Positions 1 through 64,000 of a DNA stretch of 64,000 nucleotides are shown here, in pieces. Made by a program: the position numbers and the translations under genes. The DNA is from Apostichopus japonicus (lineage: Eukaryota; Echinodermata; Holothuroidea; Aspidochirotida; Stichopodidae). The notes beneath the pieces are model-generated. The model saw only the letters and a list, made by a program, of their open reading frames with translations, was not told the DNA's origin and made no database searches. Each line of letters starts with the position of its first letter. Positions within the stretch are counted from its first letter, which is position 1. The DNA lies in NCBI RefSeq assembly GCF_037975245.1, contig NC_092562.1:20101054-20165053 (forward strand), given 5' to 3'.

Positions 1-3000
1 TTATGTACTATCCTCTCTTTTTTTGATGAGTTCTCACAGAATAAGAAGGTGGATAGTGTTAATTTGTCTCACCCATTCCTGCAAGCTATAACATCCCCTT
101 TCAAGGTGCAAGAGTATATTTATACGTACCCTGAGTATCTGACCAATTTCTATTAAAGACACTAAGGTCTGTGTTTTGCATTCACCATAAAAATGTGTTA
201 GATCATTTTACTGGGGGTCTTAGAGATGACCAAAAGAAGAAGGGATAAAAAATAAAAAAACGGTGAAGATTAAGAAGGGGGAGGGGGGAAGGGCATAAGG
301 AAAGAGAACATTCTTATATATCTTGTCTTGAGATATTGCTCCAAGAATGAGAGCAGTGGCCTAATTTAGGAGAAGTAAGAAAGGATCAATTTAATTCGAC
401 ACCATTGAGCACATGGATTGAAGTCATTTGCAATCACAATGGTAGAATCGGGTCAAATTTCCATGTCAGATGCACGATGTTAATTGGTTAAAAGGGTTAG
501 GACAGATCATTGAATGGGTTCTCTGCCACCCCTCCAGAAATATCCCGAGGGAATTCACAAGATTAGAGAGCGCTATAGACGAAGACAACAGCATCATAGT
601 GATGTGTTTCTTTCTTTGATGAGAAAAGGTTAACAAGTCGCCTTAGAAGTCAACTGGATGGTGTAAAAGAACGTTTGTTCGAATAATTGAGGTTTCTCTA
701 GACGACGTGATCCAGGCCAAGAGAAAAGGGGCAAGTTTCGCGAAAACATCAAGAGTTAGGTTAATCCGTCGCCACAAGAGTGAAAGTAAATATATTGTGT
801 AAGGGGGGAGTGTGGGATAATATTCAATAAGAGATAACGGTTTAGCAACAATTTGTGTTTCATTTCTCTTGGGACGGTCTGATCCATTGTCCATTGTCCT
901 CAAGTTAACCACCCGGAGTTAGCTGAAAGGGGAGAATCGGGTATTAAAAATGACTTAAACAAGATATGTTATTAAATTCCAGCAACTTCACCTTCAACTG
1001 ATATAACAAAGGTGCCTACATGGAATAACTCCCCAATCCTCCACCCTCCCCTCCTCCCCCCCCCCCCAAAATGAAAGAAAGCTGTAAGAAATCTTGAGAT
1101 AGCAGAACAAAAATGTTACAATATTTTCATTTTGTATGCTGATGTTATTACATTAGAGGCATATGCTCCTTCGGAGACCTGTCAATGAGAGTGGCTGGAC
1201 TACTAAGTTTAGCACACAAGCACCTCACATGCAAACACAAGTAATCATGATTGAATTTCTTAGATTTTTCTGAATTCTGATGGTCGTAATCAACATTGTT
1301 TGTAATATGTTACAAATTTGAGACTATACTTTAAAGTTATATATGAAAAAAAAAGCACTGGATTTATTTTAACAGTTAAGCCTGCATTGAGAAACAGTAC
1401 AGAAGCTGTTACACAAGAATCAAGGAAAATGATTTTTTTGATCAAAATCATTCCTGTCTTTAGAGATTTTTTTATGATGATTTTGGTAGTATTGGTTTGT
1501 CTGAAGTATTCTCATACAATATATATCACTAGTGTTGCTAAGAAAGATTTTATACAAAGTTTGTATCAAAAAGAACACATCCCTCCAGCTAAATTAAATT
1601 AACTCCCAACTCCCTGTTACTCATGAAGAGAATGAAACTGCTATATGAGGATCCCACTCAAGACTTTTAATTTGTTCTCTGGATGAGATCTATGCAGCAA
1701 CCTTACATTTTAGCCTCATCTGCTTAAAAAATATAAATATATATATCCCCTCTGTCATGCAATTAAAGGACATGTTCACTTGTTCAGAATCCTGATAACT
1801 AAGCTTTCCTTTTCATCATCAACTAAATGTGGTAACAAATTGATTCACTCATCGGGAACGAGTGAATCTTTTAGTTTTCGTTGCTCACATAAAGGAGATC
1901 CGATCAGTCATTTAGAGGACGTAATTTCGTCCTTTCCTCTTTTTTATTTTTTTGCCGAAGATAATCTTCATCTTTGCCTCATTTCTTCTGATTTCTCTTC
2001 GTTAGTACAATTTATTTTCCAAGTTTTGTCAAAAATCTGCTCATTAGAAATTAATTGCTCAGTCTTCTCAGATTACTCTTTAGAAGTAGGTCTCTGTGAT
2101 AGTTATTTGTCAATCTAGGACACTGCACTTTATTCTCCCTTTTTCTTTAATGTATTAGGTTTTATTCGTTCCACATTTTGGTATTTGAAGTAGAAATATA
2201 AAGATTAAATGAACTGTTGAGCTGTTTTGAATGTGTACAAACTTATCTGAAGATATGTGAGATCATGTTAGAACTATTTTTCAATTTTTTTTATTTTTTA
2301 TGGTCAGATTTGAATGTTGTCAAAGAAGATGCATTTTTTATTATATCTGAATATTTCTCAAACAAATAAAAAGCATAAAAATAACACGCTACGCTTTTGA
2401 AAAGTGCAATTCAAGATTTCATCCTGACTTTCTTGCTCATTGAACCGGAAAAGCTTTTAAGTCATTCTCCCCTAAAGCTGCTTTTGAGTTCCAAAGTGAT
2501 TTGTCACAAAAAAAACCTGGAAAAGATGGTAAACAAATAAATTTTCTTAGAAGGATTTAATAAAAAGTGAGTACTTTTATTTTTATTTTTAGAAAAGAAG
2601 TATCTGGTTTTTGTTATGTTTGAATAATACTTACCAATGTCAAAACGAAGCAACTCTTTTAAGTTATACGTTTTTTGTCTGTCTCGCAAGTCATTCATAT
2701 ACACCTTTAAAAAGGCAATTTACAAGACATTAGAAAGAGGCTGGAGAAAAAGTAGAACAGCTCATTTAAAGCAAACAGGGTAAAACAAAAGAAAAATGTA
2801 GAAAGAAAATGATCTCATTTATATCTTCATATAACAGGGGTTTGAACTTTCTGTGATTATTTGGGTTAATTCTCTTTAAATTTGTATGTTTCCAAGGTGA
2901 CAGATATCCAAGAAGCTAAGATTAGGTGACATTCAGAGTTGCTGCCCCGAAACAATGATTTTGAAGAATGTCAAATGCTGTTATTAACGTCACATTTTAA

Positions 3001-5842
3001 TAGTTAATATATAAAGGGGGGGGGGAGGGATACAAAACAATAGAATGGACTAAACTATGGCAAAAAGGAAATAAGTAAAAAATAAGGGCAAAGGAGGAGA
3101 AAAAAAGAAACTAATAAACAAGTTTTTATTCTTTTAGATAATGAATACTTGAGGTGGAATGGATTTTCATGTTGATGAATCTTCTACTACTTAAGCCCAC
3201 TCGTTTACTTAATTTGACGAAATGAAATTGTATCCCGCCAAAAAATATTTGATACATTTTAATCGCAAGAAGACAAACTGATCGGAATAAAGTATCTTAA
3301 AATATATCCTCTCTTGGGGCCAACATGAATAGAGTTTTCTTATGCTTTCCTGTATAGTAATTTGGAAACTTTTGCTTATTTTCTCTCATTTTTTTGTTTT
3401 TTTCGTTTTCATTTTGCTATGATATCTTTGTATGTCACAAGAGAGATCTTTGCTGGAAATGAAAAAGTTTTCTCTTGGGAAATCGACTTTCAGAAATTTC
3501 TCTTTTTCACTTTTTTGATTATGTCTGAGAAAATGTATCTATGGTATTAGATTTATAACAAATGTTAACGATGAAAACAAGGTGGGGGGGGGGGAGAGAA
3601 GAAAAAAGGGGCAATAAGACAGGAAAGAAAAAAAAGGGTTTGCTTAAAATTGTAAAGAAGAAAAGAAAGAAAAAATACATGAAAGGAATACTTTTACATA
3701 AAATAACATTTTAAGTTAGAAATTGAACTAATTTCTATTGGGAAATGCAATATAGGGAAAACTTCATGGTTCAAATTTCAAGTAAATTTAATAATTATAT
3801 ATATATCTGCAAAATGAATAAAATAAGATGAATTAGAGGAAAATTGAGTCTTTGCCTATATACAAATGTATTAAAAAAAGAATGGTGGGAAGAATTAAAT
3901 TGTTAAAGAATAAATATGAACTATATATAAATATAGTCTTATCTTCTACTATAAACATTAAAAGGCTGTTATATTTCAAAACAGAGCTCCAAACTTATCC
4001 TAGGCCTAGAATCCATAATATCGTGACCTACCTTTAGAAGGACTGAGCTACAGGGATTGAAATTATTTGAAATCTTGAAGCAGTTAGACAAATTGTAAAC
4101 CATAATGCACCATTGTGGATGAGAAAATTTCATTTGTAACATGAGAATATTGTAGTGTGTTGAAACTATACATTGTTATTGGTTGTAATTTAAACAAGGC
4201 CAAGTATAAGCATGGGACCTGTGGCCCGATGCCCTCCCCTCTCCCTGTCCACCCCCTCCCCTAACCCCACACTTTCACTGGTAGTGTCTAATCAATATCA
4301 CAACCAATTGCTTTATTAGCAGAAAATATTGTTTGGTGATAGATTGTGAAGAACTAAATTGAGGAAAATTAATTCAAAGACAAAATGGAATGGAGAAGCA
4401 AAATGTTGAGGTGTAGTTTTCATATATAGCTTCATAGTATGCACCCATCCCCCTCCCTCACCTACACCCCTTTTCTCCCACCCATCACCATCCTCAAGCT
4501 TAAAGTATTGTCATTCTTGATGCCACCAGAGAACTTCTTTTAGTGCTTCAAACATTTTCAGCAGCTCTGGCATTTTTGAATTGTTTCTCTGTCATAAATT
4601 TGCTATTTTCTGGTGGGCTCATTTTGGGATCTAATATTTTCAAAACATGCTGACCATTTTGAGAGATCACAATCATTTCTATTTGGAGGAATCATTTTTA
4701 TTATTATTTTTTTCAAATGAGTTTGATTCTTCTTAGCATCACTTGCTGTCATTTCAAATGTGTATTAAAGATTTGACCATCATATAGCCAATGCTCTACA
4801 TCCATGGGATTAATTGGACCATACTTGCACATGATTTAACAGTTTTTTTTTTAATACTTCTCGGGTAAACAGAGTAGTCTTCTGTCTGAAAGTTTTCTTG
4901 TTCTTAGAAAGATCTGTCATTGGGCCTAGCTTTGTTGTTTTTCCTTTTTCCTTGAAAACCCATTTGTAATACCTTCCTAAGAAAAGAACATCAAGTAGAG
5001 TTAAACGACGATTTAAGCAATCTTGTAAAAATCCAACAACAGTTCTACGTGATGACCTGTGCAAGTTTGTCACGTACGTCTCAAGTTTCTATTTGAAAAT
5101 TCCTTACTTTATTCCCTACCAAACATTCAATATCCTGAAATTTTCCTGACACTTTCCATCCTTCATCACCTTTCCCAGGGCCATCCATGGAGGTGTTCCC
5201 TCCCATCCCCCAGCTCCATACCCCCTCCCCCTAGCTACACATACATTTTTACAGAATTTTGTCACAAAAAGTAATAGTATCCTACCTAAAATTCTTCGTA
5301 CTATTGCTATATTTGTAGTCCAGAAGACACTAATATACCATCGATATAGATAGAAATTAAATGTCGTAAAGAGAGCAAATACAGCAAGCTCCCCCCTCCC
5401 CCTCCCCCCTCTTTATATCTGAAGCATGTCATTTCTGGATGTAATTAAACATCATCTGTCACAAATCATGAGAATTAAACATTTAAGAATAACTTTCACA
5501 ATCATGCCTTCTGATGTCGTAAACTAAAACTGCGACAAATACAAACATTTCTGTCATCTCTGTTCCAAGTTTAATTTCTTTGCAACTGCGATTTATAACG
5601 TATCACTGGAAATTCTACTCAGGAAAAAGGGTTGTATTTAGAAGTGTGTTGTAACTGTACTCCAAGGGGAATGAGGGGGGTGTTTGGGGAAGAGTGGGAT
5701 GGGGAAGGGGAAGAATGGGGTGGGGGAAGGGACATGTAAACCAGTTCTAGGGGTAAAAGGAAGAACATCGAAGTTTGATGACAGGAGGAGAGAGCCTCGT
5801 GCATTATCCAATTATTCATCTTCTCTTCTCTTTACTCAACAG
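1..5842 (+). other. Upstream intron of the LAR gene, no exon found
   Basis: No stretch here resembles the missing first part of Ig2 or Ig1, so this is inferred to be intron of the LAR gene. It is AT-rich, with poly-C near 1050-1068, poly-G near 3015-3028 and 3582-3596, and C-rich runs near 4230-4265, 4448-4480 and 5390-5410. A possible degraded retrotransposon end is near 640-900. A short micro-exon could be missed by eye. Confidence 0.6.
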
Positions 5843-5950
5843 TGTTGACGATTGAGAGATCAGAAAAGAGCGATGAAGGGTCCTACCGCTGTGTTGCCAC
5901 AAATACAGCTGGTACAAGGTTTTCTGAAGCCACAAATCTCTATGTCAGAG
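5843..5950 (+). CDS. LAR/PTPRF: LAR exon: C-terminal end of Ig domain 2
   Basis: The exon encodes the last 35 residues of Ig2. It includes [17 protein letters not shown], the F/G strand region with the second disulfide cysteine, closely resembling the same segment of vertebrate LAR. It follows a pyrimidine-rich acceptor (CAACAG), ends in phase 1 and is followed by GTAAGT. Confidence 0.95.
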
Positions 5951-8900
5951 GTAAGTTGTTTGAATACAGTCTTCATTGAGGTCAGATTAAATTTTTTTTT
6001 TTGAAAACCTATCAAATCTGAATATTTCCCACAAATTTTGACATATCACATTGTAATGCACCATTGAAGAGCACCAGATTTTTTTTTAAAGTTTTTTTAT
6101 AGGACAGATAAGCATCAAATAATTTACCAAATATCAATGCAAAAGGCAGATTCGAACTGTCGATAACGTTGCGGTGTAGCAATTTAATTCAAGCTTGTTT
6201 TATTGCCAGTCACACACTCCCAGACTGAAGAGCATGTATGTATATAAGACCAGTTGAAGCACCTGTCTATATTCGTGATCTTCATTATAATTCTCCTGTC
6301 ATAAAGCGATCCAGGCAGATAGAAATGCAAATTGCGAAAACTTTGTTCAAAGGAATCAGAGGAAGATAAATTAGGTTTGCAATTTGCATAGATTGTAGAC
6401 TGATTTGCAGTCTTTACGTGAAAAATGTGTCTGTTGAACCATTAAAGTGACAGTGCATAAAGCCTTAAAGCTAAAGAATGGTCTTTATTCATAGCAGTTG
6501 CCAATCGTTTTTTCTTTGTTGACAGGCAAAAATGCCAAAGAGAACACATTTTGGACAATTTGAAACTTAAAATGAAAAATTAAAAAACAATTTTTTTTTT
6601 TTTTTGCACATCTTAGTACGGAGCACACCACCGGTTATTACCCTGATCAACGAAACCATTGAGGTTCTCCCGGGGAGTACCTTTAAGATCCACTGCGTGG
6701 CAGCAGGTTCGCCGATGCCCGTGGTGAGATGGCAGGTGGAGGGTATCCAAGTAGGTGACGAGGACGAGGAACCAAAGATTGGAGTTAACACTTATACCGT
6801 GGAAGATATCCAAGAATCTGTTAATTACACCTGTCTGGCGACGAGCACCGGAGGGCTGGACGAGAGAAAACTGGAAGTTATTGTCAAGAGTGAGTACCTT
6901 GTAAGAGGAAGTGGGTTATGACCCAGAAAATAAAGTACAATATTGAGTACCTCGTAAGAGGAGAGGAAGTGGGTTATGACCCAGAAAATGGAGTACAATA
7001 GTGAGTACCTCGTAAAAGGAGAGGAAGTGGGTTATGACCCAGGAAATGGAGTTAAATAGTGAGTACCTCGTAAGAGGAAGTGGGTTATGACCCAGAAAAT
7101 GGAGTACAATAGTGCGTACCTCGTAAGAGGAGAGGAAGTGGGTTATGACCCAGATAATGGAGTACAATAGTGAGTACCTCTCACAAGAGGAAGTGGGTTA
7201 TGTCCCAAAAAATGGAGTACAATAGTGAGTACCTCGTAAGAGGAAGTGGGTTATGACCCAGAAAATGGAGTTCAATAGTGAGTACCTCGTAAGAGGAGAA
7301 GTGGGTTATGACCCAGATAATGGAGTACAATAGTGAGTACCCCGTAAGAGGAAGTGGGTTATGACCAAAGAATATGGAATATGCAATACCACGAAAAGAT
7401 AAAAGATACTAGTCTGTTATGTTTGGTGGATGGGATAGTGCAGTAATAAGAAGAGGAAAGTCATGAACATTTATTACTCAGAAAAATGAGCAAAGCTTAT
7501 CTGTGTATTCTTTATCATATACTTAAAAACACTTTTTTTTACAATTAAACAATTTAACTTTTTGATGATTATTGGACTAAGTACGAATTAGATGATTGTT
7601 ACTTCTGATATCGGTTCATAATTGGAGTACCAATCAATGTTGCTAACTATGGACAATTGGTTCACCCCCTGCTCTAGCTCGACCGGGCCCCCCTGCGCCT
7701 CCAGAAGTCGGACTGGTGACAGCAACCACGATATCACTTACGTGGGCTCCACCCGGTAGAGTTGCAATGAACTCTTACGTGCTCATGTACAAAGAGGCCA
7801 GCTCCACAGGTTCATTTGAGGAGGTGACAGAAATAAGCCAGCAGGGTTACACCGTGGAGAATCTGGAGCCGTACACCGAGTACATCTTTCAGGTAGCAGC
7901 GGTGAATGCTATTGGTAGAGGGAGACCAAGTACAGAAACCAGAGAGAGAACCGGGGAACTTGGTAAGTGGCACAGGGTAGAAAAGAAGCAAGGTAAACAA
8001 AACCAAACGTTGGCAAACGTCACTTTCCCTGCTCGTTTGTGTGATGAAAATGAGCAAAAACAAGACCAAAAGGGGTGATGAACTTATTCAATGGTCTAAG
8101 GGAAAATAACTACTAATAGGGTTGGGGGAAATGTCTTTTGGGGACTTGTTGTCAGATTCATGTTTGGATATATGTGATATAAACTAGAGAGGGAAAAACT
8201 TGTGATCCTTGCTTTAAAGTTATCTGGCCAAGGTTGAGACGGTTGGTATAACTCGAATGTATCTCCATTATCCTTTTCAGCCCCAGCCACTGCCCCACGA
8301 GAGGTCAGCGCCCGGCCGATCAGCGCCAGCACCATCTTTATCCGGTGGGCCCCACCGAGGAAGCCCAATGGAGTCATCCAAGGTTACAATGTGTACTATA
8401 CCACGAGACCCTCTCAGGGGCTCAGCGCATGGTTCAAACATAGTGTTTCTGGTGACAGCGAGCGTGTGACTACCATCAGTGACCTCACCACCATGCAGAT
8501 TTATACCATCAGTGTGTCTGCGTACACCTCAGTTGGTGAGGGTCCAGCCTCAGATCACATCCAAGTGAAAACGCAACAGGGAGGTAAGTTTAGTCTTCAA
8601 ATCTGTTACTTTGGTATTCTTAGCTAAGGAAGGTAAAATGTGTTCTTTTCCATTTTTATCATATTTATCACAAACATAACTATCATCTGGCTGTGAACCT
8701 GAATGTTTTCATTGTCTGTCACCTAACAGTTCCCGGACAACCCGAAAACTTTGCGGGTCAAGCCATTTCGGCCACCGAGATCCAACTCACCTGGACGATG
8801 CGAGACAATGTCCAGATCACCCGTTACGAGCTGTACTACAACACCTCGAGTTCAGGCTCGGAGGAGCAGTACCGGGCCATCTCCCCGAGTAACTCCTTCA

Positions 8901-11900
8901 TTCTCAACAACCTCAGCCCCAACACCCTCTACCACATCAGATTGGCTGCCAGTTCAACCAATGGCGTTGGTGCCAGCACGTCCGTCATCAGCATCAGGAC
9001 GGAACAATCGGGTAAATCTGCAGACTAACTGTATAATAGTATCCTATTTTAACAAGCCCTTTCGACAAGTGGCTGTTCTTGTGAAAATAGAGTGCTAACT
9101 TCTCCCCTTCATGTCTCTCCTCTACACCCTTAACCCCCCCCCCCACAAAAAAACCCAACAATAACAGAACATTAATACCATCAGTCGCAACATGTTGGAT
9201 GTGGCTAGACGTGTAAAGCCACTGTGGTATCTTCATGTTTTATGTCCATCCACTGACTTTTACAAAGTTTATAATTGTTGATGTTTCTGCTTTTTTCTAA
9301 ACCCCTCAATAACTGTTTCTATCGACAAACTCCTAATTTTCTCCTCCTTTGCCACATGTCATTTGTGTGAGACGTGGTGGCTTCATTGATTTCTTTCTCT
9401 TGTGTGATTCGATGTTCGATGTCCTAACACTTGTCATCCTTCGTGCACCCTCTCCTCAACAGTTCCCAGTGAGCCCCCTCGTGATATCGTCGGAACGGCG
9501 GTGGACTCGACGTCTCTCCGCGTAACATGGAACCCTCCCTCGGAGGAAAACCAGAACGGTGTCCTCATTGCTTACAAAATCTCGTATACTAAAATCTCAT
9601 TAGGGAACGCAGTACCTTTCGATGATCAAACAGCCATGATCGTCGAGGTCGACTCAGCCGAGAGGACCCACGACATTGAGAATCTGGAGAAGTGGACTGT
9701 CTATGAACTCAAGATGGCCGCCGCCACCATCAAAGGTGATGGACCGTGGTCGACACCCATCTCTGCTCAGACTGACGAAGATGGTAAGTCTGATTTTGAT
9801 ATTTTTTCTCATCTCATCCCGTAAATAACTCACAAGGGGTATATAAACTTAATGCATAATAAAAACTGACATTCCCCCTCGCAATAAAAAAAAGGAAAGT
9901 CAAATATGTGTGCATGTTTGGAAGCGCGCACTTTAGGTGTAGTTTTGAAGAAAGTGAGGTCTTTGTGCAGATATTTATGCAAAGATTTGACCTTCTTTAT
10001 AAAAAATTTGTATTCATCGTTTTTTTTGGTGTCATTTGCTTCCTTTTTCACAACGAAGAGAAGTGATTTCTGACTCTCGTGGGCCACCTCCAAATAACAA
10101 TTTTTGAAAGTTTGAGAGCACATCTGTTGTATTTAATCACTAGTCCTCATCACCGTCCCTCTCTCTCTGTCCGTCTGTCTGTCTGTCTGTCCCCCTCTCC
10201 GTCTCTCTCCTCGCCCGGCATCTTTTACAGCAATTAATGAATAGAACCATGCCCTCGATCTCTTTTTGATGTCAGATGGATGCACGTCGACTCGAATTGA
10301 TTGTTTTCACTGTAAATAAAGTATAAAGTTTGTCAACTCCAATCTCATAATTCTTTCTGAGAAGTAGTGACAGCTAAATGACATAGAAAAACACAGTTGT
10401 TGTACATTGTTGCCTTTAAAGGGGCTTTGCAAGGAATGGCAAGAACATTTTTGTTGTTGAAAAGTAATTGCTGCTTTAAAGAAAAAAAGAAGAGCATTAT
10501 AAAAATTCTTGTCCCAAAATATGTCAGAAAAGAAAATTAACTAAATAAATTGTTCTTTTACGCTAAATCTTTGGTCTACAGGTCTTTTACAGTTATTTAC
10601 TCCTCTAAATCTTCTTCATTTTTTTTTCTCTTAGCTTTGTACTTCATTTGTGAGACTCATGTCTTCATGGGTATGTCGATAGTCGTTAATGATTTAATAC
10701 CCTTGCCGATAAATGTGAAAGGAAGGTTTCGTTTAAGAGATTTTATCATGACAGATTGAGCAAAATTTTTCTGCCAGTTATCAAAAGCCTAGTTGTGAAT
10801 AATTCAACACTTTTGCCTTAGTTTTTGTCCGTCTGTGAGGACAAAGAAAGAAATTAAGATTTGATGCGGTAAGCAGAGAACGTGCAATTGTCACAAAATG
10901 TGCGTAAGGAAGACTTGTGTGTGTGAGAAGCGTGGCTTGTTCTCATTTTTGTTTAAATTTTTTGACATTTAAAGAGCAACAAAGGGTGTGAAATCATAAA
11001 TTGAATTTATAATTGTGGTGCAGAAACTGTGAAGAAAGAAAAGCCAGTTCCTTGCGGGTGGGGTTAGAATGATAGATGTGCTCTTTTTGTTAATTTTGAT
11101 GGATCTCTTATGTTCTTAGAAAAACCCCGTTATGAGGAAAAGGAAGATGGATTTTATTGTCATCAGAATGAACATATCATAAGAGCCCATTTTTTATCCA
11201 GGAAGCAAAGATTTTATAAACGAATAGAACATTTTTTGAAACGTGAACAAGCTTCCCAAGCTGTCTGTAATGAGAGCAAGGAGTAGTAGTGAAAAGGTTT
11301 AGACATTTAAAAAAAAAATTATATTTTTGTTATTTATCTTTGGTGAGTTTTGATGGAATATTGTTTGAAGGTTGTGTGCACATCTTCCTCAAATACAAGA
11401 GAACATTGCGGAGAATTGAATCCCCCCAAAATTAAGAAGAATGATTCATTTACTTAGCTCATCTCATACCTGTCTCCATTTCTACATATGCTATCTCCTA
11501 AAACCCGAAACTACATTACTAGGGGGAGGGGGGAGGGGAAACGCCCACTTTCTTTTCCTTCCAAATCCTACCATTCAGAAGAAATGCTGTTTGGATTTTC
11601 TGGAAATTGTAGTTACTGGTGAAAATGGTGAAAATACAAAAACAGAAGAAAAAGGGAAGGATTTGCACATGAAATTAAAAATCTTCATGGTTTTTCGTTA
11701 GGCTCGATTATGGGATACAGTTCACGATGTCTGACCTACTTAACTGTCTACGTCGACAAGATGGTTGTTGCACCTGCCGTCGCAGAATAAAATTGGATAG
11801 GATCATGTTGAATCGGGGAAAAAAATCCATTGAGCAGGAGAGATGCGTTGTCAAGTTTATTTATTTACTTTTCATCTTACAAAAGTAAAAGAAAAGCAAA

Positions 11901-14900
11901 AAAAATGGGGTAATAGAAGAAATTTCCAATTGATGACGAGGAGGCGATGGGGGGAAAAGACAGGTGTTTCAAGTTGCGGACAGGATACATTGAACTTATT
12001 CTGACAGGGATGAGATCAAATACAGAAACTACGCAGTACTCTGAGAACACAGAACAGAGATATATAGGAGAGGAGAAGAGATGGGTGTCCTGCGGGGAGA
12101 GTATTATCGTGGGAAAGTTATCTTTAGGTAACTGGCCTAATTAAGCAAGGGACAGAAAGGTTCCCATAAGTTACCAATCAAAGGAACAGATGGAATGAGA
12201 TTGTTTGTCTCGGCTGTACAGTTTGTTGGAGAACTTGTCTTGAACTTGCCACGTGGGTAGTGATTAAAATGGTTAGACGAGGGCATTGGGGTGGAGGGAT
12301 TGGGGGTGTGGTGGGTAGAGAGTGGGGAGGGAAGGGGGAGGGATAAATTGCTGGTATCTACTTGTACATGAGATCGGAGACTTTACGTTAGACAGTGTTT
12401 ATAATCCACGATCTTGATTCGGATTTAATTTGTGATGAGCTCATGTTCTGTCAATACTCTGCAATCACTTTACTGAAATACTAATAACTTTCTAGTTAAT
12501 ATTACCATGTCATGTGTTTCTTAAATTTTATGAATACTTGGCATTGGGGGATTTTGTTTGTTTGTACAAAGCTGTGTAAAACAAACAAATGTGACTTTTC
12601 AGACTTGCATTTCCCAAGTCAACAACACTTGACAGCAGGCAGGTTTCAAAGTTTTCTGGGGACCTAATTTGGCACTTTCAAACTTGCTGGATTGTCTGAT
12701 AGATTAAATTATGGCTGGACAAGTCTTTATTCAGTAAATAAGAAACAGAGGGAGAGAAAGAGATGAAAAAAGTCGAGAGATGCAAAAAGTCTCTTCAAAG
12801 AAGAGCATCTGTGGCTTCCTTCTACATGCAGATTATCTCTGTTGGGTTAATTGCTGTCCTGAAAACTGCAAGGAGAATGAACGATTGCAAAAACGATATA
12901 TTTTCTCTTTCCGAACATTCGAAAGGAAGCTGGGGCGCCAAAACTCAGAACAGATACTATCTTTTTAATGCAGGGTAAATCTGTCATGTTCTCATTCCCG
13001 ACGGGGGTGTCTAGTAAGCAGCTCTCAAAACAGATCTTTGAAATTGGTCGGTATTTTAAGTTTGACCAGAATTTGACTTTCCTTCATGGCTTGTTTATTA
13101 GATTGATAAGAGTTTGACTGTCTTATAGAAAAACAACATTTGATTAGCAAAACATCAGTGGGTTCTTTTGTCATGTCAACTCCATCAAACCCTGGATTTC
13201 TATGATGGTTAACAACTTGAATGCCACCCAGAAATTAAAATTTATTGTTTATTTTTTATAGCATTTGACAACATTTGAAGATCTCTTTGTTATGAACTAA
13301 AACATATGGGTATTTGTGTGTAGTTGAGTTTTGCCAACGCATCTTTTGTTATTCAATAATATATGTATATATGCAACATTGTAGGTGTTCTGATAGTGGG
13401 CTGTGCTCTGTGATAATGACATACCCTCATGTGAATAGCTGATACCTGTACTCAACTGCTCAGAAAAAGCATAGATAAGCATAGATAAGCTCAGAAAAGC
13501 ATAGATACCAGAAAGCATTGTTAATGCATCACAGTAGGTTTTATTAAGTTTGGTTGTCACTGCTACTGAACCAAACATGCTCAACACATACACTCCACAT
13601 ATTAACTCAACATTTGTATGCATCCTATGTACTCAACACAAGATTGTATATGATCAGACTAAAGACAACAATCCACAGTTGCTCTCTGCCAAATCAGAGT
13701 TAATTAGCAGAAAAGCAAGGAATCAATTAATCCATTCAATTCTCAACATTTCATCACCCATACATATTTTATGAAAGTATTAATAATCTCTTGTAAAAGT
13801 GCAAAGTGAAAAATTTCCTCAAAATGTCTGACATACATTTTACTGAGTAAAGAATAGTAAAGGATCGCATTGAAAAATTGACGATTCGAGTCAACTCAAA
13901 TTCAACCAAATTTAGCACCAGGAATGAATTGAAAGTTAGGATACATTGTAAACGTTTTCAAATGAGTAGAACCAAAAAAAAGTAAACTTTTGGGACACAA
14001 ACTTTTTGCTGTTTGGATGAAAACACGATCAGCTGAAGTGTACTACGATGAAAAACAAAGAGTGTGGGCAAACATTGTCATCCAACGTCTCAAAATCCAG
14101 CATAAAACTTGTCTCTTACAGATGTCGGTTTATCTGAAGAAATTCATACCTTCCCCGGTTATTTGGTTTCTGTAGTCGTGTGATGTTTGATTGATGGTAG
14201 AATAAGGAGTGTTTCTTCATTTAAAGTTTAGTCAGGTGACTCAGTTTTGGGAAAATAATGACTCGTTTTGTTTATTTCATCACGAAATTAACTCGTAAAT
14301 CTGTCTTTATTTAAACAAGCCATTATTCATACCTGCCACAGTCAATTCATGTTTCTCCAACAAGACATCGATACCATGTTTATATTAGAGAGAATGTGCT
14401 GTAAATATTCTAAATTATTATTCCAAATACCTTATCCCCTTTCTTTCTTAGGTGGATACTTTTTCCCCTACCCCCTCGTTTTTCTCTTGTCTTGTCTTGT
14501 CTGGGACATGTTGGAAATATTCAGAAAGAAAGAGTAATACATATTTATTTTAGACTCTAGTTTTTTTCTTTCTTTTTGACAAAGGCTTGATTTTGTTGTA
14601 TTTCAACAAATTCATGTTGTTCTGTCTTAAAACCACCATTTTACCCCGATGTGAAAAAAAAAGGTTTAGTATCTACCGAGACTTAATAAACCCACCCCTT
14701 GCACCCTCCCCCCCCCACCCACTCCCTTTTAAAGTGTACAAAATAATTGAAACAAAATTCATCATTGGGTTTTTAAGAACACAAACGATATATGATAGAC
14801 TACCACTTTGTAAACTATTCAGGCCAAAAAAAAAAAAATCCGATTGATTTTACAAAAATTCAAATTCTGCTGCTTTAAAAACCATCAGTTGCGGCTAATG

Positions 14901-17900
14901 TGGGAAGTTTTAATCTCCGCTGGGAATTACAGCTGTGATGAATATGTCTCTATATGGGCAGCCATATATATTAACTGGCAAGTCAATGTTGCACATCACC
15001 AAGTAGCCTACGGAGCGAAGTGTTAAAATTGAAATCACGTCTGCTAAAACTTGCTCAGGGGATGTCTGAGGTGTAGAGTTTAATACGGCTGAGGAAAGCT
15101 CTGGAGCTGTTTGCATCCGCTTGATTAATCTCATCGATTTCGGACGAAATTATTTCATAATGAAATTATTTATTTCTTCCAAACAGAGTTAAGAAAAGCC
15201 TGAATTTTTTTTTGGGAGATTCAGGGCTTATGTTTGTGGTAGATTTTCTTTTATTTCCACTTGCTTTTTTCTTTTCTTTTCTATTTTTTTTCCTTGCGGT
15301 TTTGCCAAATGTGTTGAAAAGTAAATTAAGGCATAAAGGGAAATTAAAAAAGCTGCTGCCTTGTGGTTGCCTTAGCGACCATGGAGAAAATTAAATTTAC
15401 GGTGAATGGTTGCGTTATTAGCTCTCCGCACAGTTCAGGGCCTTGAAGATGTCACATGTGAAAAGCGTGAGTAAAATGGGTTTCCGAAGATTGTTCGTTA
15501 AAACTTTACCGTGTCTCTCACTTAAAAGTTTGATCATGTGGGTGGAGCCCTATTTAAGTGATGCAAAGTTTTCCGTCTTCTATCTTCAGTTGGAAAAGGT
15601 TGCTTTCTTAAACAGTCTAATGCCACCCTTGCTTTTAAATGGTATCCAAAAATTTGTTGATTAAATGAGATACTTAGCTGTGAATCAATGGTGCTGTGGT
15701 CGAGTGGATAAAGGCGGTGGCATTTGAAGCAATGAGGCTTAGCAATCTGGAGGTTCAGGGTTCGATACCCGGCCGGGTCACAGTAAGGTGGTTTTTTCAT
15801 CCAAGAGCAGTCTACGGTTTTCCCATCTGCAATGACTCTCTAAATTGATAATATTCCAAATTTGAGTTAAGAGATGTTGATTTGTCAGCCAACCAACTTG
15901 TAAGTTGTAATCCATGAATCCTGCTTCTCCCACATTTGTGTTCGCTTAAGCATCGTAAAAGTTACCTGATTAATATTATATTATTATTATTATTATTATA
16001 TTATAAAACAAGAGATTAGCAAGAAGGAAAAACCTTCATCATTTCTTCACCTATTATTCCTTTTTGTCCTCTCTCTATTAAGACACCTTTAATTTTTGGT
16101 AAAAGACAACAACTGTGTATTTTGTTTATCATTCTGCCCTTCTTCCTCCATAGTCCCCGAAGGACCCCCGACGACGGTACGCGTGTCGGCGATTAACTCA
16201 ACCACCGTTCACGTGCAGTGGAGTCCGCCTCTTCAGAGTCTTCAGAACGGTGTCATCAGAGGCTACCAGATACACTACGGACTGGTGGACGAGAATAACG
16301 AGGCGGTCGGGCGTGTGCATGCCGTATGGGTGCAGCTGGGGACCATCACCGTAAGTTGTCCTTGTCTCAAAATGCCCACAGATTGATATGACTAACTACC
16401 ACAACCATTGAATTCAAAACTGTATTCAGTCCCTCGGTATGGATCTCTCAAGGTCCATCCAGACGTTAAATACCAAATGGTTGGCCTGGGTTATGGCAAT
16501 AGCGCAAAAGCTTCTAAAGATAGAGGAAGGCAGGGTAAGTTCTTACTTGTCCATGTGGAGGGGGCAGGGAGGGGGGGATGATAAAGTGAGAAGAAATGTA
16601 TGGTAATCTCAAGAAGCTCCAAAGTTTACAAAAACCAAACATGATATCTTTGAAGGATTAACTTCTGGTTTGCATTTTAAAGTCAATCACTATATTACTT
16701 TAGAAATATTTTTCAAATTTTGAGCAAATTGAAGATTTTTCTTTCCAGTTTGTTGCAGAAACTTGTTACCATTTTAACAACAATGGAAATTGGGGGGGGG
16801 GGGTAGGGGACAGGGGGAACCTTTTTGCATTTGGGCATATTCACTTGGTATCTCTTGCATGATTGTACAGAAATCCCTATTTAGGGGTGAATACAGTTTT
16901 GAAGTCAGTCAAAAGTCTCGATTTGTACTCCTCCCACTCCAAATAATTTCTATTTTTTGACAGAATTTACATTTATTTATTATTTATGGGATGACTAACT
17001 CAGCCAAAAAATGCTAGAATAACCACAAAATGTTAGACTGATAAAAACCAGAGGTTAAAAGCGACTTTGGTCTGCAATATTGAGGAAACCTACCAAGGTT
17101 TATATGCAATAAGACTCTAAAAGAAAGACTTTTTCTTATCAAGTGAAGAATTTTGAGTGAACAACAAATGAATTTTGATTCTATCCCGACATTCACAGCC
17201 CAGAGACTTTTTAAGACGAATAACATTATATTAGAACATGAGAAAATTCCCCAAAAAATGGTAACTTGAAACTAAGTGAAACATCCAAAACATCAAACCA
17301 TCAAAAGCACCTGCTTTGAAATTTATAGACAATTATGGATCCTTTCAACCTGACTTTTGTCACATGTCAACTACCTGTGCAAACATTTGTAACAGGGTTT
17401 TCTGTATATGTCAGATAAATTTGACAGAATAAAGAAGAAGAAAGGAAGTAAAGAAAAGAAAAATCATTGTATTAAAAAAACAGAAAAAAAAAATAGCTGT
17501 AAAAGAAGTTTAGAACAGGTTGGAAACATTCATACATACATGCAAAGATTTTCAAGGTGAGACTGACATAGTAGAGAGAACCAAAATTTTTTCCCGATGG
17601 AAAGATTGTCACAGGAAAAGTAGAGAAGTATCTCGTTGCAACTTAGTAGGATGCGATCGCTTCTCTCGGAGACTCTCGAAAACCCACCATGCGAGAAACT
17701 CTTCTCAGATTGGCATTTTCGATAGGTGTTGAAGTTTTAGGTAATTATCCTGTCGTGGAGACTGCTATGGCTCTCTGCTAGCAGCAGGTGTGTTTGGTGG
17801 AAGGATAGATTCAAGGATCAGTAGGAAAACCAAATCATCAAACATTTTACGAAAGCGCAAGATAGAAGCGAAATGCTTACGTGAAGGTAAAACTCAAAGA

Positions 17901-20900
17901 AGATTGGGTGACAGACAGCGAGAGAGAGGGGTTAGTTTATACGTGGGAAGGAAAAAGTATTCCGCTCCTCGAAAATCCGTCCTTAAAATCTCTTCAGATG
18001 TTTTCAACACAAAATAAGTAAAGGTTGTTTAAAGCTTCCTGTCTTAGAGAAAATGAAGAAGGGGGTGTGGGAGGGGGGTTGGAGGGTCTGTGATGCCATC
18101 CAACCTTTCTGTCTTGTTTAAAGCTCCTTTGTCTTGGAGAAAATGAACTGGGGGAGGGGTGGGGGTGGAGATTGGGTTTGAATATATCTCAAAACCTTGA
18201 GTTTCCTTCTGTAATCTCAGTTTTATAGTATGAACACAAAAATTCCCAAGATTGACAATAATCATTAAAAATTGTATCCATTTTGTTCTTGAAATTAAAT
18301 ATATTTGTACATTAGAAAACAAATAAAAAGAAGAGCACCTTTTTTAGCTCACCTTTTGTAATGACAAATATTGTGGGATACATGAATAAAGTGACACCAA
18401 AGTTTGCCATAACATAAGGAAAAAAAAAAAGGAATTAAAAAACCTCAATATAACAGTGTACTGAGATTCATGATTTACCTATTGAAATATAAATCTTCAA
18501 CAGTTTCTTCGAAGTAGTTTTCTACTAGTGGACAAAATTCCATTTTTACATGACAACACAGACAGAGGGAATGAAAAAGTCCGCCTAATAGAGCCCCAAA
18601 AAATTTGACCCACGCTTTGTAATACCAAACAAAACTAAACATAGGAGGCAACATATTTGCCTCTGCTGCTTTTGCCTTTTTCCATTTTCTTCTTTTTTTT
18701 TTTGCATGAAAATTTCACACTTTTTTAATTACATTAAACACACTCCTTAGATCATGTTTTCCTTCCTTGATGTGGTGTTGTGTTAGAAGCTATATATATT
18801 ATTGCAGTTTATATCATGCTTTTAGAATTTATATGGTTACCAATGGATATGTCAAAAATATTATTTGAATTGCAATTTTTTTTCTTGTGTGTTTTTGCCT
18901 CTTTGATACCATATCTGGTTACGTGTTTGGCTTGTCATAAACATCTCACAGTGCTTTTGTTGATGGGATTTTGTATATATTTATTCACTCATTCATTATT
19001 TTAATTCACTGTAAATAAATCAATTTATCCCAATTCCAAAGTTATGCAGTTTAAAGAGATTTCAGCCTTTTAACCACACCTTGTCATAAACATCTCACAA
19101 TGCTTTTGTTGGTGGGATTTTGTATATTTATTCACTCATTCATTTTCTTAGTTCACTGTAAAAAAAATCAATTTATCCCAATTCCAAAATAATGCCATTG
19201 AAAGAGATTTCAGCCTTTAACCACACCTGTTAAACATATCTCCTCCCCCCCCCCTTCCTCAAGTCATAAATTCAGAAATATTACTAAACTCAGTTCGGGT
19301 ATTTTTTCTTGTTTCCTGGAAGATGAAACAAATACTTTCTATCTGAAAATGAATAAATAAATAAAGCACAGAAGCAAGATTATCCATCCAAAAATTCCTT
19401 CTTGCATTAAAGAAATTTTGTCTCCACAAAAATATGCAAAGTGGCTTTCGTTTTGCTCACTAAAAACTCCCCAGTAGTGATAAAGGTTTTATTGAACCTG
19501 ATCTTTTAGTCTCTTTTGCAAAATTAAAAAAAAAATAAAGGAAGAAATATGTCAATTAAAATGAAGAAAATTGCAAATGGTTCTGAATCGTAATGCATGT
19601 CCTCTTTTTTCAAATTTTGTTGTTGCTTTGTTGTAATTGTTTTAGCCAACACTGCACTTACTCCAGCTTCTTGTCTGTGAATTGTTTAATGCTATGTCTT
19701 AGTACATCTTTGATAATTTTTCTCATGTATTCATATTTATTATTTATCTCTCTCTCTTTCTATACATATATATTTATTCGTACTTAAATGTGTATTTGTT
19801 ACAGTGGTTCTTAACTGATTTGCATATCTAAAGGCGGTAGTCATCCTCAAGAAAAAATAAATAAAAAATAAATAAATAAAAAAAATTGGGGTTGGGGGTT
19901 GGGAGGGTGTGTAATTTGGTCGATGGAATGGATACAAGATATAGTAGAAACTTTGAAATGGTTGGTGATTCTTGAAAATTGATTATTTTGGTGGTATTGA
20001 TTGCAACAGATATATTATATCCATAATACTTTCATTTGTTTTATTGTTCAAACCGAACTTGCTACTTGAGTGTTGAGATGACAAGAATGGGTCGGCATGG
20101 GCAGGGGGGGTGGGGGGCAGGGGGGAAGAGTGCAAAATTGGTTATGAACCACTGGGTCTGTATTCTAACTTTGCCTGGCTGAATAATTACCTCATGGGTC
20201 GTTGTTTATCCATGTGGGTTTGTTACTACTACTTCTACTACTATTACCTCTGCAGACTACTACCTCATTAACATGTTAAATTAATTACCCATCCTTAAAC
20301 TTAGTTCCTTCTGTCTTTCCTTCAATTTCCCAATATCCAGGAAGAGAACCAGGAGCAGGTAATTAATCTCAGCCGAATTCTCCTCTGCACAGTTGACAAA
20401 ACAAATATTAGACCAAAATAAAGCCCAACCAAATAAAATAATATCCTACAGGACTCCTCCTGAGTGAGCCCATCAAGCCCAACTCAGGAATGGTCCATCT
20501 TTTACGGGGTAAAAGTAATCCACTCACAACCGGTAACCAGGAGGCTAATTAACGGAGCAGCTGACTCGAAAACAAAAATTTGCACGTTAGAAATTGTTTT
20601 GTAGGCTGCTCCAAGGGGTATGTACTAACAACACATGGACGCCAAACAGTTGGTGTCCTCTTAACAGCAGGGCCCTAGATAAAGGCCACCCCCTACATAA
20701 CTTGGGGTACAGGTGAGGTATTAAAATATTATTACGTCGTACACACTTATTCACAGAGTGTAGAATCTATCACCATAATTAGCTGAATAGTTATGGGTGA
20801 AATTTTGCAGTTTTCTTGCACCTTACCCCCTATATTATTTCAATCTAATGTCACTTTGCTAACTCACACGTACATTTCTTGATAGTAATCAAGAAAATTT

Positions 20901-23900
20901 TCAAACTAGTCTGACAATACATAACAGAAAGCTTTGCGGCAAGAGCTTGACGAATTTGTTAATTCCGTCGATGTCAAATAATTTTGTGCAGTTGTCGCTT
21001 AGGTAATTTCCAAGTGCCGTGGAGATCGGTGGTCTTATAAAGCTAGCATTGCATTTTGTACAAAGTTTTGCAAATGTTGTTATAAAGTGTTGATGAAATC
21101 ACAAAGGCGATGGATCACATTTTTTTTTCTTTTCCCACTCAGAGATATTAATTTAGCGAATACTTAATCAATGTCATTTGAATATGACAAGTTTGTCACC
21201 ACTTGCACGTTAATTAATGTCAGCAGTGTAGACAAAAGTGTGCAAATGAACACTGGCTGTATTAAAAACACAAACTACTTTTCTGGATATGTTGAAAGAA
21301 AACTTGAAGTGTTTCATCATGTAGTGAACTGCAAGCTGAGGAGATTATGGTACGGTAGAACATAACTGCCATTGCGGGCGGTATCTAAATTTGAAAAGGA
21401 AGGAATTCTGGATGACTATAAAGTTGATTAAACTGACGGTTGCAGAAACTTGAAATAATTTGTCTCATAAAACTTCCAGTTCTTGGTTCCTCGTCGGAGA
21501 TTTCATCACTCCGAGGAATCGGACGAAATATCTGGTGAAAACTGTTTGTTTCTTTCTGTGACAAAGAAAAAGAAGAGTAACTGTGAATAGATAGAATGCA
21601 TGGCCTATCAAGTTTGCTATTAGAATCCACATTTGTGATATAAATTTCTGTTTCATTTATCATGTGACTGGTGCCATTTTGTTTCCACTTCTCTTGTTGT
21701 TGCTTTCTGATTTTAGTTTTTCTTTGATTTCAAATTTGTTTGATTTTCTTTATTTTATTTGAAAAGCACTCTTTGTTTTATTGTTTCCTTTTTAATTTCC
21801 TTTATACTATAAACTCCTTTGTTAGCTTCTGTGACATTTTAAGCGCACAACATCTGTTGGAATGATGGCTCAGCTGGTTATTTAGCAATACATTTATAAA
21901 GAAAACAAGGGAAAGGGATGGAGATTGGACAGAATTAGGGATGACGGCAGAGAGGGGGGGGAAAGGAGGGGGAGGGGGAGGGGGACTCTCTGACATAATG
22001 TGGAAACCGAGGTGTACACAAAAACAACAATGAGTTAGATGTGAATGATCGATAAGTACGTTACCCATGTAGTTCGATTTCCAGACTGTCTCCAAAATGG
22101 ATGCCTATTTGAATCTAGAATTTGTTGCTTTCCTTTTGGCCTGTTGAAAGTTGTTTCTCTTATTACAAAAAATTTGTCCTTGTCTGGGTTTCTCGATTCA
22201 TGAAAGTAAACTTTATGTGAGGCAGCTGCAGCGCATTGTAATATTTATACTGGTAGCTGACGGTGGCGGCTAATTATGGCGGCGAAATTTTGGTGGCAGA
22301 GATATGCGGGTTTGTCATTCAGAGCCCGAGCAGATTAATGGCCATGAAAGATGAAAGGATGGGTATGATTTGTAGATTTAAATTGGCAGAGGAATTGTTG
22401 ATTCATCCAGCTGAGCTATCTTCTTCATCTAGCCTAGAGGTTGAAAGCTTCTATTATGCTACTAACATACTCTCGTTGCTCTGTAAGGTAAACTTGATTT
22501 CGGGAGGAGGGGGTGGGGGAGGCGGGGAAAAACTAGATGATGATATGGAAGGCAGATTTTAGATAAGAGAGTACTCAAAGGAAAAGTAGATTTTAGGTTT
22601 AAAGCCGAGTACTCATAGTTAACATTAGCCCAGCCCTTTAAAGGTAGTCAGTATAGGCCCCAAATCATAGCATGCTATAATTGCTAGAAATTTTCAAAAG
22701 TTCTTTCCTGGAGGTCTTTACTCTCCAAATTGTTCTCAGACATTTTTAAGGAACACACAAAAGATGACTGAATGTCCCGGTGAGGAAAATTTTCTCGAAG
22801 GTTGTTATAAATACAGTTTAAGAATTTTGACCAAAGGTGAATATATCCAGCATATTTGGGGCCAATACAGCATACCTTTAAATGGTAGACTGAATGAGAA
22901 TTTCTGAAATCCAAATTATAACGTGAGTCCCTGTACCCATGTCTGTGTGCGTGTCTGTGTGCGTGTCTGTGTGCATGTATGTCGATGTGAATCAACTGTT
23001 TCCGAGTCCAGCTTCATAGCTACTTCCTAAACTTTGTGGAGTCTTTGGTGACATGTTTCAATTTCAAAAACTTGAGAATTTAGCCTTCCATCTTATTCAA
23101 TACTTTGTTTGAAATTTTATAGATTTTTTCATTGACTGTTTAAAAACTTAAATGTAGTTCTTGACAAAGAGAGAAAAAAAAGATAACCTGTTCGTCAAAA
23201 TATGAGAACTTTATGAGCAATCTAGGAAAGGACATATCTTGGAGAGAAACAGATAACCAATTAAGTAAGGGTTTAGTATTTGTACTTTTCCTGTTGCATC
23301 TTTGGTGTTACTTTGTCATCAGCGAAGAAAAAAAAATTACCTTCAAAATTGCTTTTTTTTTCCAATTTTTTATTTAAAAATCGTCTTTGTTTCATCGGTA
23401 GGAGGCCTGGCTGACCGACTTGCACCACAAGTCTCGCTATTCTGTTGAGGTAGTGGCTTATACCCTGAAAGGGGACGGTCTACAGAGTCGTGTACAGTAT
23501 GTGCAGACACCTGGTGAAGGTAGGCACAATTCACTGTGTCATTGGCTATCATAATCCATTATCAAAACATTCCATCAAATAGTTGTTGCTGTTTTTATGG
23601 TTTTGCTCTATCAGAAAAGAAAAATTAAGAAAGCTTGTATCTTAAAGAAGATTATCAGAGTTGATCAAAAGATTAACCTTTTGACCATTTCAACTTGCAA
23701 GGTTTTGTCACAGATATGATGGTGATAGATTCTATAAAACTTAAACAAGTGTTGTTCACGGCAAAAATAAACGTTGGTACACCGTCACTGAATTATTCAA
23801 AATGGTGCGAGAAATCCTGTCTCTGACACCTTTGCCTGTGGAATTGTTTCCAAAGGGCTTTCAAGCCGAGCCATCAGAGATTCAGATAACCTGAATATTT

Positions 23901-26900
23901 CAATATTTGAATAATTTCCAATTGTTATTGTTTATTTTTAATATTTTTTTTTATAATTTTGGATTATCAGAAAAGGGAAATATGATCCAGTGACTATAAA
24001 AAAAAAATTCAGCGAAGAAATTGTATGCAAATTTTATGCTCAATTCCTACTTGTAAGCAACAAAAAAATAATAGTTCTGACAACGAGTGTTTCATATCAC
24101 TGAATCGCTTAAAGCAAACCGAATTTGAGATTGGTGTTTGGGTCGTGTAAATTTTGAAATCCAAATGATTTTCCGTTTCCCGTCAAGAATGGATCTTCTA
24201 TCACACTACATGTTCAATTTTGTTGATTTTGTTGGAAGTTTGATTGTTTGACTTTTAGGTATGTTTGTCTACTCCTCGCCGATGTTTGCCTAAAAGTGTC
24301 CTTGGAATATAAGAATCTGACACAAATCACACGAAAAACAATCCATTATGGAAATTTCTTGAACGAGTGTACTTTACGTGAAAAAGGTTTTCTCAATTTT
24401 ATTTTTTTACTTTTTATTTCATTAACAAAAAAAGGTTAATTGAGTAATAGTCAATTGATAATAAAGTCACCCACTTTGATAGTGGCAACTGGCTTTGTTC
24501 GAACCAGTCGGCAAAGAAGACTTTGCTTTTGAATAAACAAGGCATCAAATTCTTTACACACAAATTATGATGAGCAGGAGGAGGTAAATCTTCATATGAT
24601 ACATTAAAATTATTTTACCATAAGTATTTTTTTCCTCACGATATAAAGCAATCAGTAAGCCCTGCTTTAAATTCAAAACTTTCGCAGACGTAAAAGGGCT
24701 GCTGCCAGAATATTCCGCTGAAATGTGTAAATATAAATGCCTGCCGTCAATTTGGAATTGCACTGGCATCCATCCATCTCGGAAGAGTGGTGCAGAATTT
24801 TTTTATTCTTTCGGCAGATATTTCAAGATATTGTTTCGTGTGAAAATGTTTGGCTGGATAAAAAAGAACAGGAAATAGGTTTTTTTGTCCCACTTTAACA
24901 TTCCACACAATGTTAAATGACTGTCAAAACTGAGATAAATATTTATGAAATAGTTACAGAATTCCACAATGCGACCAAAGTGCCACTTAAAAAAATGAGA
25001 GTCCAGCCTTTCTGCCACTGATTTTTTTTGGCAAAATTCGGTAGGTGTAGTTGGAACCTAAATGTGAAGTTTTCCCTCTAAAATGAATTCAAAGGTTGAA
25101 AACCTCTGAAATGGTTACTTTGCAGCATTGCATATGTAAGCAAACACCAGTTCATATATCACAGAAATAAATTTGGAAATGTGATGTTCCTTGTGAGGGG
25201 GGGGGAAAAAATAAATATGTTGGAACCAGTTTGTCATTGGTAGTTTCTTCTCTGTGTTTCTTTCAGTTCCCGGTGTGCCAGATAATTTTGAAGTAATTGA
25301 GAGCGATGATGGTGTCTATGTGGCATCTTGGATGGAACCAGGGGTGACACATGGTGAAATACTGGGGTACAACTTCACGTATGGTCCGAGTGATGCAGAG
25401 AAAGAGACAGTCAACTTACTGCCCGCCCAGAGGTCATATGAAATACCTGAATTATGTAAGTGTTGGTAAACTGTTGCAGGTATGGTGTGAATAAATTTGC
25501 CTAATATCTTGTTTCAACAGAGGCTCAACCTGTTACCTACAAGGGCATGATGTTGAGTTAAAGGTGATGGTCCATATCTGTATTGTATTTAATGCACCAA
25601 ACTATTTGGTGTTGTATAATTGGTGTTGTATGTTGGTGTTGTATAATTGTTTAACATTGAGACCTCATCCCCTTTAAAGCTACAATTTTAAATTGATATT
25701 TATAAATTTTTTGCAGCTATATGATAATAAAACCTCGTAGTAATGCAGCTGATAAAGATGAAATAGTCAACTTACCATTTCAAGTAATATAAGTCATGTT
25801 CAAGGATTTTTTATAACAGATTTTGATATGTGATGAACAGGAGTATTCCTGTGGCAGACATTTTGAATTCTAAGTTTAGAAGAGAAAACTCCCCATCTCA
25901 CTTTTATATAACGCTCTGGTTGTTTGTGTCGATTAAACATAAACTATATTTACCATATTAAACCCTTCTAAACTCTAGGAAGTGGATCGTAGCAGGTGGT
26001 CTTTAATGTCGCCACAGCAGATGTTCCTCAAAGCTTTATCTTCATGTTGTTGAATTATCATTGCATTGTGGGACATTTACCATCTTTCTTTAAATGTAAA
26101 TAATAATCCGTTGGTTTGGTAAAATCGAAGAAGCCATTTTTCGAGGTCTTTGTCCGATCTGATTTGACTTCTGTCTACTGATCTCGTTTAGTCTACAGTC
26201 ACTGGAGATCAGATTCGGTCAATTCTGCGATCCATAGTCGAGGAATTGATCATATTTGGTCATTTCTGCGAGGGCGTAGTCAAGGAATTGATCGATGTTA
26301 GCGTTCCAAAGCCGTTAGAGTCTTCATTCATCAAAGTTTTGGGTTTTTAAAATTGTGGTGTAAATAATATATTCATGTTAACATTTAATTTTGTCTTTTT
26401 CAGTGAGAGGTGTCAACTATGTTTTCCATCTGTCAGCCTCTAATGATGAGGGTACCGGTGAAGACGCCCACTTTAAACTGGCAATCCCAGAAGACAGTGA
26501 GTTATAAACCATTATAATCTGAATTCTCATTTCCTTTCTGAAAGTTAAAATTGATTAGTTTTGGTAATTAAAAAACAATGGCACCTTCAGTGTCTTAATT
26601 TCTGTCATAGTCAAGGGTTTATATCTACCTAAAAGATAATTTTAAGACCACTCCGAGAGAAAAGCTGATTGTAAGAAAGATGTCAGTGATTTTGATGTTT
26701 TGGTCTTAAAAGTGTTGTTTCACAACTTGGAGCCGTTTCATTCTAGTGAATATCATCAACTTTCTCTGATATTATACTTGTTATCATTTCTAGTCCTTAC
26801 CTGCCTCTACCATGCTGTGGCACTCTAAAGCAGCCCCCCCCCAATAGAGTAACCTTGTTTTATCCCATGTACTTCCTCTCACCTCTCTCAGGGCCCTCGG

Positions 26901-29900
26901 GTGTTCCTCTCCGCATGCTGGCCGAGGCAGTTTCAAGCGACATGATAACAGTCAGTTGGGAACCGCCGCTCTACGAAGAACGGAACGGTGTCATCTCAGG
27001 GTACACGGTACGAATGTACGCCGGTGACCCTACGCAGTCCATCACGAACCGGACCTCCGCCACCAGCCTAACCTTCTCTGGATTGAGGCCTAACACGGAC
27101 TATGTGGTGCAGGTGAAAGCCCATACCAGTGTGGGAGGCGGCCCGTTTACGGAAGAGTTTATGGTCCGCACGCCTCCTGAAAGTGAGTATCCTTTGGTGG
27201 AAGGGGATGAGCTGATTACATCACCTTTTTGCTCGTTTCGGAGAGATTTCCACATCAGCTAATTAATTTGTGGGAATGCGTCAGATTCGATAGAAGACGA
27301 AATGGATCTACAAAAGTAAACCATTAGATTTCGGAGCACAACATTGGATGAACAAAACAATCTGCAACATAGTGTAATAACTTAGACGGTATACTTTAGC
27401 AGGTGATGGCCAAATTGCGACACAAAGCTCACAATTGGTATGCAAAATCTATATCCAGAATTATTCCCTGAAATAATAGTTTAAAATTTTTACTGGTTCA
27501 TTGGGTGGAAGAAAATCGCCATATCGCAAGCACGATAAGCTTCCGTTAAGAACAGAATAGTTTGGTAAAAGTTGGACTCGACTAGCAAATTTGATCCTTT
27601 TTTTGATTCACAGGCCCGAGTACGCCACCCAGGGATGTTACTGCGGTGTCCAGTGGCGACTCCAGCATTGAGGTCTCGTGGAAGGCACCTGAAAATATCA
27701 AGGAACACGCCACCGGCTACAGCTACGTGATCTACTACACTAGCGACTCGAGCCGCACCGACGTGTCCAACTGGCCCACCGCACCCGTGGGCATCACCAT
27801 GAGGTACGAGCTGGAGGACCTGAGGGAAAAGACTCGCTACGCCCTCGCCGTCCAGCTGCAGACCCCTCACGGTAACTCGGCGATATCGGGAATCGTCTAT
27901 AGCACCACCCAGCCAGCAGCTCCCAGAGATTTCACGGCTGAGATACTCATCAACAACGAAGTCAGATTGACGTGGAAACCGCCTCGGGGTCACAGCAGGG
28001 ATCTTGGCTATGTGGTACGTAAATGGCAATCCATGCATGGCCTCCATAATTATTCAGTACCGGCATCATCGATGCCATTATTACGCAGACCAAGATGCTA
28101 TTCGATGCTATAGGTCGACCATTACTTATTAAAACCTTGGTAGGGAAGTGCCGTCTGTTATAGTAATGGTACCTTGAACTTAATCGCTCTCTGTTTCATT
28201 TTTTGTTTCATTTACAACCAAGCATCACCATAAAGAATGTGTACCCTGCCAATCTGTCACTTGTAGTGATGCTAGCCACAAGGTTTGAAATGTATAGTGT
28301 ACATGAGTGCGGCCTGAAATATGTAAGTCAGTGGTACTAAGTACAAATTAATTTAGTAGTGCCCTTAAAAAAGAATACATCAGGATTAGATTGATAACAA
28401 AGTGACAGACATTAGCTGGTACATTTGTCGTGTCAAGAACTCTAGAAATGTTCAATATGTGCACACAAAAAAAACTTGAAAAATTCTTGACATGAGCATC
28501 TGACCATCATTTTCATAAATATGCAACAAACGTTTTTATTGACATTTTCACAGATAACATATTCAACCACGAAGGGTTTCAAACTTTTAAACCCGGGTTA
28601 TTATGACAACGGGAAAGTGGAGGTTGACAGTGGTCGGAAAGAATTGGCCCTGACGATCCTGCAGCCCAATATGGATTATGAATTCAACATAACGGCCAAA
28701 ACACCAGACGATGGTGTGACACCATCATCTACCATCTATATCAAGACCAACGTTGCACGTGAGTTTTTTTTCATTTCATATTTCTCTCTTGTCCATTTTT
28801 TGGAAACGGTAGCGTTTTTACAGAATTTTGTTTTCTCCCTAGCTAGATTGGAATCGTATTGTATTGGTTGTAGTTTCTAATCGTCAATGATAATTTTTGT
28901 TTTCATCTTACTTTCAGCACCAAAGTCAGTTCCCAAACTGGAAATGGAGAATGCGGTGGTGACCGAGAGCACCGTTAAGATTACAATGCCCTCCATACCG
29001 CAAAGCGGTGGACCACTGGAGTAAGTTTTACAACACACTCAAGTCTTTCACAGTAAAGTGGCAAATTTGTAGTGTTCATTTACAGAGTCCTTGTTAACCT
29101 AGCACCTGATTCCAACGTTACTCTTGAAATTTCATCGGAATCAAGTGAAAGAATTACGTTTTCGGTGACCTTGTCTTGCCCCTTTAATGGTCCCATTAAA
29201 TGTTAGCTGTAGAATGTTATTAGGTCTGCATAAAGGAAATTCAATTATTCGGACATTTAATTAAAACAAAAAAAATGGGTGACACCCAAGTTATGACTGT
29301 AAAAATGGTTAGAGAGATGTACTGGGTAGTTAGATTGCATAAACTTTTATTTGGCACATGTTTTGCATGAATCAGTGTGTTTTTAAGGGATTGCTCCGAC
29401 ACAAAAACCTCCTCACACATTGGTCAAACCATGAAGGTATTAACAACTCCTTTTATTTGATTCTTTTGAAAAAGAAAGGAAACCTTTCTGGGATGTTGTA
29501 TTGCATTTGTGTTTGCTTACACATAAAACATGTATCCAAAAAAAAAAATAAAAAAAATACAGAATGTTTTGCTTGACAGTGCCTAATACATCATCAAGTG
29601 GTACACATTAATTTTCAAAGAAAAGTTCATTCTCCTCTTTTCGGAAACAAAATTTCACCATTTTAGTCAGCTAATGGGCAGTAGACACTCCCCAGAGAAT
29701 ACCATATTAGATTCCATCACACGGAAGGGTTGGCCTGATTCACCCATGAGCTACTATCCTGTGAGGTAGAAAATTCTCTCCACTCTGGTTGAGTTCACTT
29801 CATTTCAGCTGCTTTGGTGCCTCCTCCATGGGTTGCCTGGAGGGGTATTTCTTGATGAAATCCCACCACCTGTACGAATCTTCCTTTTTTTGTACATATT

Positions 29901-32900
29901 TTCTTATCTAACATTGAAACTGATGCAGAGAAAAGTGATAAAATTACTGGAAAATTTATTAATCTGGCTTTTCCAGCAGTTCAAATTCATCGTCTTCCGA
30001 GAAACAGCTGCAGTCTGTTGGTATTCGGTCAGCCAAGAGACAGACCAAAAAAGGGAAGAGGCAAAATAGAGAACGGTTCTGCTGTCCTCAAAATTGGGTG
30101 GGAATCTTTGGGAAAATGTAACACAGCAAAACAGTTCAATGATGTGATTTCTATTTTTGACAATAGTTGCATAACATTCTGTACAGTTGGAGTATGTCAT
30201 TAATTTGGAGTGAAACTTTCCTACCTTGAAGCCTGAAACATATCTTTAAATTCAGCGTTTTGCTGAATACGAAGTTGCAAAGGAGTTGGAGGAGGATGGG
30301 GGAAGGAAGGGGGGGGGGAAGAAGGGGGGAAGAAGTTGGTGGGAGGTAGTAAGGGGATATGGAAGAGGGCAAGGCAGTTTGGGGTTTGTCAGAAGGAGCA
30401 ATATTTTGGGAATACCCCCTCATATTTTGGTTGTTTCTTCACTTACTGTCTCCTCACAATTAATTCACTCTCGTCTAACCTGGTAAGGTATGTTGTTTTT
30501 AGAACACCTTAATCAGGACGTTCTTTTCTTTTGGTACTGCATTCTTTGACATCGGTCTCCTGTCTCTGTCTCATCATGCCAAATGTTTCATTCTTACCTC
30601 AGTCACATCCTCATCATCGTTGTGCCTCTCGCCGGCGGCCCGGGACAAGCGTCCATCCCTTCCAGATCCCCGGATTCCTACACCTACGAGGAACTCCTCA
30701 GCCAGAGCATCACACCAGGGAAGCGCCGGCGCAGTGCTGAAGCGCGTCCTCCTTACATCACCGCCAAGCTCATGGGTAGCGACATTCCAGACTCGTTTAA
30801 GATCGGGGATTCGCAGGTGGTCAATGGCTTCACCAACAAACCACTGGATAACGGACAGTCTTACAGTTTCTTCACGAGAGCGACGGTGATGTCCGAGAAT
30901 CAGGTGGGTATCCTTCTTATCTTAGATGTTGAATGTAGTTGAGTGGATTTTGCATTTTTCCCATCATTTAGCTCGGAATTCAATTTCATCGAGCTTAAAA
31001 AGCTTGACAAATTTCATCCTCCTCATGAGTTCGTATTGGACTATCTGGTGTATGGAATGTACCAAGAACCACATAGGGGCAATAACGGCATCTACTTAAT
31101 GCATCATTGGTTTGAACTTGTCAATGTAATAAAGGCAATGCTTATTTCCTCATTAAGATGAAAGAAGACAGGGGGGGGGGGAACAGAACAAACAAGATGT
31201 TGGTGTTTCTTATAAATACCTCCAAGGAAATGGTATGCAGCCCATTCAAGAATTAATTTACCTTCCTTTTGTCCCTTTTGGGGGGTGGGGGGGTGGGGGA
31301 TGGTATGTATTCATCGGTAGATCTAACAGCAAAAAGTTTATGAATTTTTTTATCTTCAAAATTGGTTTATTGCCCATTTTTGCCATCTAACGTTTCCCCC
31401 TTTTGTGTATTTGTTTGTTTTTTGTTGTTGTTATCTTCAACATATTTTCCCTCTTGTAGACTCCTCTTCATAGCACCAGTAAATACTCTGAAGTGGTCAC
31501 CACAGGGCCAAACCCCAACAAGGTAGGAGAGAAAGGTGATAACAGTTTCACGGGGGCAGATCCGAGCCCCTCCCAGAACCAGCTTATGGTGATCATCATC
31601 GCGGGTGGCATCGGCATTCTCATCCTCCTTCTCCTGGTCGTCCTGGTGTACATGCTCCTCATTCGTAGGTGAGTGGTATCAAGACTTTGAATATCGAATA
31701 TAATTAACATAATTAACAAACTGTCTCTTCTATCTATTTATATACATGTTTATTTTCTTAACTTTATTCAAATGGGGTGACTCGATAACCCGACGCTTAT
31801 TTCCCCCCAAACACAACCGACTTAAAAACATTTAAAGAGGATCCACAGGTGGGTAAGGGAAGGGGGGAGGTGGGAAGTGTTTTACAGTGAGATAAATAAT
31901 ATATTGTTACTTTCTTTGGGCATCACTGTCAAAACGGAGGCTTGATTTGATATGGTAAGAATGTTTGCCTGGTTTCAAGATTGGATCGACACTTTGCCAA
32001 GACTTGCCAAGTCTTTCATCACTGGGGAGGTGTTTTAACATGGGGCCTAGAGGAAGACCCATATCTAAGTCAAGGTTTATAGTACCTGCTAATGGCAGTA
32101 AGTTGGCAGGACAGAACATTATGTTTGATATAGAGTATATAGGTGATCAAAATACCAGTAGTTGGTCTAAGCTTATTAGTGGATGTTAAAAGCTTACTGT
32201 TGATATTAAACACATCTCTGATTCGCTTCAGGTCTTCATCTACTGCAACACCCAAGAGACCAGATGAACCACTGAACAACCAGCATGTGGACCCTGTTGA
32301 ATTGAGAAGAATCCACCACCAGACACCAGGTATGTACATGCACCCTCCCCCCCACCCATCCCCCTCCCCTCACACCCCACCTAATCACCTAATTGCCAGC
32401 AACCTCCCAAAAGTCATCAGCCAGCCATCTACCTTATTATCTATCTAGTCACTTGAATTCTCAAGTTGCTAAATGCTGAATTAATTTAGACGTACGTGTT
32501 CTACTCCCTAGCAACCATCTTGATGATGATGATGCCTGTGCTATTCACATTAATATAACACGTGTCAGATTATTCCACATTGACATTGAAGCCCCAGAGT
32601 AAGGAAGTGATACATAGTTGCAACCAACCTTTACAACCTATTAAATCTTATCTATGAATCCCATTTATTGTTTGACTGAGCCTTCTTTGATCGTCTTTTC
32701 TACAAATAATCTTCCCGAGTGGACTGTATGATGTTATCCGTATTATCTTTTTTTAATTTGTTAATTTGTTAAATTTTTCCCCCAGCAATGATGTCACATC
32801 CCCCCATACCTATAACAGAACTGAGTGATCACATTGAGAGACTGAAAGGCAACGACAACTTCCTCTTCTCTCAAGAGTATGAGGTGAGTTTGCATTGTGC

Positions 32901-35900
32901 ATTAGATACGATCATCTAATAAGTCATTAACATTTTTCGATGATTATCTGTTGCTTCAACTGGTTAGGTTTCACACCATGAATCTGTTTTTTTAATTTAG
33001 ATAAAGAGAATGCCATATGGTCACATGCATCCAACTTTGCATTCATTAATTTCAAATCAGTGTCAGATATCTGTCATGTATCCTTCATAAACTGCTTCCT
33101 TTTTCTTTCTCCTCCTCCAACCCCCATCCCCATCCCCTCCCCTTCCTCTCTCTCTGTCTTGTAGTCCATTGAACCAGGACAACAGTTTACATGGGAGCAC
33201 TCAAACCTGGAGACCAACAAACCAAAGAACCGTTACGCTAACGTGATCGCCTACGATCACTCCAGGGTCATCCTAGCCAGTGTGGAGGACATCCCCGAAA
33301 GTGACTACATCAACGCTAATTACTGCGACGGGTACCGCAAGCAGAACGCATACATCGCCACCCAGGGACCCCTGCCCGAAACTTTGGCCGACTTCTGGAG
33401 GATGGTTTGGGAACAGAGGTCGGTGACAATTGTCATGATGACTAAGTTGGAAGAAAGGAATCGGGTGAGTTGTTTCCCTGAGTGTGATGCCTAAAACTCA
33501 GCTGATTGGCATTCTTTGCTCTCTTGCATTGCAATGTCTGTCTAAGTTTGTTACTTCCTCTCTATAGCAGCAGGGAAGCAGTATTGAACAGCTATGGCTA
33601 GATATTGCTGGCAGCGGGAAATAACATCTAAATATGCAGCTCTCCTTTATAAAGGTCATATATGTGAGAGAATTGTGGTAAAGTGTTTAACGCAGTGGAC
33701 TTGTGATCTAACTTTTGCAGGTTCAAGTCCTGGCCAGATCATTACGTTGTGTCCTTAATTAGGCAAGGCACTTTATCTCAATTGCCTCTCTTCACCCAGG
33801 TGTATAAATGGGGACCTGTGAGATAAAACTGTCAGTTGGGCGCTGTTTAGCTGCTGCCATGTGGAGGGATTGTCTCTAAGTTTGACAGGTTATCGTTGAC
33901 CAGGGTGATTTTGTTATACACCTTGAGCTCTTTTATCGGTGGTTATGTTAATGTCTTTATTGCTTCTCAATATTATTATTATCATTATATTATATAATAT
34001 TATATAAGAATCTTAGAATCCAGAAGAACCATACCTTACTCATCCTTGTGGTCATATTTTAATGCAATATTATTATCTATAAATGTTTGCAGGTGAAGTG
34101 TGATCAGTACTGGCCCAGCCGGGGACAAGAGATTTACGGTCACATCCAGGTGGCTCTCCTGGACGTCACTGAACTGGCGTCGTACACCGTCAGAACTTTT
34201 GCCCTTGTTAATTTGAAGGTAAGCAAACAACAAAAGCTGGTGGGAAGGGGGAGGGAGGGTAGTGGTGGTGGGGAATCAGCCACGCAAAGAGACTTTATGT
34301 AATACTAACAGTCTCTAAAAGCTTCTCCTTTTTTATGCTTTATTAGAGATCTTGAAAAAGTTGTTACTTCTGTGGATTCTGATCCAGAGATATACCTCTT
34401 TAAACTGTGAAAAGTAGTAACTTGTAATGCTGTGAATTCGGTTTGATGTGTCTTGGCAGGATACAACAGGTCACAAAGTTTCTTCTGCCCACACAGCACC
34501 TCGCTTTCTACAAACATGGGCAATTAGCCAGGGAACTATTTTGCTATTTGCTTTTTTAAGTTTTTTAAGTCACTGTCACACCAGTAAATTTAGAGTGTTT
34601 TCTCCCTACGTATTAATTTTTACTGATTGCAAATGCTTTTTTCAATCGTTTAAGTTCACACGGTCCTTTCAATCTAACATTCTGTTTTTGTTTTCCGATC
34701 GCAGAGTCGATCCACTGAAAAGAGGGAGGTTCGTCAATTCCAGTTCACCGCTTGGCCGGATCACGGTGTTCCCGAGCATGCCACCTCGGTATTGGCTTTT
34801 GTGAACCGTGTGAAAGCCTGTAATCCTCCCGATGCCGGTCCTATGGTGGTGCACTGCAGGTGAGAACTTTGCTGCGATTAAATCAAATATTAAGAAGGAA
34901 ACAAATCTAAACAAAATATGAGATAAGAATTTATAATAATGCCAAAGTGCCATGCTTTGATGAAAATTTTTATGTTTGTTTTCACCATTTTCTTATCGCA
35001 AGTTAATTGTTCTGTACATCAATTCTGTTCGGGAAATTTATGTTTAAACCTAACAAGATGGGATGCTTTTTGTTTGTTGGTTTTTTTGCTGCTTCCTGTG
35101 GGATTGAGAAACCCTGCAAACGGTAGAAAAGATGCTGCGTGGAAACACTCGCAGTGGGGAATGTTCAAAGTATCTCTAATTCAATTAGAGAATATTGACT
35201 TTATTTAACAATAATGAATCAAATTTGTTGCATAATCTCCCATGTCATGTCAAGCTGTCAAGCTGTGTCATGTCAAGCCCCCATGCCATATCAAGCTGTT
35301 GTTGATATGTGATGGTCACAACGTTCATATCTCGCCACTTTCCTAATTCCCTACACAGCGCCGGCGTGGGGCGTGCAGGTGCATACATCGTCATCGACTC
35401 CATGCTGGAGCGTGTCAAGCACGAACAGACGGTCGACATCTACGGTCACGTGACTTGCCTGAGAGCTCAGCGTAATTACATGGTGCAGACGGAAGAACAG
35501 TACATCTTCATCCACGAGTCCCTCCTGGAAGCGGTCCAGAGTGGAAACACTGAGGTACCAGCTCGCAATCTCTACGCTCACATACAGAAGTTGAGCCAGC
35601 CAGACCCCGGTGATAGCGTGACTGACATGGAGAGCGAATTCAAGGTATGCATCCAAGCTGGTTATTGATATGTGATTGTTTTACTTTGCGACATCTTTTG
35701 ACCATATGAACACAAATTCTTCATCGTTTGTCATCTATTGGCCAAACTGAGGCATGTGGTTTGGAGGTGCTAGGAGAGGGGAAGGGTGGGGGTGAGCCTT
35801 TGTATTCAATAATAACTGCTTGATTTTGGTTCCGATAAAAATTTCTGCGGATACTAGTCTTGAAAGTGTGCTTGTTACAATAAAGTTTGAATAAGATTCA

Positions 35901-38900
35901 ATATTTTTCATTTTACCTCCATTCAAATATTATCTCTCTGTTTTCATTGGTTGTTTTAAACAATTCCGCACGTTTCGCTTGCAGAGATTGGCCAACATCA
36001 AAGCACAGCCATCTCAGTTTGTCAGTGCTAGTCTTCCAGCCAACAAATTCAAGAACAGATTGGTCAACATTCTTCCATGTAAGTATTTAAAAATTAATGT
36101 TTCAAAAAAAGTTGTGAGGCAGTCCTTTAATTCTTTATACTTGCATGTGTAATACCATTAGTGCAATAAATTTATCAGTAGAATTTGAAGAAAAAAAATC
36201 TTACTTGCAAAGCTTGCAAGGAATTCATAAAACCTGCTACCAATGTGTTTTTAATTCCCAAGTTTAATAATCTTTGATATGGAATGTGCAGTCGTCTCAA
36301 CGTCTCAAAATATCTTTTAATGACAAGGCTGCAACACACTAGCAATGTATTTATGTCTTCATGTTTTGTACAATGGGGAACATGTTGTGTAGCAATTATC
36401 ACAAATACTTGTATCCATGGTAGTTTTCTTAGCTAACAAATTGCTCTCATGCTCTTTATATCTTTCTCAAATAGCTTTTCTTTAAATGTGGCAGGTGGAG
36501 GGGAGAGTCCTTTCCTCTTCCAAACCATTTCTCCCCCCTCCCCCTCCCCCTAATTGTTTTGTTGCTACGTTTTACTTCTTTTTTCCTTGTAGTTGAACAG
36601 TCTCGAGTTTACCTGCAGCCTATCCGAGGTGTAGAAGGATCAGATTACATTAATGCTAGTCACATTCACGTAAGAATACTTTTTTCTCTTTGTCTCTTAA
36701 AATCTGCCCTCCCCATAATCTAATTTTGCGTTCCTGATGAGAAAAACATGAGGACGAAACATTTCCCGCAATTTTAGTGATAGTGAAAGTCGTCAAGCGA
36801 TTACTTAAACGAGGAATTCCGTTTGTAAAATATTCTGTTTTTCTTAGTTGTATATTTAATAGCCAATTTAATTGTCGAGAACAGTCTCTCACTTACTTTA
36901 AAGATTAAGATCTTTTGCCATTGAATGTTTACAAAGGGTTTATTTGCTTTCCTTTTCCTGTATCCAGGGCTACAGACAGAGGAATGCTTTCATCGCTACT
37001 CAGGGTCCGTTGGCTGAGACCACTGAAGACTTCTGGAGGATGCTCTGGGATCAGAATTCAACCATTGTAGTCATGTTAACCAAACTTAGAGAGATGAACA
37101 GGGTAAAATTATAAGAAACATTAATTCAAAAAGTCAAAAGTCATTACCTCACTTCGAGAAGATTGTGATCCAAATTTTGATCAATTCATTCACAACTTTG
37201 TCTTCATATGAGCAGCAAAGTTTTATATATTGTTTTGAAAAGATATCAAAACATGACTGCTTGCTTAAATGCAACTCCTTCCCCATCTATGCTATGCCAG
37301 TCTCATAAAGTTTGTGAACCTCTGGAAGTATCAGTTTACCTTTTCGGAGAGACGCACTCACTTCTTGAGGTAACACCACATGATCACATTGTGACAGTCG
37401 CAGTGTGTAAGGGCACCTGACCTTGAGAGTGGATCATCAAGTTATATGGGTTTTTGTGCCCAACATCTTATCTTGGGTGACTTACATTATAAAGTCCCTT
37501 TTGAAGTGCATGTCGATGTGATTATGGTTTGAATTTTTGGTTTTTTAATTTTTGTTCATTGCTCCTTTTTTGATCCTCAGGATAAATGTCACCAGTATTG
37601 GCCGGCAGAGAGGTCCGCTCGCTACCAATACTTCGTGGTGGATCCTATGTCCGAGTATAACATGCCACAGTACGTGCTGCGGGAATTCAAAGTAACCGAT
37701 GCAAGGGTGAGCATTTCTCAGAGGTCTCTGGGGGGATTCATTTCGGTCTCGGCAAACCTTCCAAGTATATTAACACAGTAACATATTTGACAGAATTATC
37801 TCCGTATATAAGACACCTAAGCCAAGAGATAATTAGAGTATTATCGGTCATTTTTTTGCTCTTCCTTCAAACAGGATGGACAGTCACGAACCATCAGACA
37901 GTTTCAGTTCACCGAGTGGCCGGAGCAGGGCGTCCCTAAATCTGGAGAGGGATTCATTGACTTTATCGGTCAAGTATTGAAAACCAAAGATCAATTTGGT
38001 CAAGATGGACCGGTCACAGTACACTGCAGGTAAAGAAACCGTCAGTACAGGCAGACTGCCCCCCCCCCTCCCCCAACAGAAAGTATAAATTTTCAGCACC
38101 TGCTTGAGATGGACTTTATCAGTTGCTTGGTGACCTTCGACGTTATCATCCCATGATAATGTAGATCAGAGGTGGGCACTAAAGGGATCTTGTGGGTCAC
38201 ACAAAACATTTTGTACCTAATCCAAGGTCCACAACACTTAAAGATGTACCTACTCCCTTCAAATGGGAATCTTGCATTATTCGTTCAAAAACACAGAGAT
38301 GAGAGGAAGCTCTGTAGGCACATTGTGTTTTGTTGAAATATCTTATAAAAATTACGCCCTTCAACTCCCAAAATTATACATATATCATGTTTTTCCTTGC
38401 CATATGGTTCTGCCGCTCGCATCGATAGGGTCTTGAAAACATATTCCTTGGACCACACAGAATGTTTTTTGAGCGGGCCGCACTCTGATGTGGATCATGG
38501 AGATTAATCATGTCGACTACTGGAAAAAGGAAAAGAAAAAAGGCCAAATTTTTGAAAATCTACCTGTTTAATTTATGCATGCAGTTGAAACTAATTTGAG
38601 AAGTATCTTGTAGACTAAAATTTGAGGAACCAAATGGGATGTCATCAAGGACTTGCTGTTTCAATTTCTTTGGTGAAAGTAAAGTCTAAGGGTGGGGAGT
38701 GAGGGGGGGGTGTGGGCAGTCTTAGTTTGATTATTCAAAATCTTATTGTAATACTCCATACAGGTTGCAAGAAGCTTTATTTAAAGGGAACAATTGGTCT
38801 ACTGGTGTAGTCTACTGGTGTAGTCTACTGGTGTAGTCTACTGGTGTAGTCTACTGGTGTAGTCTACTGGTCATGCGTTTGTCTCCTTGTGGTTGCTAGT

Positions 38901-41900
38901 GATTGTATGAAATCTTAACTGCAGTTCAGTCATTTCAGTCACTGAATTTGATCAATTTTCTGTCCTTTTCTTAAATAGTTCCGGAGTTGGCAGGACAGGA
39001 GTCTTCGTCACTCTGAGTATCGTACTCGAGAGGATGAAATATGAAGGAGTGGTCGACATCTTTCAGACAGTTAAAATGCTGCGCACTCAAAGACCAGCCA
39101 TGGTCCAAACTGAGGTAATTAGTCTCCCTCACCCACCCCCTGGTCATTGACCAAAAAGATCAAGAAATAATGGAAAAGTGGCATTTTGTGCAGGTGGTTT
39201 TGAAATGTATGTCATAGGAAGGTACCAAGTTAAGACACATTCAAAACTCTACTATTTGTAGCCCTGTGTTTGAGTTCATGACTAGTTTAAATTTGTATTT
39301 GACAATGGCATTTCAAACAGAACAACAAAAATTTATTGGTTCCTTGCTGAAAGCAAAGGAACCTATGTATTCAGGTTGGCGTGTGTGTGTGTGTGTGTGT
39401 GTGTGTGACGCTTAAGCTTGTATGCACGATAACTCAACAAGGGATTGACTGATCATGATCAAACTTGGTGGGTGGGTGGCCCATAGTGAGTAGATGAACC
39501 CTATTGTTTTTGGTGCCCACAAAGGTCACCAAAGGTCAGTTATGGTCCAAAAACCCAAAATACTAAAACTGCAATAACTCCCAGTGCCAATGTGCAACAA
39601 GGTTGATATTTTGGGACAAGTTGTGAACTGGTTAGGGCAATATTTTGAAACTTAACGGTCATGTGATCTGAGGTCAACAAAGGTCAATTAATGTTAAAAA
39701 ACTAGTATTTTTGCGATAACTTGAGAACGAATTGTCCGTTAGGGTTGGGAGTTGCTTCAGTGTAATCCAATTGTCGACCCACATCTGGGTGACCCTTGAC
39801 CTCAATTTGACCTCTGGTGACCTTTTCATGTTTTGGGGATTTTTACAGTTTCGATGCTATTTTCAGATGTCAAAGGTACCTTCCGATCATAAATATCGAT
39901 AGGTTGACCCTCGTGTGACCTTTGTGTGCGAACTTATATGGGGTCAAAGTTTTCGGTCAGAGTTAGGATGGCTGTACAGACTTATCGTGTTGATTTTTGG
40001 AATCAGCAGATCAAACTACATTTGAAACCAAGGTCAAAAGGTCAAAGGTCACATTAGAAAAAATGTGCTTAGTTTGGGAGAAAACGGGCGAAAAAGGAAA
40101 TGTTTGGTTTTGATGCTAGATTTGGATATCAAAGGTACCTTCCGATCAAAAATGTCAATGGGTTGACACCCGGGTGACCTTTGTGTGTAAAGTTATACAA
40201 GGTCAAAGTTAATTTTCAGACATTTAATGCAATAACTCCCAGGGCCAAGGTGTAACAAGGTTGATATTTTGGGACAAGTTGCAAATGGTATAGAGGAATA
40301 TTTTCAAACTTAACGGTCATGTGATCCGAGGTCATCAAAGGTCAATTAATGTTAAAAAACTAGTATTTTCGGTGAGAAAATGGGCAAAGAAAAAATGTTT
40401 GAATTCTTACAGTTTTGATGCACTGTATTCACGTCTCAACAATCAAAAATGTCAATAGGTTTACCCCAGGTGACCTTTGTGTGTGAAGTTTTATGAGGTC
40501 AAATGAAATTTTCAGACATTTAGTGCAATAATTCCCAGTTCCAAGGTGTGACACGGTTGATATTTTGGGACAAGTTGCAAATGGTATAGGGGAATATTTT
40601 CAAACTTAACGGTCATGTGATCCGAGGTCACCAAAGGTCAATTAATGATAAAAAACTAGTATTTTTGCGATAACTTGAGAACGAACTGTCCGTTAGGGTT
40701 GGGAGTTGCTTCAATTTAATCCAATTGTCGACCCATATCTGGGTGACCCTTGACCTCAATTTGACCTCTGGTGACCTTTTCATGTTTTGGGGATTTTTAC
40801 AGTTTCGATGCTATTTTCAGATGTCAAAGGTACCTTCTGATCATAAATGTCAATGGGTTAACCCCCGTGTGACCTTCGTGTGCGGAGTTATACGAGGTCA
40901 AAGTTAATTTTCAGACATTTAATGCAATAACTCTCAGTTCCAAGGTGTGACAAGGTTGATATTTTGGGACAAGTTGCAAATGGTATAGGGGAATATTTTC
41001 AAACTTAACGGTCATGTGATCCGAGGTCACCAAAGGTCAATTAATGATAAAAAACTAGTATTTTGCGATAACTTGAGAACAAATTGTCCGTTAGGGTTGG
41101 GAGTTGCTTCAATGTAATCCAATTGTCAACCCGCATCTGGGTGACCCTTGACCTCAATTTGACCTCTGGTGACCTTTTCGTGTTTTGGGGATTTTTACAG
41201 TTTCGATGCTATTTTCAGATGTCAAAGGTGCCTTCTGATCATAAATGTCAATAGGTTGACCCCAATATGACCTTCGTGTGCGAAGTTATACGAGTTCAAA
41301 GTTAAATAATATTAATGAGGTCACAGGTCAAACGTGAAAAAGTCCCAAGTTGCAATAACTTAGCTACTATTTATTGGAATTTCGTCAAACTTGGTATGAT
41401 GATATTGGTAGATAGTCTCCACACACTGATGTGTGTTGCAATTGATATCATGCATGTTTATAAGGGGGGGGGGGGGGCTAGCATTATTTCGTTATGAAAA
41501 GTTTGTTAGCACAATAACTCAACAAGGGAATGACCAATCATTACCATACTTGGTGAGTGGGTGGCCCATAGTAAGTAGATTATCCCTGTTGATGTTGGTG
41601 CTCAGTTCATGAATATTAATGAGGTCATGGGGTCAAACGTGAAATACTCCAAATTGCAATTACTTGGCTACTATTACTAGTCGGAATTTCGTCAAACTTG
41701 GTATGATGATAATGGTAGATAGTCTTCACACACTGATGTGTGTTGCAATTGATATCAGGGCTTAGCATTACTTTGGCAACAAAGGTTTGTGAGCATAAAT
41801 TACTGTTGTTGTATTAGGGCTTTTTTAGAAATTTCCCTATGAATGGAACTAATGAACAGCAGCAAGGAACCATGAAATGTTTTCATTCTGGTTTTTGAAA

Positions 41901-42187
41901 TACGTTTAGAAAATCTAGAATTTTTGTACAAAGCAGTGACATGAGGATGTGTCAGATTCATTGCCATATGACTTGTGTGGTCATTTTCAAGATGACCTTT
42001 GACCTGTACCTAACATAGTCCCATTAACTGGGTTCATAAAAGAGCTATACGATTGCATTTTGTCTCGAATCAGACCAGTTTTAACAATGAATTCCTTTAT
42101 CTTGTCTTTGTTCCCCCGTAGGACCAATACCAGTTTTGCTACAAGGCTGCTCTGGAATACCTGGGATCCTTCGACCACTACACATAA
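5843..42187 (+). CDS. LAR/PTPRF: LAR-type receptor protein tyrosine phosphatase (type IIa RPTP), 29 exons, 5' part outside window
   Basis: This is a cell-surface receptor tyrosine phosphatase of the LAR/PTPRD/PTPRS/PTPRF family, known for adhesion, axon guidance and synapse organisation. Coding exons: 5843-5950, 6617-6889, 7678-7962, 8281-8583, 8730-9011, 9463-9783, 16154-16350, 23402-23519, 25267-25455, 26404-26496, 26892-27182, 27614-28014, 28554-28758, 28918-29020, 30603-30903, 31460-31668, 32232-32329, 32786-32883, 33165-33464, 34093-34218, 34705-34859, 35359-35644, 35985-36078, 36593-36669, 36968-37102, 37581-37706, 37875-38029, 38979-39114, 42122-42187. All 28 introns are GT-AG, phases match at every join, and the joined frame is open for 1842 codons up to TAA. 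Domain order: Ig2 end, Ig3, nine FN3, basic cleavage site, one membrane helix, D1, D2. The first visible exon begins in phase 1, so signal peptide, Ig1 and most of Ig2 are missing from the window. Vertebrate members have up to eight FN3 domains; Drosophila Lar has nine, as here. Which vertebrate paralogue is closest cannot be told; a pre-duplication single orthologue is likely. Confidence 0.97.
6617..6889 (+). CDS. LAR/PTPRF: LAR exon: Ig domain 3
   Basis: One symmetrical phase 1-1 exon encodes all of Ig3 (fragment residues 36-126). It shows the first cysteine in [16 protein letters not shown] with its tryptophan, and the second in [11 protein letters not shown]. The NYTC sequence also forms an N-glycosylation sequon. 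The donor is GTGAGT at 6890; reading through it adds ten codons and then a TGA at 6919-6921. The donor is the first unit of the tandem repeat that follows. Confidence 0.96.
6890..7387 (+). repeat. Minisatellite of nine 53-58 bp units beginning at the Ig3 exon's 5' splice site
   Basis: Nine head-to-tail units follow the pattern GAGTACCTCGTAAGAGG, an optional GAGAGG, AAGTGGGTTATGACCCAG, then an ATGGAGTACAATAGT-like end. The genuine donor GTGAGT at 6890 is the start of unit 1. Six of the eight downstream units keep the hexamer GTGAGT, and most also keep a second donor-like CGTAAGAG. Units differ by scattered substitutions and by a 5-6 bp length variation. Confidence 0.93.
7678..7962 (+). CDS. 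LAR/PTPRF: LAR exon: FN3 domain 1
   Basis: A single phase 1-1 exon encodes fragment residues 127-221. It has the FN3 B-strand Trp in TISLTWAPP, the conserved Leu and Tyr in [18 protein letters not shown], and the closing GRGRPS. It sits directly after Ig3, as in all LAR-family receptors. Confidence 0.96.
8281..8583 (+). CDS. LAR/PTPRF: LAR exon: FN3 domain 2
   Basis: A single phase 1-1 exon encodes residues 222-322. It has [20 protein letters not shown] in the B-C region and ends with [16 protein letters not shown], which matches the second FN3 of vertebrate LAR very closely. Confidence 0.97.
8730..9011 (+). CDS. LAR/PTPRF: LAR exon: FN3 domain 3
   Basis: A single phase 1-1 exon encodes residues 323-416. 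Features seen are VPGQPENF at the start, IQLTWTM for the B strand, [18 protein letters not shown] for strands E-F, and several potential N-glycosylation sequons (NTS, NLS). The introns on either side are short. Confidence 0.96.
9463..9783 (+). CDS. LAR/PTPRF: LAR exon: FN3 domain 4
   Basis: A single phase 1-1 exon encodes residues 417-523. Marks are [29 protein letters not shown] and [20 protein letters not shown], with the LEKWTxY motif typical of LAR FN3-4. It ends at a QTDED-like linker. Confidence 0.96.
9784..16153 (+). other. 6.4 kb LAR intron with a SINE
   Basis: This intron separates FN3-4 from FN3-5. It contains a TCTG-type microsatellite near 10160-10192, G-rich stretches near 11521-11540 and 12290-12350, short GCATAGATAA repeats near 13465-13505, poly-C near 14707-14717, and a tRNA-derived SINE at 15690-16006. 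No coding exon was recognised. Confidence 0.8.
15690..16006 (+). mobile_element. tRNA(Ser/Leu-like)-derived SINE with ATT tail
   Basis: The head looks like a class II tRNA gene. It has an A-box-like TGGTCGAGTGG at 15697-15707 and a B box GGTTCGATACC at 15759-15769 inside a T-arm-like palindrome. A non-tRNA body of about 200 bp follows and ends in an ATT-repeat tail near 15971-16005. That order (tRNA head, unrelated body, short-repeat tail) is the SINE pattern. It is unlikely to be a functional tRNA gene because the acceptor ends do not pair convincingly. Confidence 0.75.
16154..23519 (+). CDS. LAR/PTPRF: LAR exons: FN3 domain 5, split by a 7 kb intron
   Basis: Exons 16154-16350 and 23402-23519 together encode residues 524-628. 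The first half has [19 protein letters not shown] and [12 protein letters not shown]. The second has [20 protein letters not shown] and KGDG, matching the vertebrate FN3-5 pattern (VAAYTTKGDG). The internal intron is phase 0, unlike the phase 1 domain-boundary introns. Confidence 0.95.
16351..23401 (+). other. 7 kb intron inside LAR FN3-5
   Basis: No exon was recognised. It contains poly-G near 16792-16802 and 20104-20125, a tandem 149 bp duplication at 18931-19227, a partial local duplication near 18026-18160, G-rich sequence near 21950-21985, and a GTGTCTGTGTGC-type 12 bp repeat near 22930-22980. The open frame at 22263-22562 ends in a simple poly-glycine run and is not convincing as a gene. 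Confidence 0.75.
18931..19227 (+). repeat. Two-copy tandem duplication, period 149 bp
   Basis: The segment starting CTTGTCATAAACATCTCACA at 18931 recurs at 19080 with a few mismatches. Both copies run to TTTAACCACACC. It is intronic and non-coding; the near-identity implies a fairly recent duplication. Confidence 0.88.
23520..25266 (+). other. LAR intron between FN3-5 and FN3-6
   Basis: AT-rich intron, with a short poly-G run near 25196-25205. I see no exon or recognisable repeat in it. Confidence 0.75.
25267..26496 (+). CDS. LAR/PTPRF: LAR exons: FN3 domain 6
   Basis: Exons 25267-25455 and 26404-26496 encode residues 629-722. The first carries [18 protein letters not shown] and ILGYNFTYG. 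The second carries [19 protein letters not shown] and a closing PED, as in the corresponding vertebrate domain (KGTTYIFRLAAKN). The internal intron is phase 1. Confidence 0.93.
26892..27182 (+). CDS. LAR/PTPRF: LAR exon: FN3 domain 7
   Basis: A single phase 1-1 exon encodes residues 723-819. It contains [20 protein letters not shown] and [19 protein letters not shown], closely matching the vertebrate FN3-7 pattern (AERNGRIISYTV). A glycosylation sequon NRT is present. Confidence 0.96.
27614..28014 (+). CDS. LAR/PTPRF: LAR exon: FN3 domain 8 fused to the first half of FN3 domain 9
   Basis: This 401 bp exon encodes a whole FN3 domain (about residues 820-919: [38 protein letters not shown]). 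It continues without an intron into the next domain ([18 protein letters not shown]), and ends in phase 0 at LGYV. This FN3-8 has no counterpart in vertebrate eight-FN3 isoforms. The next domain corresponds to the last vertebrate FN3. Confidence 0.94.
28554..28758 (+). CDS. LAR/PTPRF: LAR exon: second half of FN3 domain 9
   Basis: The exon encodes residues 954-1021, beginning ITYSTTKGF and including the E-F region [34 protein letters not shown] is laid out like the last vertebrate LAR FN3. It begins phase 0, ends phase 1, and is followed by GTGAGT. Confidence 0.93.
28918..30903 (+). CDS. LAR/PTPRF: LAR exons: membrane-proximal domain with basic cleavage site
   Basis: Exons 28918-29020 and 30603-30903 encode residues 1022-1156. 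They correspond to the membrane-proximal region in which LAR-family receptors are cut by furin-like proteases into two non-covalently held subunits. The sequence has [12 protein letters not shown] and then [20 protein letters not shown], with the basic run at 30721-30732 (residues 1096-1099) in the same place as the vertebrate poly-Arg site. After it come [16 protein letters not shown] and YSFFTRAT, matching the vertebrate post-cleavage segment. Cleavage itself is inferred. Confidence 0.93.
29021..30602 (+). other. 1.6 kb LAR intron
   Basis: Intron within the membrane-proximal region, holding a purine-rich G tract near 30290-30370. No exon or mobile element was recognised. Confidence 0.75.
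31460..31668 (+). CDS. LAR/PTPRF: LAR exon: stalk and transmembrane helix
   Basis: The exon encodes residues 1157-1225. A polar stalk rich in Ser, Pro and Asn is followed by a 27-residue hydrophobic helix (residues 1198-1224, bases 31583-31663; it begins [11 protein letters not shown] and ends VYMLLI) and a basic stop-transfer sequence. This fixes the topology: Ig/FN3 outside, phosphatase domains in the cytosol. Confidence 0.95.
32232..32883 (+). CDS. LAR/PTPRF: LAR exons: cytoplasmic juxtamembrane segment and wedge
   Basis: Exons 32232-32329 and 32786-32883 encode residues 1226-1291. Visible are [13 protein letters not shown] and [20 protein letters not shown], the conserved LAR-family segment leading into the D1 wedge, then FSQEYE. 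The splice joins are phase 2, 1 and 0. Confidence 0.95.
33165..35644 (+). CDS. LAR/PTPRF: LAR exons: phosphatase domain D1 (catalytic)
   Basis: Exons 33165-33464, 34093-34218, 34705-34859 and 35359-35644 encode residues 1292-1580. Catalytic elements are all visible: the pTyr loop [11 protein letters not shown], the substrate-binding region SDYINANY, the WPD loop [11 protein letters not shown], the P-loop [10 protein letters not shown] with nucleophile Cys1484 and Arg1490, and the Q loop [11 protein letters not shown]1 carries most activity in LAR receptors. The P-loop codon after Arg (GCA, Ala) replaces the usual Ser/Thr. The exon junction after TGC-AG splits the P-loop between two exons, as in D2. 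Confidence 0.97.
33661..34006 (+). mobile_element. tRNA-derived SINE with a conserved-looking core and ATT tail
   Basis: The SINE sits in the intron between the first two D1 exons. A tRNA-like head has a B box GGTTCAAGTCC at 33720-33730. The core includes TTCACCCAGGTGTATAAATG (33791-33810), which by memory resembles the conserved central domain shared by several metazoan SINE families. The tail is ATT-type repeats near 33970-34006. It has the same orientation as the gene. Family assignment is not verified. Confidence 0.72.
35985..42187 (+). CDS. LAR/PTPRF: LAR exons: phosphatase domain D2 (low-activity) and C terminus
   Basis: Exons 35985-36078, 36593-36669, 36968-37102, 37581-37706, 37875-38029, 38979-39114 and 42122-42187 encode residues 1581-1842. 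D2 shows the family's inactivating pattern: the pTyr loop is [10 protein letters not shown] (Leu for Tyr) and the WPD loop is [10 protein letters not shown] (Glu for Asp). The P-loop cysteine is kept, as [10 protein letters not shown], with Cys1775. The end is [20 protein letters not shown] then TAA, almost identical to vertebrate LAR. D2 normally regulates D1 and binds partners such as liprins (family knowledge). Confidence 0.97.
38166..38510. mobile_element. Possible degraded hAT-like non-autonomous element
   Basis: The segment opens with CAGAGGTGGGCA, like the CAGNGGTGGGCA start of many hAT elements, and contains paired pieces such as GGGTCACACAAAACATT and a near-complement close to the right end. 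The right end has GAGCGGGCCGCACTCTGATG, also hAT-like. The right terminus and target-site duplication could not be fixed, so this is tentative. Confidence 0.35.
38798..38870 (+). repeat. 13 bp tandem repeat, about 5.6 copies
   Basis: TCTACTGGTGTAG is repeated five times without error, followed by an 8 bp partial copy. It is intronic, about 100 bp upstream of the D2 P-loop exon. Confidence 0.95.
39115..42121 (+). other. Last LAR intron, mostly occupied by an inverted-repeat element
   Basis: The intron runs between the D2 P-loop exon and the terminal coding exon. About 2.5 kb of its 3.0 kb is the repetitive element at 39337-41872. No coding sequence was recognised; the open frame at 40725-40907 lies wholly inside the repeat. 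Confidence 0.85.
39337..41872. mobile_element. Non-autonomous element with 13 bp terminal inverted repeats and internal ~400 bp repeats
   Basis: The left end TGGTTCCTTGCTG (39337-39349) is the exact reverse complement of the right end CAGCAAGGAACCA (41860-41872). The left end also forms a hairpin with AGCAAAGGAACC (to 39363), followed by a (GT)n tract (39381-39407). Inside are full or partial copies of a roughly 400 bp unit near 39570, 40229, 40526 and 40925. A second unit of about 150 bp occurs at 41311-41455 and 41605-41760. No transposase frame and no clear target-site duplication were seen. Confidence 0.72.
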
Positions 42188-42860
42188 AGAAAGTGGCCCC
42201 TTTTTCTCTTCTAGGAAATTTGTATTCAACGATGGACAACTTTGCAAGTCCTTATTATGCAAATTTTTCAAAAAATGGTGTATCGAAATAGTAATTTTTT
42301 ATGCCACCAAAGTTTTACAAGAACTTTTAGACAATTGGGGAAGTTGGACTATCCGGCCTTCAATAACTAATGACCGTGTTATTCTTCCAATATATCTAAA
42401 GCAAACAAGATGTTTGATACTTAATTATTAGCAAAGAAGTTCTGTGTCACGTTGTGTACAAGTTGATGACGGAACTCCTCATCATCATAGAGAATGGAAA
42501 CGATACAGAGATGTTCCCTATGTGGTGGGAACGGGGAGAAGTTGTATCTGGTGTTCTCTGCTGTTGCGGATGAGTGCGGTGATATCACAAAAACAGGTCT
42601 GCTTGGACAGAATTTCTCGAGGTAGCGAGTTTGAATCGTATTCAAGAGTATATTGGAAATCGTGACGAATTTCAACGGAAGAAGAGTTTTTATTTTGTAA
42701 ATACTTTCAGATCAATGGAGAGTGAAGTTGTGTCTAGATGTTATCAAACTAGGGAAAAAGACTTGACTATTGTTGATAGTCGATGAGCTGTTGATAAACA
42801 AAGCACAGAGAGAGACAAAGAGATGCATAGGCTTTAAAGTAGCATGCGTAGTATTTAAAA

Positions 42861-42946
42861 GGCAGCTTGTGTGTATTCGGCGGAACGTGGGCAGCTTGTT
42901 TGTATTCTGCAGAAATGGGCAGCTTGTGTGTATTCTGCAGAAATTG
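42861..42946 (+). repeat. Three-copy 28-29 bp tandem repeat
   Basis: The units start GGCAGCTTGTGTGTATTC at 42861, 42890 and 42918. The last two are nearly identical (ending CTGCAGAAAT), while the first diverges at its end. Confidence 0.85.
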
Positions 42947-45900
42947 TATGTATATTATCTTTGTTAGTGCAATTCTCATGTAGCGATGGATGTTTCTTCG
43001 AAAAAAGTAGACAAGCGAAAAGGAGTTTTGCCAGAGGACAACTGCTCGAGAGAGGGAGGTGTTAACAGCCAAGCAACAACAGTCATACGCAGTGTGTTGG
43101 AAGAAAGCATGGTTTGGATGATGGACCAAATCAAATGACACAACTTCGGAAAATTTTTCTTGTTTTTTATCTTGCTCTTCGTGCAGTGAATTTTCATATT
43201 TTTCTTGCAAATTTTTATCATTCATCATAATATTCTCTGTTATCAAATATGCAAGATATGAGGCAGGGATGGGGCAGTGGGGTGAGTGTGAGAGAAATAC
43301 TGGGGGTGCTTGACACTGTTATCCTGGTTATATACATATTCATCAAAGCTTCAACTCATAACATCATGAGATGATATCAACTAACTGAAAAGGAAAAGTG
43401 TTGCTAATTCCCACATCCTATGGTACGTTACAATCTCTTTGCATTCAGTTTGTTACAATGATGTGTAGCGAACATTTTAATTCCGTCGATAACTCTCATG
43501 GCATATATCACGGAAACCATAGCTGATAATAATTATTTTCTTTCTTTACCGATGGAATCGACAAGGATCTGAAACTAACTTAGTACGTGTTTGTCGAGTG
43601 ACAAGCTGACGTAGTGGATCAGGGATCTCTTGAATCAAGAAGTCCTAAAAGGCATAGCTTGCAAATGTCATAAAAACAAATATATTTTGTTTCATCCTGT
43701 GGTTTTTGACGTCAGGTGGCGCAACAATGAAAAGCCATCTGTGATTTATGTTGAAGTGTTTCTTTCTTTTTCATGGTGAAGGGTTCTTTTACACTTTTCA
43801 AGAAAAGTGAAGGTGGAAGATAGTCCCTCCAGGAGAGCAGTGAAAACAGATCTCTTTGAACTTAATATTCCTGGTTTTTGTATAAATTCACATGTTTCTC
43901 TCTACTAAAAGTGATTTTGAAAGTATCTTCACATTTACGACACAAGATCTTCAAGTTGTCGGCACCAAACTTTAAGCCTGCTATGATTGACAAAACTCTT
44001 TTTCTGTTTTGCAAAGGTCTTTCCCCCTCAAGGTTTTAACGATATCATAATTATTTTTAGACACAGTTGAGAATGGTTTAAAAATTATCAAATTAAAGGG
44101 AGGGCTGTGAAAAGAAGACTGTGAAAATGGCTCTGTTATTGGGTATGGTTCTAAAATGGGGTTTATTTGTAGCACAAATGGGGTGGTAATAACTATTTTA
44201 TTATCCCTTCCTTCACATCCGTGTATTAAGAATGTGAATATTCTTGAATGCACTGTAAAAATATACAGTATTAAAACTTGTGGTAAAAAAAAGTGGAAAA
44301 AGTCAAAAACTAGAAATGAGAGCAGGGGGTATCTCTGTCACTTTTGTGACAGTGTTTAAATGTTGTACTTAAATTTACATGGTCATTATAGTATTTGTTC
44401 CATATGTTTGTTCCTATATATATTTTTTGTAACCTTTTTATCATCGACGGAAGTATTTTAAGCTGTGTCCCTGCGACATTTCTAAACAATTTGGTACACA
44501 GTTTTCTTGTTTCATGCTTTGCTCTGTCTCTCCCCACTTTTTTATTTTTAATATTCCATGCACATCTGAAATTAACTTGTAAATTGATGTACCTTTGAAT
44601 TTTTTTTTTCTTCCTTGTCTTATTTTTGTGTTTTCGTCTTGATTGGTTTAGGAGGTCCCAAGGGCTATTTAGAGAGAGGACAAAGTGATGGAATATTTCC
44701 TCAAATAAATGTTTTATGAATATTTTCTAGGGGTGTGATGTAAACACAACTGTTTCAATTTTCAATTATGATTTGTGATTGATCACAACTAACTTTCAAA
44801 GTTTGTTTTTTCTTTTTTTTCCCAGTATTTTTAACCGTTTTAGGCATAAAACCGAGCATGATTTCAAATCAAACTTTGTTTCATATTTTTATGATGGTGT
44901 TAAGGGTTCATAAAGTATATGAGTACTTTATTGTGTATAGCTTCTCCATCTGGTTGTCTCTATGTAATCTATTTTGCATCGGATTCTGCATCCCGTCTTA
45001 AGTTTTTCATCGCTTCCTTTTATAAGGTGGCCGTCCAAAAAAATATTAAGCTATAATTTCTCCTGAATTGGATAAATGAGGATTATTGCCCTTGAATATT
45101 TGACTTCTAAGAAGGCCAAGTTTTGTTTTCAAAGTTGTTTGGTATAAAGTATGGTACGTTTGCGATTAACTCATCGATATATCAACGTTTCATTCTACAT
45201 CACAGTTAACTTCCAGCTCTGCAAGATCGTTCGCTTTCTCTCTGTTGATCTTGCAACGTTTGTACATTTTGAGTTGTACCGATATTTTGGGCCCGAGTTT
45301 CAAAAAGTCTGTGTATGATATTGTCAAAGGCCTATACATTGTCGGGGAACTAGGTCACCAAAGAGATTTTGAAGATGTATAAGAGGAAAGAACAGTGGCA
45401 TAAAAAAATGATGCATGTCATGTATTCCAGTACTTGGTATTCTATAGACCGTTGTATTTGATCGAGAATATCCTTTCCTTTTTGTATTTGTCATGTAATA
45501 TTTGTGACCGTTATTGAGTGCAGTACTATAAAAACTTGTTTAACAGTGACTCTTAAATCTCCTGGCAGCCAAGAAGGGGTGGGGGAAGGTGGGGGGTAGG
45601 AGGGTCTTCTCTTTCATTCACAACTGCAAAAGTACTCAAAAGAGATCAATCTTTTGGTAGCATTTTCTGAATATACCAAATGAGGTTATGAGAAATTGTC
45701 TCCCCTGACCCTGCCCCTATAAATCTTTAGGATCTTGAGGATGGTATAGAAATGGAAAAACCCCATCATAAATCAAAATTTGTCATCCATCCATGTCTTA
45801 GAATTTTGGCAGTTATCCATTTATTTTGTCTTTTTAATCACCCAATCTCCCACTCCCCCCCCCCCCCCAAACATTCAAAGAGAAAATGCAAAAATAAATT

Positions 45901-46701
45901 TGAAAATAAGATATTCCACTTTTGGAAAAACAACAACTATCACTTTCAAATTTTTGAGATGTTGGCCTTCTGTTGTCAGTGTCTTCCAAAACATGATCTA
46001 TTCCACTTTTTAAAGATTTTTTAACATTTAGGGCATTACATTTTAGACTTATTCTAGGATGAATGAGCTTGTGGTTTGTCACATTTTAACGTTTGGATCA
46101 TAAATTAAATTGATTCGTTTGTATCACCCCCTAACATTATGCATCCTGTTTGATGTAGTTTCTAAGTAGCTAGAAAAGGGCTTTATGAAATGCTTTAATA
46201 AATTGATGAGAGCTTTAAAAAGTAAGAACATTGATAACCAGTTTGAAAGAAAAGTTAAGCGGAAAATGTGACCATTGTTGGAATTATTTCTTGGGATTTA
46301 TTTGATTCTTCCAGATTCTGTATTTATAATGACTTCTGTTTTTCAAGGTTATCATGATGGAATACAACCCTGTTTGTTGTTTTATTTGGTGAGAATCATT
46401 GCAACTTTCTTCACTTTCAATGTAATCATTTCTATTTCAAACTTACAAACCTTCACTTTGCTTTCTCACATGTATAGAAGCAAAAAGAAGGAACAGCTTC
46501 AAACTTTTGCATTGCAATGGATGTTACATTTATTGTGACTTGTCAAAGGTCAGAGGCATCTCGGAGGATCACATGTATCATCCCGATCACCCAAAGGAAT
46601 ACATTTTCAAAGTTTTTGTTATTCAGCAACAGGTTTTGGATGCTTTATTCTTGTTCTACAACTTTTTTAGTCTATTTTTATCTATGTTTAAGAAGTGTAC
46701 A

Positions 46702-46707
46702 AATAAA
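46702..46707 (+). terminator. Candidate LAR poly(A) signal
   Basis: AATAAA is followed within about 40 bases by GT-rich sequence (GTGTTTGTTTC, then GTGTGTGTGTAG). That is the expected arrangement of a cleavage and polyadenylation site on the plus strand, before the convergent GILT gene. Confidence 0.5.
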
Positions 46708-46740
46708 TCCAAGAAACAAAATTCATAAAACATGATTTGT

Positions 46741-48700
46741 GTTTGTTTCACAAGTGTGTGTGTAGATGTGCAACACAACTCTACAGAAGTCTTGGAAATT
46801 GCCTGGCGTGGCTCACGCTATTAAGCCTAATGATCTTCAATGAGGACTAAACTACAACCCACAGGACCCCTCTTCCCCCCCCCCCCCAGCCCCTGTTGAT
46901 ACCAAATTTATGTTCACTCTATTGTTTTGGAGAATTTGGGATTAGCCCCCTCCTTTTAGGTTGGCTTGGGTCAAAAAGCGCTCCGCAATGTTGTTGCTGG
47001 TTTGACAGATTGTCTCTGTGACATTCGTCCTATTTATTTGAAGTTATTTTGTCTGTTGTCTAACAGACAGGCTGAGATAGCCTTGTTGTTTCTGCCCTTG
47101 ATTGGAGGTAGAGAAATTGTTTCCTTAGTCATAGTCACCCCTAGTTGTCAGTGCATTAAAAGGCAACCCCTATCAACGCCTCGAGGAGGACCCCTATAAC
47201 CCCCATCCCTCAGAATCGATGCTCAGCATGCATGAAAATCAGCTTGGCCTTGATGACGAAAAGAAACGTTCAATATAAATCTGTCGGCATGCTTGAAAAA
47301 CTTTGTGGTAAAATTTTGCGATATTCGGAGAAATCTCCCTATACACTTTTGGTTGCACCTCATAGTCAACAGGAAAGAAAGTTTTTCCCCACATATATTC
47401 CAACACAAAATCACTGAAAAAATAATTAAAGAATTCTTTTGTCAGATATAAAACAAAATACTAATCAAAAATATGATTAGAGAAAGAATTAAAGCAAAAC
47501 GAAGAGCCAAAGAATTGCTTATCTACTAAAAGGAAAGCAGGTGTAAGAAAGAAACTAGAAAACCTGTAACAGACAAGAATTAATTCCATAGCACTGTATT
47601 GTGATAGGATTGATACAAATGTTGGGAAGATGACATAAAATTGGATGTCCTTGCCAAAAGATGTGCATGGCGGATACACCAAACATATCTATACCAGTGA
47701 AAATAATACTGCAATGGCCTTGAAAGAGGTTATTAAATCTCTGAGTCTATTTATACCTTTCAACATAAAATATATTGTTGTTCATATCCATTTCCCCTTA
47801 GTGGCCAACCCACCCTCCCCCTCCATCCCTTCAGCCTGAACAATACCACATAAATTTGCACAAAAAAAAAGAAGAAGAAACAATCGTAACAAGGATCCAA
47901 AATACTTGTACTATTATAAACATTATAAATGTCAAGAAATTCCTGATAAATATTGCATTATTTTTTGAAATTATACAAAAATTGGAGAAATTATTTTTGG
48001 TTTCCTTATAACAGAACTATACTCTCCTTCATTTGTAAGATACATGCTGGGAATGGAACAGAAGGATACTTTGTACCAAAATATGAAGGATTATTAAACT
48101 AACATAAAAGAGTCCAGCTTCTGTTCATGAACGAACATTTTTAAGAACATTCCTTAAACACATGAATGTTTGTGTGACACTGGAAACCTCTGGCAAGTCA
48201 TCTTTCTTACAAAGGTCAAAGGTCAAGTATAAAGGTTACAATTTTAGTTAAAAAATACAGTTGGAAACAAAACTTTTATTTGACACAGTAAGTACTGTCT
48301 GTGCGGCCGGCCCATTTTGAAATTTCCTTTATTGTTATCACTGATTCTCATTGTTACATTTGTGATACTGATGCCATGGTTTAATTAACAAATGGAAGAT
48401 TCCTATCTTAAACTTATAACATGAACATTATAGCAAGCCAGTTATAATCATCGAACATTCAGAATCTTATACAGAAATATGTTCAAATGAGCCAGTAGCC
48501 AATGTTTGCATCATGAATCAAGAGTGATATCTTATTGTGCCTTTCAGAAAGATGTAAATGAGTAAAATCATGATACTTTGTGCCAATACCATTCCAATTG
48601 TCTGCATATGTGATATAAAAAATAGTTAGTATTTTCAATTTCAGGTTGTGCTTAATAAGTTTCAAAAAACAAAGGAGAGAATATTCATGATTTTGACATC
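46741..48700. other. Convergent intergenic region and probable GILT 3' UTR
   Basis: No coding sequence was recognised. On the minus strand AATAAA occurs at 48275-48280 and 48328-48333, both plausible GILT poly(A) signals about 370-430 bases after its stop codon. A poly-C tract is near 46874-46887. Confidence 0.6.
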
Positions 48701-51700
48701 TTAAACCTTTCTTGGACAGACATTCTGATTGGTTGAACAAGCAGCTGGAGGTGTGCCTTGATAGGTTTCACAGACCAATGAGAGGAGGTCAGACTGTGCT
48801 TTATCCTGGATAGCATCTGTGTGTACCTATGAAAATACAAGAAATTCAATCATGTTACTTACTGAATATTCAAAGTTAGAGATTGAAATAAACAACACCC
48901 CACCTGCCTCTTAAGCCCCCACCCCACCCCCTGGTTATGCTCACGTACAAGTCACAGTTAGTGACTTTGCACCTTTTTCAGCTTTCTACCTTCAGCCTTT
49001 AACAACAGAACTTTCTTAAGTCATGATGCAATTGTTATGAGAAATAATGAAACAAACTATCAACATTTCTTTTAACTCATGTGAAGACATTAAATTGATA
49101 AAACAACTAGCTACTGAACCGGGACTGCAAATATTGCATTTTCATGTTAACTGTGCTTCACTTATTATCAAGCCATTTAAAACTGCCATATGATAGGACA
49201 ACCCTCTATCTGACTAAGTTTTTTTACTATTTGTTCACAATCGTTTTTTCGCTGCTCCTTTTTCAATTTGCGAGTTACATATCAACTGTTTCATGCAGTG
49301 CAGTAAATTGTGTGTCCCTCAAAAAATTCAATCCTATCGGAAAGGAAAGAACTTTTTTATCCAGTTTCATAATTTTCTAGTGCGATTTTAGTGAATTGAA
49401 ATTGCAGAGTATGTTTTCACGGGACCCCTTTTTTTTCATGGACTGAGCTTGGTAGGCCACCATATTCAGGCACCAAGTTATGACAATACTCCATATTAGT
49501 ATACTCACCCCATTCAGTCACCATATGATGACAATACTCCATTATACCATACCATACTATACCATATACTATACCATACTTGCATTACACTCACCACATT
49601 CAGTCACCATCTTATGAAAATACTCCATTATACCATACCATACTATACCATACTTGCATTAAACTATACTCACCCCATTCAATGTTATCCAAGGTGTATA
49701 CTGATGAGGAGGATCAAGGGATTCCGTTCGCATCGCCATCTCATGTTCCAATTTGTTACCAAGGCTAGAATTGACACAACTTGAAACTTGATCGTAGTTC
49801 AGGTCAAACTGAGCACAGCACTGTTGAGAATAAGATTGTATCCAATACATTAGACAAGGTGAAGGAAAAAGAAAACAGAAAGTGGTAAACTCAGTACAGT
49901 AGCTAGAGTCATAACGGAAGCATAATGGTTAGAAACAGGGACGTAAGAACCATTTCATCCTGCTCAGGAGGGGTAGGGGGAGGGGAATATTATGTTAAGT
50001 CTTGGAGGGTAGCAGTGGTTCTTTCCATTTTAAAAAACTTTGGAGGGTGCTTAAATGATGTAACTTTTTTATGTTGAGAATTTTCAACTGTTTAGGTCAT
50101 ACTGCACATGCATGTTGTATATTTATGTACTGTAAACTAGGATTTTTTGGAACTTCAATGATTACAAAGAAAAGTAAATGTACATAGTGTAATAAAAAAT
50201 AAATAAATAGAAAATAGTGTAATTTGTACCGCATTGTACTGCAAGATTTGGGATTCTGAATAGCAACTCCCTGAATAAGAATACCAGATCAAATGACCAA
50301 AACACATTGATCACTCTCATTAAAGTTTCTAAAAGTTCAATTCAAGGATGTCCTCTGAGCTATGCCAGAGATATCATTGTTAATAACCTAAGGATATTTA
50401 ATAAGCCTTGTGCTTCTTTGCTTATCTTAATTTGCCCTTTTGAATGCTATCAGTCCATGAGGTCATGATATGGACATACAAATTATAGAAGTCACCAATT
50501 CAATTGCAGCAATTATATAGGCCTAACAACTTTGCTAACAATGATAGAACTGCGTGATGAAATCAATTGTGGCAACTTGTTTGTCACTGTCAGTATTTAA
50601 TTCACTGGACACTTCAAGTGGTCCCCAAGTACAGGCTATTCTACACCAGATCTAATGTATAATGAATGTATTGGCTTAGGTAGAAACCCTCTCTCCCTCA
50701 CAAGCCCTAGTCCCCCCCCCCCCTTCCCTTTCTTTCCAATGGCTAGGCCACCGACAGATGTTTTTACCAATTGAAAAGCACAGTAAAATACCTTTGAGGC
50801 TGATGTTGTTGGATCATCCGAAGCTTCCATACAATGAATACTTTCAAAAGCAGTTGTGAAGTCTTTGGCAACGTACAAAATGCAGGTCTCAAGAATATTT
50901 CCCAGGCACTCCTGGGCACCATGCTGGCATGTGAATACCCATTTGTTGTCTACAAGGTTCTCCTAAAGTAGAGGAAGGAATGATTGAAAACTGGAACTGT
51001 ACAGGTTGATGTTACCTTTGCTTGTACTCGCACTGATGGATTTGTACTCATAATCTAGGCAATTGAGCATTGATATGTACTACAACAAGATGAATGCATA
51101 CCGATACTAGCACTCCTACAGTACTAGTACTACAAGGGGAATCTTAATAGAAGTTGTGTCCATAACTGCACTAGAAGTACTAAATATGCCACTATTATCA
51201 TCTTGTTAAAAGCATTGAAGACTCGCTCCAAACCGCTTGCAGCCATCTGAAAAAGTTAACTTTCTGTTGCTAATTGCAAGTGACGTTTTGTTTGTGTCGC
51301 TGCAAAATGCAGACAGTAATGAAACGTGATACCTTGTTATCTTTTATCTAGACCTGAGATGTCCATCGCTGTATCGTTTCTACACTGTGCTGTGGGTATT
51401 GACCGCAGCTGTATGTATACTGACTGTACACTAGTGTCTAATTACCGACGGTAGCAAGCTGTGTGTGTATTCTCTGGGATCGATGGTGGTGTCTAACACT
51501 TCTGTTACACCTCATTCGAAACTAGGTCAGATTACCGGCATTAGACTTTTCTTTTTGCACGAGTCTTCACACCCTTTAGCAAGAATGCTTTGATTTGCTA
51601 TCTACCTCCTGTACAGGACATTTTTTCCCAACACTTTTTCTTTATGTATGTATGTATGTATGTATGTATGTATGTATGTATGTATGTATGTATATCTGAT

Positions 51701-52582
51701 CTTCCCGCAAGCAGGAACTCGCGAAAGATGCCATGGAGGCTATGATTTGGTTGGATAGAAGAAGAAAAAAAAAAGATTAACGCAACCAACCTTTGCATTA
51801 CCATAAGGCACCAGTGTTACATTGAGAACATCATTACCGACTTTCTGCCAGGTCGGATATAACTGCTCGGCGATGAATTCTCTGCATCCCGGACAGAGTG
51901 ATTCATAATACAGAGCGATACCAACAGGTAGGGCTTTAGCACTGCCAAGGTTCCATCGTTCACATTGCTTTTCTACCTAACATTATGAAAAAATAATATT
52001 TCAATTATTTGTCAAATTTTTTATTACACTAAAATAAGGACACAACGTAAGAATGGAAACGTTATTGTAGCTGTAATTTTCACGAACCGAGTGAATTTTA
52101 CTTGTGCCAAAAAGTTTTATTGACATGACTATGTATATATCATGAATCAATCAAATCAAATCAAATGCCCATACCAATCTATCTTGTCATTTTGATTTAT
52201 CATAAAACATAGCTCTTTGTAGAATTTTTTTTTTTACATACACTGGAAGCCCACACATGACATAGCACTTTCCAACAGAACAATGAAAATATGCTTCCCT
52301 AAACTTCAGTGGCTGTTATTATTACCACAAGCAAGGCCTAAAGTGGAATATTTCAAGACGTATAGATTACTTTATATAAGGCCTTATATATGCATATGAT
52401 ATAGTATGACGGAGTAAACGTTGATAATCAGTCACCTGACAAGCCTTGGCAATAGCTTGGTCACTGCACCAAACACTTGGTGGATGAACACACTGCAAAG
52501 ATTCCGCAGTAGACAAAACTATGAGACTTGTCCAAACAATAGTAGCCAAAACTAGTGACGGAATGAAACAAAACTTCGTCAT
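48701..52582 (-). CDS. IFI30: Gamma-interferon-inducible lysosomal thiol reductase (GILT), five exons, complete
   Basis: GILT reduces protein disulfides at acid pH in lysosomes and phagosomes, aiding antigen processing in vertebrates and host defence in invertebrates. Exons in transcript order: 52436-52582, 51791-51976, 50792-50962, 49674-49820, 48701-48826. All introns are phase 0 with GT-AG ends, and the product is 258 residues (human pre-form about 250). Visible features: a signal peptide (MTKFCFIPSLVLATIVW...), cysteines in SLQCVHPPSVWCSD, the active site CPGC in YYESLCPGCREF, NVTLVPYGNA, the GILT signature CQHGAQECLGNILETC (CQHGX2ECX2NX4C intact), PPHQYTPWITLNG, and a C-terminal Cys-rich tail. 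An in-frame upstream ATG at 52630 would add 16 residues; I chose the second because it starts the hydrophobic signal sequence directly. The donor of exon 2 (GTTGGT) is weak. Confidence 0.96.
48827..49673 (-). other. GILT intron 4, containing donor-derived repeats
   Basis: Next to exon 4 is a tandem repeat (49456-49681) that includes copies of the exon 4 splice donor. The rest is AT-rich with a CCCACC-rich patch near 48910-48935. No exon was recognised. Confidence 0.8.
49456..49681 (-). repeat. Tandem repeat spanning the GILT exon 4 donor, 3-4 units
   Basis: On the minus strand the real exon end and donor read TGAATGGGGTGAGTATA (near 49665-49681). The same string recurs exactly near 49500-49516, a near copy (TGAATGTGGTGAGTGTA) lies near 49586-49602, and a degenerate one (TGAATATGGTGGCC) near 49456-49470. 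Between them are ATACCATACTATACC-like stretches and ATGGAGTATT. Periods are about 79, 86 and 48 bp. Confidence 0.88.
49821..52435 (-). other. GILT introns 1-3
   Basis: Introns 49821-50791, 50963-51790 and 51977-52435. A poly-C tract lies near 50711-50720 and a (TATG)n microsatellite at 51643-51694. No other feature was recognised. Confidence 0.75.
51643..51694 (+). repeat. (TATG)n microsatellite, about 13 copies
   Basis: An uninterrupted TATG tetranucleotide repeat lies within GILT intron 2, about 100 bases from exon 2. Confidence 0.97.
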
Positions 52583-53042
52583 TCTACTTTCGTAACGAAA
52601 AAAGAAACCAACAGAAGACGACGACAGCAAAGCGAGATTTCCTCTGCAACGATCTGCGCGTTAAGCGTTTAATAAGTAAACAAGTTATAAGTTAATATTT
52701 TATGTGACTAATTATCGTACAATTCGGCTAGGTACACCGCATAAGTCTTTGGATTGTTGTTTCTACCTTGGATAGCAAAATCGCTAACTTTTCGGCTGAA
52801 TGGTCACTCCCATTTTATTACGAAATAAGTTGTTTTTGTTGTCACATGTCACGCCTGGGTAAAAAAATTAGCATAGTTAACTCGATAGTTTGTAATAATT
52901 AATTATATGAAATTGTATTAAAAGTATGTTCGAATGATTAAATATTTTCAACTGCGATAAAATTGTCAGTAAAAAATACGTTAAGGTGAGAACGCTCCTA
53001 TAAGGCATAAATACTAATCATAATATTGAACGAGACTCAAAG
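52583..53042. promoter_or_regulatory. Probable shared divergent promoter of GILT and MRPL55
   Basis: The two start codons face away from each other, 460 bp apart, so both promoters must overlap or lie close together. No TATA box was recognised. The MRPL55 start context CAAAGATGGCCGCC (53037-53050) resembles the YY1-type AAGATGGCGGC initiator motif common in housekeeping and ribosomal-protein genes. Inference from layout and motif only. Confidence 0.5.
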
Positions 53043-55906
53043 ATGGCCGCCTCCTTTCACTCTCTGAGGTGGTAGATCTTATTTTTTGCTTCTTATTTCA
53101 ATCTTGAATATGGTATAATCTTTGAATAAGAAATCGATATGAAGTTGAAAAGCAATTTTATCCTTCTTTTTCTTATAGTCGATCACTTGTCGAATATGTC
53201 TATCATAATATTGTTAAAGTTGTTGTTAGGCCTGTGCAAGGCTAGCAAGTAGTAATATTAAGGCTAGGCCTCACATTAGGCCAATGTGCGCTTTCTCTCT
53301 GTTCACAGAAGCATAGTATTATTAGTTAAACCTGAAGCTTAATTAGCCTGGCACAAGATAATGGTGCTTATAACTCGCTAATCAAGACCTAGTCAAAGTA
53401 GGGATAGTTATCTTTACACAACTTTAATACATACTACTAAGTACTAGGCCTATAGTTAGTATTGCGAAGTTCGGAACACTGCGAAGTTCGGACACCCTAA
53501 GAAATACACGATTTCACCATGACAACCTATAGCAACAGCCAATTTCACGAAAAACTAAAAAGCTACAGTTATTTTCTCTCCAAAATGACCCGTGTGTAAG
53601 TAAGTACTTACATATTTATCAGTAAAATGACGGAGATCTATGAAGTCTGTTATAATTACTGAAAGAGCAACTGCGCCACCAATTTGATCACCAGCGCCAC
53701 ACTGTGGGTTGGGTGTCCAAACTTCGCAATACTCTAGCAAAGAAATACCAGTTCCACAATCACAAAGAATCTTCTTGAAATACAACTTGAAAACAGTTTG
53801 CAGGAAAGAAAGTTTGGCCGTGTATCATAATATAACACAATTCTCCCACCATATCAAGTATATTTTCAGGTGATTTAGACCAGAAGATATAGTTTTGGGG
53901 TGTATTAAGGCTTAGGTGTCCGAACTTCGAAGTGTCCATGCTACTACTAGTATATCACTATGCCATACCAGGGTGCACTTTGGGAAATTTCATGATGATA
54001 TCATTCATGGAAGACAAACTGGGTTAAATGGGTCAACATTTTCAGTGTCTGTTTTTCTCACATGGATCAGCTTCGATGAAAGTTTCAACAATGGGCTATA
54101 TGTTAAGTTTGCATGTTAAGTTTGCTGTGTAATACATATATGCAGAGCTGCGCCGATGGACAATGCAGTTGCTATGCTAAAATGTCATATTGTACCAAAT
54201 TCGTTGAATACAATCTAAAATCGACACAAGCATCATGAAAACAAATGCAATTGATACCGTCAAAGGAGGAAACAGCAATTTTGTATTTTACATTTTATGA
54301 AGTATTTTACCCATTTACATGAATTATACAGCAAACGTTAATGCAGTTGATTGCAAAATTTACAGTGCATTTTTAATCTTGTTGATTCACTAAGATTCAA
54401 ACAATTTAGTAGGCTTTAACTTTGACATAGCTATTATAGCCACTACACAGTCATTAATAAGACATTGTAAGTTACTCATTTCTCATTCATTTTTTTCAGA
54501 TTTGTAGCAAATGCCTGTCTTTGGGAAACACAATTCAATGCCTTCACCAAATGCTCTACAGTAACATTAAATTCAAGATGGAACTCAAATCGTGCCTCTA
54601 TTGCCAAAACCAACCGTAAAGTATATGCACGGTTGTATCCAACAGTAATTGTCAATCCAGATGGTTCCACGTACAGGATAAAGTACAACAAACCCAGGAA
54701 ATTATTATATGTGAGTACTCATCTTCTCACAAGAAGAAAGTATGATCTTAAAGAAGCTTTTTTTCAGGGTCTGTTTCTTGCACCAGTTTTACCAAATGTC
54801 TAGGAATGATAAATGAGACAATAAGATGTCTCATTGATAGACAGTGCTTTGGAAGAAACAGTAAAATTGGTTGAAATGAAGTTGAACATTCGTTACAAAT
54901 TCCAATACTATTATTTGACCATCTTATTTTATGATCAATAAGGCAGCTGATTGTGTCTGTATTAAAATTACATTTTAACCTTAAAGGCTTGCTTTGGTCA
55001 TTTGATTACTTGTTGCTCATTCCCACTAGGACATATCCATTTAATCGTTATGCTCAATCCTGCTGAAAGTAGTCAAAAATGTTGACCATGTGAGAGGCAT
55101 CATTAATGTTTACGAAGAAAATAGGATGAATTACTTTTGGGTCAAGGCAAGTAAAATGTCAAAGGAAATGGGATGATTCAAAGGTATACCCTCTTTGAAG
55201 CTTGCTCAAATGATCAGCAACTTAGATTAAAGAAATCAATTAGTGAATAATGTCACAGATCAATGCAATAAATAAGTCTAAGCAAACTTAAGTCTATTGT
55301 AAAATGTAGTTCTACAGTAAACTGTAAAATATAAAATTTACCATACCAGTGCAGTAGTGGTTTCTGCTTTCAATTGAAAGTAATGAGTGATATAGCTGGC
55401 ACTAAGTTTTTTTTAAATGTACACTCAGTAAACATTAAAATGTTGTTGCATATTTGATTCAAGGCTCAGATACCAAGGATCCAGAATTGGAACGCAATGG
55501 AAACTTTAGAAATATTACACATGTTTAGAAACATTACACATGTTTAGAAACATTACACATGTTTAGAAACATTGGACATGTTTAGAAACAACATTACACA
55601 TGTTTAGAAACATTAGACATGTTTAGAATCATTACAAGTACTCAGATTTATTCAGCTGGACATGGATGTAATATGTAACACTGAATAGTCAAAATGAATT
55701 CTTTTTTTGTTGTTATTTATTCTGAGCATTCTTTTTCTTTAATATCTTCTCAGCTTCCATTTGATGTAAACAGTCTTACATTAGAAGAAAAGAAAGCTAG
55801 ACTAGCTAAATACCAAGCTAAGAGGAAACAAGACCTCAAAGATGATTTAGACGATAACTTTGATGCTCGAAAATACAAACAGTTCTGGATGTCGAAGAAG
55901 ACGTAG
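53043..55906 (+). CDS. MRPL55: Mitochondrial ribosomal protein L55 (mL55), three exons, complete
   Basis: This is a component of the large mitochondrial ribosomal subunit, imported into mitochondria. Exons are 53043-53068, 54500-54710 and 55754-55906, giving 129 residues (human precursor about 128). The conserved core is plain: NRKVYARLYPTVIVNPDGST, YRIKYNKPRKLLYLPFDVN, then TLEEKKARLAKYQAKRKQDL, and the end DARKYKQFWMSKKT, all matching MRPL55. Introns are phase 2 and 0 with GT-AG ends. The N-terminal part is rich in Ser, Asn and Arg with few acids, fitting a mitochondrial targeting sequence. The start at 53043 is in the first tiny exon (26 coding bases); the phase-2 junction reconstitutes an Arg codon. 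An AATAAA at 55948-55953 lies 42 bases after the stop. Confidence 0.93.
53069..54499 (+). other. MRPL55 intron 1
   Basis: Holds a short inverted-repeat element at 53458-53733 and a related fragment near 53878-53940. No further exon was recognised. Confidence 0.8.
53458..53733. mobile_element. Short MITE-like element with 18 bp terminal inverted repeats
   Basis: The left end AGTATTGCGAAGTTCGGA (53458-53475) and right end TCCAAACTTCGCAATACT (53716-53733) are reverse complements with one mismatch. A second copy of the motif (CTGCGAAGTTCGGACACCC) follows the left end, and its complement GGGTGTCC precedes the right end. About 276 bp, no coding capacity. A related piece with TGTCCGAACTTCGAAGTGTCC-like sequence is near 53920-53937. 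No target-site duplication was seen. Confidence 0.7.
54711..55753 (+). other. MRPL55 intron 2
   Basis: Contains a 19 bp tandem repeat at 55510-55636; otherwise nothing was recognised. Confidence 0.8.
55510..55636 (+). repeat. 19 bp tandem repeat, about six or seven units
   Basis: Units are variants of AAACATTACACATGTTTAG, with substitutions (GGACATG, AGACATG) and one unit lengthened by three bases. Each unit contains the palindrome ACATGT. It is intronic in MRPL55. Confidence 0.9.
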
Positions 55907-55947
55907 ATGTTATCTAACTTTCTGAGAAGTTTATGATATCTTTGGAC

Positions 55948-55953
55948 AATAAA
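55948..55953 (+). terminator. MRPL55 poly(A) signal
   Basis: AATAAA lies 42 bases after the MRPL55 stop codon. Other AATAAA hexamers near 56633 and 56696 could serve longer isoforms. Confidence 0.65.
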
Positions 55954-58115
55954 CTTGGTGAACCTTGTACAAATATCTTGCATTGAAACAGAGACTTCCA
56001 TAGATGATTAAGACTTGCTGAAAAATCAAACAAATTGAACCAACATTGTCATCATAATTTGTACTGAGGGTATCACTTGGTGTGGGGGGGGGGGTTGGGG
56101 TAGTGGTAGGAAGGGGTATGAGATTGTACAAGGCATTAGTTCTTGCTCAGCTCTTTATATTCAGACATTATTTATGCTATCGAAAAATGTGGGTGATCTT
56201 AGAATGAGCCTAATACAATCATGCAGGAAATAGAAATATGTCATAACTTAAGTAGGAAAGGGTAGGTTAACCAGATATTTCTTTGTTTGGGGAAGGGAAG
56301 GGGAAGAGAGGGGGAAACTTTCTTCATTTGTAAAACAATTCAAAGCTACCTACGCTTGAAAAGTTGCGATGATGTAGTAACTGTTGAATTTATTCAATGA
56401 TATGTTTCAGTAGTGACCAGATCTGGTATTGTTTCATAAAAACAGAGTGCATTGAGTTGGAGTAAACTTTTGTCGGTTGTGTGAAGATATATAGGACACT
56501 TGTTTGGCTGGAACTATTCAGTCAATGACATGCAAACCACATTTCACTTTTTCCAAATGCTTGGCAAATTTCCAGAATCTTAGCACTTAAAATATATGTA
56601 AATGAATTTAAATATCACTTTTCTGAGGCTCAAATAAAAGTGTGGCTTTGTTCAAGAATACTTTTTTCTACAACTTGTGTAATTTTTTGGTCTTCAAATA
56701 AAAGAGAAATGTAATGTGAGGAAAGAGACTATTGCTTTTGTAAGTCATGCTGAAGAGAGTATTTGACATTCATGTAAACTGTCAGACATTCAGAATACCA
56801 TGTGATCTTGGGCATCACCAGTTACAGCAGCAGAGAAAACCAGCGTGAAATGTTTGCGTTGATTTGACAGTACCCTGTCAGATCTGCTGATAGTGTTTTG
56901 CCCTCTGTACAGCATTGCTTGTAGTACTAGTGGTTTAAAGGCCTGTACCAACTCTTCGACGTACTTTTTCACACTCCATGAGGTGAGGTTGCCGGTACTT
57001 GTTACCTTCATCGGGTTCATGGTCATGAATACTTTGGCTGGATTATTACATGCATTGGGGCTAGGCTTGGTACATATCATGTGAAACTGTAATAGGTCTA
57101 GTTTAACCATTTTTTTTTAAACAAGTTGCAGGCTTTATGAAGATAGTAACCAGCTGTTGTCACATTTATCCAACTTTCTTGTGATATTTGCATAGTTACC
57201 AAGTTGACTGCAACCAGCAAGTTAGGGTACCCGTGCATGCAAAAGGCGAGAAAGCACTCCCCCTCACTGCGTCTCCTTCCCCTTTTTTGTAGATCACATG
57301 TATGATGACCAGCATTTACATCAGGAAAATTTGGGAGCTATATATTTACTGTGGTAATACACTTTATGATATGGAGGAAAGTTATTTTGTAAATGCAACT
57401 GGCCAATCACTTATCTGTATATAATGTTGTGAATACCATGCATTTTGATATTACAACTGAGTATGCAGTTTCCCATTATTTTCTTTGATTTCCTTCTGTA
57501 TTTCCCGTGATGTTCTTTTATTGGTCATTTAAGTTTTGTGTCTTCTACTCCTCCATGCCTATGAAAAAAAAGCTGACATTAGAATTATCAGGCCCCACAG
57601 TTCATTGCTGAAAAGATCAGAATGTCACTTCATCACAGTTACTAAGGTAGAACATCAATTGCATTAGGAATGAAATAAAGCACCGATGGTCCAACCAGCT
57701 ATGATACTCTATATGTCTGTTTAAAATCACAAATCAAAGCTGCCATGCTGGGTTCTCTTCAATGTGAGACTTCACCATTCACTTGATAGCGATGCTTTTT
57801 CTTAAAATGGAGAGATAAGTAGAAGTGGATCTTTGGGGAGGGGGCTGAAGGAAAGAAAGAATTGGGGTGTGGTCTTATCAGAAGTGCTGTGGTACTTGAT
57901 ACAAGGCCAGTTTTGTAAAGTGAAATGTTTTCTTTTGTGTGGTGCTACTTCGTGTAGTGAATAAATTTCATCCTTTGATGTTGGTAAGTTTGAGGTTCTG
58001 TACTGACGATTCTCCTCTCGCACCAGGTTGAATACCATCGTGTAAAGTTCCTAACGTTGACGTGATGTATAATAGCGCATGGAGGAGTAACATCGAAAAT
58101 TTAGCGTCTGTTACC
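55954..58115. other. Intergenic region between MRPL55 and the thioredoxin-like gene
   Basis: A poly-G tract lies near 56081-56093. The minus strand is open from 57110 to 56790 (106 codons) with no recognisable domain. Otherwise AT-rich with no gene I can support. Confidence 0.6.
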
Positions 58116-61100
58116 ATGACGATCCGATATTTTATAAGTGTCGCTTTACTCATATATGCATTTCAGTCGTCGACTAGCTGCAGTAATGGTAATTTGACAT
58201 TTGTAATTGATACTTTATTTCATCCCGTTATTGTCCATTTTAATGTAAGCTCAGCGATTTTCTGCTTTGGGGCATTCGTTCTTAGGCTAGAGTGCAAGCC
58301 CTAGGACTAACGTTAGGCCTAGTTCAGCGAAATCTTGGTATGTTCCTGGTAAAATTTCGGCAAATCTCGAGTGAATTTTCATACTGAACCATGCTGCATA
58401 CAAAACACTACGTATATTTTAATTGGATTGACTGCATTAATTTCTATGAAAGATTTAGACTCTTTAATGTATGATTTTGGAAAGTGAATATTAAAAAATG
58501 ATGATCGCATGCCTAGTATATAACTATATAACTATATAACAATGTTATAGTGTTGTTAACACTACACAGACCCGCTATCAGGCCATGGAAAGTTTAAGAT
58601 TTGTGTCCACCACCCACATGCGCCAAAACTCCTACCCAAAACTTTTAATCGATGTAGTTTTCATGAAAGAACTAGTGTTGATATCAAATTCAAAGGCAGA
58701 AACATCAGTCTACCACTTTCATGAAATAGTTTATACCCATATACCAGTTTTTTTTTCAGCACTTGAAACGAGAACAAGACTGAATTTAGGGAAATATCAT
58801 TTGCTACAGTAGGTGACAGCTAGGGCTAACTCAGGACCTTAACACATACAAATATATGTTATTTGGTCTAACTCTAATCAAACTTCTATATGAAACTTCT
58901 AAGAATAATGTAGTTGATGGATAAATTTTACTAAATCATAGAGAAAAAGGAGCCAGCTGAGACCATCTTAGATTTAGACTGCCAACCCTAAATTTTTACT
59001 TAAGCATTAATTGCAAGTTCTCCAGAAAACGTCATATAGGCTTAGGCTTATTACACCTTTACCAATCCTTGCAAATTTTTTTCTCACATTATCAGGGATA
59101 CAACTTCCCCTATGCAGGCCAGGCCAGGCCAGGCCAGACGTGTCCCCTATTTTGCATACTCATATAGCCAGCTGCACTGTTGCACTGTAGTTACTCTGAA
59201 ACCACATTTTGGAATGCAGTTTTAAGCCATATAGAATCTGTGAAAAGTGTGGCTATCCTGAAAATATGAACATAAATTATTTTCCCCTTTATGTGCAATG
59301 TTCGGGAAAGTTTTCCTTGCTTCAATCATTTTAACATGAGAGTGAGACTAGGGAATAATTTAGTGTTCAGATTTTCCAGTCTGTGGCAGTTATGAGGGCT
59401 ATAGGTTTGATAAAATACTGTAAACAAATTCAAGTCGGGACTTTTATAGTGAAGTTCTTGGCCGCTAATAGGCTAAGTCATCTCCCCAAAGAACAATCCG
59501 GATTTTATGTTGACACTTTTCTTGATTTCCACCCAAGGTCAGACACAAATTACTACACAAGAGGAGAGTTTACAGTATAGAATTATAGTTTTCAGTTTAG
59601 AATAATACTTACTAGACTATAAAAGAACAAGCAAATTGTTATGTACAGAATAGCAACTTAGAAAGAACAAACTTAAACACCCAATATAAAATACTTCTCA
59701 AGAAAAGTCACCTACAGTAGGTTAAGAACCTGTGAACGACAAACCAAACAACTAAATGACTGATCTGCTCTCAGCCCCAGTCCCCTTGCATCAAGACTGT
59801 GACTGTGTGATTTTCATCAGGTGTGTATCACAATTCCTACACATGATCTTAGCCAAAAGGCCAAGAAGGGAATGTATTTGCACTATCCTGGCAACAGGTA
59901 CTTTTATGGAAAGTCACCCAAGATCGAACCTGGGCACAAACAGAACCCTTTGATTTCTCATCCTGAACTGACCACTCTACTGCTTCACAACTAATACACA
60001 ACTACTGCTATACATATAAAGTGACCATGCATACCTGAATTATATGCAGCTGTACTCCCTACTTACAATAGAAATCTTTTCATTAGTTACACATAACCTG
60101 TTAGACCCAACTACTTTGCATAACAAGAGACCTCAGAGACATTCCATTAGTACACTAATTACCCAGTGCTGTACAATACAGATTTTGATGACAATACTAC
60201 TGTATACATGGTTTCTGTGTATTAAGGAACTGCTATAGATATATATTGGATTTGTATATAGAAATTTGTCCATTTTGCAGCCTTTTCTTCAATGTGATTC
60301 TGGATACATTATTTCTTGGAGACTTAATTTTACAAGTATTAAAAATCTCATTCTGGCAGAGTCTGATCTTACCATCAATGAAGTCACATTGTTGAAGGAT
60401 ATAAGTTAAGGAGGTCTAATTAGCATCATTAAGTTATTGTACACCATCCTACAGTATATGTGTCAGTTTCAGTAGGAGTTAATGCAGTAAATACCAGGTA
60501 CTGTACATTGCAATGATGAATAAACATAATAATGCAAAATGGAAAAAAAAAAAAGTAAAGCTTCATGCTCCATCATTGAAAATTGTTTGGATGCAAGTCT
60601 AAAACCTTCTTTCTCATGGTCGCATGTATGCAATTTGGGAATGTGAATGTCATAGACCTGGTGTAAAAAGTCTCAACCTATAGAAACAACTTGGCAACTT
60701 TTGTTATTGCACCAAACTGTTAAAATGCTCATATTTTTAATGTTAATGGATGAGTTTTCAAAGCCAGCTTTAGTTGCTTCACAATGGTGAGGTCATGCTC
60801 ACTTAAGCCAAAGTTGTTGCTGTCTGCTGGTCCTATGGAATGCATTAGATCCCCGATAGCCATAGATCTCTTTGTCTCAATTAGTCCAAAGGTAAAACAA
60901 TAATAACATAGTGATGGATGTCCTGTGGTCAGTCAGTTGCTAAATTCAATTGATACCTTGAGTCAATCATGTCATTGTAATTTTTTAGGCCTATAAAAGA
61001 ATGCTCTAGATCTGTCCCTGATCAAAAAACATGCAATGAATTCATGCTGGCCAGCAATGCCCAATTAAGCAATGTCATTTTACAAATTGAGGGTGTGCCA

Positions 61101-63757
61101 TTTGATATTTTCTGTTCACTGCTATTGCTAGAAAAGGCATCATGTTTCATGCATACTTTCAGTTAACCATCAATGAAGAATTAACATAAATGTTGCTTTT
61201 CAATACAGAGTCACGGTATCACTTGCCCGATGTATCACCCTCGGAATTGGTCGTCAGTAAAACCAAAGATGAAGTTCTTTGTGTGCTCTTCATGAGAGAA
61301 CATGGAGGTGAGTTACTATAGTAACTAGAGTGCATGATTATAAAGTAGATAGAAATTCTGTAAAATATCAGAAAGCTCTCTGTTAAATTCTGTGAATGCT
61401 TACATCTCACTTGTACATGTATACAAACATGTGTGTGATCCATAAATTCACTGATAGACTGAACTTAAGTAACGTTTTGGTAAAATAATTCCCTAATTAA
61501 AAGTATACCTGTGTATTACAACTATAATATCGTTAATGTTTCATAATTATGTGATTATGTGCTGATTTTGGGCCTATATAGTGTGTAAGATTCAAATTGA
61601 GTTATGTTAAGTTAGTTATCGTTAAGTTATGTTAATTTAGTTATTGGTTAAGTTCACTGTTCTGAGCAGGTATTCGGGAAAGAATATTCCAGTTAGCTGC
61701 CATTTTTAGTAATCCCATGTGATTTGAGCATTTGAATTACCATTATCATTGTAATTCAAATAATTACAGCTTACACTACCTGAAATCAAATATACTTTCA
61801 TGTCTTAATATTAATTTAATTGTTGTCTTTAACAGGCTGTCCCTCCGCCATGAAGTTTTTTATGAAGTTGAAACAACAAGTTAGCCAACATTGGGATGCA
61901 AAGTTTGGGAAATTTATCATTAAAAAGGTGAGTCCACCCTGATATTTGCACCTCATCAGCCTAACATTCCTCCTTACCTACATGTAACAGGTAGATTCTT
62001 GCAGTCATATTTCACATCAAAGTAAAGTGGGAGACATTAAAGGGCTGCTTTCTTAAACTGTTCAATGTACTTTAAATTAAGTGAGGTACCGCAGTAAATC
62101 TTGTTTTTTTTCTTCTTCCTAGAATGAACCTTCAAATTCTTTACCTTCACAAGTGCCCGCCATTCGGTTCTACTCCTACTGGTCAAATAATCAGGTGTTT
62201 GCAGGACCTTGGACACAGAGAGCTTTAAAGAACCTTCTTAGTGAAGTGGTAATTAGCTCTTTGATACTGACAACGTCAGAAAGCAAAGCCACCCATGTTT
62301 GGAACATCCATCATGGAAGGTCAGAAGGGGGTGTTGGGAAGGCAGGGGGGGGGAGGATGGGTGATGATGGTAGGGTCCCAACACAATTTGTGTAAGAACA
62401 TAGCTGATATATTAGCCCATGTATATTTACAGCATCAGATCAGAGGTGGTATTGCTACCTATCTCCGTCCATCCTCAGATTAAGATTCTACAAGTTTTGG
62501 TAAAACATGGTGTTGCTGATTGCTAAACAAGGTGTAAGATTGATTCTATTGTGATAGGCAATAACTATAGGCCTGAGTTTAAAAGCAACATAACCTTTGA
62601 TTATGGTGTGGCAGCACCAAGTGATGGTCAATTAACTAAAGTACTGTTACTCCCTCAGGGTTGCAAATCTGTAAATACATTTCTTATAGTTCCAAAGAGA
62701 ACACTGATCCTCTGGCATGAAAAATCCAGCCAGCCTGGTAGGAATTAACTGAGTAATGGGAAGAAATAGGCCAATACAATAGATGGATTATTTTTGAGGG
62801 AATATCAGCTATTATTGAATTCTTTTTTTTAGATAACAACTACTAAAGCAATGAATATATAAGGATGTATGAGTTGATATCAGAGTTAATCAAAAGGCAT
62901 CTTTAAGTCATTCAGTTTAGCCTATAGTAACTTTTCAGTTCTTTTTCATTTTTTTTAAATTTTTGCTTTTCTTTGTGTCTTTTACAGTTGCATATTTACG
63001 AATCAAGAATTCCACTTTTGACTGAGGAGAAAGATTTATATGAATCACCAGAGTCATTGACACTGATTGTGTTTCTTCCGGACATCACGATCCAAAGTCT
63101 ATCACAAGAAGACATGCAGAAGGTAAAAAAAAGAACAACCAAACAACAAAATCAAATGTGATACAGATGTTGATGATGAGCAAGTTACCGTAGAAACAAA
63201 TCAGTCAAATCTTCTTCTTCTAGTCCAAAGGTGACTTCACAGAGCCACATAGGGCCTTTGTACATATGCTAATACTTTTTTTCAAAAATTATTTGTGTTT
63301 TGCAGTGTGTCATATGTTAGATTTGTGAACATATAACAATTTCTTCATGGATTCATTTTGAATAAAAAAAGAAATAAATATGCATCTTTTCACTGCAACT
63401 ACAATGGAACAATTATACATGTTTATGTATTTTCATATAAAAAAAATGATGTTGGGAAATGTAGGACATATGAATGACTAGCAAAGAATAACTCTATTAA
63501 TAATTGCCATATCTATTGCATTATTATTTCAACCATGTTTACTCTTTGTGATACCTAATATGATGTGTCATAACATATCCTTAAACATTTAACCAACTGT
63601 GATTTATTTCAACCTTGTTTTTATCTACAGTTAAGAAGTGAATTTGATTCCATCGCTTTCTTTATTCATCATTTCCATGGTAACGCCAAAGAGGAGACAA
63701 ACTCATTGCCAGAAAAATTTTTGATCAAAGAATCACCTTCAGCTATACTGTTTAATG
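58116..63757 (+). CDS. Secretory or ER protein with thioredoxin-like fold, 3' part outside window
   Basis: Exons are 58116-58188, 61209-61307, 61836-61927, 62123-62248, 62988-63122 and 63631-63757, all GT-AG with matching phases, giving 217 codons to the right edge. The N terminus is a signal peptide (MTIRYFISVALLIYAFQSST); an in-frame ATG at 58062 is an alternative start. The next part looks like a thioredoxin domain: a hydrophobic strand VLCVLFMREHGG, then CPSAMKFFMKLKQQ at the active-site helix position (a lone Cys, CxxA rather than CxxC), and VPAIRFYSYW with the usual cis-Pro before a strand. A second domain begins near LHIYESRIPLLTEE with strand LTLIVFLPD. I infer a PDI-family-like ER lumen protein without an active dithiol. 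TXNDC16 or another divergent member was considered but not established. Confidence 0.7.
58189..61208 (+). other. 3 kb intron 1 of the thioredoxin-like gene
   Basis: Contains a minus-strand tRNA-like and U2-like composite at about 59730-59990 and an AGGCC-type short repeat near 59117-59136. No other exon was recognised. Confidence 0.75.
59730..59990 (-). mobile_element. tRNA-like head followed by U2 snRNA-like sequence, probable composite SINE or pseudogene
   Basis: Reading the minus strand from right to left: an A-box-like AGCAGTAGAGTGGTCAG (near 59968-59984), a B-box-like GGTTCGATCT (59921-59930), about 50 bases of unknown sequence, then 59873-59837, which matches the 5' end of U2 snRNA (GGCCTTTTGGCTAAGATCA is exact; flanks TTCTT and TGTGTAG differ by single bases). 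Beyond that, similarity to U2 is lost, so it is not a functional U2 gene. No clear tail or target-site duplication was found. Confidence 0.55.
61308..63630 (+). other. Introns 2-5 of the thioredoxin-like gene
   Basis: Introns 61308-61835, 61928-62122, 62249-62987 and 63123-63630. A poly-G run lies near 62346-62353. Nothing else was recognised. Sequence after 63757 is the start of the next intron. Confidence 0.7.
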
Positions 63758-64000
63758 GTGAGTGTTTTTGATTACTTCATTACTTGAGTATTAAATACTT
63801 TAGCCTGTATATTAAAGCAGCTGGTTGGTTTTCACTTATTACCGAGACAAACCGTGGCCATAAGTAGTTACCAGCTCAGTAATCTAACCGATGGTACAGA
63901 GCATTTTAAATAGGTGGTAAATTTGGTGTCTCGGAATAACAAACACTGTTAGCTACCAAGGGGTAATTGGCCATTCAGTTTCTTAACCTGGCTGTGATGT

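Follow-up and report, generated by a model that had tools for sequence, protein, structure and literature searches.

A tandem array spanning the exon 4 splice donor of a GILT gene in Apostichopus japonicus and similar arrays at other exon ends

The question raised by this locus is why the end of a coding exon, together with its splice donor, should be found again several times in the intron that follows. In the window (the whole stretch of DNA analysed here, 64,000 nucleotides of Apostichopus japonicus), such copies occur behind exon 4 of a GILT gene, and the earlier note on this DNA had linked them with repeats at a donor of a second gene and suggested a recurring donor-linked mechanism. Coordinates of the features are collected in Table 1.

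Table 1. Features of the GILT exon 4 donor and its array, and of the phosphatase donor (window positions; a slash within a sequence marks the exon-intron or exon-exon border, except in TATGG/TATAG)
Feature	Position	Strand	Evidence
GILT exon 4, 49 codons, ends ...PWITLNG	49674..49820	-	translation and PDB GILT match over exons 4 and 5
Authentic 5' splice site (predicted) AATGGG/GTGAGT, intron from 49673	49668..49679	-	exon 5 continues in frame (NG/VHTD)
GILT intron 4, 847 bp	48827..49673	-	
GILT exon 5, coding part (VHTDAIQ...RKV)	48704..48826	-	translation, PDB match
GILT repeat unit 1, 79 bp, donor-spanning	49603..49681	-	
GILT repeat unit 2, 86 bp, donor-like AATGTG/GTGAGTGTA	49517..49602	-	
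GILT repeat unit 3, 48 bp, without the TATGG stretch, 17 donor-spanning bases exact	49469..49516	-	
GILT fourth unit, decayed start, 9/12 to unit 1	49457..49468	-	
TATGG/TATAG sub-repeats of GILT units 1 and 2	49543..49653	-	TRF rows 49543-49580 and 49630-49653
Receptor phosphatase (classed by eye as LAR-type): final base of the exon, with a ~58-bp minisatellite that runs up to the donor	6889..7378	+	TRF

The copies behind GILT exon 4 were found as the earlier note had described them. The 17-mer TGAATGGGGTGAGTATA, consisting of the final 8 bases of the exon and the initial 9 bases of the intron (49681-49665, minus strand), recurs identically 165 bp into intron 4 (49516-49500). A near copy lies between the two (49602-49586; 15/17 bases, 88%), and a decayed copy lies beyond (49468-49457; 9/12 against the initial 12 bases of the 17-mer). 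The exon itself is intact. Its translation (CCAQFDL...PWITLNG), together with that of exon 5, could be aligned with the PDB GILT chain 6nwx across the junction (E 6.4e-12), with gaps just behind the junction. The last 8 bases of the exon are part of the repeat unit, and upstream of them the exon shows no resemblance to the end of the unit; thus, the duplication breakpoint most likely lies inside the exon. It should be noted that TRF, run with a minimum score of 40, missed the 80-bp array in the window and listed only its TATGG/TATAG sub-repeats, and 17-mer recurrence was therefore adopted instead. Exact recurrence of a 17-mer at 20-300 bp was observed at 0.9% of positions in the real window and at none in three order-2 Markov versions of it, which indicates that real repeats are common in this stretch. 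The window is AT-rich (GC 0.375), with values of 0.44 for the GILT exon end and 0.37 for the intron.

The origin of the array was examined in the whole assembly (671,581,487 bases in 35 contigs; simple repeats and very common words skipped). The sole full-length match was the locus itself, and a dispersed element as the source was set aside, the other 24 matches being partial and 71-92% identical in this search without simple repeats. A Pfam search of the assembly for GILT revealed two genes with four exon matches. In the paralogue (contig C2 near 22.08 Mb), exon 4 is 51% identical, the donor has an equal position (NG/GTAAGT) and the exon end WVTVNG corresponds to WITLNG. No repeat is present at the paralogue donor, where the best recurrence of the 17-mer was mismatched at 7/17 bases, and the paralogue was thus ruled out as a source of the array. 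Considering that just 8 exon bases are common to the units and that the exon upstream of them is unmatched, the array might be purely intronic, with a coincidental match to the exon or with an intronic repeat recruited as donor. However, unit 3 matches all 8 exon bases as well as the donor, 22-85 exon bases are common to the units in several other genes (see below), and the coding end of GILT both corresponds to that of the paralogue and aligns to a solved GILT. A purely intronic array therefore appears very improbable.

Reading beyond the exon 4 donor gives V S I V and then TAA, in agreement with the four codons stated in the earlier note. If the unit-3 donor were used, exon 4 would become 165 nt longer, this TAA included, and the coding part of exon 5 would be lost. 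The spare donors might then be functional, a switch to the unit-3 donor leading to a premature stop, lower or truncated GILT and a regulated poison splice form. The 17 donor-spanning bases are exact in unit 3 and changed in unit 2, which is readable as selection on unit 3 and counts against the reading that we prefer, namely ordinary local duplication (see below). On the other hand, the GILT paralogue does without the repeat, both copy number and donor quality vary across a family of FN3-domain exons with arrays of the same kind, and stops are common in intronic decoys. A functional role is thus improbable, and the extra GILT donors are probably decoys. Tandem arrays are a type of sequence prone to assembler error, and an assembly artefact should also be considered here. 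We regard it as extremely improbable: the GILT copies differ from one another, the array is short, and the assembly probably corresponds to the HiFi assembly described in PMC10344927.

The second case in the window concerns a gene for a receptor tyrosine phosphatase at 5782-39114 on the plus strand, which has Ig, FN3 and PTP exons and by eye is of the LAR type. Its FN3 exons are also among the FN3 matches listed for the assembly. The 58-bp array of this gene (TRF 6904-7378) reaches the donor at 6889/6890 and has 1-6 exon bases in common with later units; that is, it abuts the donor rather than spanning it. The best recurrence of the 17-mer at this donor had 4 mismatches, because the array begins at the last exon base. 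The earlier statement that repeats include the 5' splice site in two genes of the window therefore holds for GILT, which spans its donor, but not in the strict sense for the phosphatase. The accompanying statement that different genes have no unit sequence in common was borne out, the compared units being unrelated. Two further repeats were seen near this gene, a perfect 13-bp repeat with 5.8 copies between phosphatase exons (38797-38871) and a 398-bp unit present twice (92% match, TRF) downstream of them (40442-41305).

If splice donors were preferred seeds of tandem repeats, through GT-rich slippage, R-loops or pausing at exon ends, donor 17-mers should recur more often than other positions. 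Donors were assigned by use of a general donor weight matrix. For the phosphatase, 24 exon ends were used, one of which was reassigned to a nearer site; the count leaves out three other phosphatase ends that were uncertain and a tail string for which no match was found. FN3-domain exons were taken from two sets, 28 loci (27 on C23 and one on C17) and 40 exon flanks chosen regardless of repeats out of 150 FN3 matches listed; 7 of the former and 9 of the latter had no donor assigned and were omitted. Recurrence was searched in both directions for the 21 donors of the FN3 loci, nine of which (the set being mostly from C23) are identical in sequence, and downstream only for the donors of the window and of the FN3 flanks. 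The assigned donors of L114, L123, L132 and GILT exon 2 are doubtful.

With at most one mismatch at 20-300 bp, a single recurrence was found among the 28 window donors (that of GILT, which had given rise to the test) and another among the 52 FN3 donors (the binomial figures used n=53), or 2 of 80 donors in all (2.5%, one of the two being GILT). At the same threshold, the background in the window was 2.0% for plus-strand GT positions (n=3821) and 1.1% when every position of both strands was counted, so that this direct test argues against donors as preferred seeds. At most three mismatches being allowed, 3 of 52 FN3 donors recurred, all belonging to one paralogue family. In other samples, GT positions recurred in 1/1669, 0/643, 97/3436 and 38/729 cases; the background is thus very uneven, and the last sample, which includes three FN3 arrays, leans slightly towards donors as seeds. 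Even if the phosphatase is counted leniently, the probability of at least two recurrences among 28 donors is 0.11 at a background of 2% and 0.20 at 3%, selection of striking cases being ignored in these figures. A donor-specific process is therefore not required to explain two cases in 64 kb.

The FN3 exons also provided examples of the GILT anatomy. Three paralogues among the 40 FN3 exons had a donor-spanning array of ~131 bp units. The family as observed comprises five FN3-domain paralogues with this unit in common (L143-L147, C2 29.8-31.3 Mb), two of which were added for comparison. Within the fetched stretches they contain 10, 4, 2, 4 and 4 copies, and thus differ in copy number; between 16 and 85 exon bases are in common between units. 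In L144, one of the five, the first donor reads GTTAGA, a weaker site than those of later copies. No copy of the 131-bp unit was found in three further flanks, which belong to a different FN3 exon (L148-L150). A separate row of FN3 exons on C23 (15071541-15080963), spaced every ~510 bp and including nine with identical donors, looks like whole-exon tandem duplication with the introns included.

Recurrence at other genes was examined by searching the assembly for triple AGGTRAGT words at a spacing of 30-60 or 61-91 bp and for triple CAGGTAAGT at a spacing of 25-55 bp. The 5' edges of 23 arrays among the matches listed were read, corresponding to 21 distinct arrays after L043/L044 and L040/L101 had been merged. 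Nine of these 21, among the matches listed, start where an apparent coding exon ends, and six of the nine are supported by databases: YJU2 (Pfam Saf4_Yju2, 2.8e-12, and a PDB YJU2 match), an amino-acid transporter pair (Aa_trans, 3.6e-9 for L040, the exon of L101 being nearly the same), glycosyltransferase family 21 (Pfam, 1.3e-10), a tyrosine phosphatase or PTP (Pfam, 1.7e-10), KRI1 (Pfam, 5.6e-28) and SPTLC1 (4e-5 to PDB serine palmitoyltransferase 1). The remaining three, L094 (which we take to be VPS39), L097 and L099, have apparent coding ends by open frame alone; none of them had a Pfam match, NCBIfam gave none for L094 and L097, and PDB gave none for L094. As for the other 12 arrays, four (L041, L047, L095 and L096) were unclear and eight (L042, L043/L044, L045, L048, L050, L093, L098 and L100) had no visible exon.

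The number of exon bases common to the first and a later unit varied considerably between these genes: 2-4 in SPTLC1, 8 in both GILT and PTP, 21-22 in Aa_trans, 23-24 in YJU2, 31 in KRI1, 33 in the glycosyltransferase, 35 in L094, 39-40 in L097 and 62 in L099. GC content was 0.43-0.52 in the array-bearing exons and 0.28-0.52 in the introns. The array of YJU2, a splicing factor (L037, C1:1922719 on), consists of the exon end and donor in ~40-bp units with at least 12 donor words. That of KRI1 (L092, C2:28048938-28050349) contains the exon end and donor with ~27 copies of CAGGTAAGT at 54-bp spacing, seen as 25 overlapping triples.

Several comparisons bear on whether these arrays start at exon ends more often than would be expected. 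Real-donor-like isolated donor words numbered 10 of 40 (13 with probable ones; judged by eye), against the 9 of 21 arrays starting at apparent exons; this leans towards donors as seeds but is not significant (Fisher p 0.24-0.58), and the exon calls were partly made by eye. Pfam matches at E<=1e-3 were obtained for 5 of 21 arrays (12 submitted) and 5 of 40 isolated words (17 submitted; L090 probably lies inside an exon). Counts of three-copy trains at a spacing of 30-60 bp were 1100 per 44,102 words for AGGTRAGT (24.9 per 1000), 770 per 59,166 for the reversed word (13.0), 771 per 47,065 for the permuted word ATGGTRGA (16.4) and 754 per 40,317 for the reverse of the latter (18.7), a 1.3-1.9-fold excess over the three control words. 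At the wider spacing of 61-91 bp, 1191 trains were found for AGGTRAGT versus 773 for its reverse (27.0 versus 13.1 per 1000 words, or 2.1-fold), which also leans slightly towards the seeding of repeats by donors. For CAGGTAAGT, the numbers were 61 versus 50 for the reversed word, unscaled by word number, and count against it.

Raw train counts are, however, dominated by a few large arrays, and counting arrays among the matches listed gave a mixed picture. On C1 there were 5 arrays for AGGTRAGT, 2 for its reverse and 6 for ATGGTRGA, so that the donor word reached only ~0.9-fold of the permuted word. On C1 and C2:0-11.35 Mb taken together, 11 donor-word arrays stood against 6 reversed-word arrays among the matches listed, or 2.5-fold per word, and this excess rises to 4.9-fold without the three reversed-word arrays that are microsatellite-like. 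The word controls thus disagree, from ~0.9-fold (permuted) to 2.5-fold or more (reversed) in the donors' favour. This suggests a donor preference of about two-fold or more if the reversed word is used as control, and little or none with the permuted word. On the basis of all these results, we consider preferential seeding at splice donors possible but rather unlikely. With regard to the recurring donor-linked mechanism proposed earlier, recurrence was clearly observed (9/21 arrays and five FN3 paralogues), but the direct count of 2/80 donors, against a background of 1.1-2.0%, does not point to donor specificity.

The GILT array is, in our view, quite likely the product of ordinary local tandem duplication, the unit happening to span the exon edge, and hence a case of minisatellite growth at an exon edge ('exon stuttering'), in a genome with many arrays of this kind. 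The in-register GILT copies and a donor recurrence near the window background are in favour of this reading. A local tandem duplication, by replication slippage or unequal exchange, would have started the array, with breakpoints 8 bases inside exon 4 and ~70 bases into intron 4, and further rounds of duplication would have brought it to three to four copies. Selection on both protein and donor would keep the first of these in place; the remaining copies would be intronic and drift freely, with decoy donors normally unused. The copies, their unit structure, the intact exon, the paralogue free of the repeat and the like anatomy of other genes were observed directly; we infer both this mechanism and the use of the first donor. 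Such a duplication at an exon edge would do no harm while splicing keeps to the first donor, since all additional copies then fall within the intron, and selection on the first copy combined with drift of the rest would leave an array that shows an edge at the exon.

Previously described systems resemble the GILT array to different degrees. In the literature searched, no paper brought minisatellites together with exon-intron boundaries, splice donors and tandem repeats. Like intronic minisatellites or VNTRs, the GILT array consists of units some tens of bases long, arranged head to tail and varying in length from copy to copy; unlike them, its first unit contains coding bases and a functional donor, the latter as predicted from the frame of exon 5. 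In intron gain via tandem duplication, as described for potato RdRp in the available part of PMC4974935, a tandem duplication across an exon-intron border also duplicates the splice site. In contrast with that case, the GILT copies follow the original donor inside an intron that was already present, and no new intron was seen.

The closest counterpart is exon stuttering. According to the available part of PMC12954441 (Genome Biol Evol 2026), it was described in chicken for 236 introns, 190 of them on dot chromosomes, with exon parts of 20-187 bp (median 36), a median of 4 copies and high length polymorphism; the same part gives birds as its range, plus gerbil genes as an exception among other vertebrates, and GC-richness as a suspected factor. 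As in those avian cases, insofar as described there, the exon edge and splice site are tandemly copied into the intron, the exon is intact and a paralogue is free of the repeat. In GILT and the other genes here, the repeat block includes coding-exon sequence along with the splice site, and behind GILT exon 4 the copies are clustered locally in the intron as an imperfect tandem repeat. Two differences should be noted. First, the 8 exon bases of GILT are below the published range of 20-187 bp, which is a detection threshold (the screen took exon matches of that length with a bit score above 42.1) and not a definition; above 20 bp, the present genome has YJU2 (24), KRI1 (31), the glycosyltransferase (33) and FN3 exons (up to 85). 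Second, the avian cases are associated with GC-rich dot chromosomes, an association that is not part of the definition as given there, and the present window is AT-rich. The occurrence of the same anatomy in such a genome argues against GC-richness as a requirement.

A wider reading would be that exon-edge stuttering is genome-wide in this echinoderm, independent of GC content and accompanied by a real donor preference, and that it affects core genes with many intact donors; taken as a whole, this is doubtful. If true, the spliceosome must ignore rows of intact donors in favour of the first (in YJU2, SPTLC1 and KRI1, the last with ~27). The arrays provide natural tests of splicing choice among identical donors with the same upstream exon context, and they extend a repeat behaviour reported for birds and gerbils to an AT-rich invertebrate genome. 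For the locus itself, the GILT observation is sound and the phenomenon is recurrent. With its 8 exon bases, GILT is a marginal example of exon stuttering and belongs to a very recently described kind of repeat.
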